From Phycisphaeraceae bacterium (lineage in GTDB: Bacteria; Planctomycetota; Phycisphaerae; Phycisphaerales; SM1A02): a DNA stretch of 64,000 bases. Within the stretch, counting starts at the first letter, position 1. Every line of letters starts with the position of its first letter. The notes under the pieces are model-generated. The model made no database searches. It was not told the DNA's origin and saw only the letters and a list, made by a program, of their open reading frames with translations. Location of the stretch: positions 248,001 to 312,000 of the forward strand of contig JAHBWZ010000006.1 in the NCBI GenBank assembly GCA_019636755.1. Reading direction: 5' to 3'. The translations under genes were made by a program, and so were the position numbers. Below are positions 1 to 64,000 of this stretch, in pieces.

Positions 1-427
1 CGGAGAACACGCGGCGCAGCAGCACGAGCGTCCGTCCCCGCAGCGGGTGCCCCGCGCCGACATCCGCCGGATCGAAACGGACGGTCCATGCATCGATGTA
101 GGCGACGCCGCCCGGGATCAGGAACCGCTGCCGCGCGATGTCCCGTCCGTCGTCGTCGAGCTCGATGAGCAGGAACACGGTGTCGATCGGGCGGCCATCG
201 ATGCCGATCCGCTGCTCTTCGACCACCAGGTGGGCGATACGGTGGCTGCGGCTCAGCCGGGCCATCGCCGCCTCGCGCTCCGCCAGGCGCTGCGCGAACG
301 CATCGTTCAGAGCGCGGAGTTCCTGGAGCGCCCGCGATTCATCCCGCCGGGCGATCCGGCCGGCCACGAAGAAGATCGCGGCGCCGAGCACCGCGGTGAG
401 GGTGAGAGTCCGGAGAAATGTCTGCAT
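1..427 (-). CDS. Membrane-anchored coiled-coil protein, C-terminus outside window
   Basis: The minus strand is open from an ATG at 427 to the window edge, giving about 142 residues with no stop. The start reads MQTFLRTLTLTAVLG, a single hydrophobic segment at roughly residues 5-23. An Arg/Glu-rich stretch that should form a short coiled coil follows (about 24-60). A beta-rich part then contains VFLLIELDDDGRDIARQR. This resembles an inner-membrane-anchored protein with a periplasmic domain. I do not recognise the family. The gene is divergent from the secreted-protein gene that starts at 522, with a 94-base gap for both promoters. The reading frame is sound, but the function is unknown and the C-terminal end lies outside the window. 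Confidence 0.6.
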   Translation of the reverse strand, partial: MQTFLRTLTLTAVLGAAIFFVAGRIARRDESRALQELRALNDAFAQRLAEREAAMARLSRSHRIAHLVVEEQRIGIDGRPIDTVFLLIELDDDGRDIARQRFLIPGGVAYIDAWTVRFDPADVGAGHPLRGRTLVLLRRVFS

Positions 428-521
428 GGGCGTGTCGAGGAAGGATCGGCATCCGGCCGGATTCCGCATGAGGCGGAGAATCGACGGGACCGCGCCGGGA
501 TTCGCCGATGAGTCCAGCGAC

Positions 522-3167
522 ATGTCCGCCGCCACCGGATACCGCCGTCCTCGCGCCCGCCACGACGCCTTCCCACGGACCGCCGTCCTCCTGGCAGCGC
601 TGGTCGCTGTACCGACGGCGATCCCGGACCCCGGCGCCGCGGACGCCGGGCCGCGCTCCCGCCTGGTCCGGTCCTTCGACTTCGAGGATGCGGAGCGCCT
701 GCCGATGACGTTCCCCCGTCCGTTCACGAACCTGGCCGACCGGTTCGGTGGCGGGCGGCTGGGCCGGATGGCGCTCAGCCGCGACGAGGCCGCGAGCGGC
801 CGCTGGTCCCTGCTCTTCGAGCCGGACGGGGCGTCGCTGGGTGCCGGCATTCCTCCCGGCGAGATCCCGGTCGTCCCGTTCGCAGACCACCGCGTCCGGA
901 TCCTCGTCCGCACGCGCGACCTCACGCGGGGCGGGGCGCGACTTGCAGGCCGACTGCATCGCGCCGACGGCTCGATCATCGCCGCGAGCGAACGGGTCTC
1001 GCCCCCGGTACGTGCCGAGGAGGCATGGACCGAGATCGCGATCATCGTCCCGGGGGACGACCCGGCGGCCGCCCACCTCTCGGTGGACCTCCTGGTGACC
1101 CAGCCCGCCCTGCTCGAACCCGGGCGCCCGACACCCCCGGAAATCCGGGGGCGTGCATGGTTCGACGACCTCACCATCACGATCGAACCGCGCGTCACGC
1201 TGACGCCGGCGGACGCGACCGGGATGGTGGACTCCGGTGCCGGGTCGGCGCTTCGCCTGGAGGTGCGCGACGCCGTCCACGAGTCGCTCACGGCCTCGCT
1301 GGAGATCCGCGATGCGCTCGGGAGCGTCGTGCATCGGCTGACGACGCCCTGTCCCCGCTCCGGGGCTCCCGTCGACCTGCCCGTCCCGCCGCTGCCGCCC
1401 GGCTGGTACGAAGCGGTCAGCCGCGTGCGGTCGATCGACGGGCTGCTCGCACAGCGCGCGGTCCGCTTCACCGTCCTCCCGGCGCCCCGCACCCGGAGCA
1501 GCGGAACGCCTGCCTTCGCGGTGTATCTCGCCGCGGATGGCGCCGACCCGGCCATGACCGCCGCGCGCGCCCGCGGGCTCGGCGTCCGTGATGCGCTGCT
1601 GGAGATTCCGCCGGGCGCTGCGGCCGCGCCCGAGACGCGCTCGGCCACGGCGCTCACCAGCCGGACCGCGGAGTCGATCTCGCGCGCCGACCTGGATCCC
1701 GGGTTCGTCCTTCCGCAGACGCCACCCGAGCAGGCGCACCCGCGCATCGAGTCGCTCCTGACCGACCCGATCTTCCGGGCGCGTTTCTGGCAATACGGCG
1801 CCGCGGACTTCTCCACGGAGCGCGTGCCGTCATCGCACCGGCTCGAGGATGCGGAGCGCGTGCTGCTCGGCGTGCACCACGATGCGCGCATCGTCCATCC
1901 CGTCAGCGTGCTGGCGGATCCCGAGGCCATCCGCGCGGAGACGCCGCTGGCCATCATGATTCCCAGAGCGCTGCGCCCGTCGGAGATCCCCGATGCGCTG
2001 GCGCCGTGGTTCCGCAGGCATGCGATCGACCTCGTGGCGCTGGAATCACTGGAGGGGACCGCGGTCAGCCCGGCCGACATCTCGATCGATCTCGCCGAGC
2101 GCATGCTGTTCGCCTGGGCCGCCGGCGCCCCGGTCCTGGCCATGCGAGCCCCGTGGCGCGCGACCGGACAGCCCGGGACCGACGCGGTCACCATCGAACC
2201 CACCCCTGCCTTCGCCGTCTTCCGCGGCGTCTCGGACGTGCTGTCCGGACGACGGTTCGGCGGCGAACTGCCGATGGAGCCGGGACTCCGCGCGTGGGTG
2301 GCGCTCGGAACCGATGCGGCGCACCACGCCCTCATCCTGTTCCGCGATCCCGACGGGGGGCGGTCCGTGGACTCCATCGAACTGCCGATCCACGCAGGCG
2401 GCGCCGTCGATGCCGTCGGCGCCGAGGTCGACCTGCACGGCGGGCGCCTTGCCCTTCCGCACCTGCCCGTCTTCTGCGAATCGATCGACGTACCGCTCGC
2501 CCGCTTCCACGCGACCGCGCGCCTCGACCCGCCGGTCGTCGATGCCGCGGAGCGCAGCCGCGCCCACCTGCTGATCCTGGAGAACCACTGGTCGTCCGCC
2601 ATCACCGGGACCGCGCTGCTGGAGTCCGTCGACGGCATCCGCGTCGATCCCGCCAGGCTCTCGTTCTCGCTGCTGCCGGGCGAGCGCGCCGAACTGCCGG
2701 TGCACCTCCTCGCGGAGCGCACGCCGATCGCCGGCCGGCGCCGTGTGCAGGCGACCGTCCGGCTGGACGGCGAGCGTTCCATGCCCGTCCGCCTGTCGCT
2801 GCCCGTCGAGGTCTCCTGGCCGGACGTCGGTCTCGCGGCGCGCTGGCGTCATGAACCCGATGGACGTCGCGCGGTCCGAATGCTCGTGACGAACCGCGGT
2901 GACCGCGCGATCGACCTGGAGGGCTTCGTCATCGGCACGGACTACCGGGTGGAACGGCGCATGATCGGTCGCGTCCCACCGGGACGGACCGTGCAGCGCC
3001 TGATCCCCGTCCCGTCGACGTTCCTGCCGCCGGAGGGCGGCGCGATCCTGGTGGGCATCGCGGACCTGGACGGACCGGGCCGGATCGGTCACCTGCTCGA
3101 GGTCCGGTCCCTGCGCCGGGACCGGTTCACCGCAGCCCCGGGAGATCCGACGGCGCCCGACCGTTGA
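522..3167 (+). CDS. Large secreted multidomain protein of unknown activity
   Basis: The chosen start at 522 gives 881 residues. The frame is open further upstream, but the ATG at 522 places a basic, then hydrophobic signal peptide (TAVLLAALVAVPTAI) at the N-terminus, and the extra upstream sequence looks non-coding. After the signal come a beta-sandwich-like region (about 45-220, possibly carbohydrate binding) and an Ig-like stretch ending in LPPGWYEAVSRVRS. The central region (about 330-600) could be a degenerate barrel. The C-terminal part resembles the NEW3/NPCBM-associated beta domain (LLPGERAELPVHL). No catalytic motif is clear. Its 3' end overlaps the convergent gene at 3127-3732 by 41 bases. 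Likely periplasmic or surface located; the function is not assigned. Confidence 0.7.
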   Translation: MSAATGYRRPRARHDAFPRTAVLLAALVAVPTAIPDPGAADAGPRSRLVRSFDFEDAERLPMTFPRPFTNLADRFGGGRLGRMALSRDEAASGRWSLLFEPDGASLGAGIPPGEIPVVPFADHRVRILVRTRDLTRGGARLAGRLHRADGSIIAASERVSPPVRAEEAWTEIAIIVPGDDPAAAHLSVDLLVTQPALLEPGRPTPPEIRGRAWFDDLTITIEPRVTLTPADATGMVDSGAGSALRLEVRDAVHESLTASLEIRDALGSVVHRLTTPCPRSGAPVDLPVPPLPPGWYEAVSRVRSIDGLLAQRAVRFTVLPAPRTRSSGTPAFAVYLAADGADPAMTAARARGLGVRDALLEIPPGAAAAPETRSATALTSRTAESISRADLDPGFVLPQTPPEQAHPRIESLLTDPIFRARFWQYGAADFSTERVPSSHRLEDAERVLLGVHHDARIVHPVSVLADPEAIRAETPLAIMIPRALRPSEIPDALAPWFRRHAIDLVALESLEGTAVSPADISIDLAERMLFAWAAGAPVLAMRAPWRATGQPGTDAVTIEPTPAFAVFRGVSDVLSGRRFGGELPMEPGLRAWVALGTDAAHHALILFRDPDGGRSVDSIELPIHAGGAVDAVGAEVDLHGGRLALPHLPVFCESIDVPLARFHATARLDPPVVDAAERSRAHLLILENHWSSAITGTALLESVDGIRVDPARLSFSLLPGERAELPVHLLAERTPIAGRRRVQATVRLDGERSMPVRLSLPVEVSWPDVGLAARWRHEPDGRRAVRMLVTNRGDRAIDLEGFVIGTDYRVERRMIGRVPPGRTVQRLIPVPSTFLPPEGGAILVGIADLDGPGRIGHLLEVRSLRRDRFTAAPGDPTAPDR

Positions 3168-3732
3168 GGCCGACCCAGGTCGCGCGGCGGAGGCGCCACG
3201 TTCCATCCCCGCCGCGCTCCACCGCGAACACCCACTGCGTGGTGCCCGACCCGTACGAATCGGTTGCCGCGAGACAGGCCAGGTGCACCGTCGCGCGATC
3301 ACGGTCCACGGTGAACCCGCGGAGCCCGATCACGGTGATGTCGGTCACGGTCGTCCGGGCAAGAAAGGACGAGGCAAGCACGCGAAGCCGTTCCACCGGA
3401 AAGCCCGGATTCTCAGGACTGCGCAGGTGAAGGGTTGCGTCCGCGGGAAACGGCGCCATCGCCGCCCCGGCATCGCCCGCACGCACCGCCGCGAGGACGC
3501 GGCGGACCAGCGCCTCGCCCGCCTCGCCGCTGGTCTCGACCACCCGGTCGACCAGGAAGATGGACGCCCCGAGCAGCGCGGAGACCAGCCCGGCCACGAT
3601 CCGGCTGCGAGCGCCGTCCCGAAGTCCGAGGACCAGGAGCACCACGCCGACCGCCAGGAGGACGCCTCCGAGCGGCCACGGATTCTCGAGAACGAACCGC
3701 GTGAAGAACGGGACGGGAGGTGGATCGGGCAT
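3127..3732 (-). CDS. Small membrane protein with C-terminal NTF2-like domain
   Basis: The gene encodes 201 residues from an ATG at 3732, preceded by a GGAGA-type Shine-Dalgarno sequence. A longer upstream extension of the frame is rejected because it runs antisense into the next gene and is arginine-rich. Two membrane segments are visible (about residues 18-35 and 43-60). A roughly 130-residue soluble part with the size and alpha-then-beta pattern of a SnoaL/NTF2-like domain follows, ending in the strands TTQWVFAVER and WRLRRATWVG. It starts 41 bases from the divergent glycosylation operon at 3774. Function unknown; the NTF2-like assignment is by pattern only. Confidence 0.65.
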   Translation of the reverse strand: MPDPPPVPFFTRFVLENPWPLGGVLLAVGVVLLVLGLRDGARSRIVAGLVSALLGASIFLVDRVVETSGEAGEALVRRVLAAVRAGDAGAAMAPFPADATLHLRSPENPGFPVERLRVLASSFLARTTVTDITVIGLRGFTVDRDRATVHLACLAATDSYGSGTTQWVFAVERGGDGTWRLRRATWVGLNGRAPSDLPGLR

Positions 3733-3773
3733 TCCTGCAGAGTCTCCGCGCCGGGTTCCGACACAATACCCAC

Positions 3774-6700
3774 ATGACGCTCGCCCTCGACACCGGCCTC
3801 CTCGACGCGAACCTCGCTGCACTCGGCGAGCGACATCGCGACCTGGCGGATCGGCTCCGCGCGGCACCCGCGCCGCGCGACCTCCGGCTCGACCGGCTGG
3901 CCGACGGCGCCTGGACCGGGACATGCGACGGCGTCCGGCTGGCCAGTGCGCGCGACCCGATCGGCGAGGGCGCCCGCCTCGCGGCCGCCGTCGATGTGCT
4001 GGATGCCGCGGCCTTCTTCGTGATGGGATTCGGACTCGGACACCACGTGCGGGCACTGGCGGAGCGACTCGGTCGAGCGGGCATCATCGTCGTCTTCGAG
4101 CCCGACCTCGGACTGCTGCGCGAGGTGTTCTCGACGTGCGACCTCTCGGGCTGGATGAAGGAGACGCTGCTCGTCCTCGTGACCGACGCGGACGATCCCG
4201 CGGAGCTGGGCACCCGTCTCTCCGGCGCCGAGTCCGTGCTCGGCCAGGGCGTGACGTTCGTCGAGCATCCCCCCAGCCGCCGCCGGCTGGAGCCCTTCGC
4301 CGCCCGCTTCCGCGCCCGCGTCGCGGAACACCTCGTCACCGTGCAGACGGCCCTCATGACGACGCTGGTCCGCTCCGTGGAGACCGTGCGGAACGTCACG
4401 CTCAACCTGCCGTGGCTCGTGGACGGCCCCGGCATCGTCGACCTTGCCGGCGCCGCGCAGGGCGCGCCGGCGATCGTCATCTCCGCCGGGCCGAGCCTCT
4501 GCCGGACGATCGATCGCCTTGCCGACCCCGCCGTACGCGACACCTGCGTCCTCATCGCCGCGCAGACCACGCTCAAGCCCCTGCTTGCCCGCGGCATCCG
4601 GCCGCATTTCGTCACCGCGCTCGACTACCACGAGATCTCGACCAGATTCTACGAAGGGCTGACGCGCGACGAACTCGACGGCATCACGCTCGTCTGCGAC
4701 CCCAAGGCGCATCCTCGCATCCCGGAGGCGTTCGCCGGACTCGTCCGCTGCTTCTCCATTCCGCTCACCGACGAACTGCTCGCGCAGTCGGTGCCCTCGC
4801 GCGGCTGCCTGCCGCCCGGCGCGACCGTCGCACACCTGTCGCTCTACCTGGCGGAGTACCTGGGCTGCCGCGCCGTCGCGCTTGTCGGCCAGGATCTCGG
4901 CTTCCCCGAGGCGCTCTACTACGCGCCCGGCACGGCCATCCATGACGTCTGGACGCCTGAACTCGGCCCCTTCTGCACGATCGCGATGAAGGAGTGGGAG
5001 CGGATCGCGCGGCATCGCGCGCTGCTGCACCGCCGGATGGACGTCGCGGGCCGTCCGATCTACACGGACACGCAGATGCTGGCGTACCTGATGCAGTTCG
5101 AACGCGACTTTGCGCGCCTCCGCGAGCGCGGCGTGCAGGTCTTCGACGCCACCGGCGGCGGCGTCGCCAAGGCGGGCGCGCCCGCGCTTCCGCTCGCCCG
5201 GTTCCTGGAGCGCCACGCGACGCGCCCGCTGCCGTTCGACCCGGGCGGCGTGCACGGCGCCGCCGCGGCGTCGCGGCGCGACCCGCACCGCGGTGCCGCC
5301 GGACGCCGTCCCGCGCGGGACGCGGCGATCCGCCGGCTGCGCGAAGTCGACCGGTCGATGCAGGACCTCGCCGCCTCCGCGGGGCGCACGGAGGACCTTC
5401 TCGATCGGCTCGGCGGCGTGCTCGGCAACGCTCGTGCCGAGGAACCGCTGCACACCGCCATCGACGCCGAGCGCGCCCGCGTGGAACAGAATCTCGCGGC
5501 ACTCGACCTTCTCAATCATCTCAACCAGCTCGGCGTCTTCAAGCGGACGCAGGCGGACCGCCGCATCCAGCTGCTCGCCCGCGAGCGATCCGCGCGGGAA
5601 CACCAGGAGGCGCAGCTGGCGCGCGACCGCGTCAACGTGCAGTGGATCCGCGCCGCCGCGGAGGAGATGTCGCGGCAGGTCCGACTGGCCCGCGCGCGGC
5701 TCGAGGGACGGTCCGTCCCGCTGCCGCGCGGCGGTGGCGGCATGCCTCGGGGCGCGAGCGCCGTCTCCGTCGGCCGCGAGCCCGCGCGACTCGGCGCGGT
5801 CGTCGCCGTGGATCCGGTCCGCGGCGGGACCGGTGCGCCGCGACGCCTGGAGGCGCCGTTCGGAGAATCGACGGTATTCCGCAGCACGCTGGAGGCACTG
5901 GATCGGGTCGCCGGGCTGGAACGCACCATCCTGCTCCTGCCCGACGACATCGATCGAGGACTGGTGGAGGCGCTGCGCGGATTCAGCCGGCCGGTCACGA
6001 CCGAGTTCATCCCGGGCGGCCCGTTCTCCGCGGAACAGCGCGCCATCGCGGTCGCCCGCCGGTTCGGCGAGCGCGCCTGGCGCGGCGGCATCGCCGGATT
6101 GACGGCCTGGGACGAGGTGCTCGCGCCGGCCCCGAGCCTCGGCGCCCTGGAGCGGCACGGCCTCGACGGCGCGGTCATCGCGGGCCCGGACTGGGCACGC
6201 CTCGATCCGCGCCTGACCGGCGAGGTCGTCGCACGCTTCCGCGAGGATCCGGCGGCACAGCCGTTCGTCTTCGCGCAGGCGCCGCCCGGACTCGCCGGCG
6301 CGGTCGTGTCGCGTTCGCTGCTGGCCGGCCTCGCCGGCGGGCGCCATCGACTGGCGACGCTCGGGGCGCTGCTGGGCTGTCAGCCCGGTCGGCCGAGGCC
6401 GGACCCGATCGTCTCCCGCGCCTGCATCACGACGGACCATCGCATCCGCGGCGCGCTCCTCCGCGCGATCGCGGATGATGCGGCGCGATCCGGGATGCTT
6501 GCCCGCGGGCGGGTCGACGATGACGACGCGCTGGCGGACATGCTGGCCGCGGCCGCCGCACTCGCGCCGCCGTTGCCGCGACATGTCGTCCTCGAGCTGA
6601 CCGAACGCCGGACCGAGCGCGGCGTCCTCGGCCGAGGCACCGGCGCCAGGGACCTGGACCGGTCGATCGCGGCCCGCGTGATCGCCGACGTCGCCGCCGG

Positions 6701-7373
6701 CGGAGCGACCGCGCTCACGCTGGGCGGTCGCGGCGATCCGCTGCTCCATCCCGCGTTCATGGAGTGCGTCCGCCAGGCGAAGGCGGCGGGCATCGCTGCC
6801 ATCCATGTGCGCACCGCGCTGTCCCGCGACAGCGATGTCGGGACGCTGCTGGACGCCGGGGTGGACGTGGTGAGCGTGCTCCTGCACGCGGACACGGACG
6901 CGACACTGCACGAAATGCGCGGCGGAGAATCGATGTCGGCGCTGCTCGCCCGCATCGAGCGCCTGGTCACCGGTCGCACGATCCTCGCCGGCACCGACGC
7001 ATGGTCCGGACTGGCGCTTCCATGGATCGTTCCGGTCCTGGAGCGGCGCGCGGAGACCCTGGGTGACCTCGAAGCCTTCTATGACCGCTGGCAGCACGGC
7101 CTGGGCACTGCCGTCATCGAGTCCGCGCACAACGGTGCAGGCCCCGCGCTCCGGGCGGACGGCCTGATCGAAGCCGTCACGCCGCGCCGCCACCTCGAGC
7201 GGGAGTCCTCGGAGCGACTGTACATCCGCGCCGACGGCGTCGTACCCGTGTGCGAGATCGACGCGCAGGCCGGCGAGCTTCCGCTGGACCGTCCGCTGGC
7301 GGAACTCTGGCCGGATCTTCTCGCGGCGCGGCAGGCCCGCACCGTCGGCGGCCTCGCGATGGTGCATCCATGA
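3774..7373 (+). CDS. MAF/DUF115 protein fused to degenerate NTase-like and radical-SAM-like domains
   Basis: The start is the ATG at 3774 (1199 residues). Residues about 190-430 match the motility accessory factor/DUF115 family (6-hydroxymethylpterin diphosphokinase MptE-like), with the SAGPSL motif at 237-242, LDYHEIS and VGQDLGFPEALYY. These proteins are linked to transfer of nonulosonic acids onto flagellins in other bacteria. A charged helical, coiled-coil-like region (about 515-640) follows. Next is a stretch resembling a sugar nucleotidyltransferase fold (from about 672, GAVVAVDPVRGG). The C-terminal part has the layout of a radical SAM/SPASM protein: ELTERRTERG where ELTxRCN is expected, LTLGGRGDPLLHP from about 982, and IRADGVVPVCEID near 1150. 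The Fe-S cysteines are absent. The stop overlaps the next start as ATGA, so it is translationally coupled to neuA/neuB and neuC functions. Confidence 0.85.
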   Translation: MTLALDTGLLDANLAALGERHRDLADRLRAAPAPRDLRLDRLADGAWTGTCDGVRLASARDPIGEGARLAAAVDVLDAAAFFVMGFGLGHHVRALAERLGRAGIIVVFEPDLGLLREVFSTCDLSGWMKETLLVLVTDADDPAELGTRLSGAESVLGQGVTFVEHPPSRRRLEPFAARFRARVAEHLVTVQTALMTTLVRSVETVRNVTLNLPWLVDGPGIVDLAGAAQGAPAIVISAGPSLCRTIDRLADPAVRDTCVLIAAQTTLKPLLARGIRPHFVTALDYHEISTRFYEGLTRDELDGITLVCDPKAHPRIPEAFAGLVRCFSIPLTDELLAQSVPSRGCLPPGATVAHLSLYLAEYLGCRAVALVGQDLGFPEALYYAPGTAIHDVWTPELGPFCTIAMKEWERIARHRALLHRRMDVAGRPIYTDTQMLAYLMQFERDFARLRERGVQVFDATGGGVAKAGAPALPLARFLERHATRPLPFDPGGVHGAAAASRRDPHRGAAGRRPARDAAIRRLREVDRSMQDLAASAGRTEDLLDRLGGVLGNARAEEPLHTAIDAERARVEQNLAALDLLNHLNQLGVFKRTQADRRIQLLARERSAREHQEAQLARDRVNVQWIRAAAEEMSRQVRLARARLEGRSVPLPRGGGGMPRGASAVSVGREPARLGAVVAVDPVRGGTGAPRRLEAPFGESTVFRSTLEALDRVAGLERTILLLPDDIDRGLVEALRGFSRPVTTEFIPGGPFSAEQRAIAVARRFGERAWRGGIAGLTAWDEVLAPAPSLGALERHGLDGAVIAGPDWARLDPRLTGEVVARFREDPAAQPFVFAQAPPGLAGAVVSRSLLAGLAGGRHRLATLGALLGCQPGRPRPDPIVSRACITTDHRIRGALLRAIADDAARSGMLARGRVDDDDALADMLAAAAALAPPLPRHVVLELTERRTERGVLGRGTGARDLDRSIAARVIADVAAGGATALTLGGRGDPLLHPAFMECVRQAKAAGIAAIHVRTALSRDSDVGTLLDAGVDVVSVLLHADTDATLHEMRGGESMSALLARIERLVTGRTILAGTDAWSGLALPWIVPVLERRAETLGDLEAFYDRWQHGLGTAVIESAHNGAGPALRADGLIEAVTPRRHLERESSERLYIRADGVVPVCEIDAQAGELPLDRPLAELWPDLLAARQARTVGGLAMVHP

Positions 7374-9100
7374 GCATGCCGCGCACGCTGGCGATCGTGA
7401 TCGGCCGCGCCGGCAGCCGCGGACTCCCGGGCAAGAACGCCCTCCCCCTGCTCGGCATCCCGCTCGTCCTGCACAGCGTCGTCGCGGCCCGCGGCTCGCG
7501 CCATGTCTCGCAGGTGATCGTGTCGACCGATGGCGCCGCGATCGCGGACGCCGCCCGCCGCGCAGACGTGCCCGTGATCGCCCGTCCCGCCGCGCTCGCC
7601 ACCGACACCGCGACGGTGGCCTCGGCGGCGCGTCACGCGCTGCAGCAGTCCGCGGACCCGGCGCCGATCATCGTGATCCTGTACGCGAACGTCCCGGTGC
7701 GCCCCGCGGGCCTGATCGACGAGGCGATCGAACTGCTCCTGCATTCCGGTGCGGACAGCGTTCAGTCCTACGCCCCGGTGGGCAGGCACCACCCGCTCTG
7801 GGCGGTGTCTCTGGATGATCGCGGTCGCGTCACGCCGTACGCACAGGGGCGCATCGACCGCCGGCAGGACCTGCCCGTGCTCCACTTCCCCGACGGCGGC
7901 GTGATCGCGGTCCGGCGGGAGTTTCTCCTGGCCGAGGATCACGGCGACCCGCACGCGTTCTTCGGCCAGGATCGTCGCGGCATCGTCACGGCGCCCGGTG
8001 CAGTCGTCGATGTCGACACCGCCGCGGACCTGGAACTGGCGGCCGCCACCCTGCGCGGCGTGCGCGGGCGTGCCCTCGGCGTCGGCGCGCGCCGCATCGG
8101 TCCGCAGGAACCACCGTTCGTCATCGCGGAGATCGGGGTCAATCACGACGGAAGCCGTGAACGCATGGTCGAACTGGTCATCGCCGCCGCCCGCGCGGGC
8201 GCCGATGCCGTCAAGACCCAGTACTTCCGGGCCGACCTCCTGCTCGGTCGGGACGCCGGGCTCACGCAGGCACAGACGCGGTCGGGCGCCGCCTCCGCCC
8301 CGGCGATGCTCCGCGCGCTGGAACTCTCCGACCAGGATCTGGTCGTCTTCTGCGAGACTGCGCGCGCCGAGGGACTGGAGCCGATCGTGACCGTCTTCTC
8401 GCCGGAACTCGTCGGCGCGGCGGCGGCGGCGCGGCCCGAAGCGTGGAAGATCGCGTCACCGGATCTGGTCAATCGACCGCTGCTGGACGCGCTCCTGGAG
8501 CACCCGCGCCCGATGCTCGTGAGCACCGGCGCGTCGGAGCCGTTCGAGATCCTCGAGACCGCGGGCTGGCTCGCGCGCGTTCCCCACGCGTTCCTGCAGT
8601 GCGTGAGTGCCTATCCGACCGCGCCGGAGCACGCCGCCCTGGGCGGGATCACGGCGCTGCGTGACCTGCTCGGCGATCCGGTGGGATACTCCGATCACAC
8701 CACGCTCATCGAGACCGGCGCCCTCGCCGTCGCGGCCGGTGCCGCGATGCTGGAGAAGCACCTGACCTGGTCGACGACCGCGCCGGGTCCCGACCACGCC
8801 ACCTCCCTGACGCCGGATGCCCTCGCCCGGTACGTGCAGCAGGCGCGATGCGCCTGGGCGATGCGCGGCGCGGAGAGCAAGCACACCGCCGCGGTGGAAC
8901 TGGAGGTCCGCCGGCTCTGCCGGCAGTCGGTGATCCTCGCCCGCCCGGTGGCCGCCGGCGCCGTCCTGGGCGCGGGTGATCTCGCGGTCCGCCGACCGGG
9001 CACCGGCATGCCCGCCGCGCGGATCACGGCCGTCATCGGTCGCACGGTCACGCGCGACGTCGATGCAGGCGAGACGCTGTGCGAGGATGACCTCGCATGA
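7370..9100 (+). CDS. Fused CMP-nonulosonate cytidylyltransferase (NeuA) and nonulosonate synthase (NeuB)
   Basis: 576 residues from the ATG at 7370, which overlaps the preceding stop (ATGA). Residues 1 to about 230 form a NeuA-type cytidylyltransferase: the nucleotide-binding loop GRAGSRGLPGKN is near residue 12, followed by VIVSTDGAAIADAA and an acidic DVDTAADLE end. Residues about 243-576 form a NeuB-type synthase condensing phosphoenolpyruvate with an N-acyl hexosamine: IAEIGVNHDG, KTQYF, VGYSDHTT and LEKHLT, closing with the SAF (antifreeze-like) domain RRPGTGMP. The enzyme would make and then CMP-activate a sialic-, legionaminic- or related acid in the cytoplasm. NeuA and NeuB are usually separate polypeptides, so the fusion is notable. 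The exact sugar cannot be read from sequence. The next gene overlaps by ATGA. Confidence 0.92.
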   Translation: MSMPRTLAIVIGRAGSRGLPGKNALPLLGIPLVLHSVVAARGSRHVSQVIVSTDGAAIADAARRADVPVIARPAALATDTATVASAARHALQQSADPAPIIVILYANVPVRPAGLIDEAIELLLHSGADSVQSYAPVGRHHPLWAVSLDDRGRVTPYAQGRIDRRQDLPVLHFPDGGVIAVRREFLLAEDHGDPHAFFGQDRRGIVTAPGAVVDVDTAADLELAAATLRGVRGRALGVGARRIGPQEPPFVIAEIGVNHDGSRERMVELVIAAARAGADAVKTQYFRADLLLGRDAGLTQAQTRSGAASAPAMLRALELSDQDLVVFCETARAEGLEPIVTVFSPELVGAAAAARPEAWKIASPDLVNRPLLDALLEHPRPMLVSTGASEPFEILETAGWLARVPHAFLQCVSAYPTAPEHAALGGITALRDLLGDPVGYSDHTTLIETGALAVAAGAAMLEKHLTWSTTAPGPDHATSLTPDALARYVQQARCAWAMRGAESKHTAAVELEVRRLCRQSVILARPVAAGAVLGAGDLAVRRPGTGMPAARITAVIGRTVTRDVDAGETLCEDDLA

Positions 9101-10221
9101 CGATGTTCACGCGGGTCGACGTGGTGACCGGCTCGCGCGCGGACTTCGGCCTGCTCCGGCCGGTCCTCAGCGCCATCCGGGACTCGAAGAGCCTGGTCCT
9201 GCGCACCGTCGTCACCGGGACGCATCTTCTTCCGCCGCAGTGCACCGTCGACGAGGTCGCGGAGGCCTTCGAGATCGCGGCGACGATCCCGATGCAGGAA
9301 CCCGGCGTCACCGACCGTCCCGGTGATGCCGAGGCCCTCGCGCGCGGCATGACCGGGTTCGCCGCGCGCTACCGAGCCGATCCTCCCGACCTGGTCGTGG
9401 TCCTGGGAGACCGGATCGAGGCGTTCGCCGCGGCCGCGACGGCCGCGGTCGCCGGCGTGCGCGTCGCCCACCTGCACGGCGGCGATCGCGCCGAGGGCAT
9501 CGCCGACGAAGGGCTGCGCCATGCGATCTCGAAGCTCGCCCACCTGCACCTGGCCGCGACCTCGCGCTCGGTGGAGCGGCTGATCGCGATGGGCGAGGAT
9601 CCCTGGCGCATCCGCCTGGTCGGGTCGCCCGCCATCGACGGCCTGGTCGCAGTGCCGGCCCTCGACGACGCTGCCTATGCGTCGCTCGGTCGACCGGAGA
9701 TCGTGATCCTGCTCCATCCCTCGGGCGAATCTCCGGCCCTTGAGCGCACGCGCGCCGCGGACCTCGTCATGCTCTGCGCCGACCGGGGCCGGACGCTCGT
9801 GCTGGATCCGAACCACGACCCCGGCCGGGAGGCGATCCTGGCCGGCATCACCGATGCCTCCGCGCACCGCGCCATCCACCGCACGCCGCACCTGCCGCGA
9901 GATCGCTTCATCGGCCTGCTCCGGCGCATCCGCGTGCTGGCTGGCAACAGCAGCGCCGGGCTGATCGAGGCCGCCGCGATCCCGGTGCGCAGCGTGGACA
10001 TCGGGGCGCGCCAGGCCGGACGGGAAGCGGCGGGGAACGCGATCCGCGTGCCGTCGTGGGACCTGACGGGACTCGCCCGCGCCCTTGAACGGGCGATGGG
10101 TGAACCGCTGCTTCCGATACGGCATCCGTATGGCGACGGCCACGCCGGCGAGCGCGTCGCCGCGATCATCACGGCCGGTGGTCCGGAAACGTACCCGCTG
10201 GCGAAGCGGAACACGTACTGA
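9097..10221 (+). CDS. neuC: Hydrolysing UDP-sugar 2-epimerase, NeuC/LegG type
   Basis: 374 residues starting in an ATGA overlap with the NeuA-NeuB gene. The family splits UDP-GlcNAc (NeuC) or UDP-diacetamido-bacillosamine (LegG) into UDP and the free manno-configured sugar used by NeuB. Visible features are the N-terminal GSRADFGLLRPVL nucleotide-binding motif, DLVVVLGDRIEA, the HLHGGDRAEGIADEG active-site stretch and the C-terminal GNSSAGLIEAAAI loop. Length fits the family (about 370-390). It completes the minimal route from UDP-sugar to CMP-nonulosonate with the upstream gene, and the Maf protein is the likely consumer. No dehydratase, aminotransferase or acetyltransferase for legionaminate is in the cluster, so N-acetylneuraminate is possible, or the precursor genes lie elsewhere. 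Confidence 0.9.
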   Translation: MTMFTRVDVVTGSRADFGLLRPVLSAIRDSKSLVLRTVVTGTHLLPPQCTVDEVAEAFEIAATIPMQEPGVTDRPGDAEALARGMTGFAARYRADPPDLVVVLGDRIEAFAAAATAAVAGVRVAHLHGGDRAEGIADEGLRHAISKLAHLHLAATSRSVERLIAMGEDPWRIRLVGSPAIDGLVAVPALDDAAYASLGRPEIVILLHPSGESPALERTRAADLVMLCADRGRTLVLDPNHDPGREAILAGITDASAHRAIHRTPHLPRDRFIGLLRRIRVLAGNSSAGLIEAAAIPVRSVDIGARQAGREAAGNAIRVPSWDLTGLARALERAMGEPLLPIRHPYGDGHAGERVAAIITAGGPETYPLAKRNTY

Positions 10222-10399
10222 CACGGGTGGTCACCCGGCGCGGTGCGCGGCGCACGGCGAACGCCCGCCGGAGCACGGGACCGCGGCCCGTACCGGGGGG
10301 GTGACATGAACCGGTCACCGGGGCGCCGCCGTCAAGTCGGCCGATGGAACGTCCGATCTGAGCCGTACCGCACGATCGTGCGCACCCGGAGCACCGCCC

Positions 10400-11290
10400 A
10401 TGACGGCCGCCAGCACCGCCGACCAGACCGCACTCGTTGATTCGGCGATCCGCGGCATCAGCCACATCGCCACGCTGCCCGAGATCACGCTGCGCATCAT
10501 CGAACTGGTCGAAGACCCCTCGAGCACCGCGCAGGACCTTCACGGGGTGATCGAGAACGACCTGGCGCTGTGCAGCCGGATCCTGAAGGTGGTCAACAGC
10601 GCGTTCTACGGACTGCCGCGGCAGATCGGCTCCATCAACCGGGCGATCGTCCTGCTCGGCCTCAACGCCGTCAAGAACATCGCGATCGCCGCGAGCCTGA
10701 CGAAACTGTTCCGAGGCGGTGAACTCTGCCCCGGATTCTCCGCGCGGGATCTCTGGACGCACTCGATCGCCACCGGTGCCGCGAGCAAGCTGATCGCCGA
10801 TCAGCTCAGGCTCGGGCTGCCGGACGAGGCGTTCCTGGCGGGACTCATCCACGACATCGGCATCATGGTCGAGATGCAGGCGAAGCGGGACGGACTGATC
10901 CGCGTGATCGGCGAACTCCGCCTCGGCGCCGACGGCACGCCCGCGCACGACATGCGGGAACTCGAGACCAGGCTGATCGGCGCGAACCACTGCCACTTCG
11001 GCGCCGCGCTCTGCGAGACCTGGAAGTTCCCCAAGTCCTTCGGGTACGTGACGCGCTACCACCACCAGCCGGGTGAACTCCCGGAAGCGAACCGCGTTCT
11101 GGCGAACGTCGTGAACATCGCGGACCGCATGGCGGCACGGGCCGGCCTCGGGTTCCGTGCGGACCTGCCGACGCTGGACTTCGACCCGCTCACCCTCCGC
11201 GAGGTGGGGCTCACCCAGGAGTCCGCCGACGCCCTCGGCGCCCGCCTTCCCGACGCATACCGGGAGGTCGAGGCGACCTTCACCGGATGA
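10400..11290 (+). CDS. HDOD domain signalling protein
   Basis: 296 residues, ATG at 10400 with GGAG about ten bases upstream. An HDOD domain, a non-catalytic relative of HD phosphohydrolases, covers about residues 15-215. Recognisable segments are ISHIATLPEITLRIIELV, SRILKVVNSAFYGLPRQI, INRAIVLLGLNAVKNIA and GLIHDIGIMVEMQ. A C-terminal helical part includes VTRYHHQPGEL and a conserved-looking NIADRMA. HDOD proteins commonly act in signal transduction, often with two-component or motility systems, through protein contacts rather than catalysis. It follows the glycosylation operon after 178 bases, so it may have its own promoter. The partner is unknown. Confidence 0.88.
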   Translation: MTAASTADQTALVDSAIRGISHIATLPEITLRIIELVEDPSSTAQDLHGVIENDLALCSRILKVVNSAFYGLPRQIGSINRAIVLLGLNAVKNIAIAASLTKLFRGGELCPGFSARDLWTHSIATGAASKLIADQLRLGLPDEAFLAGLIHDIGIMVEMQAKRDGLIRVIGELRLGADGTPAHDMRELETRLIGANHCHFGAALCETWKFPKSFGYVTRYHHQPGELPEANRVLANVVNIADRMAARAGLGFRADLPTLDFDPLTLREVGLTQESADALGARLPDAYREVEATFTG

Positions 11291-11409
11291 GTCCGCGGCG
11301 GGACCGGTCGACCGGCAGGCCGGCGCCCGCGCATCGCGGCGCACCCGGAGGGACACGGCCATGCACGCGGAGCGCGGCGGGAGACTCGCAGCGTCTATCA
11401 TCGCAGCGC

Positions 11410-12096
11410 ATGGCCGAAAGCGTGATGGTCAACTTCTCCGATCCGCTCCCGGTCTTTCCGCTGGGCGAGACAGTCCTGCTGCCGCACGCCCTGCTGCCCC
11501 TGCACATCTTCGAACCGCGCTACCGCCAGATGGTGCGTGACTGCATGGCGCGCAACCGGCTCTTCGTGATCGCGACGATCGACCAGGCGCCGGGCCGCCC
11601 CTGCCGGGTCCGGGAGGCTGCGTGCGTCGCGCACATCATCGAGCACCAGGGGATGCCGGACGGCCGCGCAAACATCCTGGTCGGCGGCGTCTGCCGCGTA
11701 TGCATCGCCAGTTGCGTCGAGCCGACCGACGGGCGTCTCTACCACATGGTGCGCGTCCGGCCGACGGAGTCTCCCGACGACCCGCCGTCGGTCCCGCCGG
11801 ATCTCCGGGCCTCGCTCCGCGCCGCGCTCGACCTGCCGCGCCTCGCGTCCCTGCATCCGCTCCGCCTCCTGCACGGTCACGCGATCGAGGATGACATCCC
11901 GACCGCCGCGCTGGTCGACATGGTGGCCTCGGTCGTCCTGCACGGCGACGAACTGCGCTACGCGTTCCTCGCCGAGGCGGATGCCTCGCGCCGTGCCGGG
12001 ATCGTCACCCGCGAGTTGCGATCCATCGACGCGCTGATCGAGCACGCGGAACGGATCAATGCCCGCGAGTGGCCACCGGGTGTGAGCTGGAACTGA
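11410..12096 (+). CDS. Lon N-terminal (substrate-binding) domain protein
   Basis: 228 residues from the ATG at 11410. A start at 11287 is possible, but its 41 extra residues are arginine- and proline-rich and unlike the domain. The protein begins almost directly with the Lon-N (LON substrate-binding, PF02190-type) pattern: LPVFPLGETVLLPHALLPLHIFEP is broken here into LPVFPLGETVLLP and LPLHIFEPRYRQM. No AAA+ or protease domain follows, so it is one of the stand-alone LON-domain proteins found in many bacteria. Their role is not well defined; peptide or substrate binding is inferred from Lon. The next gene starts nine bases after its stop. Confidence 0.85.
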   Translation: MAESVMVNFSDPLPVFPLGETVLLPHALLPLHIFEPRYRQMVRDCMARNRLFVIATIDQAPGRPCRVREAACVAHIIEHQGMPDGRANILVGGVCRVCIASCVEPTDGRLYHMVRVRPTESPDDPPSVPPDLRASLRAALDLPRLASLHPLRLLHGHAIEDDIPTAALVDMVASVVLHGDELRYAFLAEADASRRAGIVTRELRSIDALIEHAERINAREWPPGVSWN

Positions 12097-12105
12097 AAGG
12101 CGCGC

Positions 12106-12621
12106 ATGATCGTGATCCAGCCGATTCCGGTCTCCCTGGCCTGTGCGCTGCTCGCCGGACTGCCGAATGAGTTCGTCCGGGAGACCACCGAGGTCCGCGT
12201 GACGACCCGCATCGAGTCGCAGATATTCTCCTGGACCATCGAGAATCTCGGGCCGGTACCGATCCGCCGCATCGCGTTCGAGATGCACTACGGCTATGAC
12301 ATCTCCGTTCCCGGCGGGTGGCGGTACACCTACCGCGAGCCGGAGTTCATCGCCTGGACCGACGAATCCGCCGCGGCGCTGCCGCGCGGCGCGCGCATGA
12401 CGATCCAGGGCCGCGCCGGCAGCGCCGGCGGTGTGCTCGGTCGCTCGGCCGCGACCGTGGAGACGCTCGCCGGTGACACGTTCAGCGTCGGCGACGTCCC
12501 CGTCCCCGGTCCGCGCTCGATCGCCCTGGTGGTCGTCACCGCCGGCACGGTCGCGGGCGTTGCGCTGACCCAGGGTGTCCTCGTGGCGCGCCGGCGCCGG
12601 CGGACGGTGCCGCGACGCTGA
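12106..12621 (+). CDS. Putative exported protein with PGP-type C-terminal sorting signal
   Basis: 171 residues, ATG at 12106 with AAAGG upstream. The N-terminus is mildly hydrophobic (IPVSLACALLAGL). The middle is beta-rich and contains YGYDISVPGGWRYTYREPEF. The last 40 residues have the tripartite layout of PEP-CTERM proteins: a short Pro/Gly motif (VPVPGP), one hydrophobic helix and the basic tail ARRRRR. PEP is replaced by PGP. It lies directly convergent with an EpsI-like/exosortase-like operon (43 bases away), which makes it a plausible substrate or partner of that system. The signal peptide is weak, so export is inferred. The internal function is unknown. Confidence 0.65.
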   Translation: MIVIQPIPVSLACALLAGLPNEFVRETTEVRVTTRIESQIFSWTIENLGPVPIRRIAFEMHYGYDISVPGGWRYTYREPEFIAWTDESAAALPRGARMTIQGRAGSAGGVLGRSAATVETLAGDTFSVGDVPVPGPRSIALVVVTAGTVAGVALTQGVLVARRRRRTVPRR

Positions 12622-12664
12622 TTTCGCCCGTCCGGGTCCGCCCCTCCTGCGGGCCGCTGCGCAC

Positions 12665-13429
12665 TCAGTCGCGCAGCGACGCATCCAGCGGGTAGTGCCT
12701 GTCGGCAAGTTCCACCAGCGCCTCGCGGAACAGCCGTGCGCAGTGCTCCAGCGCCGCGTCATGCGTCATGGCGGGCGAGCGGCGGATCACGGTCTCGATC
12801 TTCGAGAAGTAGGTGTACCGATCACCCGGCATGGCCATGAGGAGTCGCAGTCGCTCCCGGTCGTGCACGATGCGCCCGTTGTGATAGAACGCGTACGCCA
12901 CGGTCACCAGGTCGCCTCCCGTGGCGATGTCGAGCGTGCGGATGGTGACCGGCGAGTCCGCCCGCCCCGGGATCTCCACCGGCATCGTGTCCATGTTCCG
13001 GACCTCGCCCCCCGCCTGCCGGTAGCAGACCTCCGGCGTGTGCGGAATCGTGTCCTCCGGATCGCTGTAGTACGTCACGAAGAGCACCAGGTAGTGTTCC
13101 GGCCGCTCGTCGAGCCGCTCCTGCGGGAGCGTGTAGATGAGCGTGAACATCTCCTCCGTGCCCACCCACTCCGGCCCCGATCCGACCACGCGGATGTCCG
13201 GGCGGTAATGAAACGTCCGGATCGACGATGCGTCGAAGTCGTGCAGCGACACGCGCAGGTCGATCGGTCTCTTTCCGTAGCGTTCGGCGACACGGCGCAT
13301 CCCCGTGGGCACGACGACGGCCGCGATCAGCAGGATGACCATCGCCGTGATGAAGGTCGTCCGTCCGGAGGATGATCCCGCCGCCCGGTCCGTCCGGTCC
13401 GTCGCGGTGCGTGCCGTCGGGCCGTTCAT
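12665..13429 (-). CDS. EpsI/DUF3485-like exosortase-associated protein
   Basis: 254 residues from the ATG at 13429, overlapping the stop of the upstream gene as ATGA. One N-terminal membrane anchor (TFITAMVILLIAAVVV, about residues 24-42) precedes an extracytoplasmic domain. The diagnostic stretch HTPEVCYRQAGGEV matches the conserved H-x-PE-x-C region of EpsI/DUF3485 proteins. These are found next to or fused with exosortases in EPS/PEP-CTERM systems. The downstream part has VEIPG and a VAYAFYHNGRIV strand typical of the family. It forms an operon with the exosortase-like gene and the sulfatase gene. Its biochemical function is not established for the family; a role in processing sorted proteins or polysaccharide is inferred. 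Confidence 0.85.
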   Translation of the reverse strand: MNGPTARTATDRTDRAAGSSSGRTTFITAMVILLIAAVVVPTGMRRVAERYGKRPIDLRVSLHDFDASSIRTFHYRPDIRVVGSGPEWVGTEEMFTLIYTLPQERLDERPEHYLVLFVTYYSDPEDTIPHTPEVCYRQAGGEVRNMDTMPVEIPGRADSPVTIRTLDIATGGDLVTVAYAFYHNGRIVHDRERLRLLMAMPGDRYTYFSKIETVIRRSPAMTHDAALEHCARLFREALVELADRHYPLDASLRD

Positions 13430-14379
13430 GCCGTCCCTCCTGCCCCGCCCGTTCCGGGCGCCGCGTCCTCCTTCACCACCAGCGCGTCGCCGATCGCCAT
13501 CACCAGGGCCGTCAGCAGCGCCGTCAGAACGATCGACGCCGCGCCGGTCACCAGCCTGGGCGCCTCCGCCCACGGATCCGGCTCGAGCGTGACGGACCAC
13601 ACGCCCCACGCGGCGAAACGCAGGAGGTTGCTGAGCAGGAGGATCGGCCCGAAACAGAGCAGGAACGCGACGATCGCTCCGACCCCGCGCGGTCGCGAGG
13701 CGACCAGGAAGATCTGCACGGCCAGCCCGGCCAGCAGCAGTGAGGCCCCTCGCGAAGGTTCACCCAGCGCGACGACGCCATGACGGCCGCCGCGCTCGAA
13801 GAAGATGTCGAGACCTTCCAGCGTCGCGCTCACGCCCGGCAGCAGGTCGAGCAGCATCGTCGTCGCGTGCAGTGTCAGCGTCTCCGGCACGATGATGACG
13901 CGGGCGTAGTAGCGTGTTCCGATCGGAATGGCGAGCCCCAGCAGCAGGAGCAGCGGAACGGCCCGGCGAAGCAGCGGCCAGCCGCCCGCCGCCAGCAGGA
14001 TCCCGGCCGAGATCACGACGATGGTGAGGAGACGGATCTGCAGGTAATTGAAGGGCCATGTCGCCACCGCGAAGGCCATGATGCCCGCCACGATGAGGAC
14101 GATGCCCGCGGGCGAGGACCGGCCGCACCGCACGGCGCGGATGAAATCCGCCTTCCGGAGCCACACGAGCAGCCCCATGAGCAGGGGCACCGCGATCGCC
14201 TGGGCATTCTGCGGCTGGGTGACGGCGCTCTCCACGATGAACCACAGGTACTCTCGGAAGAGGAGCATGAGCACCGCACCGAGCAGGAGGACCCGGACCA
14301 GGACCGTTCCCGGCGCGGTGCTCCCGGCGGCATGATCGGGAATCACGGTCGGCGCCTCGCCGCCTGCGCATGCCGCCAT
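13426..14379 (-). CDS. Exosortase-family membrane protein lacking an aligned catalytic Cys
   Basis: 317 residues from the ATG at 14379, which shares one base with the preceding stop (TGATG). About eight membrane segments are visible. The C-terminal part follows the exosortase layout: LLDLLPGVSATLEGLDIF, then GVVALGEPSRGASLLL, then SNLLRFAAWGVWSV with the conserved N-x-x-R, then EAPRLVTGAA. Exosortases are membrane transpeptidase-like enzymes that cleave PEP-CTERM signals using Cys, Arg and His. By eye, Pro falls where Cys is expected (EPS for ACS) and Arg where His is expected, while the Arg of N-x-x-R is kept. The EpsI-like gene next door supports the family call. It may be a divergent subfamily or a non-catalytic relative. 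Confidence 0.75.
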   Translation of the reverse strand: MAACAGGEAPTVIPDHAAGSTAPGTVLVRVLLLGAVLMLLFREYLWFIVESAVTQPQNAQAIAVPLLMGLLVWLRKADFIRAVRCGRSSPAGIVLIVAGIMAFAVATWPFNYLQIRLLTIVVISAGILLAAGGWPLLRRAVPLLLLLGLAIPIGTRYYARVIIVPETLTLHATTMLLDLLPGVSATLEGLDIFFERGGRHGVVALGEPSRGASLLLAGLAVQIFLVASRPRGVGAIVAFLLCFGPILLLSNLLRFAAWGVWSVTLEPDPWAEAPRLVTGAASIVLTALLTALVMAIGDALVVKEDAAPGTGGAGGTA

Positions 14380-16460
14380 CACTCCGCCTCCGGCGGATCG
14401 CGCAGGTAGTAGGCGCTCGCGGCGCGGCCCGTCGAGATCGTGCGCCAGTGGCGGTACACGATGCGCTCGCGCGATCGGTTGGGCGGGAACTCGATGCGGT
14501 TCGCGTCGAACCACGCGCCGAGTTCCGCCATGACCATCGCACGTTCGGCGCCGGAGACCTCCGTCGGAGCGCGCTCATCCGGATCGGCCGCGAGATCGAA
14601 GCGAAGCACAGATCCAGGTGCCGGCATGTGCAGGTACTTTGTCCGCCCCTGCACGAAGCCGGACGGGCTGCGCGCATACCACGAGAAGAAGAAGAGTCGC
14701 CGGTCCGCCGGCACTGCGCCCAGCGCGTCGAGGCCGTCGAATCCTGCCCGCGTGATGTCCCAGCCGAGGAGGCCGAGCACCGTCGGCGTGAGATCCATCT
14801 GCGAGGCGGTGACATCGATGACCTCGCCCGCCGGCAGCCGTCCCGGCCAGCGCATCACCCACGGAATGCGCACCACTTCCTCGAATCCGATCCAGCGGCC
14901 GCGGCGCGACTCCGGCCGGAAGCCCTCACCGTGGTCGCCCATGACGATGATCAGCGAGTCGTCGAGGATGCCTCGCGCCGCGAGCCGGTCGATCACCTCG
15001 CCGACGAATCGATCACCGAACTCGACCGTCTGGGCATAGCGCCCGTAGGGGCCCGCGGCGGGCTCGATGCCCACCCACGAGGGAAGCACGTAGGGGTCGT
15101 GCGATACCGTCGTGATCGCGCCGAGCAGGAAGGGACCGGGCTGCGCATCGACCCAGTCGAACATCGGGTCGAGCATCCGGTAGTCATCGCCACTCGTCCA
15201 TCCCAGGTGCGCGCCCGGATCCTCCAGGTTCTCGCGGAACCACGCCCAGTCGAACCCGAGATTCGCAAAGAGACCCGGCACGCCCTCCCACGGCCCGCGC
15301 GCCATCTGGAAGAACGAAGACGTGTATCCGTCCCGCCCGAGGATCGTCGCAAGACTCTCGTACGGCCGGTCCACCAGCACCGACTCCACCGCATCGCTGC
15401 GCAGGTCCGGGGTCACGCCCGTGAGCGCGGCCCAGAACGCCTTGGTCGTGTGCGGCACTGGGCAGTACGTCGGCCCGATCTCCACGCCCTCGGCCGCGAG
15501 GCGCGCCAGCACCGGCGTTTCGATCGGCCGGCGTCCCGGCGCGGGCGCTCCCAGGGACGTCGCGCCGTGCGACACGCTCTCCAGCATGATGAGCACGACA
15601 TTGGGCCGTGGCTTCGATGCCGCCGGCGGCGCCAGGTCGCGCGTGCCCGTGGCCGGTATGTCGCGCCCCGGGCGGGCGACGCGGCCCGGCTCGATGGATC
15701 CGACGATGGTGCGCAGCGCGTGCCAGTGACTGCTGAACCCGATGGACTCGCCCCACACCGTCGTCGCCGCCGGCGCGGATCCGCTGACCTGCAGGGCGAC
15801 GGCGCCGCCGAGCAGCACCGCGAATGCGCCGGCGCGCGTCGCGCGCCGGCGCCGGGCGGGATGAAAGGGCGCCGGCCTGAGCAGGCGCAGCAGCGTCCAG
15901 CCTCCGAAGGCGATGATGACGAGCACCGGGGCGAGAATGCGCGAGCCGTTCGCGACCAGGACGTCGCCGAGAATCAACTGCGTCTCCCGGAGATCCAGCA
16001 GCGCGGCGCGGATGACGCTCGGCTGGATCTGCGCGCCGGTCGAGAAGAGCCAGCCCGCGTTCAGGACCGACCACGCGGCCGCGATGCAGGCGATGAAGAT
16101 CGAGGCGCGGGCAACGAGACGTCCGGGATACGCCCACGAGGCCGCCGCGAGCACGCACCCGAGGCCGGCGAAGAAGAACAGGTCGGCCACCGCCGCCCGC
16201 GCGACTTCGTGCAGCAGCCCGTCCGACACATGCGGTCGCGCGATGACGGCCTTCGCCGCGACGGTTCCCAGCCACGACACCAGCAGGATCACGGTCTCCG
16301 TCCGCGGCAGGACCCCGAAGAGCCGGGCGGTCCATGCCGGCGCCGCACCCGGCCGCGCCCGGCCCGGCGCCGACGGACCGATGCCATCGAGGGCGACATC
16401 CGGCGCCGCGGCCCCGGTGCCGACCGGCATGCGGATCTCCGTTGGAACACGCTCATGCAT
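14379..16460 (-). CDS. LTA-synthase-like membrane sulfatase/phosphotransferase
   Basis: 693 residues from the ATG at 16460. The N-terminal third has about five membrane segments. From about residue 285 an alkaline-phosphatase-superfamily domain of the sulfatase/LtaS type is seen: NVVLIMLESVSHGA (metal ligand Glu), VPHTTKAFWAALTG with the candidate Thr nucleophile, and the metal site IIVMGDHGEGF. Such proteins transfer phospho-alcohol groups (LtaS, EptA, OpgB types) or cleave sulfate esters outside the membrane. Which reaction applies is not readable. It is first in a three-gene overlapping operon with the exosortase-like and EpsI-like genes, so an envelope or exopolysaccharide modification role is likely. 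Its promoter should lie in the 367-base divergent gap before 16828. Confidence 0.85.
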   Translation of the reverse strand: MHERVPTEIRMPVGTGAAAPDVALDGIGPSAPGRARPGAAPAWTARLFGVLPRTETVILLVSWLGTVAAKAVIARPHVSDGLLHEVARAAVADLFFFAGLGCVLAAASWAYPGRLVARASIFIACIAAAWSVLNAGWLFSTGAQIQPSVIRAALLDLRETQLILGDVLVANGSRILAPVLVIIAFGGWTLLRLLRPAPFHPARRRRATRAGAFAVLLGGAVALQVSGSAPAATTVWGESIGFSSHWHALRTIVGSIEPGRVARPGRDIPATGTRDLAPPAASKPRPNVVLIMLESVSHGATSLGAPAPGRRPIETPVLARLAAEGVEIGPTYCPVPHTTKAFWAALTGVTPDLRSDAVESVLVDRPYESLATILGRDGYTSSFFQMARGPWEGVPGLFANLGFDWAWFRENLEDPGAHLGWTSGDDYRMLDPMFDWVDAQPGPFLLGAITTVSHDPYVLPSWVGIEPAAGPYGRYAQTVEFGDRFVGEVIDRLAARGILDDSLIIVMGDHGEGFRPESRRGRWIGFEEVVRIPWVMRWPGRLPAGEVIDVTASQMDLTPTVLGLLGWDITRAGFDGLDALGAVPADRRLFFFSWYARSPSGFVQGRTKYLHMPAPGSVLRFDLAADPDERAPTEVSGAERAMVMAELGAWFDANRIEFPPNRSRERIVYRHWRTISTGRAASAYYLRDPPEAE

Positions 16461-16827
16461 GGGGAGGAATCAGGATAGCCACGGTCCGGGACAGGTCCCC
16501 GGATGAGGAGATCGGCGGGCGCGTCCGCAGGCATGATCCCGACCGGTCGTTCGCGGGAGGGTGCGCCACCGCCGGGGCCACGCGGCGCACCTGGCCCGGC
16601 TGTCCGAAGCCGTCCGGGAATCGACACCGGACCAGCTCGGCGCGGACGGCGTTCCGGCATCGTTCTCCGGGCGGGTCCAGCGCGGGCGGTACCTTCGGGT
16701 CCAGGCAGCCTGCCCCGGCGGTGTCGGCCGGGGGCGGAGGGGACGGACGACGCGGAGGCGACCAGGCGCGGTCGTCGAACCCCGCTGCGGCAGACGACCG
16801 GACACCTGGTGCAGGAGGGACGGGACC
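16461..16827. other. Divergent intergenic region, 367 bases
   Basis: This gap separates the divergent sulfatase operon (start 16460) and the gene at 16828. Several long frames cross it on both strands, but they are arginine/glycine-rich and have no recognisable domains, so I treat it as non-coding. It must hold two promoters. I see no convincing -35/-10 pair in this very GC-rich stretch. An AGGAGG Shine-Dalgarno sequence sits at 16813-16818, at its right end. Confidence 0.5.
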
Positions 16828-17337
16828 ATGGTGCGTGATCGGATATCGGCCGCCCGGGCGAGGGAGGTGGCCCGGAAAGTCCACGAACTGACCGCGTGCG
16901 GGATGCAGTTCTACGGCGGGATCCTTCCCGAGTTCATCGACGCCTTGTATGACTACCACATCGGTCCCAGGACGACCGATCTCGCCGAGCTGGCGCGGAT
17001 CGGCGTACCGGTTCCACCCCCCGAGACACTGGACGACGCCGGGCTGCGCGCCGCGCTGCAGCGCGTGATCCACGGGCTCGCCTCGCTCAACGTCTTCCTT
17101 GCGTCCACGGACCACCTGACGGACCGCGCCCTGTACGAGCGCCTGGTCCACCAGGTCCTGCGGGAGCCGCGGGGCATCGTGCGCGACGCCGGCGCCTGGT
17201 GCGTGATCGACCTGCTCGGCCCGGGACAGACCGGCCGGCCCGCCGTCGTGCAGCGCGACACCACGCTCCCACAGCCTCCGGCGAGCCCGCCGGGGCTGCC
17301 GTCCGCGCACTTCGGCGGAGGGACGAACGACGGGTAG
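16828..17337 (+). CDS. Conserved-looking hypothetical protein, 169 residues
   Basis: The start is fixed by a strong AGGAGG Shine-Dalgarno about ten bases upstream of the ATG at 16828. Longer versions of the frame lack such a site. The protein is soluble and largely helical over residues 1-115, with aromatic segments CGMQFYGGILPEFIDALYDY and LASLNVFLASTDHLTD. The C-terminal 40 residues are proline/glycine-rich and look disordered. It has no signal peptide or membrane segment. I do not recognise the family. It stands alone between the divergent sulfatase operon and tRNA-Asp. Confidence 0.65.
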   Translation: MVRDRISAARAREVARKVHELTACGMQFYGGILPEFIDALYDYHIGPRTTDLAELARIGVPVPPPETLDDAGLRAALQRVIHGLASLNVFLASTDHLTDRALYERLVHQVLREPRGIVRDAGAWCVIDLLGPGQTGRPAVVQRDTTLPQPPASPPGLPSAHFGGGTNDG

Positions 17338-17536
17338 GCGGCACGGCGCCGATGCGGCGCCGACGCAGCCCCGTCCTCCGCGCAGAAACACGCCCTCGCG
17401 CCGGTCCGGGCTTCGACCGCGGTCTGAGCGAGCCCCCGGGGGCCGCGGGGAGGAACTCGGACGGAGGGGGCCTGGACGGAGGCAAGGGCGTCAGCGAACC
17501 ACCTGACAGGCAGGCTGGCAGGCTGGCTGGGCGAAG

Positions 17537-17610
17537 CGAGGCGGACGGGACTCGAACCCGCAACCACCGGCGTGACAGGCCGGCACTCTAACCAATTGAG
17601 CTACCGCCCC
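17537..17610 (-). tRNA. tRNA-Asp (GTC)
   Basis: Reading the minus strand gives a complete cloverleaf of 74 nt. The acceptor GGGGCGG pairs with CCGCCTC (one G-T). The D-arm starts TAGCTCAATTGG. The anticodon stem CCGGC/GCCGG flanks CTGTCAC with anticodon GTC, and the T-arm is GCGGG TTCGAGT CCCGT. The discriminator is G, and the 3' CCA is not encoded. It decodes GAC/GAT. It is downstream of the unknown gene at 16828 but on the opposite strand, so its promoter lies between it and polA. Confidence 0.95.
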
Positions 17611-17922
17611 AGCGAGGGACGGAGAGTGTAAGCCGCGGGCCTGCGGTGTCAAGGGCCGGGACCGCCGGCCGACGGTCGCGGGCCCCGTGGCCGGTCACGT
17701 GGGCGCATGCTCGATCCGCGCCACGGGACGCACACGCCGGACGGCGCCGCGATGCACCGGCATGCAGCCGACCGCCCCGGCATGCTGCGCGCCTCGCGCG
17801 CGCCGGGATGGATCCGCACCGGCGCCGTGCCGTGATCGCGGTCGTACGCGCGCCAGGGTCATCGATTCGACGGCACGCCCCACCGCCGGGAGCTCGGGCG
17901 CGAGGATCACCCGGGCGCCGTA
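17611..17922. other. Intergenic region between polA and tRNA-Asp
   Basis: These 312 bases follow the polA stop and precede tRNA-Asp, both on the minus strand. Open frames here are compositional. The tRNA promoter and any polA terminator should lie in it. I could not pick out a convincing hairpin with a T-run or a clear promoter by eye. Confidence 0.45.
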
Positions 17923-20856
17923 TCAGTGCGCATCGATCCAGCAGTGCGACGCCGCCGTATCGACCACCAGCGGCACCGAGAGCGACATCGCCTGCTCCAT
18001 GCGTTCCCGCACCACGCGCTCCGCCTGGCTGCGCATCCGGGCCGGCACTTCGAAGACCAGTTCGTCGTGGATCTGGAGCAGCATGCGCACGCCGGGCGCG
18101 CGCTGTGGAAGCACGCGGTGAAGATCGATCATCGCGATCTTGATCAGATCCGCGGCACTTCCCTGGACCACCGTGTTGATCGCCATCCGCTCCCCGAGCG
18201 CCCGCCGCATCGGCGTCCGGTCATGGATCTCGGGGATCCGGCGGCGGCGGCCGAGGATGGTCTCGACGAACCCGCGATCAACCGCCGCGTGCACGCACTC
18301 CGCCAGGAAGGTGCCGATCCCCGCGTACCGCTGGCGATAGGAATCGATGATCGCCTGCGCCTCGGTGTTGGAGATCCGCCCGCCGAGGCGCCTGGCGAGT
18401 CCGAAGGCGGTGATGCCGTAGACGATGCCGAAGTTCACCATCTTCGCGGCACCCCGCTGCTGATCCGTGACCGCCTCCGGATCGACGCCGAACACCTCCG
18501 CCGCAACCGCGCGATGGATGTCAGCCCCGCTGCGGAACGCCGCCCGGAGGGCTTCGTCACGCGAGAGATGCGCCAGAATCCGCAGTTCGATCTGCGAGTA
18601 GTCCGCCGTCAGCAGGAGGTGATCGGGATCCGCGACGAAGGCGCGCCGGATCTCCCGGCCGAGCCCGGTGCGGATGGGGATGTTCTGGAGATTGGGGTCC
18701 GACGAGGAGAGCCGCCCGGTCGCGGCCACCGTCTGGTTGAACGAGGCGTGGATGCGACCCGTTCCCGGATCGATCGCGTCCCGCAGTCCCACGAGATAGG
18801 TGCCGACGAGTTTCGTCAGTTGCCTGTACTCGATGATGAGCGCCGGGAGTTCGACCTGAACGAGCGGATCGTCCGCGAGCCGCTCCAGGACCTCCTGGTC
18901 GGTGGACGGACCCGTCTTGCCGCGCCGGATCACCTTGAGTCCCAGGCCCGGCGGCGACGCATCCGGGGCGTTGAAGAGCGCCGCGGCAAGCTGTCTCGGC
19001 GAGTCGGGATTGAACGGGTGCGGCGCCGCCGCCGCGATGGTGGCGCGCAGGTCCGCCGCCCGCGCTTCGAGCCGGACGCGCTGCCGCTCCAGTTCATCCG
19101 GATCCACGCGGATTCCGTTGTACTCCAGTTCCGCGAGGACCCGGACGAGCGGCATCTCCGTGTCCCGCGCAAGGGTGCCGAGTCCCTCCCGCTCGATCTG
19201 CGGGGCGAGGATCTCCGCCAGTCGCCACGCGACGACGGCATCCTCGACCGCATACGGGACGGCCTGCTCCAGCGGAACGTGATCGAACGTGCGCTGCCCG
19301 CGCCCGCTGCCGATGAGGTCGGTGATCGGGATGCAGACATGCCCGAGCAGCGCGAGTGCCAGCACGTCCAGCCGATGGCTCGAACGGGTGGCATCGACGA
19401 CGTAACTCGCCACCATCGTGTCGAAGAGCGTGCCCTCGACCATCACGCCGTGCGCGCGGAGCACGTTCAGGTCGAACTTGAGGTTGTGGCCGATCTTCGG
19501 GATCGCCGGGTCCTCGAGCACCGGCCGGAGGATCGACAGCGCGTCCCCCGCGTCCATGTGCGACGACGGATCCGGCGAACGCGTCGGCACATACCAGCCT
19601 TCATCCGGGCCGATCGCCAGGCTCACGCCGCAGAGCCGGGCCCGGCGCGGCGCCAGGGAGTCGGTCTCCGTGTCGATCGACACCCGGCCGGCGCGGCGGA
19701 TCCGGCCGACCAGCGCCCGGAGCGCGTCGGCGGTGCGGATGCACGTGGAGACGATGCCCGTGGACGGATCCGGCGCCGCCGTCCCCGACGTCTCCGCCGC
19801 CGGCGGCGCGCCGGCGTCGCGGCGCGCGACGTCGGCGAAGAGCCCGCCCAGCGGCTCATCCGCGACCGCGCTCCCCCCCCGTCGCCGCGCCCCGGCCGGA
19901 GGCTGCGCGACGGTCGTGGGTGCGAGGGCGGCACCCGCGCCCCCGCCCGCCGCGATCGACCGGAGCGACTCCGCGTGGGTGTTGAAGCCGAGTTCCCGGA
20001 AGACGGGCACGAGTCGATCCACCGGCAGGTCCGACGTCCGGAAGCGCGCCGCCTCGAGCGGCAGCGTGACATCCAGGTCGTCGCGCAGTTCGACCAGCCG
20101 CCGACTCAGCCGCACGCGTTCGCGCGCCGATTCCAGCGCCTCGCGCCGCTTCGGCGACAGTTCGCCGAGGTGGCGATAGATGCCGTCGATCGAACCGTAC
20201 TGGAGTATCAGTTTCGCCGCGGTCACCGGACCGATGCCGGGCACGCCGGGCACGTTGTCCGACGTGTCGCCCATGAGTGCCAGCGCATCGGCCACCTGCG
20301 CGGGTTCGATGCCTTCCACCCCGAAGACGTCGGCCGTACCGACGGCGCTGTCCTTCTGCAGGTCGAAGAGTTCCACGCGGTCATCGAGGAGCTGCGTCAG
20401 GTCCTTGTCACGCGAGATGATCCGGATCCGGACCTCGGGATGCTCGCGGCGGATCCGCCGGACGAGCGACGCGATGACGTCATCGGCTTCCACGCCCTCC
20501 ATGGCGAGGACGGGAATGCCCATCGTCTGCAGCATGGAGATGCACCGCTGGACCTGCGGTGCGAAATCGTCCGGCGCCTCCTCGCGGTTGGCCTTGTACT
20601 GCGGATCGATCTCCGATCGGAAGGTCCCGCGATCGCCGGAGGCATCGACCACCACCGCCACGTGGTCCGGTCGGTAATCGCGCAGCAGCTTGAGGAGGAG
20701 ACCGGTGAACCCGAACGTGAGATTCGTCGGCTCATGCGTCACCGGGCTCGTCATACCGGACCGGATGGCGTGGTAGGCGCGGAAGAACTGCGCGTGACCG
20801 TCGATGAGATACAGCATCGGCGCCGCGGGCGGATCTGATCCGGTTCCCGGGTTCAT
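17923..20856 (-). CDS. polA: DNA polymerase I
   Basis: 977 residues from the ATG at 20856, which overlaps the stop of the GlmU-like gene (ATGA). An internal ATG at 20817 (MLYLIDG) is an alternative start. All three classical domains are present. The 5' nuclease (to about residue 310) has LYLIDGHAQFFRAYHAI, EADDVIASL and GIGPVTAAKL. The 3'-5' exonuclease (about 390-580) has SIDTETDSL, GHNLKFDLNVL and YAVEDAVVAWRL, so the acidic residues look intact and proofreading is expected. The polymerase (about 590-977) has DYSQIELRILAHLSRD, MVNFGIVYGITAFGLA and QIHDELVFEVP. An Ala/Gly/Pro-rich linker joins the first two domains. It acts in Okazaki fragment processing and repair. Confidence 0.97.
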   Translation of the reverse strand: MNPGTGSDPPAAPMLYLIDGHAQFFRAYHAIRSGMTSPVTHEPTNLTFGFTGLLLKLLRDYRPDHVAVVVDASGDRGTFRSEIDPQYKANREEAPDDFAPQVQRCISMLQTMGIPVLAMEGVEADDVIASLVRRIRREHPEVRIRIISRDKDLTQLLDDRVELFDLQKDSAVGTADVFGVEGIEPAQVADALALMGDTSDNVPGVPGIGPVTAAKLILQYGSIDGIYRHLGELSPKRREALESARERVRLSRRLVELRDDLDVTLPLEAARFRTSDLPVDRLVPVFRELGFNTHAESLRSIAAGGGAGAALAPTTVAQPPAGARRRGGSAVADEPLGGLFADVARRDAGAPPAAETSGTAAPDPSTGIVSTCIRTADALRALVGRIRRAGRVSIDTETDSLAPRRARLCGVSLAIGPDEGWYVPTRSPDPSSHMDAGDALSILRPVLEDPAIPKIGHNLKFDLNVLRAHGVMVEGTLFDTMVASYVVDATRSSHRLDVLALALLGHVCIPITDLIGSGRGQRTFDHVPLEQAVPYAVEDAVVAWRLAEILAPQIEREGLGTLARDTEMPLVRVLAELEYNGIRVDPDELERQRVRLEARAADLRATIAAAAPHPFNPDSPRQLAAALFNAPDASPPGLGLKVIRRGKTGPSTDQEVLERLADDPLVQVELPALIIEYRQLTKLVGTYLVGLRDAIDPGTGRIHASFNQTVAATGRLSSSDPNLQNIPIRTGLGREIRRAFVADPDHLLLTADYSQIELRILAHLSRDEALRAAFRSGADIHRAVAAEVFGVDPEAVTDQQRGAAKMVNFGIVYGITAFGLARRLGGRISNTEAQAIIDSYRQRYAGIGTFLAECVHAAVDRGFVETILGRRRRIPEIHDRTPMRRALGERMAINTVVQGSAADLIKIAMIDLHRVLPQRAPGVRMLLQIHDELVFEVPARMRSQAERVVRERMEQAMSLSVPLVVDTAASHCWIDAH

Positions 20857-22067
20857 GCCGGGTCCGGATGCAGCGTGCGCATCCGCTCGATGTACTCGGG
20901 ACCAGGGCGCTGATTGCGGCGCGCCATCACCGTCTCCACGGTCTCGACGAAGCGCGAGAACCGGTAGCACTGCTCACCGCGATCCGTCAGCCACGCATAC
21001 CTGCCCACCGTCGCCGGAACCGCCTGGGTGGTCGCGATCATCGCGCCCGTGCCGATCGATGATCCGGCCATGAGTCGCGACAGGATGCCTGTCTTGACGT
21101 GGTCGCCGATGATCGAGCCGAGGAAGACCAGGCCGGTCCGGAAGCGAGGACCGTCCGGCTCGATGCGCATCGAGACCGGCGAGTATGTGTTGAGCAGGTT
21201 GCTGGTGGTCGTGCCCGCGCCGAGATTCACCCAGCGACCCACCCAGGAGTGTCCCACGAAGCCGTCGTGCGCCTTGTTCGCGAAGCCCTGGAAGATGGTC
21301 TGCGTCACCTCGCCGCCGACACGGCATCCCGGCCCGACGACGGTCCCGCCGCGGATGACCGCCCGGTCGGTGACCACGGACCCGCGACCGACGACGCAGG
21401 GACCTGAGAGCACCGCCCCGGGCCGGATGACCGCGTCCGTCTCGATCACGATGGCGCCCGCCGTCGCATCGAGAATGACGCCGGGGAGGACCGTTGCGCC
21501 CGGCGCGACGTCCACGGGATGATCACCGGCGACATCGGCAAGGTCCGTCGCGACGCGGGCCTGCGGCATCAGGATCGCCGCGAGGTCGTGCGCGAGCGTC
21601 GTCTCCAGCGATGCGATCACGTCCCAGGGATAGCGGTACAGGCGTCGCTGCCCGGTCGAACGCCGGACGACGCGCTCGCTGAGTTCGCCGGTTTCCAGGA
21701 AGTACGCGGCGTCCGCGCGGCGGAGACACGCGGCAATGCAGTGTCCACTCGACTCCTCGAGCAGCGCTTCGCCGAGGGACATCTCCATCGCGTCATCCGG
21801 CAGTGCGAGCCGGCCGTTGACGCAGAGGATGATCTCCTCGTCCGGCAGCCGGTTCACGGGCGCATCGGCACGCGCCGCGACCAGGGGCGCGAGCGCGGCA
21901 GGCACCCAGTAGCCCGCCAGAGTGCGCGGCCGGAAGATCGCCAGCCGCCGGGCCGTGGTGTGCATCCCGGTCCGGACCTCGAACGCCGCGCGCAGATCCG
22001 CCATCGGACCGAGGTGTCCGCGGCCGTCGTCGAAGATCACCATCGTCGTGGCTCGGGCGCGGGACAT
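20853..22067 (-). CDS. GlmU-like sugar nucleotidyltransferase/acyltransferase
   Basis: 404 residues from the ATG at 22067. The N-terminal part begins MVIFDDGRGHLGPMADLRAAFEVRTGM, broken here after GRGHLGP, and matches the variant nucleotidyltransferase of the alternative bacterial GlmU group (NTP_transf_4 type) rather than classical GlmU. The C-terminal half is a left-handed beta-helix of hexapeptide repeats, with AHDGFVGHSWVGRWVNLGAG and NTYSPVSMRI, the acetyl-CoA-binding style of the group. The likely role is UDP-GlcNAc or related sugar-nucleotide synthesis, feeding peptidoglycan, lipid A or the NeuC reaction. It lies between mreD and polA and is translationally coupled to polA. The substrate is inferred from family only. 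Confidence 0.8.
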   Translation of the reverse strand: MSRARATTMVIFDDGRGHLGPMADLRAAFEVRTGMHTTARRLAIFRPRTLAGYWVPAALAPLVAARADAPVNRLPDEEIILCVNGRLALPDDAMEMSLGEALLEESSGHCIAACLRRADAAYFLETGELSERVVRRSTGQRRLYRYPWDVIASLETTLAHDLAAILMPQARVATDLADVAGDHPVDVAPGATVLPGVILDATAGAIVIETDAVIRPGAVLSGPCVVGRGSVVTDRAVIRGGTVVGPGCRVGGEVTQTIFQGFANKAHDGFVGHSWVGRWVNLGAGTTTSNLLNTYSPVSMRIEPDGPRFRTGLVFLGSIIGDHVKTGILSRLMAGSSIGTGAMIATTQAVPATVGRYAWLTDRGEQCYRFSRFVETVETVMARRNQRPGPEYIERMRTLHPDPA

Positions 22068-22163
22068 GGTCGCCTCGATTATGCGCGATCGGGCGGCGGC
22101 CTGTCGGCCGACCGGACCCGGCGCTCGCGCCCGCCGGCCCCGCCCGGCGGCGCATGCCGGTGG

Positions 22164-22724
22164 TCACCGGCTCCAGCCCGCGCCCATGCGGAACCCGAAG
22201 AGTGGCACGAACGGTCGGAGCAGGAGTGCCAGCGGGAGCGCCGCGAGCCCCGTCAGCATCGATCCGCCCAGGCGCGACAGCAGTTCGGACGACGTCGCGC
22301 CGTTCCGCCAGTGGATCAGGACCGGGTCGTACAGCGCGTGCACCGCGTACACGATCGGCGGAACGAGCGAGAGGAACAGCGCGATCAGCGTGGCCGTCGC
22401 CGCCAGCGCCGGGGCGCGGTCGCGCCGCAGCACGGACCGGATGCCCAGCACCCCGGCGACGGCCGCGCTCGCTGCCAGGGCATGCGGACCGAGGACCGGC
22501 CCCGCCGCGTGAGCGCCCTGCGGAAGATCGACCAGCAGATCGATGCAGAACCCCGTGCACCAGGCGGCCCACAGCGCGGGCCACCTGGCCGCATGCAGCG
22601 CCACCAGCGCCAGCAGGACCGGCGCTGACCGGATCGTGGCGTTCCCGATCGCGAAGGCCGGCGCGAGACTCGCGTCCACCACGAGGGCGGTGAACAGCGC
22701 ACATGCGAAGACCGGCCACCTCAT
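22164..22724 (-). CDS. mreD: Rod-shape-determining membrane protein MreD
   Basis: 186 residues from the ATG at 22724. It is strongly hydrophobic, with about five membrane segments, and has the small-membrane-protein pattern of MreD, including VYAVHALYDPVLIHWR near residue 125. Sequence conservation in MreD is low, so the call rests mainly on topology, size and position immediately after mreC. MreD works with MreB and MreC in the elongasome that directs lateral wall synthesis. The 79-base gap to mreC is longer than elsewhere in the cluster. Confidence 0.8.
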   Translation of the reverse strand: MRWPVFACALFTALVVDASLAPAFAIGNATIRSAPVLLALVALHAARWPALWAAWCTGFCIDLLVDLPQGAHAAGPVLGPHALAASAAVAGVLGIRSVLRRDRAPALAATATLIALFLSLVPPIVYAVHALYDPVLIHWRNGATSSELLSRLGGSMLTGLAALPLALLLRPFVPLFGFRMGAGWSR

Positions 22725-22803
22725 GTCCGGACGCCCGCGATCTTCCTCGGCTCCGCGCCGGGGCGCGCCCGTCCCTCGTCGCGTCGACCTGCATCCGCGC
22801 GGG

Positions 22804-23718
22804 TCACGGCGCCGTCTCCCCGATCGTCTCCGCGACGAGCGTCACGCCGGCGACATCGGTCAGCCGGAATTCCGGGCGCACCACGAGTGTCCGGCGCAGC
22901 GGCTGATCCCGCCTGGTCTCGATGGATACGACCCGCCCCAGGATCATCTGCTGCGCACCGAGCGGCCAGGCGCGATCGTCGAGGCGCACGAGGTCGCCGA
23001 TTGCGACCACCGAGAGTCGATCGACATCCGCCACGAATCCGCCGGTTTCCGCGTCACCGACGAAGCCGCCGATGCCGGTCGGCTCCAGCTGGACGACCAG
23101 CGAGTCCGCGGGTCGGTCCGGCGGACCGACGCGGGCGCGGATCAGGCCGGTGGACGGATGGACCACCGGCAGCACGAGACAGGAGAGGTCCGTCGGCTCT
23201 CCCCAGACGCGGCCGAGGAGATGCACGCCACCGGTCACGGCAATGGCGCCGGGCTCGATGATGCCGCGCGATCCGCGGCGCAGTCGCACTTCCACCACGC
23301 CGTCCGGTGCGCCGGAGACGGCGCGCCGGACGATGTCCGCCACCAGGACCGCACGCGCCGCGCGGAAGACCTCGGCGGGCAGCCGCTGGAGCTGCGCGAT
23401 TTCCTCTTCGAGTTCACGGACGCGCTGCCGCGCCGCGAGTTCGCTGCGCAGCGCGATGTCGCGCTCCTCGCTCAGCCGGCGGATCCGCTCCTCCGGCCCC
23501 AGCGCCGGTTCACCATCGACGGGCAGCGCTGGCGGCGAGGACAGCCATCCGCGCAGCAGGTTGAGCGGATGGGTGAAGGGTCGGAGCGGAATCCGCGCGA
23601 GCCGTGCGAGGTCCACGGACCGGTCGAATCGCAGGTCGAACGGCAGGAGCGCCAGCGCGAGGGTGGCCACGATGACGACGGCGAAGGCGACGGGTTGGCG
23701 GGCGGTGTCTCTCGACAT
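22804..23718 (-). CDS. mreC: Rod-shape-determining protein MreC
   Basis: 304 residues from the ATG at 23718, 26 bases after mreB. A single N-terminal membrane anchor (about residues 10-26, AFAVVIVATLALALLP) is followed by a coiled coil (about 75-120, RIRRLSEERDIALRSELA and on). A beta-rich periplasmic domain with GSRGIIEPGAIAVTGG, LLGRVWGEPTDLSCLVLP and RDQPLRRTLVVRPEFRL follows. This is the MreC layout and length. It would link cytoplasmic MreB filaments to periplasmic wall synthesis. Confidence 0.9.
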   Translation of the reverse strand: MSRDTARQPVAFAVVIVATLALALLPFDLRFDRSVDLARLARIPLRPFTHPLNLLRGWLSSPPALPVDGEPALGPEERIRRLSEERDIALRSELAARQRVRELEEEIAQLQRLPAEVFRAARAVLVADIVRRAVSGAPDGVVEVRLRRGSRGIIEPGAIAVTGGVHLLGRVWGEPTDLSCLVLPVVHPSTGLIRARVGPPDRPADSLVVQLEPTGIGGFVGDAETGGFVADVDRLSVVAIGDLVRLDDRAWPLGAQQMILGRVVSIETRRDQPLRRTLVVRPEFRLTDVAGVTLVAETIGETAP

Positions 23719-23744
23719 TCCTGCGATGCCCGTTCGGCGCGGGA

Positions 23745-24806
23745 TCAGATGTCATCCATGTTGGATTCCATCGTCACCTTCCAGTCCTCGAGATGCTCGA
23801 GATAGATACTGGTCCCCCGCGCCACGCAGGTCGTCGGATCATCGGCGATGGTCGCTTCCAGGCCGGTCGCGTTCGAGAGGACGATGTCGAGGCCGCGCAG
23901 CAGGGCACCGCCCCCGGCAAGACAGATGCCGTTCTCGATGAGGTCCGCGGCCAGTTCGGGCTCGGCGCGTTCGAGCGTCCGCGTCACCGCCTCGATGATC
24001 GCGTTCACGGGCTCGGTCAGCGCGTCGCGGATCTCGTCACTCGTGACGGTCGTCCGCCGCGGCAGGCCGGTGGCATTGTCCCGCCCGCGCACTTCCATCG
24101 TCATCGGTTCCGCGACCGTCGCCGCCGAACCGATCTCGATCTTGATCCGTTCCGCGGTCTGTTCGCCGATCGTCAGGTTGTAGGTCCGCTTCATGTGGGC
24201 GATGATCGCCTCGTCCATGTCGTCACCCGCCACCCGGATCGATTCGCAGGCGGCGATGTCGGCGAGTGACATGATCGCGATCTCGGTGGTTCCGCCGCCG
24301 ATGTCGACGACCATCGACGCCGTCGGATCACCGATGGGCAGCCCGGCACCGATCCCCGCCGCCATCGGCTCCGGGAGCAGGTAGATGCGTCCTGCACCCG
24401 CGCGCTCCGCGGACTGAAGCACCGCGTGCCGCTCGACCTCGGTGATGCCGCTCGGGACGGCGATCACGACGCGCGGCCGCGGCGAGAAGAGACGGCCGCG
24501 GCCGGTCACCTTCCGCATGAAGTACGCGAGCATCGCCTCGGTGATCTCGAAATCACTGATGACGCCGTTCTTGAGCGGACGGATCGCCGAGATGGAACCC
24601 GGTGTCTTCCCGAGCATTTCCTTGGCGCGCCAGCCGACCGCGTTGCCGCTGTCGAGCACCTTGTTGGTACCGCGCTGCACCGCGACGACCGACGGCTCGT
24701 TCAGCACGATGCCTTCGCCGCGCACGCAGACAAGCGTATTGCAGGTCCCCAGGTCGATACCCATGTCGACGCTGAAGAGTCCGAGGATCTTGTCGGTGAA
24801 TCCCAA
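23745..24806 (-). CDS. mreB: Rod-shape-determining actin homologue MreB
   Basis: 353 residues from the ATG at 24806. It has the actin-fold nucleotide-binding motifs: SVDMGIDLGTCNTLVCVRG (phosphate 1), MVVDIGGGTTEIAIMSL (phosphate 2) and NGICLAGGGALLRGLD (adenosine). The family signatures GIVLNEPSVVAVQ, KNGVISDFEITEAML and VPSGITEVERHAVLQSAERAGA are also visible. Length matches the family (about 340-350). It forms cytoplasmic filaments that guide the elongasome. It is the first gene of an mreBCD set whose promoter should lie in the 224-base gap toward 25031. Confidence 0.97.
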   Translation of the reverse strand: MGFTDKILGLFSVDMGIDLGTCNTLVCVRGEGIVLNEPSVVAVQRGTNKVLDSGNAVGWRAKEMLGKTPGSISAIRPLKNGVISDFEITEAMLAYFMRKVTGRGRLFSPRPRVVIAVPSGITEVERHAVLQSAERAGAGRIYLLPEPMAAGIGAGLPIGDPTASMVVDIGGGTTEIAIMSLADIAACESIRVAGDDMDEAIIAHMKRTYNLTIGEQTAERIKIEIGSAATVAEPMTMEVRGRDNATGLPRRTTVTSDEIRDALTEPVNAIIEAVTRTLERAEPELAADLIENGICLAGGGALLRGLDIVLSNATGLEATIADDPTTCVARGTSIYLEHLEDWKVTMESNMDDI

Positions 24807-25030
24807 GTTCGACTCCGTGCCGTCGCGCGGGACGGATGCTCATCTCAGGTCGGGCGTTCCGGAAGGCGTCCAGGCGCCCGGCCCGCGGCCGGCGGCGTCA
24901 TCATATGAGGAAACGTCCGGCTGGACGGCACAGGCATCCGGCCGGATCAGCCATCATCCGAATGGGAACCGTTCACGATCGGACGCCGACGGCCCGCCCT
25001 GGAGGAAGGCGGGACGGAACGGGCGCGTTC

Positions 25031-25216
25031 TCAGCGCGGGCGCTCGACAAGCGTCATGAGTCCGCCGGGCTGGTTGCCGACCTTGCTGTGCTCCATGTTC
25101 CGCAGGGCGACAACCAGGCAGCCGGCCCCGAGGACGAGCGTCGCCACGAAGAGCAGTGCGGTGTAGACATCGAGGCTGCCACCGGATCGTCGAACGGGCG
25201 CGTTGAACTGACTCAT
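25031..25216 (-). CDS. Small single-pass membrane protein, 61 residues
   Basis: It starts at the ATG at 25216 with an AAGGAAA Shine-Dalgarno supplied by the end of a 12-base tandem repeat. The sequence runs from a polar N-terminus through one membrane helix (about 18-40, TALLFVATLVLGAGCLVVALR) (21 residues in the span; core LLFVATLVLGAGCLVVAL) to a short polar tail. It sits between mreB and the coiled-coil gene at 25277, all in the same direction, so it may belong to the same transcript. Family unknown. The start, composition and conserved-looking helix favour a real gene. Confidence 0.6.
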   Translation of the reverse strand: MSQFNAPVRRSGGSLDVYTALLFVATLVLGAGCLVVALRNMEHSKVGNQPGGLMTLVERPR

Positions 25217-25227
25217 CGGCGGTGTTT

Positions 25228-25263
25228 CCTTGCCATCGGCCTTGCGATCGGCCTTGCGATCGG
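25228..25263. repeat. Three tandem 12-base units upstream of the small membrane gene
   Basis: Three back-to-back copies of CCTTGCGATCGG occupy 25228-25263; the first has one change (CCATCGG). On the minus strand each unit carries GCAAGG, a Shine-Dalgarno-like core. The unit nearest the gene provides the likely ribosome binding site for the ATG at 25216. The array fills most of the 60-base gap between two genes. Confidence 0.85.
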
Positions 25264-25276
25264 GCCCTTCAGCGGT

Positions 25277-26164
25277 TCAACGCCCGGTCCGGAAGAGGAC
25301 GCGGTCCCCGACCTCGACACGGCCACGGGTCGTGGCGTTCTCCATTTCGACGACGCCGGTAGCGGTATTCACATCAACAGTGAGGATGCGGAGGTTGGCG
25401 ACGAAGTCACCCCGGCCGATCGGAACGACCCAGCCGACCTTCACGCCGTCGCGCTGGCCCGCGTCGATTTCCGCGAGCGTCCGATCCGCCTCCCGGCGGA
25501 CGCGGATGATCCGGCAGTCGAGATCCACATCCACCATGGCGCCCGCGGCGACGGTGGCACGCCGGGAATCCAGCTCCCCGACGGCCGCCACGTAGCGCGA
25601 GACCCGATCGATCAGCGACGCGGTCTCGTCCTTCAGCCGCTGCACTTCCTCCTCGAGCGCCCGGCGGGCCCGCGTGGAGACCTCGAGCTGCGCCTGCGCA
25701 TCACGCAGGGCCTCGTCCAGTTCCACCTTCTGCCGCTCGGCCATCAGGCCCTCCTGGCGGAGCTGCCTGACCTCGCTGACCAGCGACTCGGTCAGCTTCT
25801 GTCCGGCGTCGGTGGCGGAGGCGAGGCGCGAGAGCTGCGCCATGATGTCCGCATCCATTTCGGACGCCCGGGCAAGCAGCGCGTCCTTCTCCTGGACCTC
25901 CCGCTCCTTCTGGGTCAGGAGCGACCGGAGTTCGCCGATCGTCCGGACCCGGTCGGTGATCTCGTTGTCCTTGCGGGCAAGGACCGCGGTGAAGTTCGCC
26001 TTGGCAGCCTCGAGGCTGCTTCGTGCGGTGATCTTCTCCGCATCCGCCTGGTCGAACTTCGCCCTGAACGACTCCTCGTTGTGGACATAGGTGACCACAA
26101 GCGGAACCAGCATCACGGCGAGCAGAGATACGAGGACCACGAAGATCTTGGTCAGAATGTGCAC
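25277..26164 (-). CDS. Membrane-anchored coiled-coil protein of unknown function
   Basis: 295 residues from the ATG at 26164. One N-terminal membrane helix (about residues 5-26, IFVVLVSLLAVMLVPLVV) is followed by a long heptad-rich coiled coil (about 30-195) with many Glu/Lys/Gln and repeated QKEREVQEKDALLARASE-like segments. A small beta-rich C-terminal domain contains ADRTLAEIDAGQRDGVKVGW and ends in RGRVEVGDRVLFRTGR. The shape resembles MreC (anchor, coil, beta domain) without matching it. With the neighbouring small membrane gene upstream of mreB, a cell-envelope role is likely but unproven. Confidence 0.7.
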   Translation of the reverse strand: MHILTKIFVVLVSLLAVMLVPLVVTYVHNEESFRAKFDQADAEKITARSSLEAAKANFTAVLARKDNEITDRVRTIGELRSLLTQKEREVQEKDALLARASEMDADIMAQLSRLASATDAGQKLTESLVSEVRQLRQEGLMAERQKVELDEALRDAQAQLEVSTRARRALEEEVQRLKDETASLIDRVSRYVAAVGELDSRRATVAAGAMVDVDLDCRIIRVRREADRTLAEIDAGQRDGVKVGWVVPIGRGDFVANLRILTVDVNTATGVVEMENATTRGRVEVGDRVLFRTGR

Positions 26165-26280
26165 GGTGCACTCCTCAGTGAGCCGCCCGGCGGATCAGCG
26201 TTCCACGAAGGCGGTTTCGCCCGCCTCTGGTGGAGGGTCGCAGGCTACCGGAGGGCTTTTCGGCTGTCAACACACGCGAA

Positions 26281-27453
26281 TCAGCGGATTCCCGTCCCGC
26301 CCGACGCGAAGGGACCGGATCCGTTCGGCGCGGGAAGCTGTCGGAGAATGGATGCCGCCGCGGCGATCTGGACCAGCGGGTTGCCGTCGCGGAGCAGCCG
26401 CTCCAGCGCCGGCACCGCGCGGGGGTCCGCCATCCAGCCAAGGCTCAGCGCCGCCTGCGCTCGAACGGTGAACATCTCGGACGCGGCGAAGGCCGTCGCG
26501 ACCTCGACGGGTGCCCGCTCCGGGTCCAGCATGGCGACCGCCATCGCCGCCGCGAGCCGCACCTCCGCCGGTCGGGCGTCGCGACCTTCCCGGCGCGCGA
26601 TCTCCGCCAGCGTCGGCAGGTAGGCGGCATCCTTCAGCCGGCCGAGGAGAATGCAGGCGAATGCGGCCAGTTCTCCCTGTTCCGCCGGGGCGAAGACCGC
26701 GGCGCGGATGACATCGATCTCCTGCTCTTCCCCGAGCCGGACCAGCGACTCGGCGACCTGGAGGTCGATCATGCGGTTCCGGTTGACGGTGACGCGCCGC
26801 GACTCGACGCGGACCGCCTCGCGCAGCAGCGGGATCGCGCCCGGATTCCCGATCTCGCCGAGGATCATCGCGGCGTTGCCGCGGACCTCCGGGTCGATCG
26901 ACGCCACGAACCCGGCCAGGGGCCCGAGCGGCGCGCGCCCCGTGCATCGATCGACCGCGAAGAGCGCCGCCGCCTGCACCGACGCCGAGGGATCCTCGCG
27001 CAGCGGGTCGACGAGCGGGAGCAGCCCGCACAGGCCCCGGCGCCCGACGGTCATCACCGCGGCGAATCGGACGCCGCGGTTCGGATCCCCGAGGGCGACG
27101 CGAACCACCTCCTCGAGCACCTCCGGCGCCCCCTCCAGGCCCTCGATCGCGTTGGCGCGGAGCTGTTCATTCGGGGACTCGGCCGCGCGGCGAAGCAGGG
27201 CGATCGCGTCCCCGCGCAGCGTCGTCGGCGCAGGCGCCGCGGCCCGCGCCCCGGCGTCCCGGCGCGCATCGACGGGAAGCACGCGCTGGGGCGCCGGCGA
27301 CCCATCCTCGGACCTCGTCGCCAGACGGTCCCGCGTCGAGAACGGCTCGCGCCCCCCTTCCGGCTCCGGGACAGCACATCCGCAGAGGCTGACGAGCGCC
27401 ACCACGCCTGCCGCGGAGATCCGCCTGTCCCGTCGTTCCGCGCTCACCCGCAT
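26281..27453 (-). CDS. HEAT-repeat lipoprotein
   Basis: 390 residues from the ATG at 27453, overlapping the end of lnt by ten bases. The N-terminus has the basic/hydrophobic/Cys layout of a lipoprotein signal (VVALVSLCGCAVPEPE; candidate lipidated Cys 26, with Leu-Cys-Gly before it). From about residue 80 the protein is a run of HEAT-type helical pairs of about 30 residues, for instance ANAIEGLEGAPEVLEEVVRV, DPEVRGNAAMILGEIGNPGA and VRAQAALSLGWMADPRAVPA. This suggests a scaffold outside the cytoplasm. Co-location with lnt, which would finish its lipid anchor, fits. Partner unknown. Confidence 0.8.
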   Translation of the reverse strand: MRVSAERRDRRISAAGVVALVSLCGCAVPEPEGGREPFSTRDRLATRSEDGSPAPQRVLPVDARRDAGARAAAPAPTTLRGDAIALLRRAAESPNEQLRANAIEGLEGAPEVLEEVVRVALGDPNRGVRFAAVMTVGRRGLCGLLPLVDPLREDPSASVQAAALFAVDRCTGRAPLGPLAGFVASIDPEVRGNAAMILGEIGNPGAIPLLREAVRVESRRVTVNRNRMIDLQVAESLVRLGEEQEIDVIRAAVFAPAEQGELAAFACILLGRLKDAAYLPTLAEIARREGRDARPAEVRLAAAMAVAMLDPERAPVEVATAFAASEMFTVRAQAALSLGWMADPRAVPALERLLRDGNPLVQIAAAASILRQLPAPNGSGPFASGGTGIR

Positions 27454-29123
27454 GCCGAACCTCCTGATCGAAGTGCTGCCGCCAGGATCACGAGAAGCCC
27501 CGCCGCCGACACCAGCGGCCAGATCTCGCCCACGCGGCGATAGAGCGTCATCGAGGCGCCGACCTCCACGGGGACCGACAGCGCCCCGGTTCTGCGCGCC
27601 TCACCATATCGACCTTCGCCGACGACGCCTGCCAGATTCCCGCCGCGATCGATCGCGACGGTCAGGCCCGTGTTGGCGCTGCGGACCATCGCGACGCGGT
27701 TCTCGACACAGCGGAACCGGCAGATGTCGACGAAGTGGCGGCGGGCCCGGTCGGATGCGCCGAACCAGCCGTCGTTGCTCACGTTCACCAGCAGGCCCGC
27801 GCCGGCGTTGACCAGCGCGCGACAGACGCCGGGAACGGTCGACTCGAAACAGATCGGCGCGCCGAGAGCGGCCGGACCATCCACGCCCGGGATGGCAAGT
27901 ACCCGCGGCTGGTCGCCGGCGGAGAGGTTGAACGCCATGCCGCGGGCCGCGATCCCGATCACCGCCCGCTGCGCCGCAGGCCACCAGCCCAGCCAGGGAA
28001 TCGTCTCGCCGAACGGCGTCAGCGCCACCTTGTCCGCACGGGCGTGCACGCCCCGGGGGTCGACGAGATAGACCGAGTTGTACCGGCGCCCGGCGCGGAT
28101 GTAGCCGTCCTCGATGCGAAGCGACTCCGACGCGATGGAGCCGACGAGCAGGGGCGTCTCCAGTTCCCCGGCAAGCCAGCCCGGCACGCGCGCGAACTCC
28201 AGGTGGATCGACTGCCGCTCCCGTTCCAGGAACTCCATCGTGTCCCGATCAAGGCCGAGCCCGGGGAGCATGGTCTCCGGCCAGACGATCAGGCCCGGCG
28301 GCGTGCCCGCCGCCACCGCGTCCGCGACGGCGTCCGCCGTCTGCCGGATCAGCCCGGCGGCGAACTCGACCTGCTGGTCCAGGGTCGCGGAGATCTTGTT
28401 GCTCTGGGGGAGGTTGGTCTGGATGGAGAGAACGTCGAGCCGCACCGCGTCCACGGGCGCGCGGTCGCCGCCGCGCATCGCGCCGTACAGCAGGACGAAC
28501 AGGAGTGCCAGTGCGGCCGCGGCGGCCCCGGCGCGTGCGGTCGCCGCAGACGACCCGCCGCTTCGCAGTCGTACCAGGTCAACGATCGCGCCGGCCGGGA
28601 CCACGACCAGCGACGACACGAAGCACGCCCCCAGGAGATCCGCGGACTGGATCAGCAGCGGCATCGGGGCCAGGGCATGCGCGGTCAGGAACCAGGGATA
28701 GCCATCCAGGAGCACGCCGGCGCGGAACCCCTCCCACGCCGCCACGGCGAGCGGCAGCAGCAGTGCCGCGGGCCATCTGCACGCCGGGCGCCGACCGCGA
28801 AGCAGGACGCGCAGCGTGATCGCCGGGAGCAGCCCGAGCCCGGCGAGGACCGGCGCCTGCAGGGCATGGCCGACCGGCGTGACCTCGTGCATCCACCCGT
28901 TCAGCCAGAGCCAGACGGGCGTCGTCACCACGATGCCGATCAGGACGAACCAGCGCAGCGATCGCGCGGTGAGTGCCGCGATGACCGCGGGAACCGGCTG
29001 GAGGAAGATGAACAGGCTGCCGGCCGGCGCCGCCCCGAAGGCGAGCAGGAGCAGCATCGCGTGCAGCAGCAGGAGAAGCAGGAGCGCACGCCGTGAGAGC
29101 GCGCCCGGTTCAGCGGCCCGCAT
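27444..29123 (-). CDS. lnt: Apolipoprotein N-acyltransferase
   Basis: 559 residues from the ATG at 29123, overlapping accD by 14 bases. The N-terminal half has about seven membrane segments. The C-terminal half is a nitrilase-fold domain with the expected Glu-Lys-Cys triad: VWPETMLPG (Glu), ADKVALTPFGE (Lys) and GAPICFESTVPG (Cys). NVSNDGWFGASDRARRHF is another family signature. It adds the third acyl chain to lipoproteins at the inner membrane, so the organism is a diderm with triacylated lipoproteins. It lies between accD and a lipoprotein gene in an overlapping trio. Confidence 0.93.
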   Translation of the reverse strand: MRAAEPGALSRRALLLLLLLHAMLLLLAFGAAPAGSLFIFLQPVPAVIAALTARSLRWFVLIGIVVTTPVWLWLNGWMHEVTPVGHALQAPVLAGLGLLPAITLRVLLRGRRPACRWPAALLLPLAVAAWEGFRAGVLLDGYPWFLTAHALAPMPLLIQSADLLGACFVSSLVVVPAGAIVDLVRLRSGGSSAATARAGAAAAALALLFVLLYGAMRGGDRAPVDAVRLDVLSIQTNLPQSNKISATLDQQVEFAAGLIRQTADAVADAVAAGTPPGLIVWPETMLPGLGLDRDTMEFLERERQSIHLEFARVPGWLAGELETPLLVGSIASESLRIEDGYIRAGRRYNSVYLVDPRGVHARADKVALTPFGETIPWLGWWPAAQRAVIGIAARGMAFNLSAGDQPRVLAIPGVDGPAALGAPICFESTVPGVCRALVNAGAGLLVNVSNDGWFGASDRARRHFVDICRFRCVENRVAMVRSANTGLTVAIDRGGNLAGVVGEGRYGEARRTGALSVPVEVGASMTLYRRVGEIWPLVSAAGLLVILAAALRSGGSACG

Positions 29124-29979
29124 AATCGATGATCGATCCGATCTCGCTGCGAAGGTCGCGCCGGTGGACGACGCGATCGACGAACCCGGTGTCCCGCAGG
29201 AACTCGGCGCGCTGGAAACCTGCCGGAAGCGCCTGCCGGATCGTCTGCGCGATCACGCGCGGCCCGGCGAACCCGATGAGCGCGTTCTTCTCCGCCAGGA
29301 TCACGTCGCCCAGCATGGCGAAACTTGCCGTCACGCCGCCGGTCGTGGGATCGGTCAGCACCGAGATGTACAGGCCGCCGGCGTCGTCGAACCGGGCCAG
29401 CGCCGCGGCCGTCTTCGCCATCTGCATGAGCGAGTACCCGCTTTCCATCATGCGTGCGCCGCCCGAGGCGGAGACGATGATGAGCGGCAGGTTCTTCGCC
29501 TCGGCCAGTTCGACGGCGCGCGTGATCTTCTCGCCGACCACCGATCCCATCGAGCCGCCGAGGAACGTGAAGTCCATGACGGCCAGCACCGCGCGCCGTC
29601 CCTTGACGAAGCCGACGCCGCTGATGATCGCGTCGCGCCGGCCGGTCGCCCGCCGTGCGGCCTCCAGGCGCTGCTGGTAGGGCTTGAGGTCCGTGAACGT
29701 CAGCGGATCCGCGGGGGTGATGGCTTCGTCGATCTCCTCGAACGAGCCCGGATCCACCAGTTGCCGGACGCGCTGTGCGGCGCTGAGACGGAAGTGGTGA
29801 TCACACTCGGGACAGACCCAGAGGTTGTTCTCCGTCGCCCGGCGGAAGAGCGAGGCGGCACAGGACGGGCACTGGATCCACAGCCCTTCCGGGATGGCGC
29901 GGCGATGGCGGGCGGCGATCTCCGGGACATCGGCCCACGTCCGGGCGAGGTTCTTCTCCGTGGTCACATCCGTCGTCAT
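29110..29979 (-). CDS. accD: Acetyl-CoA carboxylase carboxyltransferase subunit beta
   Basis: 289 residues from the ATG at 29979. The N-terminal zinc ribbon is seen as CPSC and CPEC about 20 residues apart (residues about 37-60). The carboxyltransferase core follows, with FLGGSMGSVVGEKITRA, SASGGARMMESGYSLMQM, SVLTDPTTGGVTASFAML and FAGPRVIAQTIRQALP. It transfers CO2 from carboxybiotin to acetyl-CoA with AccA, the first step of fatty acid synthesis. The accA, accB and accC genes are not here. Length is normal for the family (about 285-300). Confidence 0.95.
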   Translation of the reverse strand: MTTDVTTEKNLARTWADVPEIAARHRRAIPEGLWIQCPSCAASLFRRATENNLWVCPECDHHFRLSAAQRVRQLVDPGSFEEIDEAITPADPLTFTDLKPYQQRLEAARRATGRRDAIISGVGFVKGRRAVLAVMDFTFLGGSMGSVVGEKITRAVELAEAKNLPLIIVSASGGARMMESGYSLMQMAKTAAALARFDDAGGLYISVLTDPTTGGVTASFAMLGDVILAEKNALIGFAGPRVIAQTIRQALPAGFQRAEFLRDTGFVDRVVHRRDLRSEIGSIIDYAGR

Positions 29980-30132
29980 ACCACGATCCTGCGTGAGCCC
30001 GCGCCCGCCGCGACCTTCAGCCCGCGGGCGTCGCGGACGTCACCGGGGACCGCAGTGTACCGGCGGGTGCGGTCCACCGGCACCGATCCGGCCCCGTGTC
30101 CGGCACCCATCGCGGCCGGCGCGCCACGCCGC

Positions 30133-30975
30133 TCAGCCGCGCAGCGCGGCGATGGCACGGGCCCGCGACTCGGCACCGAAGATGGCCGACGCGGCCACCA
30201 GGACATCGCAGCCATGGGCCCGGCATGTCTCCGCGTTCGCCGGTGCGACGCCGCCGTCCATCTCCAGGCGGATCGAATCGCCCAGAACATCGCGCAGCCG
30301 GCGCACCTTGGGCAGCACCGCCGCCTGGAACCGCTGCCCGGCGAAGCCCGGCTCGACGCTCATGACGAGGATGAGATCGAATCGCGGGGCGATCTCCAGG
30401 ATCGAGTCGACGCCCGTCGCAGGGTTGATCGCGAGCCCCGCGGTCGCCCCGCCGGCATGAATCCGGTCCGCGAGATCGGCGGCGATGGCGGCCACAGTCC
30501 CGGCGCTGCCGGCGCTGGCGGCGCGCGCCGCCGGACCCTCGTCGCCGCGCGCCAGGCGCGCCACGGCTTCAGCGTGCAGGGTGAGGTGGTCGGCGCCCGC
30601 GCGGAGGAACGGCTCGATGAACTGCGCGGGATCGCGCACCATGAGATGGACATCGAGAAGCGCATCCGGCAGCGCCGCGCGAAGCGAGGCGCAGAGCGCC
30701 GGCCCCATGGTCAGGTTGGGTACGAAGTGCCCGTCCATGACGTCCAGGTGCAGGAGATCGGCACCACCCGCCAGCACCTCGCGACAGTCACGTTCCAGGT
30801 TCGCGAAGTCCGCGGAGAGAATCGACGCGCCCACCAGGGGACGGCGCGCCGGGTGCTTCAGGCGGTCGCTGCGCATCCTGACCACGGCCGGCGTGTCAGT
30901 GCGAGGCGGACCGGCCGCACCGCCGCCCGGACCGCGCGGCATCGAAGCCATCCGCCCGGCCACGTCGGCGGTCAC
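30133..30975 (-). CDS. rpe: Ribulose-phosphate 3-epimerase
   Basis: 280 residues if it starts at the GTG at 30975, which overlaps the preceding stop as GTGA. The first 35-45 residues are Gly/Pro/Arg-rich and not part of the fold, so the ATG at 30876 is a real alternative. The TIM-barrel motifs are clear: GASILSADFANLERD, LLHLDVMDGHFVPNLTMGP, DVHLMVRDPAQFIEPF, VMSVEPGFAGQRFQ and LEMDGGVAPANA. An Ala-rich insertion of about 20 residues sits between the third and fourth barrel strands. It interconverts ribulose- and xylulose-5-phosphate in the pentose phosphate pathway. Confidence 0.93.
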   Translation of the reverse strand: MTADVAGRMASMPRGPGGGAAGPPRTDTPAVVRMRSDRLKHPARRPLVGASILSADFANLERDCREVLAGGADLLHLDVMDGHFVPNLTMGPALCASLRAALPDALLDVHLMVRDPAQFIEPFLRAGADHLTLHAEAVARLARGDEGPAARAASAGSAGTVAAIAADLADRIHAGGATAGLAINPATGVDSILEIAPRFDLILVMSVEPGFAGQRFQAAVLPKVRRLRDVLGDSIRLEMDGGVAPANAETCRAHGCDVLVAASAIFGAESRARAIAALRG

Positions 30976-32048
30976 GGGCGCGTCGTCCCCGCACCCTCGC
31001 TGCGGCGCTGGGCGGCCTGGTACATCTCCAGGTCGCGCCGCAGTCTCTCCTTGAGTTCCGGACGGGCCAGCCGCCAGGCGCTCCGCTGGAGCGTGATGGC
31101 CTCGGCGACCTTGCCGGCGTGGTAGTTCACGGCGGCGAGCGTGGACAGGCGGCGCGGATCATCCGCCGGCAGGAGTTCCGCGGCAGCGCCGGCCGCGCGG
31201 AACGCGACGGTGAAGTCCCGCTTCTCTTCGGGAATCCGCGGATCACCGGCGATGCGCAGCGCCAGGTCCATCAGGAACCGCGCGTCACCGGAGTACTCCT
31301 CGTCGATGAACGCCTTCGCCATCGCGTACGCGGCCGCAGTCTGGTCCATGTCCAGCAGGATCATCTCGAACTGCTCGAGCGCGAACTCGGCGAAGACGGT
31401 CTTGTCGGTCCCCAGGAGCTGCGTGTAGTGCTGCGTGGCCAGTCGCCAGTTCTTCACCCGCCGCGCCTGCCGGGCGGCGTTGATCGCGCCCTGCGCACTG
31501 CGGAAGAGCTGCGTGTCGTACCGGCCCGCCACCACGCGGCCGAGCACGTCCTCGAACTCGCTCTCCGACGGGTCGCCGATGAACTGGACCTTGCCCGCGC
31601 GATCCACGATGAACGCCATCGGCATCCTCGACCGTTCCGAGGCTTCCATCCAGGCGCGCCATGTGGTCCGCTCCCGGTCGACACCGACCACGAACTTCAT
31701 CCGGTCCTTGTTGCGCAGCAGGAAGGCGCGGGCGGCGCTGGCATCCTCGGCCGCAATCGCGAGGACCGTGAGATCCGGGGCGTACTTCTCCTGGAGTTCC
31801 GTCAGCGGCCGCATGACCCGCTCCGAGCGCCCGTCCGTGGCCGACCAGAAGACGACCACGTACACCGAACCCTCGCTCAGTCGCGTCTCTTCACCGTTGA
31901 TCCAGGCGCCGAGATCGATGCCGGGCGCCGGGTCGCCGAGCCGGAGCTTCTGCGACTGTGCCCGGGCCGGCGCAGCGCAGAGAGAGATGACAAGGCACAG
32001 GAGCAGGAGCGGGATGCCGGGAATCGAACGGGTGGCAGTCATGGTCAT
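30972..32048 (-). CDS. Secreted thioredoxin-fold protein lacking the CXXC motif
   Basis: 358 residues from the ATG at 32048 with AAGGA upstream. The ATG at 32042 is almost equivalent, and the long N-terminal extension of the frame is rejected. A Sec signal peptide (IPLLLLCLVISLCAAPARA) is followed by a TlpA/redoxin-like domain (about 35-170): LRLGDPAPGIDLGAWING, VYVVVFWSATDGRSERVM and MPMAFIVDRAGKVQFIG. At the place of WCxxC stands TDGRS, with Asp 72 and Ser 75 instead of Cys, so redox activity is not expected. A helical, TPR-like C-terminal half covers about 190-350. Its stop overlaps rpe (GTGA). Confidence 0.75.
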   Translation of the reverse strand: MTMTATRSIPGIPLLLLCLVISLCAAPARAQSQKLRLGDPAPGIDLGAWINGEETRLSEGSVYVVVFWSATDGRSERVMRPLTELQEKYAPDLTVLAIAAEDASAARAFLLRNKDRMKFVVGVDRERTTWRAWMEASERSRMPMAFIVDRAGKVQFIGDPSESEFEDVLGRVVAGRYDTQLFRSAQGAINAARQARRVKNWRLATQHYTQLLGTDKTVFAEFALEQFEMILLDMDQTAAAYAMAKAFIDEEYSGDARFLMDLALRIAGDPRIPEEKRDFTVAFRAAGAAAELLPADDPRRLSTLAAVNYHAGKVAEAITLQRSAWRLARPELKERLRRDLEMYQAAQRRSEGAGTTRP

Positions 32049-32274
32049 GTCCTTCGAAGCGGTCGGTCGGATCCTTGCTGCGGGGGCGGAAGGAGCGCCG
32101 AGGAATCCTGCGGAGGGCCGGCATCCCGCGGCACCTGCCACGAGTCCGGATCGATTATCACGGCGGACCACCCCCGCGGACAAGCGCGGCCCCGAAGATG
32201 GTTCCGGCACGCGTGGCCGTTCATGACCCCGCCGGCGCGCCGGCTGTTCCGCGGGACGCCGGCCGCCCGCGCCA

Positions 32275-33483
32275 TCAGGGCGCCCTGTCCAGCAGTTCGA
32301 CCGAGTCGAACGTCCGCCCCTCGAGCATCTCCAGGCTCGCGCCGCCGCCGGTGGAGACGTGCGAGACACGATCGGCCAGTCCGAACCGCTCGATCGCCGC
32401 CGCACTGTCGCCCCCCCCGACGATCGTCGTCGCGCCGCGCTCGGTGGCGGTCACCATGGCCGTCGCGATGGCGCGGGTCCCGGCGTCGAACGGCGGCATC
32501 TCGAAGACGCCCATGGGCCCGTTCCAGACGACGGTCCGCGCCCCCGCCACCGCCGCGCTGTACGCGGCGATCGTCGCCGGGCCGATGTCGAGTCCCATCC
32601 ATCCCTCCGCGATCCCCGGCCCCTCGACGCGCCGCGCCGCATCCGCCGAGAACGCGCTCGCCGCGTGGTGATCGACCGGAAGCCGCAGCCGCGCGCGCCC
32701 TTCCCGGGACCCGGCCAGCGCCCGCGACGCCGGCTCCAGCATTCCGGACTCGACCCGGCTGGCACCGACCGCGAGGCCGCTGGCGGCGAGGAAGGTGTAG
32801 GCCATGGCACCGCCGACCAGGATCTCGTCCACGCGGGTCAGCAGATGCGAGACGACCTTGAGCTTGTCGGAGACCTTCGCACCGCCGAGGACGGCCACGA
32901 AGCCCGGGCCCGCCGACGCGATCGCATCGGAGAGGAACCGCAGTTCCTTCTCCAGCAGGAAGCCGGCGACGCGCGGGCGGCCCGCCATGGCGCAGGGGAC
33001 GGCGTACATCGACGCATCGTTGCGGTGCGCCGTCCCGAACGCATCGTTGCAGTAGATATCCATGCCCTCCGCCAGCCGGGCGGCGAAGGCCGCATCCCCC
33101 TTCTTCTCACCGCGCTCGAATCGCAGGTTGTCGAGCAGGACGACCCCGCCGTCGGCGAGTCCATCGATGGCGCCGCGCGCCTCCGCACCGGCGCACGAAC
33201 CTTCCGCGAACACGATCGGCACTCCCGGAAGGAGCCCGGCGAGCCTGTCGGCAACGGGGCGCAGGCAGTACGCCGCCTCGTGTCCAGTGCCGTCCGGGCG
33301 GCCGAGATGGCTCGCGAGGACGAGCCGCCCGCCGCGGTCCACGACCGAGCGGATCGAGGGCAGCGCCTGCGTGATCCGCCGGTCGTCGGTGATCCGGCCC
33401 TGCTCAATGGGTACGTTGAAGTCGACGCGCATGAACACGCGCTTCCCGCGGACGTCGACGGCATCGATGGTCACTCGGCCCAT
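32275..33483 (-). CDS. pgk: Phosphoglycerate kinase
   Basis: 402 residues from the ATG at 33483. The family motifs are intact: KRVFMRVDFNVPIEQGRI (substrate site), LVLASHLGRPDG, VVLLDNLRFERGEKKGD, AVLGGAKVSDKLKVV and the C-terminal ATP-site loop TTIVGGGDSAAAIERFG and THVSTGGGASLEMLEG-like SHVSTGGGASLEMLEG. Length is normal (about 390-415). It makes ATP from 1,3-bisphosphoglycerate in glycolysis. It is the first gene of a long minus-strand run and is divergent from the fasciclin operon. 226 bases separate it from the thioredoxin-fold gene. Confidence 0.97.
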   Translation of the reverse strand: MGRVTIDAVDVRGKRVFMRVDFNVPIEQGRITDDRRITQALPSIRSVVDRGGRLVLASHLGRPDGTGHEAAYCLRPVADRLAGLLPGVPIVFAEGSCAGAEARGAIDGLADGGVVLLDNLRFERGEKKGDAAFAARLAEGMDIYCNDAFGTAHRNDASMYAVPCAMAGRPRVAGFLLEKELRFLSDAIASAGPGFVAVLGGAKVSDKLKVVSHLLTRVDEILVGGAMAYTFLAASGLAVGASRVESGMLEPASRALAGSREGRARLRLPVDHHAASAFSADAARRVEGPGIAEGWMGLDIGPATIAAYSAAVAGARTVVWNGPMGVFEMPPFDAGTRAIATAMVTATERGATTIVGGGDSAAAIERFGLADRVSHVSTGGGASLEMLEGRTFDSVELLDRAP

Positions 33484-33665
33484 GTCGGTTGCATCGCTCC
33501 AGGGCCGGGCGTGGACGCCCGGCGCATGACACCGGCGCGATGGTACCGGAGTCCGGGGCGAGGCGCCGGATCGATGAATCCGTGTCGGTCGCCGCTGCGA
33601 TACCTCGGGAGCGAACAGGCCGTTGCGCCGTTCGAATCCGGTTCACAGCCAAGGAGATCCGCATC

Positions 33666-34610
33666 ATGTCCATCACCCGTCTCGGGGTGATCGGTGTCGC
33701 ACTCGCGTCACCGATCGCCATCACCTGCATGCCGGCGACCGTGAGCGCCGGTTCACCGGCCGTCGGACAGTCGACCGCGAGCACCGGCGCGGGGTCGATC
33801 GTCGACGTCGCAACAGGCGCCGGGAAGTTCCGCACGCTTCTCGCCGCGGCCCGGGCGGCCGACCTGGTTCCCGCCCTCTCCGGCGACGGCCCGTTCACGC
33901 TTTTCGCGCCCACCGATGAGGCGTTCGCGCTTCTTCCGGCCGGCACGGTCGAGAACCTGCTGAAGCCGGAGAACCGCGCCACGCTGACCGCGATCCTGAC
34001 CTTCCACGTCGTCCCGGCGAAGCTCTCGGCCGAAGCCGTCTCCGGCCGCGCGTACCTCCCCTCGCTGCAGGGGCAGCGGCTCGAGGTCGAGTCCACCGGT
34101 CGTCGGACCGTGGTCGCCGGGGCCACCGTGACCCAGGCCGACGTCCCGGCGCGTAACGGCGTGATCCACGTGATCGACCGGGTGATGCTGCCCGCATCCG
34201 ACTCGATCGTCGACATCGCCAGCAAGGCTGGCACGTTCAACACGCTGCTCACCGCGGCCACCGCCGCCGGGCTCGCCGAGGCGCTGACCGGCCCCGGTCC
34301 TCTCACGGTCCTCGCGCCGTCGGATGACGCCTTCGCGAAGCTCCCCGCGGGCACCGTCGAGAGCCTCCTGAAGCCGGAGAACCGGGAGAAGCTGGCCGGC
34401 ATCCTGCGCATGCACGTCATGCCCGGCCGCGTCTACTGCGACGAGGCCGTCTCCGCGGGTCGTGCCACCACGCTGCTCGGCGGGAATCCGCTCCGGGTCA
34501 GCGTCCGTGACGGCCGCGTCGTGGTGAATGGCGCGAACATCGTCCGGAGCGACATCGACGCGCGGAACGGCGTCGTCCATGTCATCGATCGCGTCCTGCT
34601 CCCGGGATGA
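33666..34610 (+). CDS. Secreted protein with two fasciclin (FAS1) domains
   Basis: 314 residues from the ATG at 33666, with AAGGAG at 33651-33656. A longer upstream frame is rejected. A Sec signal peptide (about 1-35, GVIGVALASPIAITCMPA) is followed by two FAS1 domains (about 40-175 and 178-314). Both show the H1 and H2 style motifs: FTLFAPTDEAFALLPAG and LTVLAPSDDAFAKLPAG, then NGVIHVIDRVMLP and NGVVHVIDRVLLP. The two domains are very alike, including LLKPENR in each, so the second looks like a fairly recent duplicate. FAS1 proteins are adhesion or matrix proteins. It is followed, through an ATGA overlap, by a sigma factor and an anti-sigma factor. Confidence 0.93.
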   Translation: MSITRLGVIGVALASPIAITCMPATVSAGSPAVGQSTASTGAGSIVDVATGAGKFRTLLAAARAADLVPALSGDGPFTLFAPTDEAFALLPAGTVENLLKPENRATLTAILTFHVVPAKLSAEAVSGRAYLPSLQGQRLEVESTGRRTVVAGATVTQADVPARNGVIHVIDRVMLPASDSIVDIASKAGTFNTLLTAATAAGLAEALTGPGPLTVLAPSDDAFAKLPAGTVESLLKPENREKLAGILRMHVMPGRVYCDEAVSAGRATTLLGGNPLRVSVRDGRVVVNGANIVRSDIDARNGVVHVIDRVLLPG

Positions 34611-35272
34611 CCGTCGAGGCCGCCTCATGCCGCGCGGTGCCCGGTTGCACGGGCACCGCGCCTTCCGGATTTGACGGACTGCACCGTTGCGGATACCAAC
34701 CGCGCCCGATGGAGTCGCTGCTGGTGCGGGTCGCCGCGGGAGATGAACAGGCGATGCGGGCCTGCATCGATGCCTATGGCGCTCTCGTCTGGCGCCTGGC
34801 GTCGCAGATGCTCCCGGATGCGGCGGAAGCGGAGGACGCGGTCCAGGACGTCTTCATCTCCATCTGGGAGAACGCGCGTCGTCACGATCCCTCGGTCGGA
34901 AGCGAATTGACGTTCGTCGCGATGATCGCCCGGCGCCGCCTCATCGATCGCGGCCGGCGGACCGGACATCGCCGGCGGACGCAGAGCGGCTTCCGGACCG
35001 AGGTCGAGACGACCGGCACCGCGTGGGAGGTTCCCGCGGACGAGACGCTCCCGGACACCGCGCGGGCGGCCCTGCAGGCGCTGGAATCGCTTCCCGACTC
35101 GCAGCGCACCGCCGTCACGCTCGCGGTGCGCGGCGGTCTGACGCACGAGCAGATCTCGGTCCAGACCGGCATGCCGCTCGGCACCGTCAAGACGAACATC
35201 CGTCGCGGACTTCAACGCATCCGGACCCTGCTGGGCACCGGCGAGCCCGAGTCGCAGGGGGGCGACCAATGA
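34607..35272 (+). CDS. ECF RNA polymerase sigma factor, SigK-like
   Basis: 221 residues if it starts in the ATGA overlap with the fasciclin gene. An internal ATG at 34709 (MESLLVRVAAGD) would give 187 residues and begins exactly at the usual ECF start, so the true start is open. Region 2 is seen in AEDAVQDVFISIWENARRH. Region 4 is seen in LPDSQRTAVTLAVRGGL followed by the helix-turn-helix GMPLGTVKTNIRRGLQRIR. ECF factors redirect RNA polymerase in response to envelope or oxidative signals and are held by an anti-sigma factor, here encoded by the next gene (ATGA overlap). The fasciclin neighbour is a likely target, as in mycobacterial SigK/MPT70. Confidence 0.9.
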   Translation: MTVEAASCRAVPGCTGTAPSGFDGLHRCGYQPRPMESLLVRVAAGDEQAMRACIDAYGALVWRLASQMLPDAAEAEDAVQDVFISIWENARRHDPSVGSELTFVAMIARRRLIDRGRRTGHRRRTQSGFRTEVETTGTAWEVPADETLPDTARAALQALESLPDSQRTAVTLAVRGGLTHEQISVQTGMPLGTVKTNIRRGLQRIRTLLGTGEPESQGGDQ

Positions 35273-36117
35273 GGCGTGACGTCGACGCCGCGCCGGCGGA
35301 TCCGCGGCGCGACCGCATTGCCGACCTGCTCTGTGACCGGGCCGCGTTCGGCCTCGACCTGGACGAGGCGCTGGAACTGGCGTCGCTCCGGGACGGCTCT
35401 CCGGCGGATCGGTTCCAGGATCCGGACTGTTTCGACCGTCTCGTCGCGGACCTCACGCTCTCGTTCGTCCGCCCCGCGGCGCTTCCGCCGATGCCGGATC
35501 ATCTGCGACGTCGACTGGAAGACGCGGCGCTGGCGGTCGCCGCCCGCGTCGCCGGCGGCGCTCGCGGGGCGGCCGGCCACGAGCATGCGAAGCCACGGGG
35601 GCGGATCGGGCCGTGGATGCCGGCCGCGGCGGCGGTCCTCCTCATCGCGGTGCTCCTGGCCGGCACGCGTTCCTGGCGTCACGGCGCGACGCCGGACGCA
35701 GACGGTGGCCCCGATGCGCTGCGTGCGCGACTCGAGCGGGCCCCGGATCTCCTGCGCCTGGCACTCGCGCCGGAGGGCGGCGCGCTGGCGGGCGAGATCC
35801 TCTGGAGCACGTCGCTCCAGTGCGGCATGATGCGCGTCGCCGGGCTTCCCGCGAATGACGCGGCCGAACTGCAGTACCAGCTCTGGATCTTCGACAGCGA
35901 GCGACTGGCGCGCGGTGAGCAGTGCAACGCCGTGGACGGCGGGGTCTTCGACGCCACCGGATCAGAGCTGCTTGTCCCGATCGATCCCGCGGTGCGCGTC
36001 TATGCGCCATCGCTCTTCGCGGTGACCACCGAGCCGCCGGGCGGCGTCGTACGACACGATCCCGCGCTGGACCCTGCGCGATTCCGGATCATCGCGACGG
36101 CGGCGCCATCGGGTTGA
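35269..36117 (+). CDS. Anti-sigma factor, RskA-like, membrane anchored
   Basis: 282 residues from the ATG at 35269, overlapping the sigma gene as ATGA. The N-terminal cytoplasmic part (about 1-115) is helical. One membrane helix lies at about 117-134 (MPAAAAVLLIAVLLAGT). The outer domain has the RskA C-terminal pattern: LQCGMMRVAGLPANDAAE, YQLWIFDSERLARGEQ, DPAVRVYAPSLFAVTTEPPGG. RskA proteins bind their sigma factor and release it after regulated proteolysis. No Zn-binding HxxxCxxC motif is seen. Its 3' end overlaps the convergent gene by 29 bases. Confidence 0.85.
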   Translation: MRRDVDAAPADPRRDRIADLLCDRAAFGLDLDEALELASLRDGSPADRFQDPDCFDRLVADLTLSFVRPAALPPMPDHLRRRLEDAALAVAARVAGGARGAAGHEHAKPRGRIGPWMPAAAAVLLIAVLLAGTRSWRHGATPDADGGPDALRARLERAPDLLRLALAPEGGALAGEILWSTSLQCGMMRVAGLPANDAAELQYQLWIFDSERLARGEQCNAVDGGVFDATGSELLVPIDPAVRVYAPSLFAVTTEPPGGVVRHDPALDPARFRIIATAAPSG

Positions 36118-36766
36118 CCGCCCGCGCCGCGTCCACCAGGCGATCGAACAGGGACTGTCCCAGGTCCGTTGCTGAGGTCCGTTCCGGGTGCCACTGCACG
36201 CCGACCCCGAAGGCGCGGCACGGATCGGACACCGCCTCGATCACCCCATCCGACGCCCGGGCCACGACACGCAGGCGGCCGGGGTCCGAGACGGCCTGGC
36301 GGTGATGGCTGGTGACGAGGCCCGCGCCCAGCGGTCCCTCCACGCGATGCAGCCGATCGCCCCAGTGGTCCGCCGCGGTGGAGAGCGTGTCGGGCAGATG
36401 CTGGTCGAGTGCACCGCCGGCATGCAGCGCGAGCAACTGCATGCCGAGGCAGATCCCGAGCAGCGGCAGATCCGGGCGCGCCTCGAGGGCGGCGAGCAGC
36501 GCCAGTTCGAATCGCTGCCGACGCGGATCCATCCGCCGCGCCTTCGGGTGCGTGTCCACACCCCACGCAGACATGTCCGGATCGTCGCCACCGGTCAGCA
36601 CCACGCCGTCGAGCCTCGCGATCGCGCCATCGACCGGCCCGTCGAACGGCGCCAGCACGATCGGTGTGCCTCCGGCGCGGACCACCGCATCAACGTATGT
36701 CGATCGGAGCGCGATGCGTTCGCCCTCGACGTCGCCGGTGATTCCGATCAGTGGAGCGTCGTGCAC
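36089..36766 (-). CDS. Class I glutamine amidotransferase, PuuD/peptidase C26 type
   Basis: 225 residues if it begins at the GTG at 36766, just before the fold start (APLIGITGDVEGERI). The frame stays open to an ATG at 36865, but the added 33 residues are basic and unlike the family. The gamma-glutamyl hydrolase motifs are present: GVVLTGGDDPDMSAWG, LPLLGICLGMQLLALHAGG with the nucleophile Cys, and GVGVQWHPERT with the catalytic His. The family cleaves gamma-glutamyl amides such as gamma-glutamyl-GABA. The substrate is not determined and there is no putrescine pathway neighbour. Confidence 0.85.
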   Translation of the reverse strand: MHDAPLIGITGDVEGERIALRSTYVDAVVRAGGTPIVLAPFDGPVDGAIARLDGVVLTGGDDPDMSAWGVDTHPKARRMDPRRQRFELALLAALEARPDLPLLGICLGMQLLALHAGGALDQHLPDTLSTAADHWGDRLHRVEGPLGAGLVTSHHRQAVSDPGRLRVVARASDGVIEAVSDPCRAFGVGVQWHPERTSATDLGQSLFDRLVDAARAVNPMAPPSR

Positions 36767-37135
36767 CCCGCCATCTTCACCCGGCGGACGCGACCCTCGC
36801 AAGAAGGCCGCCCGCCAAAACGACCAACGGCTCGCTGTCCTGGCCGTGGGGGCTTGCCGGGACATCGAGGCCGAGGGTCGGTTCGGGAGAAGGAAGATTC
36901 AGAACTTCCGGTGACGTATTCGGTCCAGGGGCCGGCACGGTTGCGGAAGGATCGTGACATTTTTCACGCATCGATCCGGGCCCGCCCGCCCCGGTCGCCG
37001 ACGGTCCGGAAACCTCGTCCGGACCGCTTGTGACCGAATCGTCCCGGCGGTATCCTGCCCGGTTCGTCGCCCCCGCCGAGGGGGCTGCCGCGCCGCGGCA
37101 TCCACGACCCGACCGACGCATGGAGTCCGATTCAG
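36767..37135. other. Divergent region between the amidotransferase gene and rpsR
   Basis: 369 bases without a supported gene. It holds the rpsR promoter (37028-37056) and a leader with the small hairpin GCCCCC-GCCGA-GGGGGC whose loop includes CCG. A T5 run lies at about 36960. No clear promoter for the amidotransferase gene was found by eye. Confidence 0.5.
37028..37056 (+). promoter_or_regulatory. Putative sigma-70-type promoter of rpsR
   Basis: TTGTGA at 37028-37033 and TATCCT at 37051-37056 are separated by exactly 17 bases, close to the sigma-70 consensus in an otherwise very GC-rich stretch. Transcription would start near 37063, leaving a leader of about 70 bases before rpsR. The call is by eye; no start site is known. 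Confidence 0.5.
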
Positions 37136-37387
37136 ATGAGCAGAGGCGCTCCCAGTTACTCCGGCCGCCCGGAAACCCCGCGCAACCACATCCGCAAGGA
37201 TTCCCGAGGCCGCGCCTGCGTGGACTTCAAGTCGGTGGATGAACTCCGCCGCTGCATGACGCCGAACGGCAAGATCTACTCCAGGAAGCGCCTCGGCGTC
37301 TCGGCGCAGGAGCAGCGGCTGATCGCGCAGGCGATCAAGCGGGCCCGGTACATGGCCCTGCTGCCGTACACCAGCGCCACCGTCTGA
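37136..37387 (+). CDS. rpsR: Small ribosomal subunit protein bS18
   Basis: 83 residues, ATG at 37136. The bS18 core is plain in the C-terminal half: KIYSRKRLGVSAQEQRLIAQ followed by AIKRARYMALLPYT. The latter is the strongly conserved end that packs with bS6 on the 30S platform. Length fits the family (about 70-90). An upstream in-frame ATG at 37121 is not preferred because it adds residues outside the family. In many bacteria rpsR lies with rpsF and rplI; here it stands alone with its own promoter. It is convergent with efp, 211 bases away, and a GACCGG/CCGGTC inverted repeat just after its stop may be a weak terminator. Confidence 0.93.
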   Translation: MSRGAPSYSGRPETPRNHIRKDSRGRACVDFKSVDELRRCMTPNGKIYSRKRLGVSAQEQRLIAQAIKRARYMALLPYTSATV

Positions 37388-37598
37388 GACCGGTAGACGG
37401 TCGTCCGGTCCCGCGCGCTGTTTCCCGTTCATCATGACTTCGCCCGCGGCGCGTGCGGACGCTGGCGTGCGCGCCTCCCGGGCAGGAAACGCTTCAGGCC
37501 GGTATCGGATCCGGCGACCGCGCCCGACCAGACCGCGCCCGAGCACGATGGCCGGCGGTGCCTCGCCATGCCTGCACGCAGGTTCGTGACCAGAGGGC

Positions 37599-38153
37599 TC
37601 AGACGCGCGCGTTGTACGAGCCGTCCGCCGTGCTGATGCGGATCACGTCCCCCGGAGAGATGAACGGCGGGACGCGCGTCTTCAGTCCGGTCTCGAGCGT
37701 CGCTTCCTTGAGCTGATTCGTCGCGGTCGCGCCCTTGATGCCCGGCGGTGTATCCGCCACCTGGAGTTCGACCGTCGGCGGAAGCTCGATCGAAACCGGG
37801 ACGCCATCGGCGACGAGGACCGTGATCTGCTGGTTCGGCTTGACGTACCCCATCAGGTCACCGACGAGCGCTTCATCCAGCGTCTCCTGCTCGAAGGTCT
37901 CCGTGTCCATGAACACGAACCCTGTACCGTCTCGATAGAGGTACTCCATCTGGCGGCGGTCGAGGCTGACCTGCTCCACGTCTTCGCCGGATCGCAGCCG
38001 CTTCTCGATGGTCGAGCCCGTCCGGATGCTCCGGATCTTGATCTGCACGAACGCGCGGAGGTTCCCGGGCGTGACATGGGTGTACTGGGTGATGACCTGG
38101 AGGTCACCATCCAGCCGGATGCACATGCCGGGTCGAAGGTCGGTCGATTTCAT
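37599..38153 (-). CDS. efp: Elongation factor P
   Basis: 184 residues from the ATG at 38153. A longer frame running back through tRNA-Ala is rejected. The three beta-barrel domains are recognised: the KOW-like first domain STDLRPGMCIRLDG, the OB domains with MEYLYRDGTGFVFMDTETFEQ, VELQVADTPPGIKGAT and the C-terminal end LKTRVPPFISPGDVIRISTADGSY (quoted in part: VPPFISPGDVIRIST). EF-P rescues ribosomes stalled at polyproline. The tip that carries the modified lysine in E. coli (PGKGQAF) reads PGNLRAF here, with Asn 31 in the lysine position. It lies 68 bases downstream of tRNA-Ala and could share its transcript. Confidence 0.92.
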   Translation of the reverse strand: MKSTDLRPGMCIRLDGDLQVITQYTHVTPGNLRAFVQIKIRSIRTGSTIEKRLRSGEDVEQVSLDRRQMEYLYRDGTGFVFMDTETFEQETLDEALVGDLMGYVKPNQQITVLVADGVPVSIELPPTVELQVADTPPGIKGATATNQLKEATLETGLKTRVPPFISPGDVIRISTADGSYNARV

Positions 38154-38221
38154 GGTCGGGTCGCAGCGGGCCGGTCGCCCGGGCGGTGTCCGGAGTCCCG
38201 GCGGATGTCCTGAAGGGGGAA

Positions 38222-38294
<73 letters not shown>

Positions 38295-38318
38295 GCGTGG
38301 GGTACCCCCGGAAACAGA

Positions 38319-38357
38319 CCGCTCGCGCCAGGCTGGCGGGCCGCCTGGCGCGAGCGG
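38319..38357 (-). terminator. Intrinsic terminator after the PEP-CTERM-like gene
   Basis: A perfect 15-base-pair stem is formed by 38319-38333 and 38343-38357 with a nine-base loop. On the minus strand the stem is followed by TCTGTTTCC, a short T-rich tail. It lies 28 bases after the stop of the gene at 38385, so it should end the HTH-TPR/PEP-CTERM operon before tRNA-Ala. Confidence 0.75.
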
Positions 38358-38384
38358 GGAAGGATACCCGGTTTCGCGGGGGTA

Positions 38385-38888
38385 TCAAGCGCGCCGCCGT
38401 CGGCCGCCGCGGAACAGCAGTGCCAACGCGAGCATGCCGATCGCCGGCGGTCCGGGAACCGCGCGGACCGTGATGTGCGGTCCATCCACGACCGGCGCGC
38501 CCGCCGCCAGGCTCGACAGGAGATCGAGACTCCCGGCGCCGATCGGAACGGTGGAGGTCAGCGGCGGCGCGGGCTCGGGGGCCAGGAGCGCCTCGACCGG
38601 CACCGGAATCCCGGGGCGCGGCCTCGGCGACGGGATCGGTCGGGATCCCGGGGCGCGGCGCTCCTGCGGCCGGTCCACCGTCCGGTCCTGGTTCGTGTGA
38701 TCCTTGCTCCCGTCGACCGCGTCCTGATTGGTGTGGAACGACGGACCCCCGTCGCTCTCCCGCGGCGGCGCTGCCGCCGTCACCGGGGAGACGGCACAGG
38801 AGAGTCCGATGAGCATCGCGGGAAGCACGCCGCGGCGAAGGAGACTGTTGATTCGTGCCATGGAGTTCATCTCGTCCCTGCCCTTCAT
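38385..38888 (-). CDS. PEP-CTERM-like exported protein (VPGP motif)
   Basis: 167 residues from the ATG at 38888, overlapping the regulator's stop as ATGA. Downstream ATGs at 38870 and 38861 are possible. A Sec signal peptide (LLRRGVLPAMLIGLSCAVSPVTAAA) (core VLPAMLIGLSCAVSP) leads to a low-complexity Pro/Arg-rich stretch with HTNQD repeated twice. The C-terminus is a textbook sorting-signal layout: VPGPPAIG, a short hydrophobic helix (MLALALLF) and RRRR, with Gly replacing the Glu of PEP. It is a likely substrate for an exosortase, possibly the variant encoded at 13426-14379. Function otherwise unknown. It ends before a strong hairpin terminator. Confidence 0.75.
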   Translation of the reverse strand: MKGRDEMNSMARINSLLRRGVLPAMLIGLSCAVSPVTAAAPPRESDGGPSFHTNQDAVDGSKDHTNQDRTVDRPQERRAPGSRPIPSPRPRPGIPVPVEALLAPEPAPPLTSTVPIGAGSLDLLSSLAAGAPVVDGPHITVRAVPGPPAIGMLALALLFRGGRRRRA

Positions 38889-40153
38889 GCTTCATCCACG
38901 ATCCGGGCGGACCGCAGGATCCGCCACCCGACATCACGGAACGTGGGAAAGCGCGCCATCGTGCCGGCGATGATCCGGACATCATCGCGATCGATCACGC
39001 GCGGCATGTCGATCCCGATGGCACCGATCGCACGCTCCCACCGCGTGTGATCCATCGTGAAGACGCGCTCGCGGATCGACCAGTTGTCGAGGTACTCTGC
39101 GATCTCGTCCGCCTTGGTTGTGAACACCGCCATCGCCCGCTGAACGTCGGCTTCCTGGTCGAACCCGCGCAGCGCGACGTTGCACCCGAAGATGCACCAC
39201 CAGCCGTACGACTCGACCCAGTCGCCATCGCACGCGGCCAGGTCGCCGTCCACGGCGTCGAGGCCCGCGAGAAGCAGGTCCACGACGTCCCGCGCACTCC
39301 GCCGCCCCGTACACGCCGAGACCTCCAGCAGGGCGCCCTCGCACGTGTTGGCGATGCCGGCGTACGAGCCTTCTCCGGTCTCTTCGCCGATGGCCCGGTA
39401 GAGATCCCGCGCCGCAGCCAGGTGACGCTCCGCGAGGCGGGCCGACCGCCCATCGGATGCGGCTTCGCCGAGGGCGCGCCGCGACGCGTTGCCCGCGACG
39501 TAGTGTGCGAACGCCAGGGTCCGCCGGTCGCGCAGCCCCTGCGGCGGTTCCTCTGCGTACCCGTCCAGCAGTTCGAGCGCGATGCCGCGCGCCTCGTCCA
39601 GCATCCAGAGTGCGTAGTACGCGTTCGCGAGATTCGATCGCAGCATCCGGCGGATATCCGCGGGCAGATCGCGCTCGCGAAGTCCGTTCCGGACCGCCGT
39701 CAGCGCGTCGCGAAACCGACCGAGTCGATCCCAGCCGCCCGCCTCGCGATTCCACGAGCGTGCCCGCTCCAGCGAGGATGTTGCCCGCGCCCGCGCCAGG
39801 CGCGCGAGACGGATCATCTCCCGGGAGTCGCCGCGCTGGTGTGCCTCTCGACACGCCGCATCCAGTGCGTCGAAGGTGGCACCGGACGTCGGTCCCCCCT
39901 CCTCGATCGCCTCCCGGGGCTCGTCCTCGCAGAGCGTGGAGACGAGATCGGAGACCTCCCAGTCCAGCGTGCCCGCGAGGTCCGCCACCAGGTCGAGTTT
40001 CGGGATTCCGCTTCCGGGAATCAGTTTCGTCGCGTCCCGCCCGAGCGACTGGGCCAGTTCTCTCCGCGACCAGCCGCGGTAGGTGCGCGCCAGTTCGACG
40101 ATCTCGGCGAGTCGTGTCCGCCGCCGGGTCGATTCAGAGTCGGACGCATCCAT
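38885..40153 (-). CDS. HTH-domain regulator with TPR-like helical repeats
   Basis: 422 residues from the ATG at 40153, chosen because GGAGGAAG lies ten bases upstream; an ATG at 40195 lacks this. Residues about 10-75 form a Xre/cro-type helix-turn-helix: RLAEIVELARTYRGWSRREL followed by AQSLGRDATKLIPGSGIPKL. The rest (about 90-400) is helical with TPR-like pairs: ALTAVRNGLRERDLPADIRR, SNLANAYYALWMLDEARGIA, GNASRRALGEAASDG and others. This is the layout of peptide- or stress-sensing regulators, though the signal here is unknown. It is translationally coupled to the PEP-CTERM-like gene. Confidence 0.78.
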   Translation of the reverse strand: MDASDSESTRRRTRLAEIVELARTYRGWSRRELAQSLGRDATKLIPGSGIPKLDLVADLAGTLDWEVSDLVSTLCEDEPREAIEEGGPTSGATFDALDAACREAHQRGDSREMIRLARLARARATSSLERARSWNREAGGWDRLGRFRDALTAVRNGLRERDLPADIRRMLRSNLANAYYALWMLDEARGIALELLDGYAEEPPQGLRDRRTLAFAHYVAGNASRRALGEAASDGRSARLAERHLAAARDLYRAIGEETGEGSYAGIANTCEGALLEVSACTGRRSARDVVDLLLAGLDAVDGDLAACDGDWVESYGWWCIFGCNVALRGFDQEADVQRAMAVFTTKADEIAEYLDNWSIRERVFTMDHTRWERAIGAIGIDMPRVIDRDDVRIIAGTMARFPTFRDVGWRILRSARIVDEA

Positions 40154-40664
40154 GACTTCCTCCAGCGTGGAGCCATCCCGGGCAGGGATGGCCATGGGGA
40201 GCCCACCCGTGGCGTGCCCCTCGGGCGCCTCCGGCCGTGACGGTCGCGCTCACCACTCGCGGCCGTGCCGGAGGCTGCCACCGTGCAGGTATACGCCAAT
40301 CCGCACCGCGCGGCGCCGGTGATGCCTTTTTTCTTCACCCGCGCCGAAGGGCGTCACCTGGGAAATCCACCATGCTTCCCCGGGATGCTCCGGCGTCGCA
40401 GGTACAACGCGACGCGGGCAGCCCCCCGCCGACACCGGCGACCCTGCCCGCACGCACTGCTCCCACGGGGAGAAGGTCCCGGCCGGACGAGAGCCATGTT
40501 CCTCACCACGCCTCCTCTTCCTTCACTCTTCTGCTTCCTCCTCCTTCCCTTCTGACGGGGCCAGACGGCCGGCCTTCCTCCTCCGCCCCTTCCCGGCTCC
40601 GGCCGGGAGGGGGCCTTTCATGCGCGCAGGCCGCGCCGGCGTCCACCCCGGACGACCGGACGGG
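40154..40664. other. Long intergenic region with T-run hairpin and polypyrimidine tract
   Basis: 511 bases between the HTH-TPR gene start and the S9 peptidase stop. At 40304-40321 a CACCG/CGGTG hairpin is followed on the plus strand by CC and a run of six T (40327-40332), like an intrinsic terminator, although no plus-strand gene ends here. At about 40505-40556 the plus strand is a nearly pure pyrimidine tract. At about 40580-40620 a 13-base-pair GC-rich hairpin (GCCCCTTCCCGGC against GCCGGGAGGGGGC) may terminate the S9 peptidase gene. Short open frames in the region show no domain. Confidence 0.5.
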
Positions 40665-43013
40665 TCACGGCCGACCGACAGACTCACCGCCATGCCGGTC
40701 GAAGAACTCGATGATCCGCAGCACCCGATCGAGTCGCTGCAGAGGATCGCCGCGCCGGGAGAGGTCATGATCGGCGCCTGGATAGCGCACGTACTCGACG
40801 GGGCGGTCGAGCACCTTCAGCGACCGGTAGAGCATCTCCGACTGTGACACGCCGGTGCGCAGGTCGCTGGAGCCGTGCATGATGAGCAGCGGCGTCCGCA
40901 TCCGCGTGACCTGCGAAAGGGGGCTCTCTCGACGGAGGATCGCGCGGACCGGCGGATCCCACGGCGGTCCACCGAACGCGCGCTCCACCAGTCGGAAGGC
41001 ATTCCCCTCGCCGAAGAACGTGTGCAGGTCATACACGCCGCGCTGTGCCACCGCGGCGCGGAACCGGTTGTCGCGTGCGATGATCGCAGCCGTCAGGAAT
41101 CCGCCGTAACTCCCGCCGGTCAGGTAGAGCCGCGCCGGATCGACGCGATAGCGCGCCATCGCCGCGTCGACGATCGCAAGCACGTCGCCAGCGGGGCCCT
41201 CCGCCCAATCCTGCCGGTTGAGTCGCTGGAACGCCGCGCCGTAGCCGGTCGAGCCGCGCGGATTGCAGAACACCACCGCGTACCCTCGCGCGCAGGCGCA
41301 CTGCCACTCATGCCACATCGTCGGCTCCGCCGGGCCCCACATCACCGCGGGTCCCCCGTGAATCTGCACGATCAGCGGTGGCGGTGCCGCGTTCACCGCC
41401 GTATCCGTGCCCGGCGGTCCCGTATCGGACGGTGGCATGTACCACCCCTCGACGTTCGTACCGTCCGGTCGACGGACCTCGAGGCGCTCCGGCTGCGAGA
41501 GCCGGCGCGACGGGATCCATGGATTCAGATCGACGGCGGGACGATCGCCTCGCGCATCGTTCACCCGGATGACCGCGGGATTCGCGGCCGTCGAGGCGGC
41601 GTAGACCGTCGTCCCGGCGCCCGCACCGATCGCGCCGATCTGCGCCGGCAGCCCGCCGATCGAGTCGACCAGGACCGCCGGCTCCAGCAGGCCGAACCCC
41701 ATCACCAGCAACGGGATCGCGCCGCGGCGCGCCATCGTGAAGACAAGGCTCGAACGGGCGGGGAGCCACTCGAACGCCCGGATCGACGCCGTCATCGTCG
41801 CATCCTCGGTGAGCCACACCGGCATGCCGAGGCCGCTCGCGCTGATCGTGGCGACGCCGAGCTGCGCCAGCCGGTAGGCGGGCTCGTCCACCGGGCTGCC
41901 GAGCAGCGCGACGACCAGTCCGTCGCGGCTCGGCTTCGGCTGCCTGAGGGTCCAGCCCGGGAGGCGCAGCGCCACCTCGTCCCGTCCGGTGGCAGGAACG
42001 AGTCGGCGGATGACCGTCTCCTGCTGTCGATCCGGATGTACGGCGTCATCGGCAGGCGCGATGTACAGGACTGCTGAGCCGTCCGGCAGGTAGACGGCGT
42101 CGCGGTGATCGCGCGCCGCCACGCTGACGCGCGATGATGTCGACGGCGATCCGTCAGCGTCAACAAGATGGAGCGTCCGCACGCGGACATCAGGACGGAG
42201 CGCACGCTCGTCCTGGAAGTCGAGCCGGTACATCACCACGGGATCGCCGCCCAGCGCGTTGCGCTCCAGCCAGGCGCGGGCCTCGGCGGGCGTGCCATCC
42301 GGATCGGCGGTTCCGCCGACCGCCCCCGCGCCCGCCTCGCCTGGACGCTCCGTCGGCCACGTCGTCGGCACCGGCAGGGCGTGCAGCGGCTCGTCCGACG
42401 ACAGCAGCAGACGCCGTCCATCCGGGGACCACGTCAGGGCCGCCACCCCATGGGGCAGTGCGCTGACGCGCCGCGCTTCACCACCGCCGTCGAGCGGCAG
42501 GATCCACACCTGGCGACCCTCGACCGCGGTGTCTCCCGGATCGCTCTCGCGGAGGAACGCCACCTGCCGGCCGTCCGGCGAGAGCCGCGCATGCGTGTCC
42601 CGCCGGTCTCCGAAGGTGAGCTGGACCCACCGTGGTTCCGATCGCCCGGGTTCGAGCAGGAAGAGATGCTGCTGATTCCCGGGCCCCCGCGCCCTGGAGT
42701 CACCGGGCGCGACGACGGCCGCCGCCGCGCTTCCGGCAGGTCCGCCACCCAGGCGGTCGGTCATCGAGCCATGGATGGAGCGCACGCTCGCGATCGCGCG
42801 CAGTCCGTCGATCGAGACATCGATCTCCGCAACGGTCCGGACCCTGAACAGGTCCGTAGCGCGGATCGCGGACGCCCCCGCCGGAGACGCGGCATCGTCC
42901 ACCGTGTGTCCGACCGCGCATCGCGCGCCGCCCGGCAGCAGGCTCGCGACCGGCAGAAGGCATGCACACCGAAGGAACGATCGAAGCCGGCGAGAGCGGG
43001 TGCGGACTGACAT
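40665..43013 (-). CDS. Secreted S9-family (prolyl oligopeptidase type) peptidase
   Basis: 782 residues from the ATG at 43013. The N-terminus is basic then hydrophobic (SFLRCACLLPVASLLPGG), a likely signal peptide. Residues about 50-480 form a seven-bladed beta-propeller-like part with WDxxP-type segments such as RHARLSPDGRQVAFLRESD-like THARLSPDGRQVAFL and ALTWSPDGRRLLLSSDEP. The alpha/beta-hydrolase domain follows, with IHGGPAVMWGP, the nucleophile elbow LTGGSYGGFLTAAI (Ser), LIMHGSSDLRTGVSQSE (Asp) and PGADHDLSRRG (His). It would cleave peptides or release N-terminal dipeptides outside the cytoplasm. It is downstream of trxA and folP. Confidence 0.92.
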   Translation of the reverse strand: MSVRTRSRRLRSFLRCACLLPVASLLPGGARCAVGHTVDDAASPAGASAIRATDLFRVRTVAEIDVSIDGLRAIASVRSIHGSMTDRLGGGPAGSAAAAVVAPGDSRARGPGNQQHLFLLEPGRSEPRWVQLTFGDRRDTHARLSPDGRQVAFLRESDPGDTAVEGRQVWILPLDGGGEARRVSALPHGVAALTWSPDGRRLLLSSDEPLHALPVPTTWPTERPGEAGAGAVGGTADPDGTPAEARAWLERNALGGDPVVMYRLDFQDERALRPDVRVRTLHLVDADGSPSTSSRVSVAARDHRDAVYLPDGSAVLYIAPADDAVHPDRQQETVIRRLVPATGRDEVALRLPGWTLRQPKPSRDGLVVALLGSPVDEPAYRLAQLGVATISASGLGMPVWLTEDATMTASIRAFEWLPARSSLVFTMARRGAIPLLVMGFGLLEPAVLVDSIGGLPAQIGAIGAGAGTTVYAASTAANPAVIRVNDARGDRPAVDLNPWIPSRRLSQPERLEVRRPDGTNVEGWYMPPSDTGPPGTDTAVNAAPPPLIVQIHGGPAVMWGPAEPTMWHEWQCACARGYAVVFCNPRGSTGYGAAFQRLNRQDWAEGPAGDVLAIVDAAMARYRVDPARLYLTGGSYGGFLTAAIIARDNRFRAAVAQRGVYDLHTFFGEGNAFRLVERAFGGPPWDPPVRAILRRESPLSQVTRMRTPLLIMHGSSDLRTGVSQSEMLYRSLKVLDRPVEYVRYPGADHDLSRRGDPLQRLDRVLRIIEFFDRHGGESVGRP

Positions 43014-43082
43014 GCCGGCGATGATACCGGTGCCGTCCGCGCGATCCGACCCGCGAACGGCGAGGATCGCCCGCGCCGTCCG

Positions 43083-43412
43083 TCAGATCAGCGCGTCGAT
43101 CGCCCGGGCAAGGCGTTCGCGCGGCTGGATGCCGACGAATCGCTCCTGGACCTTTCCGTCCTTGAAGATGATGACGGTTGGAATCGAGGTGATGCCGAGC
43201 CGGACCGCAGACTCCCGATTGGCGTCCGTATCCATCTTGCCGATGCTGGCGCGCCCGGCATACTCGGCGGCGATCTGGTCGATGACGGGGCTCAGCATCC
43301 GACACGGAGCGCACCACTCAGCCCAGAAGTCCACGAGGACCGGTGTCTTCGCACCAAGGACCTCGGTCTCGAAGTTCGCATCCGTGAAGGTCCTGACCGC
43401 GTCGCCTGCCAT
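43083..43412 (-). CDS. trxA: Thioredoxin
   Basis: 109 residues from the ATG at 43412; the longer upstream frame is arginine/proline-rich and rejected. Classic features are LVDFWAEWCAPCRMLSPVID with the WCxPC active site, KMDTDANRESAVRLGITSIPTV with the cis-proline, and IIFKDGKVQERFVGIQP. It is the size of E. coli thioredoxin 1 and should serve as a cytoplasmic disulfide reductant. It lies 105 bases after folP in the same direction. Confidence 0.96.
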   Translation of the reverse strand: MAGDAVRTFTDANFETEVLGAKTPVLVDFWAEWCAPCRMLSPVIDQIAAEYAGRASIGKMDTDANRESAVRLGITSIPTVIIFKDGKVQERFVGIQPRERLARAIDALI

Positions 43413-43517
43413 GATTCTGACTCCTGCCGTTGCCGTGTCCCGGCCCGTCACGCGCCGTCCGTCGCCGCGCGGGACCCGAGGGGCGGGATGATATCGGCGG
43501 CCCCCCACGCCGTCCTC

Positions 43518-44408
43518 TCACCGGGCTCCGTCCAGGGCCGCCGCCATCCGGAGCGCCTCGACATGCGGTTCCACGTCGTGCACCCGGAAGAACCGCACGC
43601 CGGCAAGGTACATCGCCACCGCCGCCGCCACCGATCCTGCCATGCGGCCCCGCGGTGACGCAACACCGGTGATCGAACCGACGAAACTCTTCCGGCTCGC
43701 GCCGACGAGCACCGCCGCCCCGATCGTGATGAACTCGCCCGCCCGACCCATGATCTGAAGATTCTCCGACACGGACTTGCCGAATCCGAGACCCGGGTCC
43801 ACCGCGATTGCGCTGCGCGGGACACCGGCGGCCATGGCCGCCTGCATCCGTTCCACCAGCCACGACCGGACGACCAGGACCGGGTCACCGCCGAGCGCCG
43901 GCCCGGCATACGAGCTGCTGAACCGGTCCTCGGACGGCGCCACCCGCCGGTGCATCAGGATGACGGCCGCCCGCCGCTCGGAGATCAGGGCGAACATCCG
44001 GTCATCGTCCAGTCCGGCAGAGACATCGTTGACGACATCCGCGCCCGCGTCGAGCGCGGCCGCCGCGACACCCGCGCGCGTCGTGTCCACGGAGATCGGC
44101 ACGCGGCTGTGCGCCCGGATGCCGCGGATGACGGGCACCACGCGATGCACCTGCGTCGCCTCGGGAATCGCCGCCGCGCCGGGCCGGGTGGACTCGCCGC
44201 CGACGTCGATCATGTCCGCGCCCGCATCCACCAGGCGCAGGGCATGCCGCACGAGCCCGTCGGGACCCGGGTGTTCGCCGCCATCCGAAAAGCTGTCCGG
44301 CGTCGCGTTCACGATGCCGAGCAGCCGGGGACGGTCGAACGACAGCGCGCCGCCCTGCCAGTGCAGGGGCGGATGGACGAGCGGCGGGACCGTCAGACCG
44401 CATCGCAC
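43518..44408 (-). CDS. folP: Dihydropteroate synthase
   Basis: 296 residues from the ATG at 44408. The two pterin-site signatures are present: LLGIVNATPDSFSDGGEH and ADMIDVGGESTRPGAAAIP. Later motifs are VPISVDTTRAGVAAAALDAG, VNDVSAG, AIAVDPGLGFGKSVSENLQI and LVGASRKSFVGSITG. It joins p-aminobenzoate to the pterin diphosphate in folate synthesis and is the sulfonamide target. Length fits the family (about 270-290). It is divergent from the TlpA-like gene at 44590 with a 181-base gap. Confidence 0.95.
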   Translation of the reverse strand: MRCGLTVPPLVHPPLHWQGGALSFDRPRLLGIVNATPDSFSDGGEHPGPDGLVRHALRLVDAGADMIDVGGESTRPGAAAIPEATQVHRVVPVIRGIRAHSRVPISVDTTRAGVAAAALDAGADVVNDVSAGLDDDRMFALISERRAAVILMHRRVAPSEDRFSSSYAGPALGGDPVLVVRSWLVERMQAAMAAGVPRSAIAVDPGLGFGKSVSENLQIMGRAGEFITIGAAVLVGASRKSFVGSITGVASPRGRMAGSVAAAVAMYLAGVRFFRVHDVEPHVEALRMAAALDGAR

Positions 44409-44589
44409 CGCGCCAGCGTACGCGATCGACCGCCCCTGCGGCCGGCGCTGCCGCCCCGGGGAACGCCGGCGGGACGATCAGAAAGATCCTGCGCCCCCGA
44501 TCGCCCTTGACGGTACGCTGATTCCGTGGCCGACACGGCGAGGCGTGCGCCCCTGCCGCCCGTGGCCCCTTCACAGGAGCGATCCCACC

Positions 44590-45897
44590 ATGACGCGTCC
44601 CCTTGCATGCCTCCGCCCGGCACTCGGAGTGCTTCTGCTCAGCGCGCTCGCCGGCAGCGCGACGGCGGCTCCCCCGACCGGTGAACAGGTTGACGAGATG
44701 AACGCCCGCCTGCAGGCGTTCCGTGCGGCCCAGACGCGCGAGTCCTTCGATCGCGCCGGATACGAGGCGCTGTGCTGCGAACTCGCGGCGGCGATCGACA
44801 TCAACGCCTGCGACATCGAGCACATTCAGAAACTCAGCACCATCCTGACCGGGTGCCCGGAGCGGCACGCGGCCGTCGCCGGGCGACTCGACATTCTCGC
44901 CCGCGATCCAGGTATCTCCGGGCTGACCGCGGCGTCGGTGGCGATCCGACTCGTGAGTCCGGACCAGCGCGCCGCGGCGCTCGACCGCGTGCTGAAGCAC
45001 CCCGCCGTTGGAGAGGCCTTCAGCGGTGGCCAGGCCCGCCTCGTGCTCCAGTCCCTTCGCAGCGTTGATCCGGACACGCTCCGGAAGAGTGCCGACGCGA
45101 TCGTCGCGCTTGCGCCGCTGTTCGGGTCCGATTCGACGACCGACACGCTGCTCGCCGGCAGCGACTACATGCAGACGCTGCTCGCCCTGGAGTCCGCCGT
45201 CCCCGCGGAGACCCGCGAGACGACCCGGGTCCGCCTGGTGAGCGCCATCGCCGCACGCGCCGAGTCGCTCGCCGAGAGCGATGCAACCGCGTCCGGTCGC
45301 CTGCGCCAGCTGCACGGATATCTCGACGGCGCCGCGATGCGCGGCATGCTCCTTGGACATCCGGCACCGGAAATCACCTTCAGCTGGATCTCCGACCGTG
45401 AAGGCACGCCGTCCTGGACGTCATTGACGGACCTGCGCGGCAAGGTCGTGGTGCTCGACTTCTGGGCCACGTGGTGCGGCCCGTGCATCGCCAGTTTCCC
45501 GCAGGTCCGCGCTCTGCGCGCCCACTACTCGCCGGAAGATGTCGTCATCATCGGCGTGACGAGCATTCAGGGCACGCACTACCCGGGGAACCGCGGTGAA
45601 CCGATCAAGGTGAAGGACGATCCCGCCCAGGAGATGGCGCTCATGAGCGGGTACCTCGCCGAGATGGACATCACGTGGACCGTCGCGTTCGGCGCGCAGA
45701 ATGTCTTCAATCCGGACTACGGCGTCCGCGGGATTCCGCATGTTGCGATCATCGACGCCGAAGGCATCGTGCGGTACAACGGGCTCCATCCCGCGGGACC
45801 GCTGGAGGAGAAGATCTCGAAGATCGATCCCCTGCTGCGCGCGGCGGGCCGGACCCCCCCCGTCGTCAAGGAGACCGCCCGGGCCACGGACTCCTGA
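44590..45897 (+). CDS. Secreted TlpA-like thiol-disulfide protein
   Basis: 435 residues from the ATG at 44590, with AGGAG about ten bases upstream. A signal peptide (ALGVLLLSALAGSATAAPP) precedes a helical region of unknown function (about 30-250). A TlpA/thioredoxin domain then occupies about 262-430: APEITFSWISDREG, VVLDFWATWCGPCIASFPQ with Cys 296 and Cys 299, VRGIPHVAIIDAEGIVRYNG with the cis-Pro. It should reduce or exchange disulfides outside the cytoplasm. Unlike the paralogue-like protein at 30972, its CXXC is intact. A nested hairpin follows its stop. Confidence 0.9.
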   Translation: MTRPLACLRPALGVLLLSALAGSATAAPPTGEQVDEMNARLQAFRAAQTRESFDRAGYEALCCELAAAIDINACDIEHIQKLSTILTGCPERHAAVAGRLDILARDPGISGLTAASVAIRLVSPDQRAAALDRVLKHPAVGEAFSGGQARLVLQSLRSVDPDTLRKSADAIVALAPLFGSDSTTDTLLAGSDYMQTLLALESAVPAETRETTRVRLVSAIAARAESLAESDATASGRLRQLHGYLDGAAMRGMLLGHPAPEITFSWISDREGTPSWTSLTDLRGKVVVLDFWATWCGPCIASFPQVRALRAHYSPEDVVIIGVTSIQGTHYPGNRGEPIKVKDDPAQEMALMSGYLAEMDITWTVAFGAQNVFNPDYGVRGIPHVAIIDAEGIVRYNGLHPAGPLEEKISKIDPLLRAAGRTPPVVKETARATDS

Positions 45898-45941
45898 GAC
45901 CTCGAGGGCGCGCCGACCGGCGGCGCCGTCGATGAACAGGC

Positions 45942-45989
45942 CAGGGCCGGCATCCACCGCAGGATCTCCTGCACCGGATGCCGGCCCTG
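45942..45989. terminator. Nested inverted repeat, likely bidirectional terminator
   Basis: An outer 14-base-pair perfect stem (45942-45955 with 45976-45989) encloses an inner six-base-pair stem (GCAGGA with TCCTGC) separated by symmetrical ACC bulges. The whole 48-base block is nearly self-complementary. It lies between two convergent genes (stops at 45897 and 46025), which suits a two-way terminator. There is no long T-run on either side. Confidence 0.65.
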
Positions 45990-46024
45990 TCCGTTCGCGG
46001 GTGCTGCGTGCCGACCGGCCCCCG

Positions 46025-47419
46025 TCATGATCCGCCGCGCGGCGCTGACTTCCTGAACTCGGATGCCGGATGCCGCGGCTGGCGTCGCCACAGGGATCCC
46101 ATGGCCGCCCGGATCGCCTCCACGACCAGACGGACGCGAAGCCGGCGCAACCCGGGGTCGTGCCGATCGATCCGCATACCGCGACTGATCCATGCCGCGG
46201 CCGTCCTGAAGTCGCCGCGAGCGATCGCCGCGAGCGCGAGATTGTGCATCGACACGACGCACGCCGGCTCCCGGCGCAGAAGTTCCCGGGCTTCCGCCGT
46301 CCCGCCTTCGATGTCTCCGACACGGAACCGCACGTACGACCGCAGGCGGAGGATCTCAGGCCGGTCGCTCCCCACACGTTCAAGGACCACGGCGGCCTCA
46401 TCGAAGAGCTCGACCTCGACCAGCAGTGTCCCGAGTCGCATGCGGTCGCCACCGGATTCGTCCGCGGGGTCCGGTGCGGGCCCGCTCGTCAGACGCTCCA
46501 GTTCCACACGCAATTCCCGTACCGCCCGATCGCGACCGCCCGACCGGAGCGCGGCTTCGGCGATGGACAGCCGCACGCCGGGAAACTCCGGGTCCAGCCT
46601 TGAAACGAGATCGAACTCGGCAAGGGCCGCTTCGAACTGGCTCCTGCGCATGGCGACCCGGCCGAGCCGCTCGTGCGCCTCCGTGTTCGCGGGCTGCAGT
46701 TCGAGGACGCGCCGGAACTTCTCGGCCGCCTCGTCCAGCCGGTCGAGATCGATCAGGAGATCGCCGAAGTCGAGAAGCGTATCGATCCCCCCCGGATCAT
46801 CCCGCAACTCCCGGAGATAGAGCAGCACCGCCTGCTGCGGCCGTCCGGTCTCCGCAAGTACCGCGGCGAGACGCGCCCGCAGTCGGGGCATACCCGGTTC
46901 GAGTCGCAGCGCCTCGCGCAGACACCACCCGGCCCGCTGAAACTCGCCTCGATCCAGCAGACTCTCCGCGATCGCGGCAAGACACCGGGCGCTGGGCTCG
47001 TCGAGCGCCTGCTGCGCGAGGTAGAAGGTCACCTCCGCCTCATCGTGGTTGCCGAGAGCGGCAAGCGCGCTGATCTTCTCCGCGTAGGCAGGTTCGCAGG
47101 TCGGCGCGAGGATCAGTGCCCGCGCACACCAGTCCAGGCCTGCGCTGTATCGCTCCAGCCGGTTGCTGACCATCGCGGCGGCGACGAGCGGCTCCGGCTG
47201 ATCCGGCAGCAGTTCCACCGACCGCTCGTAGCAGACCAGTGCTTCTTCGTCGCGACCGGCAGCCTCAAGCGTCAGGCCGAGGTTGTAGTGCCACTCGGCC
47301 TGGTCCGGGTTGAGAGAGATCGCCTTGCGGAGTTCACGTTCCGCTTCAGCCCATCGTCCTCGTTCGTAGAGCTCGAGCGCCCGATCGGCATGGGCCTCAG
47401 CATCCATCCACTCGCTCAT
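46025..47419 (-). CDS. TPR-repeat protein, cytoplasmic
   Basis: 464 residues from the ATG at 47419. It is built of about ten TPR units of 34 residues: DRALELYERGRWAEAERE, QAEWHYNLGLTLEAAGRD, PAYAEKISALAALGNHDEA, TEAHERLGRVAMRRSQFEAA, and VSMHNLALAAIARGDF among them. No signal peptide or membrane segment and no extra catalytic domain is seen. TPR arrays are protein-protein interaction scaffolds; the partner is unknown. The C-terminal 50 residues are basic and likely disordered. It is divergent from the HEAT-repeat gene at 47737. Confidence 0.85.
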   Translation of the reverse strand: MSEWMDAEAHADRALELYERGRWAEAERELRKAISLNPDQAEWHYNLGLTLEAAGRDEEALVCYERSVELLPDQPEPLVAAAMVSNRLERYSAGLDWCARALILAPTCEPAYAEKISALAALGNHDEAEVTFYLAQQALDEPSARCLAAIAESLLDRGEFQRAGWCLREALRLEPGMPRLRARLAAVLAETGRPQQAVLLYLRELRDDPGGIDTLLDFGDLLIDLDRLDEAAEKFRRVLELQPANTEAHERLGRVAMRRSQFEAALAEFDLVSRLDPEFPGVRLSIAEAALRSGGRDRAVRELRVELERLTSGPAPDPADESGGDRMRLGTLLVEVELFDEAAVVLERVGSDRPEILRLRSYVRFRVGDIEGGTAEARELLRREPACVVSMHNLALAAIARGDFRTAAAWISRGMRIDRHDPGLRRLRVRLVVEAIRAAMGSLWRRQPRHPASEFRKSAPRGGS

Positions 47420-47736
47420 CCACCCAGCTCCATCACCAGTTCCACCAGAGCCCCTGCTTCAGCCCCGGCACCGGCATCCTCGCCTGCGCCACCACCGTCG
47501 CACCGCGTTCATCCGGCGCCTCCGCCGCCCGCGGCGCCCCCACCTCGCCCCCCAACCCGCCCCCTGTTACCGACCGCAGGCGCGTCGCGCCGGCGCGCGG
47601 CGCCCGACTTTCCTGCAAAGCCGGACACCTGACATCGATTCCACACGGGCGATGCGGAAGAACCACCCGGTGCAGACCGTATTATAGAGGCGAGTCGTGA
47701 AACGAGATCCCCGGGAGTCGTGTCTTCGCCGGCAGA
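47420..47736. other. Divergent intergenic region with a TATTATAG promoter-like element
   Basis: 317 bases between the divergent TPR gene and HEAT gene. A Pro/Ala-rich low-complexity frame crosses its left part and looks non-coding. At 47680-47687 the sequence TATTATAG is a plausible -10 element for the HEAT gene (start 47737), but I see no good -35 at 16-18 bases. No promoter for the TPR gene was identified. Confidence 0.45.
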
Positions 47737-49881
47737 ATGCTCATCAGGCCACTCCAAATCGCGCTATCGGTCGTTGTCGGGGCCGCTCCGCCTGCCGTGT
47801 CCCATGCGGACACCCCGGCGGCGGCCTCCGCCGCGGTCTCCGGGATGCAGGGGAACGGCACGCCGCCCGCCGGAAACGGAACGACGACCCCCGCGGAGAC
47901 ATCGGAGGGGCCGGTCCTTTCCGCGGACCAGGCGCGGGATCTCACGTACGACTCGGCCAATCTCCGTTCGGCCCAGCTCGAACGGATGAACCGGGTGGTC
48001 GCTGCGCAGCGCCTCCTTTCGATGGCCCATCCCGCCGCGTACCAGGCGCTGTCCGAGGCGCTCCGGAGCGGCGAGACCGGGACGATCGAGGCGGTCCTCG
48101 TCGCCATGAGTTCCCTGGACCGGCCACCCAGAGAACTGCTCGGCGCCGCTGTGGATGCCCTCCGCAATGCGCCCGCGGACATCGTCGACCGCCTCGCGTT
48201 TGCGATCATGCGGTACGGCGAGCAGGCGATCGGGCGGATCATCGCGCTGGCGACCGATCGCCAGCTCCCGGTTCCGCAGCGCCTTGGCGCGGTACGGACG
48301 CTTCCGGCGGTGCCGTCCCGCGAGACGGCGGCGGCGCTGATGGAAATCGCCAACCCGTCGCGTGCCGAGCCGGAGGAACTGCGGCGCGCTGCCTTCGCGA
48401 GTCTCCGACGGCTCTCGCCGGTCGATCACGGGACGGACTTCGCGGCCTGGACGGCCTGGTGGCAGGACGCGCGCCCGAAGAGCCGCGAGGAATGGTCCGC
48501 GGAACTCCACCTTCGAGGCCTGGAGCGCGTCTCCGCCCTCGAGCGGGAGATCGATGACCTCGGGCGGCGGTATGTCGCCATCCTCCGTGAGCGATACCTG
48601 GAACTTCCGCTTGAACGACAGCTGGAGCGGATTCCCAGGGACCTCGATGACACGCTTCCACAGGCACGGCTCTTCGCGCTTGATCGCATCGGCGTGCTGC
48701 TCCGGGACAGCGTCCAGATCCCCGAGACGCTGCGATCGAAGGTCATCGAATGCCTCAACGACAGCCTCCGGCCGGAAGTCCGCCGCCGCGCGGCCACGCT
48801 TCTCGCCGAACTCGATCACCCCGACCTGCCGACGCTTCTTGCCGATCGTCTGAGCGGTGAACCGAACCCGCAGGTGGCCATCGCGTGGCTGGACGTGCTC
48901 TCGACGCGGCCGCATGCCGCGGCGCTTGACCCGATCCTGCTCTGGCTGCTTCGTGAGCCCACCGCCGCCGCGGCCGCACGCACGCTCTGGCACCTGCGCC
49001 TCCGCCTGGGCATTCCGGAGACAGACCTGGAGGCAGTGCAGCAGGCAGCGCGCGACGCGTGGTCTGCATTCCCCTCGCCTCCCACGGCGCGACTCGCGGC
49101 GATCCTGCTTCCGGACGATGAAGCGTCCGCGCTGGACCAGGTCCTTCGCGGCGAGAACGCGGACCTCGCCCGGGCGGTCGCCGAGGGCTTCGCCGAGCGC
49201 GGCCGGATTGCGCCGCTCCTCGATCTGGCGGCCGCCGATGCGATCTACCCGTTCGCTCTCCGTGCCGCGACGCTTCAGCCGCCGACCGTAGACGCCGTCC
49301 GGATCCTCCTGCAGCTGGCTCCGAAGGAGTCGCAGCTCCCGCGCTGGGAGGACGCGGTCCGGTCGCTCGTCCGCCGACTCGACCCGGCGCTCCTGATCGA
49401 GGTCGATGACCTGCTCGCGGCCGCTCCGGTGGCGTCACTCGCCCTGAGGGACTCCATCCTCGCGGGCGTCATCCTGGCCAACGGTGATGGGCAGTCACTC
49501 CAGACGAGACTGCGCCTCCTTCAGCGGCTGGTCCCGATTCTCATCGAGCAGGGGCTCTCGCTGCGCGCCTACGAGATCGTCCGGACCGTCGGCGGCACGG
49601 AGACCGACGTGATCGTCGCCGCGCTGCGGTTCGAAACCGCGCTGCTCGCCGGTCGCTTCGACGAGGCAGCCGCCATCAACGAGGATCCGGCCCGCTGGCT
49701 CACCGTCCTGTCCGACGCGGTGGCGCGCGATCCGCAGGCCGCCGCGCGGCTCCGGACGGAGGTGCTGCGGCGATTCGCCTCCCAGATGAACGCCGAGACG
49801 TCCGCGCGGCTCCGGTCCATCGACGAGCGGCTCGCTGCGCGCGTCGGTCCGTCGGAGGAGACGGCGACTCCGCGCCAGTGA
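47737..49881 (+). CDS. Secreted HEAT-repeat protein
   Basis: 714 residues from the ATG at 47737. A signal peptide (LQIALSVVVGAAPPAVSHA) and a Gly/Thr/Pro-rich spacer lead to a long helical repeat protein from about residue 65 to 700. HEAT-like pairs are visible, such as AYQALSEALRSGETGTIEAV, AAALMEIANPSRAEPEELR, RPEVRRRAATLLAELDHPD and DLARAVAEGFAERGRIAPLL. A more charged, coil-like segment lies near 250-290. No catalytic motif was seen. It is the second HEAT-repeat exported protein in the window (with 26281-27453). It ends 16 bases before the convergent mnmA stop. Confidence 0.75.
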   Translation: MLIRPLQIALSVVVGAAPPAVSHADTPAAASAAVSGMQGNGTPPAGNGTTTPAETSEGPVLSADQARDLTYDSANLRSAQLERMNRVVAAQRLLSMAHPAAYQALSEALRSGETGTIEAVLVAMSSLDRPPRELLGAAVDALRNAPADIVDRLAFAIMRYGEQAIGRIIALATDRQLPVPQRLGAVRTLPAVPSRETAAALMEIANPSRAEPEELRRAAFASLRRLSPVDHGTDFAAWTAWWQDARPKSREEWSAELHLRGLERVSALEREIDDLGRRYVAILRERYLELPLERQLERIPRDLDDTLPQARLFALDRIGVLLRDSVQIPETLRSKVIECLNDSLRPEVRRRAATLLAELDHPDLPTLLADRLSGEPNPQVAIAWLDVLSTRPHAAALDPILLWLLREPTAAAAARTLWHLRLRLGIPETDLEAVQQAARDAWSAFPSPPTARLAAILLPDDEASALDQVLRGENADLARAVAEGFAERGRIAPLLDLAAADAIYPFALRAATLQPPTVDAVRILLQLAPKESQLPRWEDAVRSLVRRLDPALLIEVDDLLAAAPVASLALRDSILAGVILANGDGQSLQTRLRLLQRLVPILIEQGLSLRAYEIVRTVGGTETDVIVAALRFETALLAGRFDEAAAINEDPARWLTVLSDAVARDPQAAARLRTEVLRRFASQMNAETSARLRSIDERLAARVGPSEETATPRQ

Positions 49882-49897
49882 TCCGCGGCGACGCGGT

Positions 49898-51082
49898 TCA
49901 CGTCCGGACGGCGCCGGTGGCGGACCTGACCTCGCGGATCCATCCGCCCCCGAGCACCCGATCACCCTCGTAGCAGACGATCGCCTGCCCGGGCGCGACG
50001 GCCTCCACGGGTTCGTCGAACGCGACCTCCATGACCCCTTCCGCGTCGGCCCGGACGCGGGCCGGAACCTCGCTCCCGTGCGCCCGGTACTGCGCCGTGC
50101 AACGCCGCCAGGACGGCGGCGCCGGTACCAGCCAGTTGGCCTCACCCGCGGTGACCGCTCCGGCACGTGTCGCCTCCCTGGGGCCGACCGTCACCGTGTT
50201 CGCGACCGGGTCGCGCGCGACCACGAAGAGCGGATGCCCGAGCGCGACGCCGATGCGCCGCCGCTGCCCGATCGTGAAGTGCTGGTGCCCGGCGTGGGTC
50301 CCGATGGGAGCGCCATCGAGATCGAGGATCTCACCCGCTCGGATCGCGCCGGGCCGGACCCGGTCGATCAGGCCCGCATAGTCGTCGTCGGGCACGAAGC
50401 AGATCTCCTGTGAATCGGGCTTGTCGGACACCGGCAGTCCCAGGGCGCGAGCCATGGCGCGGACGTCCGGCTTGGCGAACGACCCGATCGGCAGAAGCAG
50501 CCGGCGCAGCCGCTCGCGCGCGAGGCCGAAGAGGACGTAACTCTGGTCCTTCCCCGGATCGACTCCGCGGAACAGCGCCGGCCCGCCGCCCTCCGCCGTC
50601 ATGACGCGGGCATAGTGGCCGGACGCGATGAACGCCGCTCCGATCGAATCGGCGTACTCGAAGAGCCGGCCGAACTTCAGCCAGTCGTTGCACCGGATGC
50701 ACGGGTTCGGCGTCCGCCCGTCGTTGTACTCGCGGACGAAATAGTCGACCACCCGGCCGAAGTCCCGCTTGAAGTTGCAGACGTAGAAGGGAATCCCGAG
50801 GCGCCCGGCCACGGCGCGCGCATCGGTCGCATCCTCCAGGGAGCAGCAGCCCCGGTGCAGCAGCGTCAACCGGTCGTCGGCGCGATCCCGCTCCACCGCA
50901 GGCGTGCATGACACCCCGCAGGGTCCGTCGTCGGGAATCAGCCCCTCGAGATACTCCCCCGGTGATCCGAGCCGCATGAAGCAGCCCACGACGTCATAGC
51001 CCTGCTGCATCAGGAGCGCGGCGGCCACCGAGGAGTCAACGCCACCTGACATCGCCACGAGAACCTTGCCGCGCTCCTTCAT
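49898..51082 (-). CDS. mnmA: tRNA-specific 2-thiouridylase MnmA
   Basis: 394 residues from the ATG at 51082. The PP-loop ATPase start KVLVAMSGGVDSSVAAALL is clear. The two catalytic cysteines are in TPNPCIRCNDWLKFG and SQEICFVPDDDYAGLI. Further family marks are FIASGHYARV, GKDQSYVLFGL, HQHFTIGQRRRIGVALG and a C-terminal beta barrel ending in VAPGQAIVCYEGDRVLGGG. An insertion of about 35 residues with several Cys (CGVSCTPAVERDR, LLHRGCCSLEDA) sits after the first strand. It makes 2-thiouridine at the wobble position of tRNA-Lys/Glu/Gln. Confidence 0.95.
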   Translation of the reverse strand: MKERGKVLVAMSGGVDSSVAAALLMQQGYDVVGCFMRLGSPGEYLEGLIPDDGPCGVSCTPAVERDRADDRLTLLHRGCCSLEDATDARAVAGRLGIPFYVCNFKRDFGRVVDYFVREYNDGRTPNPCIRCNDWLKFGRLFEYADSIGAAFIASGHYARVMTAEGGGPALFRGVDPGKDQSYVLFGLARERLRRLLLPIGSFAKPDVRAMARALGLPVSDKPDSQEICFVPDDDYAGLIDRVRPGAIRAGEILDLDGAPIGTHAGHQHFTIGQRRRIGVALGHPLFVVARDPVANTVTVGPREATRAGAVTAGEANWLVPAPPSWRRCTAQYRAHGSEVPARVRADAEGVMEVAFDEPVEAVAPGQAIVCYEGDRVLGGGWIREVRSATGAVRT

Positions 51083-51128
51083 GTCTCTCCCACGGTAGCA
51101 CCGTCGTACCGGAAACGCTCTCGCCAGG

Positions 51129-51740
51129 TCAGCTCAACCCGCGCGCGCGCCGGGTCCCGTAGTCGATGCCGGGGACGCCGCGCCGGTCGGACGGTCGCTC
51201 GCGAAGAGGCTCCACGCGTTCCAGGGTTGCGAGGTACCGCCGGGCGAGGTGGCAGTAGACCTCGGTGCCCTCCGACTTCCACGCGACCTCCTCGTCGCGC
51301 AGCGGCCGCAGGATCTTCGCCGGGACGCCGGCGGCGAGCGTCCGCGCCGGAACCTCCATTCCCGCCGGGACGAGTGCGGACGCGGCGACGAAGGCCTCCT
51401 CGCCGATGACTGCGTCGTCCATGACGACCGCCTGCATGCCGATCAGCGCATTGCGGCCCACGGTGCATCCGTGCAGCACGGCGCCGTGACCGACATGCCC
51501 TCGCTCCCGGACGACGCATGCACGTCCCGGGAACGTGTGCAGGATGCAGCCGTCCTGGACGTTGGAGTCTCGCTCCAGCTCGATGCGCCCGATGTCGCCG
51601 CGGAGCGATGCATGTGGCCCGACCAGGCATCCGGCGGAGACCAGGACATCACCGATCAGGACGGCGTCCGGATGGACGAACGCCGCAGCATCGACGACCG
51701 GCCGCACGCCCTCGAACGCATAGCACGGCACTTCAGGCAC
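51129..51740 (-). CDS. paaY: PaaY-like hexapeptide protein (gamma-carbonic-anhydrase fold)
   Basis: 203 residues if it starts at the GTG at 51740, which overlaps the paaN stop by eight bases; an ATG at 51854 would run into paaN and adds an arginine-rich extension. The family starts PCYAFEGVRPVVDAAAFVHP and continues with left-handed beta-helix turns and metal-ligand-like His: VLIGDVLVSAGCLVGPHASL, NVQDGCILHTFPG, HVGHGAVLHGCTVG, RNALIGMQAVVMDDAVIGE, ending ELAWK-like DEEVAWKSEGTEVY. PaaY is a thioesterase linked to the phenylacetate pathway. The adjacent paaN supports it over a generic gamma-carbonic anhydrase. Confidence 0.85.
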   Translation of the reverse strand: MPEVPCYAFEGVRPVVDAAAFVHPDAVLIGDVLVSAGCLVGPHASLRGDIGRIELERDSNVQDGCILHTFPGRACVVRERGHVGHGAVLHGCTVGRNALIGMQAVVMDDAVIGEEAFVAASALVPAGMEVPARTLAAGVPAKILRPLRDEEVAWKSEGTEVYCHLARRYLATLERVEPLRERPSDRRGVPGIDYGTRRARGLS

Positions 51741-53436
51741 CCACCGTCGCCGGCTGCGGCACGAGAACGCGGCTCTGCCCGACGCGGAACCGGCCGGCGA
51801 TGAAATCGGCGTCGCACAGCGTCGCATTTCCCGCCGGGTTCGCGCCGGAGACATGGAAGTCGCTGAACGCCGCCGACTGGTTCACCCAGATGGCGCCGGT
51901 CAGGTTGCAGGACACCGCGGCGCCGGCGTTGACCAGGGCCTCGACGGCGGCATCCTGGACCTCGATGTCCGTCGAGTAGATCGACGCCGTGATCATGCCT
52001 TTCTCACGTGCGATGCGCGATGCGATCTCCACGCTGCGCGTCGTCGATCGGGTCCGGATCACATACGCGATCGGACCGAAGACCTCCCGCTCGTACAGGT
52101 CGGCATCGGCCTCGTCCAATTCGATGAGCAGCGGCGAGGAGATCCTCGCCCCGGGAAACCCGGGATGTTCGACCGGCGCCGCCTCCCGGAGGATGCGTCG
52201 ACCCCGTGCCACCGCCTCGGCCCGCGCTGCCGCGATCCGGTCCAGCGTCGCTTCATTCTGAATGGCGCCGAGCACCTCGGCGGCCCGACCGGCATCGCCG
52301 AGCAGGCCGTCGAGCGCCCGCCCGAGGGCCGCGCCGACCGCGTCGAATCCGATCGCACCTGACCCGGTCCGGACGCCCTCCTGCGGCACGAAGATGTTCT
52401 GGCTGGTCGTGCACATCTGTCCGGAGTAGAGACTGAGCGTGAACGCGATGTTGCCGGTCACCGCCCGCAGATCCGGCATCGAGTCGAGGACGATCGCGTT
52501 GACACCCGCCTTCTCCGTGTAGAGTCGGGCGTGGCGCACGTTCTCTTCCAGCCAGGTGCCGAACGCCGGCCCCCCGGTGTAATCGATGATCCCGACACGC
52601 GGATCGGCGCAGAGCACCTTTCCGATCGGCGTCGCGTGGTCATCGACCAGGAGCGTGACGACATCCTCCGGGGCCCCGCACTCGCGCAGCACGTCGCGCG
52701 CGATGCTCACGGTGATCGCAAGCGGGAGAACGGCACCCGGATGCGGCTTGACGACCACCGTGTTGCCGGTCACCAGGCTTGCGAAGAGCCCCGGGTAGCT
52801 GTTCCAGGTCGGGAACGTGGAACACGCCATCACCACCGCGATGCCGCGCGGGACCACGCGGTAGGCCTTCTCGAGCGTGACGTACTCTTCCCGGCCCACC
52901 TGCTTCCGCCAGGTGGCATGCTCCGGGCACCGGCGCATCGCGTCGAACGCCCACGCGACCGCCTCGAGCCCCCGGTCCTGTGCATGCGGCCCGCCTGCCT
53001 GAAAGGCCATCATGAAGCCCTGGCCGGTCGTGTGCATGACCGCATTCGCCATCTCGAAACTGCGCCGGTTGAGCCGGTGCAGGATCTCCAGGCAGATGCC
53101 CGCGCGGAACGAGGGATCCGTCTTCGCCCACGCCCGTCCCGCGGCCGCGGACGCGCGAAGCAGCGCGTCGACGTCACAGCGGCCGTAGGCGATGTCCAGC
53201 GCACGGCCGTACGGGCTGTGCTCTGGCGCGATGGCGTCCACTTCTCCCGGTTGCCGGAGCGGGAACCGGTGTCCGATCAGAGCCTCGAATGCCCGTGTCC
53301 CGTCGTCCCGGGCGGTCTCGCCGTAGACCTTCCCGCTGGGAACTTCCGGATACGCGCTCCAGCACGCGCGGCGGACGATCGCGTCCAGGGCACCGTCCAG
53401 GACCCGGCGATGACGTTCGAAGAGGTCGCTTGACAC
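51733..53436 (-). CDS. paaN: PaaN-type aldehyde dehydrogenase (phenylacetate degradation)
   Basis: 567 residues from the GTG at 53436, chosen because AAGGAG lies nine bases upstream; the ATG at 53496 adds a non-conserved leader. The aldehyde dehydrogenase fold of the PaaN group is seen: RVVPRGIAVVMACSTFPTWN, LVTGNTVVVKPHPGAVLPLA, DYTGGPAFGTWLEENVRHA, LYSGQMCTTSQNIFVPQEG with the catalytic Cys, and YEREVFGPIAYVIRT. There is no MaoC hydratase domain, so it is the PaaN rather than PaaZ type. It would oxidise the ring-opened aldehyde intermediate. Only paaY accompanies it; the ring-oxidation genes are not in the window. Confidence 0.87.
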   Translation of the reverse strand: MSSDLFERHRRVLDGALDAIVRRACWSAYPEVPSGKVYGETARDDGTRAFEALIGHRFPLRQPGEVDAIAPEHSPYGRALDIAYGRCDVDALLRASAAAGRAWAKTDPSFRAGICLEILHRLNRRSFEMANAVMHTTGQGFMMAFQAGGPHAQDRGLEAVAWAFDAMRRCPEHATWRKQVGREEYVTLEKAYRVVPRGIAVVMACSTFPTWNSYPGLFASLVTGNTVVVKPHPGAVLPLAITVSIARDVLRECGAPEDVVTLLVDDHATPIGKVLCADPRVGIIDYTGGPAFGTWLEENVRHARLYTEKAGVNAIVLDSMPDLRAVTGNIAFTLSLYSGQMCTTSQNIFVPQEGVRTGSGAIGFDAVGAALGRALDGLLGDAGRAAEVLGAIQNEATLDRIAAARAEAVARGRRILREAAPVEHPGFPGARISSPLLIELDEADADLYEREVFGPIAYVIRTRSTTRSVEIASRIAREKGMITASIYSTDIEVQDAAVEALVNAGAAVSCNLTGAIWVNQSAAFSDFHVSGANPAGNATLCDADFIAGRFRVGQSRVLVPQPATVGA

Positions 53437-53656
53437 GGGAGTGGCTCCTTCCCCGCCCGCGACCATCCGTTCCGGCTGTCGCGCGGGGCCGGCCATGGTA
53501 CCGACGGCCCCGCGCTCCCGGATCTCCGTCGCTCGGAACCGGCCTCAAGTCACCGGACGATCCGGCCGATCCCCGGCACGATCGCCGTGTCCTCCGCGCC
53601 CGTGGATCGTGCGTGCGCGGTGAGCCAGCCCTGCCGAGGCGGGAGTACCGCGCCCC

Positions 53657-56053
53657 GTGGACCACGCGTCACAGTTCGAGACACTGGCCCGCGCGGCCAT
53701 GGCCGCTGACGCTCATGACCCGCCTGCGCTGGCGGCACTCCACGAGCAGCTGGACACCATCGCGGCGGCGCTGAACGCAACGGATCCGGCGCCGCTTCAT
53801 GACGCCGTCGACACCGGACGCCGGCTGCTCACGAGCCTTCTCCTGCGGGAAACGGATGATCCGGAGGGCGCCCTTGCGCTCGTACGCCGGAGCATCGAGG
53901 AGATCCTGTCCTGCCTGCCGGACCGCGCGCCCGCGTCTGCTCGATCAGACGAAGAGAACGAACTGCTCGCGGCGTGGGTGGCCGGATGCACCGATGCGCT
54001 CAGCCGCCTGGAGGCGGCGATCCTCGCGACCGAGGACGCGTCCAGCACCACGGCGGCCGACGACGCGCGACGGATCATCCACACCATCAAGGGCGAGGCG
54101 GGCGTGCTCTCCCTGGACGCCGTCCGACGCGCCGCGCATGATCTCGAGTCCGCAATCGAGATCGCGGAGTCGGGTCCGGATGGATTCCCGGCCGAAGCCG
54201 CCCTGGCGTTCGTCGACTGGATGAAGTCGGCGGTGGAGGTCCTGGACGGCGGCGGATCCAGCCTCCCACCCGATACGTCCGTTCGAACGGCACTCGCCCG
54301 CCTCCAGGCCGACGACGGTGGCACCGGCGACGGTACCGCCGCGGCATCCGGGAAACCGGGCGTGCCGGACGCGGGGGGCGACGGAACGCTCGCCGAATTC
54401 GTGAGCGAAGCGCGTGAACATCTCGCGTGTGCCGAGTCGAATCTCCTTCGCCTGGAGGCGGCACCGGATGATCCCGAACCCGTCAACGCCGTCTTCCGCG
54501 CCTTCCACACGATCAAGGGGGTCGCCGGCTTCCTCGGACTTGACCTCATCGTCCGGATCGCCCATGGCGCCGAGACACTCCTGGACCGCGCCCGCGCCGA
54601 CCGCACCTTCAGAATGGAACGCGACGCGCTGGACGTTGCGCTCGCGGCAGGCGATCTCCTCGGGCGACTCCTCGATGCCGTCGACGGCAGCAGCGTCCCG
54701 CCGCGGGCGGAGTGCGATGCGCTGCTGGAACGCCTGGTTGCGGTACTCGATGGTCGGACGACGCCCCCGCCACCGGCCGCAGCGGCCACCGCCGGCCCCG
54801 TCGGCGCCGGATCGACCGGCACGGGATCCGCCGGCGCAGGGCCCGCCGGCGCCGGATCACCGCGCCGCATGGCCGAGCAGACCGTCAAGGTCAGTACCTC
54901 GCGACTGGACACGCTCCTGACGATGGTCAGCGAACTCGTCATCGCGCAGCAGATGATCATCCACGATCCCGCGGTGCGCGCGATCGCCGGACCACGGCTC
55001 CAGTCCAGTGTCGCGCAGGCCACGAAGATCATCCGCAATCTTCACGATCTCACGATGTCGCTCCGGATGGTGACGGTGCGCTCCACGTTCCAGAAGATGG
55101 CACGTCTCGTGCGGGACATCGCGGCAAGGTCGGGCAAACAGATCACGCTCGTCACGGAGGGCGAGGAGACCGAGTTCGACCGGACGGTGATCGAGGAGAT
55201 CGGCGACCCGCTGGTGCACCTGGTCCGGAACGCCTGCGACCACGGGATCGAATCGCCGGCCGAGCGCATTGCCTGCGGGAAGGCGCCGACCGGTCGACTC
55301 ACGCTCCGTGCGTGTCATCAGGGTGGGTCGGTCATCGTCGATATCGAGGACGACGGTCGCGGGCTCGACCGCGACCGGATTCTCCGGACCGCGATCGAGC
55401 GCGGTCTCCTGGCGCATGAACAATGCAGCGCAGGAATCACGGATCGCGAGGTCTGGCAGCTGATCTTCCTGCCCGGATTCTCCACCGCGGCGGAGGTAAC
55501 TGATCTCTCCGGGCGCGGCGTGGGCATGGATGTCGTGCGTCGCAACATCGAACGCGTCCGCGGCACGATCGAGATCCACTCGGCGCCCGGTTCGGGAACC
55601 CGCTTTCGATTCAGCCTGCCCCTGACCATGGCCATCATCGACGGCATGGTGGTGCGCGTGGGCGCAGGCCGATTCGTTCTTCCGACGCTGGCCATCGAAC
55701 AGTGCATGCGTCCGGTCGCCGCCCGCGTCACCGCCGTCGCCGGGCGCGGCGACATGGCGGTGATCCGGGGCGAGCTTCTCCCGGTGTACCGGCTCGGACG
55801 CGTCCTCGGCCTCCGCGGAAGCGATGCAGAACCCGTGCACTCGCTGCTGCTGGTGCTCGACACGCCGCATGGCCGCTGCTGCGTGATCGTGGACGAGATT
55901 CTCGGACAGCAGCAGGTCGTCATCAAGTCGCTTGATCCGTCCATGCCCGTGCCGCGCAGCATCGCCGGCGGCGCCATCCTCGGCGACGGGCGGATCGCAC
56001 TCATCCTCGATCCGGCGGGGCTCGTCGCGGAGGCCGCCGACTCAGACGCCTGA
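53657..56053 (+). CDS. cheA: CheA-type histidine kinase with two HPt domains
   Basis: 798 residues from a GTG at 53657. Two phosphotransfer domains are seen: one with IHTIKGEAGVL (His 142) and one with FHTIKGVAGFLG (His 284). A Gly/Ala/Pro-rich linker (about 368-400) replaces any recognisable P2 response-regulator-binding domain. Then come the dimerisation helices (ELVIAQQMI), the HATPase with LVRNACDHGIESPAE (N box), VDIEDDGRGLD (G1) and DLSGRGVGMDVV (G2), and the CheW-like C-terminus with LLPVYRLGRVLG. It should phosphorylate a response regulator in a chemosensory array. Only cheW follows (12 bases); no receptor, cheY or cheR is in the window. Confidence 0.93.
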   Translation: MDHASQFETLARAAMAADAHDPPALAALHEQLDTIAAALNATDPAPLHDAVDTGRRLLTSLLLRETDDPEGALALVRRSIEEILSCLPDRAPASARSDEENELLAAWVAGCTDALSRLEAAILATEDASSTTAADDARRIIHTIKGEAGVLSLDAVRRAAHDLESAIEIAESGPDGFPAEAALAFVDWMKSAVEVLDGGGSSLPPDTSVRTALARLQADDGGTGDGTAAASGKPGVPDAGGDGTLAEFVSEAREHLACAESNLLRLEAAPDDPEPVNAVFRAFHTIKGVAGFLGLDLIVRIAHGAETLLDRARADRTFRMERDALDVALAAGDLLGRLLDAVDGSSVPPRAECDALLERLVAVLDGRTTPPPPAAAATAGPVGAGSTGTGSAGAGPAGAGSPRRMAEQTVKVSTSRLDTLLTMVSELVIAQQMIIHDPAVRAIAGPRLQSSVAQATKIIRNLHDLTMSLRMVTVRSTFQKMARLVRDIAARSGKQITLVTEGEETEFDRTVIEEIGDPLVHLVRNACDHGIESPAERIACGKAPTGRLTLRACHQGGSVIVDIEDDGRGLDRDRILRTAIERGLLAHEQCSAGITDREVWQLIFLPGFSTAAEVTDLSGRGVGMDVVRRNIERVRGTIEIHSAPGSGTRFRFSLPLTMAIIDGMVVRVGAGRFVLPTLAIEQCMRPVAARVTAVAGRGDMAVIRGELLPVYRLGRVLGLRGSDAEPVHSLLLVLDTPHGRCCVIVDEILGQQQVVIKSLDPSMPVPRSIAGGAILGDGRIALILDPAGLVAEAADSDA

Positions 56054-56065
56054 CGGGAGGAGTCC

Positions 56066-56602
56066 ATGCACAGCGGACCCGCATCACGGTCACACCGGGT
56101 CGAACGGGCGTACCCGGGCAGGTACCTCTCGTTCCACCTCGGCTGCGGCGCGTACGGACTGGACATCCTGCGCGTCCGTGAGATCATCGCCATGATCGAC
56201 ATCACGCCGCTCCCCGGGACGCCCGACTTCGTCCGCGGGATCATCAACCTGCGCGGCCGGATCATCCCGGTCGTCGAACTCCGACGTCGCCTCGGGATCG
56301 CTGCGGCGGCGGACGACGATCAGGCGTGCATCATCGTGGTGGAGCGTGAAGGGCGAGAGGGCAGCGATCCCCGTCTGACCGGCGTGATCGTCGACCGCGT
56401 CAGCGAGATCGTCGACATCGATGCCGACAGCATCGGTCCGGCGCCTCGACCCGCCAGAGGCACGGGCGCCGGCTTCATCAGCGGCGTCGGCCGGGTCCAG
56501 GACACGGTGATCCCGCTCCTCGCGATCGACCGGATTCTCCATGCCGGCGAGGTCGCTCCGAGCGGCGGCGGCGCTGGGGATGCCGTCACCGAGGCCGCGT
56601 GA
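56066..56602 (+). CDS. cheW: CheW-type coupling protein
   Basis: 178 residues from the ATG at 56066, with GGGAGGAG just upstream. The single CheW domain has YLSFHLGCGAYGLDILRVRE, ITPLPGTPDFVRGIINLRGR, IIPVVELRRRLG, LTGVIVDRVSEIVDID and FISGVGRVQDTVIPLLAIDR. It would couple CheA to receptors. It is the second gene of a two-gene operon and ends 32 bases from the convergent ppc stop. The receptors must be encoded elsewhere. Confidence 0.94.
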   Translation: MHSGPASRSHRVERAYPGRYLSFHLGCGAYGLDILRVREIIAMIDITPLPGTPDFVRGIINLRGRIIPVVELRRRLGIAAAADDDQACIIVVEREGREGSDPRLTGVIVDRVSEIVDIDADSIGPAPRPARGTGAGFISGVGRVQDTVIPLLAIDRILHAGEVAPSGGGAGDAVTEAA

Positions 56603-56634
56603 TCACCGCGGCGATCCGCTGGAGGCAGGCCCCG

Positions 56635-59421
56635 TCACCCGGTGGTCCGGAGTCCGCCGGAGATGGCCTGGATGCTCCGCCGGATCAGCGCATCGATCGC
56701 CATCCGCGCCGCGCTTCCGGGCGCCGTGCGCCGCTGCCGGCGGAAGAGTTCCACCTGCACCAGGTTCAGCGGATCGACCACCGGGTTCCGCGTCTCGATC
56801 GATCGGCGCAGCCACGGAACGTGCTCGAGCAGCCCGGCGCGTCCGCTGAGCGCGAGGATGGCGTCGCGGCTCCGGGATGCCTCGGCCACGATCCGGTCCA
56901 TGACGGCATCCCGAAGCGCTGCGTCCTCGACGAGTCCGGCGTGGAGACGCGCGATCCCCATGTCCGCCTTGGCCAGTGCGAGCGCCGCATTCTCGATGAT
57001 CCCTCGGAACGCCGCGTCCGTCGCGTAGCACCGCGCCAGTCGCGACGGTCCGTCGGCCGTCGCCTCGGCGAACGCGGAAAGCGCTGTCCCGATCCCGTAC
57101 CACGCCGGCAGCAGGATGCGGGCCTGCGTCCACGAAAACACCCAGGGGATCGCGCGGAGCGTCTCGAGCGATCTCGCTCCACCGCGCCGCGCCGGTCGTG
57201 ACGCGATCGGAAGCTGTTCGATGCCGGAGATCGGCGTCGCCTGCTCGAACCACGACATGAAGCCCGGCATGCCGACCAGTCGGCGGTAGGCGGTCAGTGC
57301 GGATCCGGCAAGAGACGTCATGACGTCATCAAGTTCCTTCCGCTCGCGCGCGGGGCGGTCGGGACGGCGATCGAGAGACGTGCGCCGGAGTGCTGCCGCA
57401 ACCACCTGTTCCAGGTGCCGCCCCGCGATCTCCGGATCGTCATATCGCTCGGCCAGGACCTCGCCCTGCTCGGTGACCCGGAGTCCACCGCCGATCGTGC
57501 CGTGGGGCAGTGAAACGATGCTGCGCGCCGCGGGTCCGCCGCCGCGGCCGAGCGCACCGCCGCGGCCGTGGAAGAAGCGGATCGGGACGCCATGCGCCGC
57601 CGCTGCCTCGACGAGCCGTCGCTGGGCCGCCACGAGACCGCAGCAGGCCGCCAGGTAGCCGCCGTCGCGCGTGCTGTCGGAGTACCCGATCATGACGTGC
57701 AGCACCCCGCCGGGTCCGGTGATGTCGGATCGACACGCCGCATCCTGGAGGATCGCTTCGACGATCCGTGGCGAGCGTGCCAGGTCGTTGATCGTCTCGA
57801 AGAGCGGCGCAATCGGCATCGCGACCGCCCCCGCCCGCCCGGCGTGCTCGAACGCCGCGCAGCGCATGAGCCAGCGCACAGCGCGCAGGTCCCCGGGCGC
57901 GTGTGTCATCGAGATGACGTGGATACCCAGTGCATCCGCACCGCCGTGGGCGCGCACGCCGACGAGCAACCGGAACAGCTCCACGGTCTCCCGCGCTTCG
58001 GGCGTGAGTCGCGCGACGTCGGGAAACCCGCACTCGCCACCGGCCTCCGGTTCCAGGATCCGTGCCCGCGCCGTCTCGTCCATGTCGGCATAGTGGTCGC
58101 ACCGCCCGAGGACGCGCAGGAGTTCACCGACCACGGCGTGATACCAGCCGGACTCCTGGCGGATGTCGAGCGCCAGCAGATGCAGGCCGAACACCCGCGC
58201 CTGGATGATCCAGTCATCCACGTGCTCATCCGCGATCAGCTCCCCTCGATTGGCCACGAGGCTCCCTCGAAGGATGATGAGGTCATCCACGAGGTCCTGC
58301 CCGCAGGAATATGCGCCCTCCGGCGCCGGCTCGCCGATGACCGCGGCCCGGGCGCGCTCGAGCCTCCACTGCACGATGCGCAGGAAGCGCCGGCAGCACT
58401 CATCCGCCGCAAGATGGGCCAGGTGATCCTCGAGTGCCGGCCACCGCCGGATCGCTTCGGCCACCGCGCCGGCAAGCGCCTCCGTGACACCGGCCCGGTG
58501 CGTCGACATGCTCAGCGCCCGCCGGGCCGCGGCCGCCTGCGCGATGTGCCGATCGATCGCCTCCCGACGAAGCCGTCCGAGCGCGTCCCGCGTGACCGCC
58601 GCCGTCACCGCCGGATTGCCGTCGCGGTCACCGCCGATCCAGGTCCCGAACCGCAGCAGCGCCGGACAGCATGCCGACACCGGCCCGACCGTTCGCGCGC
58701 TGGAGTCGTCCGCCAGCGCGGACGCGAGCGTACGATGGAGCTCCGGGACCGCGGCCCAGAGCGTGCCCGCGAAGAACAGGGAGCGCTCCAGTTCCTCCGC
58801 GACCGTGGGGCGGCGGAATCGAACGGACTCCGTCTGCCAGAGGCCGACCAGGTCCGCGGAGATGGCGTCATCGACGCGCCGACGGCGCCGCGGCGCAAGA
58901 TCCGGACGATCCCGTTCCTGAAGGCGCTGCCGGATATCCCGGACCTTCTCGCGGATCGATCGGCGCTTCGCTTCCGTGGGATGAGCGGTGAACACGAGTT
59001 CCAATTGCATGGAGCGCAGCAGTTCCAGCCGCTGCATGAGACTCCAGCCCTCCTCGCGCATCGCGTCAAGCGTCGGCCCGAGCGACTCCCCGACGGCGCC
59101 GGCGACACCTCGGCGCTCACGCGCGCGAAGGACGCGGATGCGCTGGCGGTCCTCGGCCAGATTCGCCATGTCGAAGAAGATGCTGAAGGCATCGATGAGA
59201 TGTCCGAGCGAAGGAAGATCGCTCTCCGAGAGCAGCGCGACGAGCTTCGACTCCGCGGCGGCATCGCCGCGCCGGCGCAGGAGGGCGAGCCGGCGGACGC
59301 GGTCGACGAGATCGATCGCGTCGTGACCCGCCTGTGCCCGGATCACCGCGCGGACCTGCGCCCAGAGGAAGCGGATCTCGCGGTCAAGTCTCGCATCGGA
59401 ATTGGCGTGCATCGCTGCCAT
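56635..59421 (-). CDS. ppc: Phosphoenolpyruvate carboxylase
   Basis: 928 residues from the ATG at 59421. Key marks are LVFTAHPTEAKRRS with catalytic His 147, FGTWIGGDRDGNPAVTA, LALDIRQESGWYHAVV, FFHGRGGALGRGGGPAARS and the C-terminal end AISGGLRTTG. The conserved loop GYSDSxKD reads GYSDSTRDGGYLA, with Arg 585 where Lys is usual, and the last four residues are RTTG rather than the usual RNTG/QNTG. It carboxylates phosphoenolpyruvate to oxaloacetate to refill the TCA cycle. Length is normal (about 880-970). Confidence 0.95.
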   Translation of the reverse strand: MAAMHANSDARLDREIRFLWAQVRAVIRAQAGHDAIDLVDRVRRLALLRRRGDAAAESKLVALLSESDLPSLGHLIDAFSIFFDMANLAEDRQRIRVLRARERRGVAGAVGESLGPTLDAMREEGWSLMQRLELLRSMQLELVFTAHPTEAKRRSIREKVRDIRQRLQERDRPDLAPRRRRRVDDAISADLVGLWQTESVRFRRPTVAEELERSLFFAGTLWAAVPELHRTLASALADDSSARTVGPVSACCPALLRFGTWIGGDRDGNPAVTAAVTRDALGRLRREAIDRHIAQAAAARRALSMSTHRAGVTEALAGAVAEAIRRWPALEDHLAHLAADECCRRFLRIVQWRLERARAAVIGEPAPEGAYSCGQDLVDDLIILRGSLVANRGELIADEHVDDWIIQARVFGLHLLALDIRQESGWYHAVVGELLRVLGRCDHYADMDETARARILEPEAGGECGFPDVARLTPEARETVELFRLLVGVRAHGGADALGIHVISMTHAPGDLRAVRWLMRCAAFEHAGRAGAVAMPIAPLFETINDLARSPRIVEAILQDAACRSDITGPGGVLHVMIGYSDSTRDGGYLAACCGLVAAQRRLVEAAAAHGVPIRFFHGRGGALGRGGGPAARSIVSLPHGTIGGGLRVTEQGEVLAERYDDPEIAGRHLEQVVAAALRRTSLDRRPDRPARERKELDDVMTSLAGSALTAYRRLVGMPGFMSWFEQATPISGIEQLPIASRPARRGGARSLETLRAIPWVFSWTQARILLPAWYGIGTALSAFAEATADGPSRLARCYATDAAFRGIIENAALALAKADMGIARLHAGLVEDAALRDAVMDRIVAEASRSRDAILALSGRAGLLEHVPWLRRSIETRNPVVDPLNLVQVELFRRQRRTAPGSAARMAIDALIRRSIQAISGGLRTTG

Positions 59422-59589
59422 GCTGCTGCGTACTGCGGACCCGGGTCGGGCGTCCGGTCGGGCCCGGTCTCCTGCGCCCTCTGCACCCGGTCCCCGCCAT
59501 CATCCCGGCCCCGGACAGCATACCGTACTGGCGCCTGCGTCGGCGTGGCGAAGGACAGCGCCGGATCCGTGTGGACGCGCTCCGTGACG

Positions 59590-60150
59590 ATGACTCGACC
59601 GCACGCCAATCAGCGACTCTTCGTCTCGATCGTTCCGCCGATCGACGCAGCGCGCGCGTGGCTCGACCTGCTGCACACGATGTCGCTGCCGGATGGACGA
59701 TACACGCCCGAAGCGCAGGTGCACCTCACGGTGCAGTTCATCGGTGATGTGCCCGTCCGCGCCCTGGACGATGTCATCGAGAGCGTCCGCCGATCCGCGG
59801 CCGGGCTCGAGTCGTTCCAGCTTCAGCCCCGCAGCCTGCGCGCACTGCCGCAGCGCGGTCCAGCGCGCCTGGTTGCCGTGGAAACCGACTGCCCGCCGAC
59901 GCTCGTTGAACTGAAACGGCGCCTGGTCCATCGCCTTGCCGCGCACGCGCGCCGCGAGGCCGCGGAACGCTTCCTGCCGCACCTGACGCTCCTGCGCTTC
60001 ACGCCGGTTGCCGATCTCGAAACGCGGTCGTGGCCGATGACCGCGCCACCCGTTCCCGTCACCGCGGTCTCGCTGATGCGCAGCATCCTGCATCCGGCCG
60101 GCGCGCGTCACGTCACGATCGACCGGGTCCAGCTTGCCGGAAGTGCGTAG
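59590..60150 (+). CDS. thpR: RNA 2',3'-cyclic phosphodiesterase (LigT/ThpR family)
   Basis: 186 residues from the ATG at 59590; the far upstream start of this frame lies antisense to ppc and is rejected. The two HxTx motifs of the 2H phosphoesterase family are present, VHLTVQFIGDV (His about 45) and PHLTLLRFTPV (His about 131), with the first strand RLFVSIVPP at the N-terminus. It opens 2',3'-cyclic phosphates on RNA. It is divergent from ppc and is the last intact housekeeping gene before the insertion-sequence region. Confidence 0.92.
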   Translation: MTRPHANQRLFVSIVPPIDAARAWLDLLHTMSLPDGRYTPEAQVHLTVQFIGDVPVRALDDVIESVRRSAAGLESFQLQPRSLRALPQRGPARLVAVETDCPPTLVELKRRLVHRLAAHARREAAERFLPHLTLLRFTPVADLETRSWPMTAPPVPVTAVSLMRSILHPAGARHVTIDRVQLAGSA

Positions 60151-60391
60151 CCAGGCGCCCTTCGGCAGGTCGTCGGACTGCCCGGTTTCCGGCGAGACGT
60201 CGACTCCATGGAGCGTCCGGGGAGAGAGCCCGCAGCATGAAGTCAACCGGTGCATGGTGCGCGTTCGGCCTCGAATCCGCCGTCCGCACCTGCTTTGACG
60301 GGTGCGGCGGCCTGGCTTCGGCATGACCGATCGGGATCGCACGTGGACGGTCGCGCAGCGGTGTCGGCGCGGGTTTTCCGCCGGCCGGTTC

Positions 60392-60580
60392 GCGCCGACC
60401 GTGGGGCTCCATGCGTGGATCCTCTCCGGGTCGCGGCGGAAGCTGTTCGACTCGCTCGCCCCGATCGTGTTCGAGCGGTTCGTGACGAACCGCCTCCCGG
60501 CCATCTCTTCGTGTTCCGCTCGAGACGCGGCGACCGCATGACGATTCTCTGGTGGGACCGCGACGCATGCCGCATGCCGG
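60392..60580 (+). pseudogene. IS66-family tnpB (orf2) remnant, frameshifted
   Basis: Two short segments in different frames together resemble IS66 TnpB. Frame 2 reads LHAWILSGSRRKLFDSLAPI near 60407-60466, like the usual MRKSFDGLAALV region. Frame 1 reads GHLFVFRSRRGDRMTILWWD from 60499 to about 60558, the most conserved TnpB stretch. A frame change lies between about 60485 and 60499. Both ends are missing, so it cannot be functional. Confidence 0.7.
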
Positions 60581-60917
60581 TGGACGGGGTTGTTGATGTG
60601 GCCGCTGATGACAGGGGGATTGATGGCCATCGTGGAGGGATGCAAGACAAAGCCATATCGCTATCGACTGGCGGCAATAAGCGGCTGGACTATTCTGGTC
60701 AGTTGGATCAGGCGCAATCTGAAGGCGGTCTCAGCCTCTAGGCAGCGGCATCTGAAGCACGTGCTGAAGGTGGCGGTCTTGATCGGATCAGTTGTTGCAG
60801 TGCTGGGACCGGCGTGACTGTTGCTATCGTTTGGAGTATGGTTCCGCAGATAGCATTTGAGTATCAACGTGCGCGCGCAGCCACCCCGTCCCCCCGGCAT
60901 GCCGCCGCGCGGCGTGA
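60581..60917. other. Spacer between IS66 fragments, lower GC
   Basis: This stretch is visibly less GC-rich than the rest of the window, especially 60640-60850. A 75-codon plus-strand frame (60590-60817) with two hydrophobic patches, including HVLKVAVLIGSVVAVLGP, could be a small membrane protein. I see no Shine-Dalgarno sequence or family for it, so I do not call a gene. Confidence 0.35.
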
Positions 60918-61079
60918 TCAGGGCTGGGGATCGGCAGCCCGACGGGCCTTCCAGCGATCGGGCACCTACTCGTCGAGCGCTTCGGGCGTGATCGCGTCGC
61001 GATTGACCAGGAGTGGGGTCAGGTCGCGCTCTGGATTCCCGTCGTGGCGACGGCAGGTGCTCGTGATGCTCGACAGGAT
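60918..61079 (-). pseudogene. IS66-family transposase (tnpC) C-terminal remnant with in-frame stop
   Basis: Read on the minus strand, one frame gives ILSSITSTCRRHDGNPERDL, TPLLVNRDAITPEALDE, an amber stop (60968-60966), then VPDRWKARRAADPQP and a stop. This fits the C-terminal tail of IS66 transposases, where a few helices end in a short L/V-PDxWK motif. Upstream continuity is lost at about 61080. It is on the opposite strand to the tnpB remnant, so the two need not come from one element copy. Confidence 0.5.
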
Positions 61080-61114
61080 TCCTTACGCACCTGAACATCG
61101 GCATCGCGGCATTG

Positions 61115-61140
61115 CCAGGTCTTGTGGATGACCGCATGAT
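61115..61140 (+). repeat. Left terminal inverted repeat of the IS256-type element
   Basis: The stretch containing GGTCTTGTGGATGACCGCAT is complementary to 62452-62480, apart from a three-base gap and two mismatches. It also holds the stop codon of the restored transposase frame. Confidence 0.6.
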
Positions 61141-62455
61141 CAGGCGGCGACCTTCGCGATGGTTCCGTCCTTGAATCGGACATCTCGAATCACGTCTTCA
61201 AGCATCTCGTGTCCGTTGAGGCGGCGCAATGACGCTGTGCCGACTCCGCGAGTTTGAAGACCATCGCGAGGCATGCGTTGCGGCTTCCGTTGCCCCTGGT
61301 TCGACGATGTCGCAGGCGCCCGGTCGCGAACGTCGACTCGATCGGGTTTGTCGTCCGAAGGTGTCGCCAGTGTTCCGCGGGGAAGTCGTAGACCGCGAGC
61401 AGATCATCCCGATCCTTCTCCAAGCACGCGACCGCCACCTCGAACTTCGCACCGAAGTCCTGCTCGAAGGCGTCGAACGCAGCAGCAGCCACTCTGCTGG
61501 TCGCCGCCTGCCAGATGTCGTGAATGCGACTCTTCGCCTTGGGCTGGATGCTCTTGGGAATCCTGTTCAGGATGTTCGCGGACTTGTGGACCCAGCAACG
61601 CTGTTCCCGCGTCGTCGGCCACGTCTTGCGAGTTGCTGCCCAGAAGCCGAGTGCACCATCGGCAACAGCGAGCTTCGGATCGATGATCATGCCCCGTCGT
61701 TTCACATTGTTGACCAGCTCCGACCACGACTGCTCTGAGTCGCGAAATCCGTCCGTCACCGCGATCAGTTCCTTGGAGCCGTCGGCGGTCGCTCCCATCA
61801 GCACCAGAATGCACTGCTTCTTGCCGGTCGCTTCATCGCCCAGCCGGATGTTGCAGTAGATGCCGTCCGCCCACACATACAGGTACTGACGGTCCGCAAG
61901 CGAACGCTTCGACCAGGTCGCATGCTCCTGCTGCCATGTGTCGATCAGCCGGGTGATCCTGGTCGCGGAGAGGCCTGCCGCATCCGGAACCAGCAGCGAC
62001 TGCACCGCTTCGGTGAAGCCGCCGGTGTTCACGCCCTTGAGATACAGCCAGGGAAGCATCTCCTCGATCGCCTTCGTTCGCCGCAGGTATGGCGGCAGAA
62101 TCCCCGAGTGGAACTGCTCACGATCGGGTCCGGTCCGTCGATCATGAACGCACGGCCGAGCGACATCGAGATCGCCGAGCCCGGTCTGGATGGCCCGGGT
62201 CGGCTGATGGCCATTGCGAACGATCTGTCGACGGTCTTGGCCGTCGGTGATCGCGGCGCGCTGGTCGATCCACTCAGCCACCTCCGCCTCGATGGCTGCG
62301 GCGAGCATGGTCCTGGCTCCATCACGCAGGATCGGCGTCAGCATGTCACGGGTCCGCTCACATGGAAACTCGAACGAAACGGTGGTAGTTTTCTGGTTCA
62401 CGGCGGCGTATTCCTGAGGTTGGTAATGCGCCCTCAAGGTACGCCGCCATTTCAT
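61140..62455 (-). pseudogene. IS256-family transposase with C-terminal frameshift
   Basis: The main frame runs from the ATG at 62455 to a stop at 61190 (421 residues). DDE residues are in place: YLYVWADGIYCNIR (Asp), AVADGALGFWAATR (Asp) and NPIESTFATGRLRHRRTRG (Glu). After KLAESAQRH the frame breaks: the expected tail WRRLNGHEMLEDVIRDVRF is present in the next frame, needing one inserted base near 61227 and then ending at 61140. About 15 residues of wrong sequence follow the shift, so the last 30 residues or so of the natural protein are lost. It may still be partly active, or inactive. Confidence 0.85.
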
Positions 62456-62480
62456 GCCGTCATCCGTCCACAAGATCCGG
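62452..62480 (-). repeat. Right terminal inverted repeat of the IS256-type element
   Basis: Complement of 61115-61140 with a GTC insertion. It begins immediately beside the transposase start at 62455 and lies 20-30 bases before the next gene's start. Confidence 0.6.
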
Positions 62481-62511
62481 TTATAGCTCCCGGGCCTGCA
62501 TGGAGCATGTC

Positions 62512-62976
62512 ATGACTCGCGAGAGCATCGGCGTGATCGTCGGCTACATCACCATCACGCTCGTCGTGCTGGCAGCCCTGACCACTGCGTGGCTCACACT
62601 CGGCGCGGATCTCGCGTTTGCGCCGACGGTGTACCAGCTCAGCACACTGTGGGCTGCGCTGACTGTCGCCGTCAACATCATCGCGGCGATCGCAGGCGGC
62701 AGCGTGTGCGCCGCACTCTCCCGAACGACGAAGACCCCGGTCATCTTCGCGATCATCGTGTTCACTCTCGGCGTCCTCGTCGCGATCCCGGCCCTGCCCC
62801 CACGAGACGAATCACCACCCGCGCCTCGACCGGATCGGATCACGATGTCCGACGCGCTCACCAACGGCCGCCAACCGAGATGGGTCGTCCTCTCAAACCC
62901 GGTGACCGTCGCCGCCGGCATTCTGCTCGGCGCAGCGCTGATGCGCACCTGGGTGCGACCTCGATCGCGAGCGTAA
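62512..62976 (+). CDS. Hypothetical multi-pass membrane protein
   Basis: 154 residues from the ATG at 62512; an ATG at 62500 is also possible. Four membrane helices are visible: IGVIVGYITITLVVLAALTT, LSTLWAALTVAVNIIAAIAG, VIFAIIVFTLGVLVAIPAL and, near the end, VTVAAGILLGAALMRTWV. A Pro/Arg-rich loop lies between the third and fourth. No family is recognised. The start is about 32 bases from the right end of the IS256-type element, so its original promoter may have been displaced. Confidence 0.55.
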   Translation: MTRESIGVIVGYITITLVVLAALTTAWLTLGADLAFAPTVYQLSTLWAALTVAVNIIAAIAGGSVCAALSRTTKTPVIFAIIVFTLGVLVAIPALPPRDESPPAPRPDRITMSDALTNGRQPRWVVLSNPVTVAAGILLGAALMRTWVRPRSRA

Positions 62977-63074
62977 GGAGCCGAGCGTCCTTCGAGATCG
63001 ACCTCGCGCAGAAGACGCGGGCACGAACGCAGAGCCGGAGGCGATGGCCATCGCCATCGCCGTCGCGGTCACCC

Positions 63075-63130
63075 CCACGGCCACGGACGCGGACACGGAC
63101 ACGGACGCGGACTCGGTCGCGGATGCGGCC
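63075..63130. repeat. GGACAC/GGACGC hexamer-like tract (first block)
   Basis: A run of imperfect six-base units of the form GGACAC or GGACGC, ending in GGTCGCGGATGCGG. The repeat period is six bases with changes at one or two positions. Confidence 0.7.
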
Positions 63131-63375
63131 TCCGACTGCGCTTCCGTCCGCGGCAGCCCACCGGCGGACAAGCACTTCATCCAACGAAAGGCAGGTGACC
63201 ATGGCATGACGCGGAACTGAAACAACTCGTAACAGTCGGGGTTCAGTAACCTCGGAAGGGTTGGGGTGAGCTGACAGGTGTCGTGGTCTCCTCAAGGGGA
63301 TCACGATCATCGCAGCACAACGACGCGGCGCGCAGCCTTACGGCGCTGTGGATCGCCGGACGGGTACGTTGCTCT

Positions 63376-63440
63376 ATCGCGAACCCGGTCGCGGACACGA
63401 ACACGGACACCGACATAGACGCGATCACCGACACGCCCGC
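63376..63440. repeat. GGACAC/GACACG hexamer-like tract (second block)
   Basis: A second tract with the same six-base rhythm and orientation, about 300 bases after the first. It begins GGTCGCGGACACGAACACGG and continues as CACCGACATAGACGCGATC. The shared GGTCGCGGA suggests a common origin. Confidence 0.6.
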
Positions 63441-63504
63441 GGCGACGCTGGCATGTCCGCCCGGACTCTCCAGAGCAATCACTGGCTCCCGTCGCTGCGA
63501 CGCC

Positions 63505-64000
63505 TTACTCCAGCACCTTGAAGCCCAGGCTCAGCGACGTTCGATAGCTGCTGATCTCGAGCCGGCGCATAGAGAGCAGGCCCTCGGCTTGCCGCCACAC
63601 TGTGGGATCGCTTGCCGTCTGGAGTCGCGCGGTGCGATCGACCTCGCCCTCGATCCATGCCGAGAGCTGTTCAAGAATCGCCCGTCGCGTCTGAAGCGTC
63701 TCATCGGGGTGCAGCGCGAAGACGCGATGCCAACTCGCATCAGCAAGTTCACGTCGCACCCGATCGCGTTCAGCGGAGAGATCCAGGAGCGCCTGGTCCA
63801 GCGCTTCGAGCGCCTGCGGCTCCAGACTCCCGCGCTCCACCGCCACCTCCGTGAGTTCTCGCAGCGCCGGTCCGATGACGTCAAGGCTGTCCGGCGCGTA
63901 GATGGCCGGAAAGCGCATGGCGCGCACACGGTCGTACCAGCGATGCGCGGCGGTCTCGCCAAGATGCATGGATGCCAGGCCTCCAAGTCCGGTGACCAGG
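63505..64000 (-). CDS. Hypothetical helical protein, N-terminus outside window
   Basis: The minus-strand frame is open from the window end to a stop at 63505. The first visible ATG is at 63969, but the codons before it (LVTGLGGLAS) are also open, so the gene probably begins beyond the window. The visible 165 residues are soluble and helical, with HLGETAAHRWYDRVRAMRFP, IGPALRELTEVAVERGSLEP, ALDQALLDLSAERDRVRREL and LEQLSAWIEGEVDRTARLQT. It has no membrane segment or recognised family. Confidence 0.55.
   Translation of the reverse strand, partial: LVTGLGGLASMHLGETAAHRWYDRVRAMRFPAIYAPDSLDVIGPALRELTEVAVERGSLEPQALEALDQALLDLSAERDRVRRELADASWHRVFALHPDETLQTRRAILEQLSAWIEGEVDRTARLQTASDPTVWRQAEGLLSMRRLEISSYRTSLSLGFKVLE

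Follow-up and report, generated by a model that had tools for sequence, protein, structure and literature searches.

A Maf-type flagellin glycosyltransferase fused to a divergent spiro-SPASM module that lacks its catalytic residues

Gene content of the locus

The window, which is the whole 64,000-nucleotide stretch analysed here, comes from a Phycisphaeraceae bacterium (contig JAHBWZ010000006.1) of the phylum Planctomycetota. A single open reading frame without an internal stop (positions 3774–7373, plus strand) encodes a 1199-residue protein, the sole copy in its genome, and is followed by genes for nonulosonate synthesis and activation (Table 1). The NeuC-type product scores 274.6 bits against TIGR03568 (cut-off 235.9). 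The order Maf, module, NeuA, NeuB, NeuC is kept in almost all members of the window's order with enough flanking sequence, whether the module is fused or split. Matches to the protein occur in 76 of 101 related genomes, and more than 40 of them cover most or all of it; these near-full-length relatives and the dN/dS values given below rule out a chance or artefactual reading frame. Searches of PHROGs and phage records returned no match, and the matches in plasmid records were ordinary radical SAM/SPASM proteins only.

Table 1 Features of the Maf-module gene and its downstream neighbours
Feature	Residues	Position in window	Strand	Remarks
Whole reading frame: Maf, pseudo-cytidylyltransferase and pseudo-radical-SAM/SPASM		3774..7373	+	1199 aa
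Complete Maf (DUF115) flagellin glycosyltransferase (N-terminal, central and C-terminal helical domains)	1–652	3774..5729	+	PF01973, 5mu5
Central MptE-like / Maf_flag10 catalytic domain	207–379	4392..4910	+	
Linker, low confidence	653–667	5730..5774	+	pLDDT <50 in full-length model
Cytidylyltransferase fold lacking the RxxSxRLPxK nucleotide loop	670–936	5781..6581	+	Conserved WRGG (769–772), DE (780–781), DW (806–807)
Radical-SAM-like partial barrel lacking CxxxCxxC	930–1120	6561..7133	+	
Site of lost cluster motif	941–953	6594..6632	+	R946 invariant in the order
LTLGGRGDPLLHP, replacing the GGEP motif	981–993	6714..6752	+	
SPASM-like domain	1121–1196	7134..7361	+	One of four cluster cysteines remaining (C1160)
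CMP-nonulosonate cytidylyltransferase (NeuA-type) joined to nonulosonate synthase (NeuB-type)		7370..9100	+	Start overlaps Maf stop (ATGA)
NeuC-type UDP-GlcNAc 2-epimerase		9097..10221	+	Start overlaps preceding stop (ATGA)

A Maf protein with an extra C-terminal module

An initial annotation made from the sequence had proposed that one polypeptide joins a Maf core, a sugar-nucleotide-like fold and a dead radical-SAM fold, and structure prediction combined with fold search bore this out. The predicted structure of the whole chain (pLDDT 88, pTM 0.87) and that of residues 641–1199 alone (pLDDT 88, pTM 0.89) support three folds, identified from the N to the C terminus as a complete Maf, a cytidylyltransferase and a radical SAM/SPASM domain. 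The Maf part scores 102.8 bits against PF01973 (curated cut-off 34.6), and model residues 5–661 superpose on the solved Maf of Magnetospirillum magneticum (5mu5) with a Z score of 22.6 over 537 aligned residues (rmsd 7.1). All three domains of the solved protein are present in the window protein, but the Magnetospirillum chain stops where the extra 540-residue module starts. The expected links of a Maf to nonulosonate synthesis and to flagellin are found here: NeuA, NeuB and NeuC are encoded directly downstream and flagellins are present in the genome. Enzymes of this kind attach sugars resembling sialic acid to flagella, and we infer that the Maf of the window moves nonulosonic acid onto flagellin.

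Both enzyme folds of the module lack catalytic residues

The nucleotidyltransferase-like stretch that the initial annotation had recognized is real, and is a cytidylyltransferase fold. Its structural matches include SpsF-type and CMP-sugar cytidylyltransferases (Z 14–18.6, CMP-NeuAc synthetase among them), with 6oew at Z 18.5–18.6 and CMP-Kdo synthetase at about 15. The Asp of the GDxP motif is shared with these enzymes and kept in 46 of 48 proteins of the window's order, but the nucleotide loop RxxSxRLPxK is missing. The loop is absent throughout the order, its phylum and the spirochaete spiro-SPASM family introduced below, and present in 13 of 13 neighbouring SpsF controls; its first Arg is found in 2 of 48 order proteins and its second in none of 48. 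R762, W769, R770, D780 and W807 are invariant across 29 fused proteins. An active cytidylyltransferase serving as donor supplier is ruled out by the loss of the loop together with the normal NeuA downstream.

The last third of the protein adopts, in prediction, the partial TIM barrel of radical SAM enzymes followed by a SPASM fold. Residues 930–1196 match SuiB (Z 20–20.4), PqqE (Z 19–19.6) and MoaA (Z 19–20) in two models, which is the outcome that the initial annotation had required of residues 930–1199. Unlike these SPASM radical SAM enzymes, the window protein has no radical-SAM cluster motif and only one of four SPASM cysteines. The motifs quoted earlier are all present within a few residues of their given places: ELTERRTERG lies at 941–950 (placed before at about 935), and IRADGVVPVCEID at 1151–1163 precedes the LAELW end. 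The earlier statement that the iron–sulfur cysteines are gone proved correct: aligned with intact spiro-SPASM proteins, positions 946, 950 and 953 are R, G and G, and the SPASM part keeps C1160 alone. GEP has become GDP in the former GGEP motif, and the TNG SAM-binding motif is altered too. Against Pfam Radical_SAM (PF04055) the window protein scores 19.1 bits, below the cut-off of 29.5, which five of eight relatives tested exceed; relatives elsewhere in the phylum also exceed the Pfam SPASM cut-off. Both enzyme folds of the module are shown by computation to lack the residues that make them enzymes. To our knowledge, radical SAM pseudoenzymes are rarely documented.

This loss extends across the phylum. 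None of the three CxxxCxxC cysteines occurs in 67 aligned phylum proteins (48 from the order and 19 from outside it), no conserved cysteine was found at any position of the radical-SAM domain in the phylum-wide alignment, and no column of the module holds cysteine in at least two thirds of the fused-clade rows. Relocation of the radical-SAM signature to another part of the protein is ruled out, the cysteine-rich matches being scattered and confined to single rows. The retained fold would also suit a still functional radical SAM enzyme in which a partner protein or different ligands bind the cluster, but the lack of any such cysteine column and the altered GGEP and TNG motifs make it highly implausible.

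The module is a divergent spiro-SPASM homologue

The radical SAM homology sought in the earlier proposal emerged through relatives and the spiro-SPASM profile (NCBIfam TIGR04321), a family that we take to be of no known function. Comparison of profiles built from ten fused-clade modules and ten spirochaete TIGR04321 proteins aligned 454 columns in hhalign (probability 99.5, E = 5e-23), and among all models TIGR04321 matched relatives of the module in the phylum best, with E values as low as 1.5e-46. The window protein itself scores 14 bits against this model and the best phylum relative 159, both short of the cut-off of 250. Spiro-SPASM shares the domain order (cytidylyltransferase-like, radical SAM, SPASM) and is homologous end to end. 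The profile–profile match spans the cytidylyltransferase part too, and the C-terminal half is therefore one inherited unit rather than two domains acquired separately. The initial annotation had missed that the last two folds together make up a single known unit and that the nucleotidyltransferase fold is dead as well.

Among spirochaete genomes gathered by 16S pattern, 21 of 26 encode a protein above the TIGR04321 cut-off. The expectation that active relatives might keep CxxxCxxC held for this family: all three cysteines are present in 17 of 20 Spirochaetota proteins, and in one spirochaete clade (L178, L180, L181) they were lost separately. All 20 retain the four SPASM cysteines, whereas the window protein lacks both motifs. 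The spirochaete proteins also differ in gene context, adjoining SpsF-like and PseG-like genes and not maf, whereas the window module is fused to Maf. A weaker similarity of the module's relatives (2.4e-11) is to TIGR04347, by its NCBIfam title a radical-SAM/SPASM protein regarded as pseudo-SAM; it is not the best match and, as far as seen here, is without a Maf or cytidylyltransferase part.

Fusion to Maf and stepwise loss of cluster cysteines

Beyond the window's order the module is, with few exceptions, a gene of its own, which usually follows maf and often does so directly. Within the order, the fused proteins form one clade (34 rows, SH-aLRT 100) nested among split relatives that bear the SPASM cysteines. 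Essentially every one of the 19 relatives from outside the order retains all four of these cysteines, as do most split proteins of the order, but none of the fused clade does; they are also missing from four secondarily split or shortened proteins inside that clade. An independent fusion from another family of the phylum (L100) has kept them. One protein, L101, was left out of the counts as an ordinary radical SAM protein without a cytidylyltransferase part. This distribution indicates loss in steps, the radical-SAM cysteines going first and the SPASM cysteines later. The tree was rooted by midpoint only, and the direction of change is read as loss not from the tree but because cluster cysteines are more readily lost than regained. 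The clade-wide fusion, the separate gene beside maf elsewhere and the later loss of the SPASM cysteines had all escaped the initial annotation.

A rebuilt site under purifying selection

The former radical-SAM pocket is strongly conserved in its altered form. In the order, Arg occupies position 946, the first cluster cysteine position, in 48 of 48 proteins; E941, G987 and D988 are equally constant (48/48 each, G987 and D988 lying in the former GGEP), H992 is found in 45 of 48, and Thr1014 is a further invariant residue of the old active site. Pairwise dN/dS values of the two dead folds are about 0.1–0.35 and near the Maf value (NG86, with several dS values near saturation). Tight conservation of two folds that lack active-site residues suggests that the pair took on a part in binding or guiding, and the dead site has the look of one remodelled rather than decayed.

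Such conservation bears on two alternatives. One is that the module still is an enzyme, using the rebuilt site for chemistry without radicals, such as the trimming or modification of nonulosonate or flagellin. The residues Glu941, Arg946, Asp988, His992 and Thr1014 in the old active site, the strong purifying selection and the persistence of the module where Maf has decayed (see below) would all suit it; we nevertheless consider it rather improbable, as no precedent is known for such a site and Arg946 is missing from relatives outside the order although their gene context is the same. The other is that the module is an evolutionary relic, a decaying enzyme retained only through its fusion to Maf. 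Active-site residues have been lost three times in succession, and the SPASM part of the fused clade evolves faster than the rest, under more relaxed selection. Throughout the phylum, however, cluster-less proteins survive as genes of their own, dN/dS is below 1, dozens of residues are invariant and in one lineage the module outlives Maf function, so that this already disfavoured explanation is very unlikely.

The module outlives Maf in genomes without NeuA and NeuB

That lineage is a subclade of five genomes (G015, G024, G038, G051 and G057) in which NeuA and NeuB are absent; four of the five also have no flagellin match. The Maf parts of the proteins examined there (L046, L047, L048, L050) are shortened and have lost residues that are otherwise invariant, Q373, D284 and H286 among them. 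The modules of the same proteins keep, wholly or nearly, R762, W769, D780, W807, E941, R946, D988, P989, P1087, R1091 and W1106. Here the gene runs straight into a LON-domain gene, which in the window stands further downstream. With Maf eroded and the module intact where NeuA and NeuB are missing, the module has, at least in these lineages, a role independent of nonulosonate transfer.

A regulatory or sensing module, whose dead folds bind a nucleotide, a CMP-sugar or another small ligand and toggle Maf activity, would account for this survival. The conserved GDxP Asp, the dense invariant cluster in the cytidylyltransferase fold and the new invariant Arg and Asp in the radical-SAM pocket fit a ligand as well, but the basic residues of the nucleotide loop are gone and no ligand is known; we regard this alternative as unlikely, though it ranks with the non-radical enzyme as a main rival to the docking role proposed below.

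Taken as a history, the data may describe phylum-wide double pseudoenzymes that arose from a radical SAM family still active in spirochaetes, passed through a SPASM-only stage and lost SPASM at the fusion to Maf, with the pocket rebuilt on an invariant Arg and Asp for a function of its own that outlasted the decayed Maf. We hold this account to be plausible but slightly short of an even chance.

A candidate docking role in flagellin glycosylation

The identity of the module is firm. For its role we favour, with confidence that does not rise above evenly balanced, a non-catalytic binding or docking part for the transfer of nonulosonic acid to flagellin, in keeping with the scaffold or binding role first suggested. 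The nonulosonic acid would be made and CMP-activated by the NeuA, NeuB and NeuC enzymes encoded directly downstream, and Maf would transfer it to flagellin in the cytoplasm. Within this glycosylation machine the module would work by binding, without catalysis, probably keeping either the charged donor or the acceptor, flagellin alone or together with its chaperone, close to the active site of Maf. It would be likely to make contact through the former radical-SAM pocket, in which Arg946 and Asp988 are now fixed, and through the conserved WRGG/DE/DW surface on its cytidylyltransferase fold. For most planctomycete-type relatives, the neighbouring gene would provide this partner in trans.

Several lines of evidence point to docking: the folds and their order, the spiro-SPASM homology, the dead but conserved sites, dN/dS, the kept gene order, co-occurrence with flagellin and the presence of Maf-type proteins, not adjacent, in 20 of 20 spirochaete genomes tested that have spiro-SPASM. 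Across the 101 genomes, 70 have both the protein and flagellin, 6 and 6 have one only and 19 have neither (Fisher p 1e-10, uncorrected for kinship); within the window's own family the counts are 31, 6, 6 and 18 (p 8e-6, likewise uncorrected). The full-length pTM of 0.87 is consistent with a module that sits at a fixed place on Maf. How Maf recognizes flagellin is an open question, with no sequon known, and the roles of its own domains are unclear (PMC11339370). In Caulobacter, the flagellin glycosyltransferase FlmG has a separate domain that binds flagellin and gives it flagellin specificity (PMC7591256). If the docking idea is right, the window protein works alike, although the domains of FlmG (TPR and GT-B) are unrelated. 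Our confidence is only even because the lineages without NeuA and NeuB speak against a role confined to the transfer of nonulosonic acid, since a pure helper of that reaction should have decayed with Maf. The standard three-domain Maf of other bacteria, moreover, functions without such a module.

Both halves of the protein are of types already known. What is new is that the module is fused to Maf, that the radical-SAM cluster was lost throughout the phylum while the auxiliary cluster was at first retained and lost later, that the site was rebuilt, and that spiro-SPASM is linked to Maf. A literature search found no description of the fusion or of this association, which does not prove their absence from the literature. 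The link offers a first functional hint for spiro-SPASM, whose relative in another phylum constantly lies beside, or is fused to, the flagellin glycosyltransferase, and would tie an unexplained family found in most spirochaete genomes tested to glycosylation of the flagellum. Proteins with both clusters intact, with the radical cluster lost and with both lost survive side by side, making the purpose of a dead radical-SAM fold directly testable.

Module and cassette variants among relatives

At four relative loci (L046, L047, L048 and L050), the Maf core is eroded and NeuA and NeuB are absent from the corresponding genomes (G015, G038, G024 and G057, respectively), yet the invariant residues of the dead module are retained. 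In a different family of the phylum, a 1174-aa ORF on the minus strand of L100 is a Maf-module fusion of independent origin; it keeps the four SPASM cysteines, and its genome, G274, additionally holds a split pair, L099.

NeuA-type and NeuB-type enzymes, joined in a single ORF in the window, are encoded by separate ORFs in most relatives, with joined versions also found in L037 and L042. No NeuB lies between NeuA and NeuC at the cassettes of L034, L036, L038, L039, L040, L041 and L043.

Spirochaete spiro-SPASM proteins

One Spirochaetota clade (L178, L180 and L181) encodes spiro-SPASM without CxxxCxxC, a separate loss in which the four SPASM cysteines are still present. In spirochaete loci such as L163 and L170, the gene for intact spiro-SPASM is flanked by a SurA-like gene on one side and by SpsF-like and PseG-like genes on the other, neighbours that point to a sugar-nucleotide pathway.

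Other window genes

The long ORF upstream of the Maf-module gene had no Pfam match. Elsewhere, the exosortase gene lies beside a DUF3485 gene and one that encodes a large protein with a sulfatase domain.

Coordinates of further window features
Feature	Position	Strand
Long upstream ORF	507-3164	
Joined NeuA-type/NeuB-type ORF	7370-9100	
Exosortase, DUF3485 and sulfatase-domain genes	12668-16460	minus
EpsH-type exosortase gene (within 12668-16460)	13429-14400	minus
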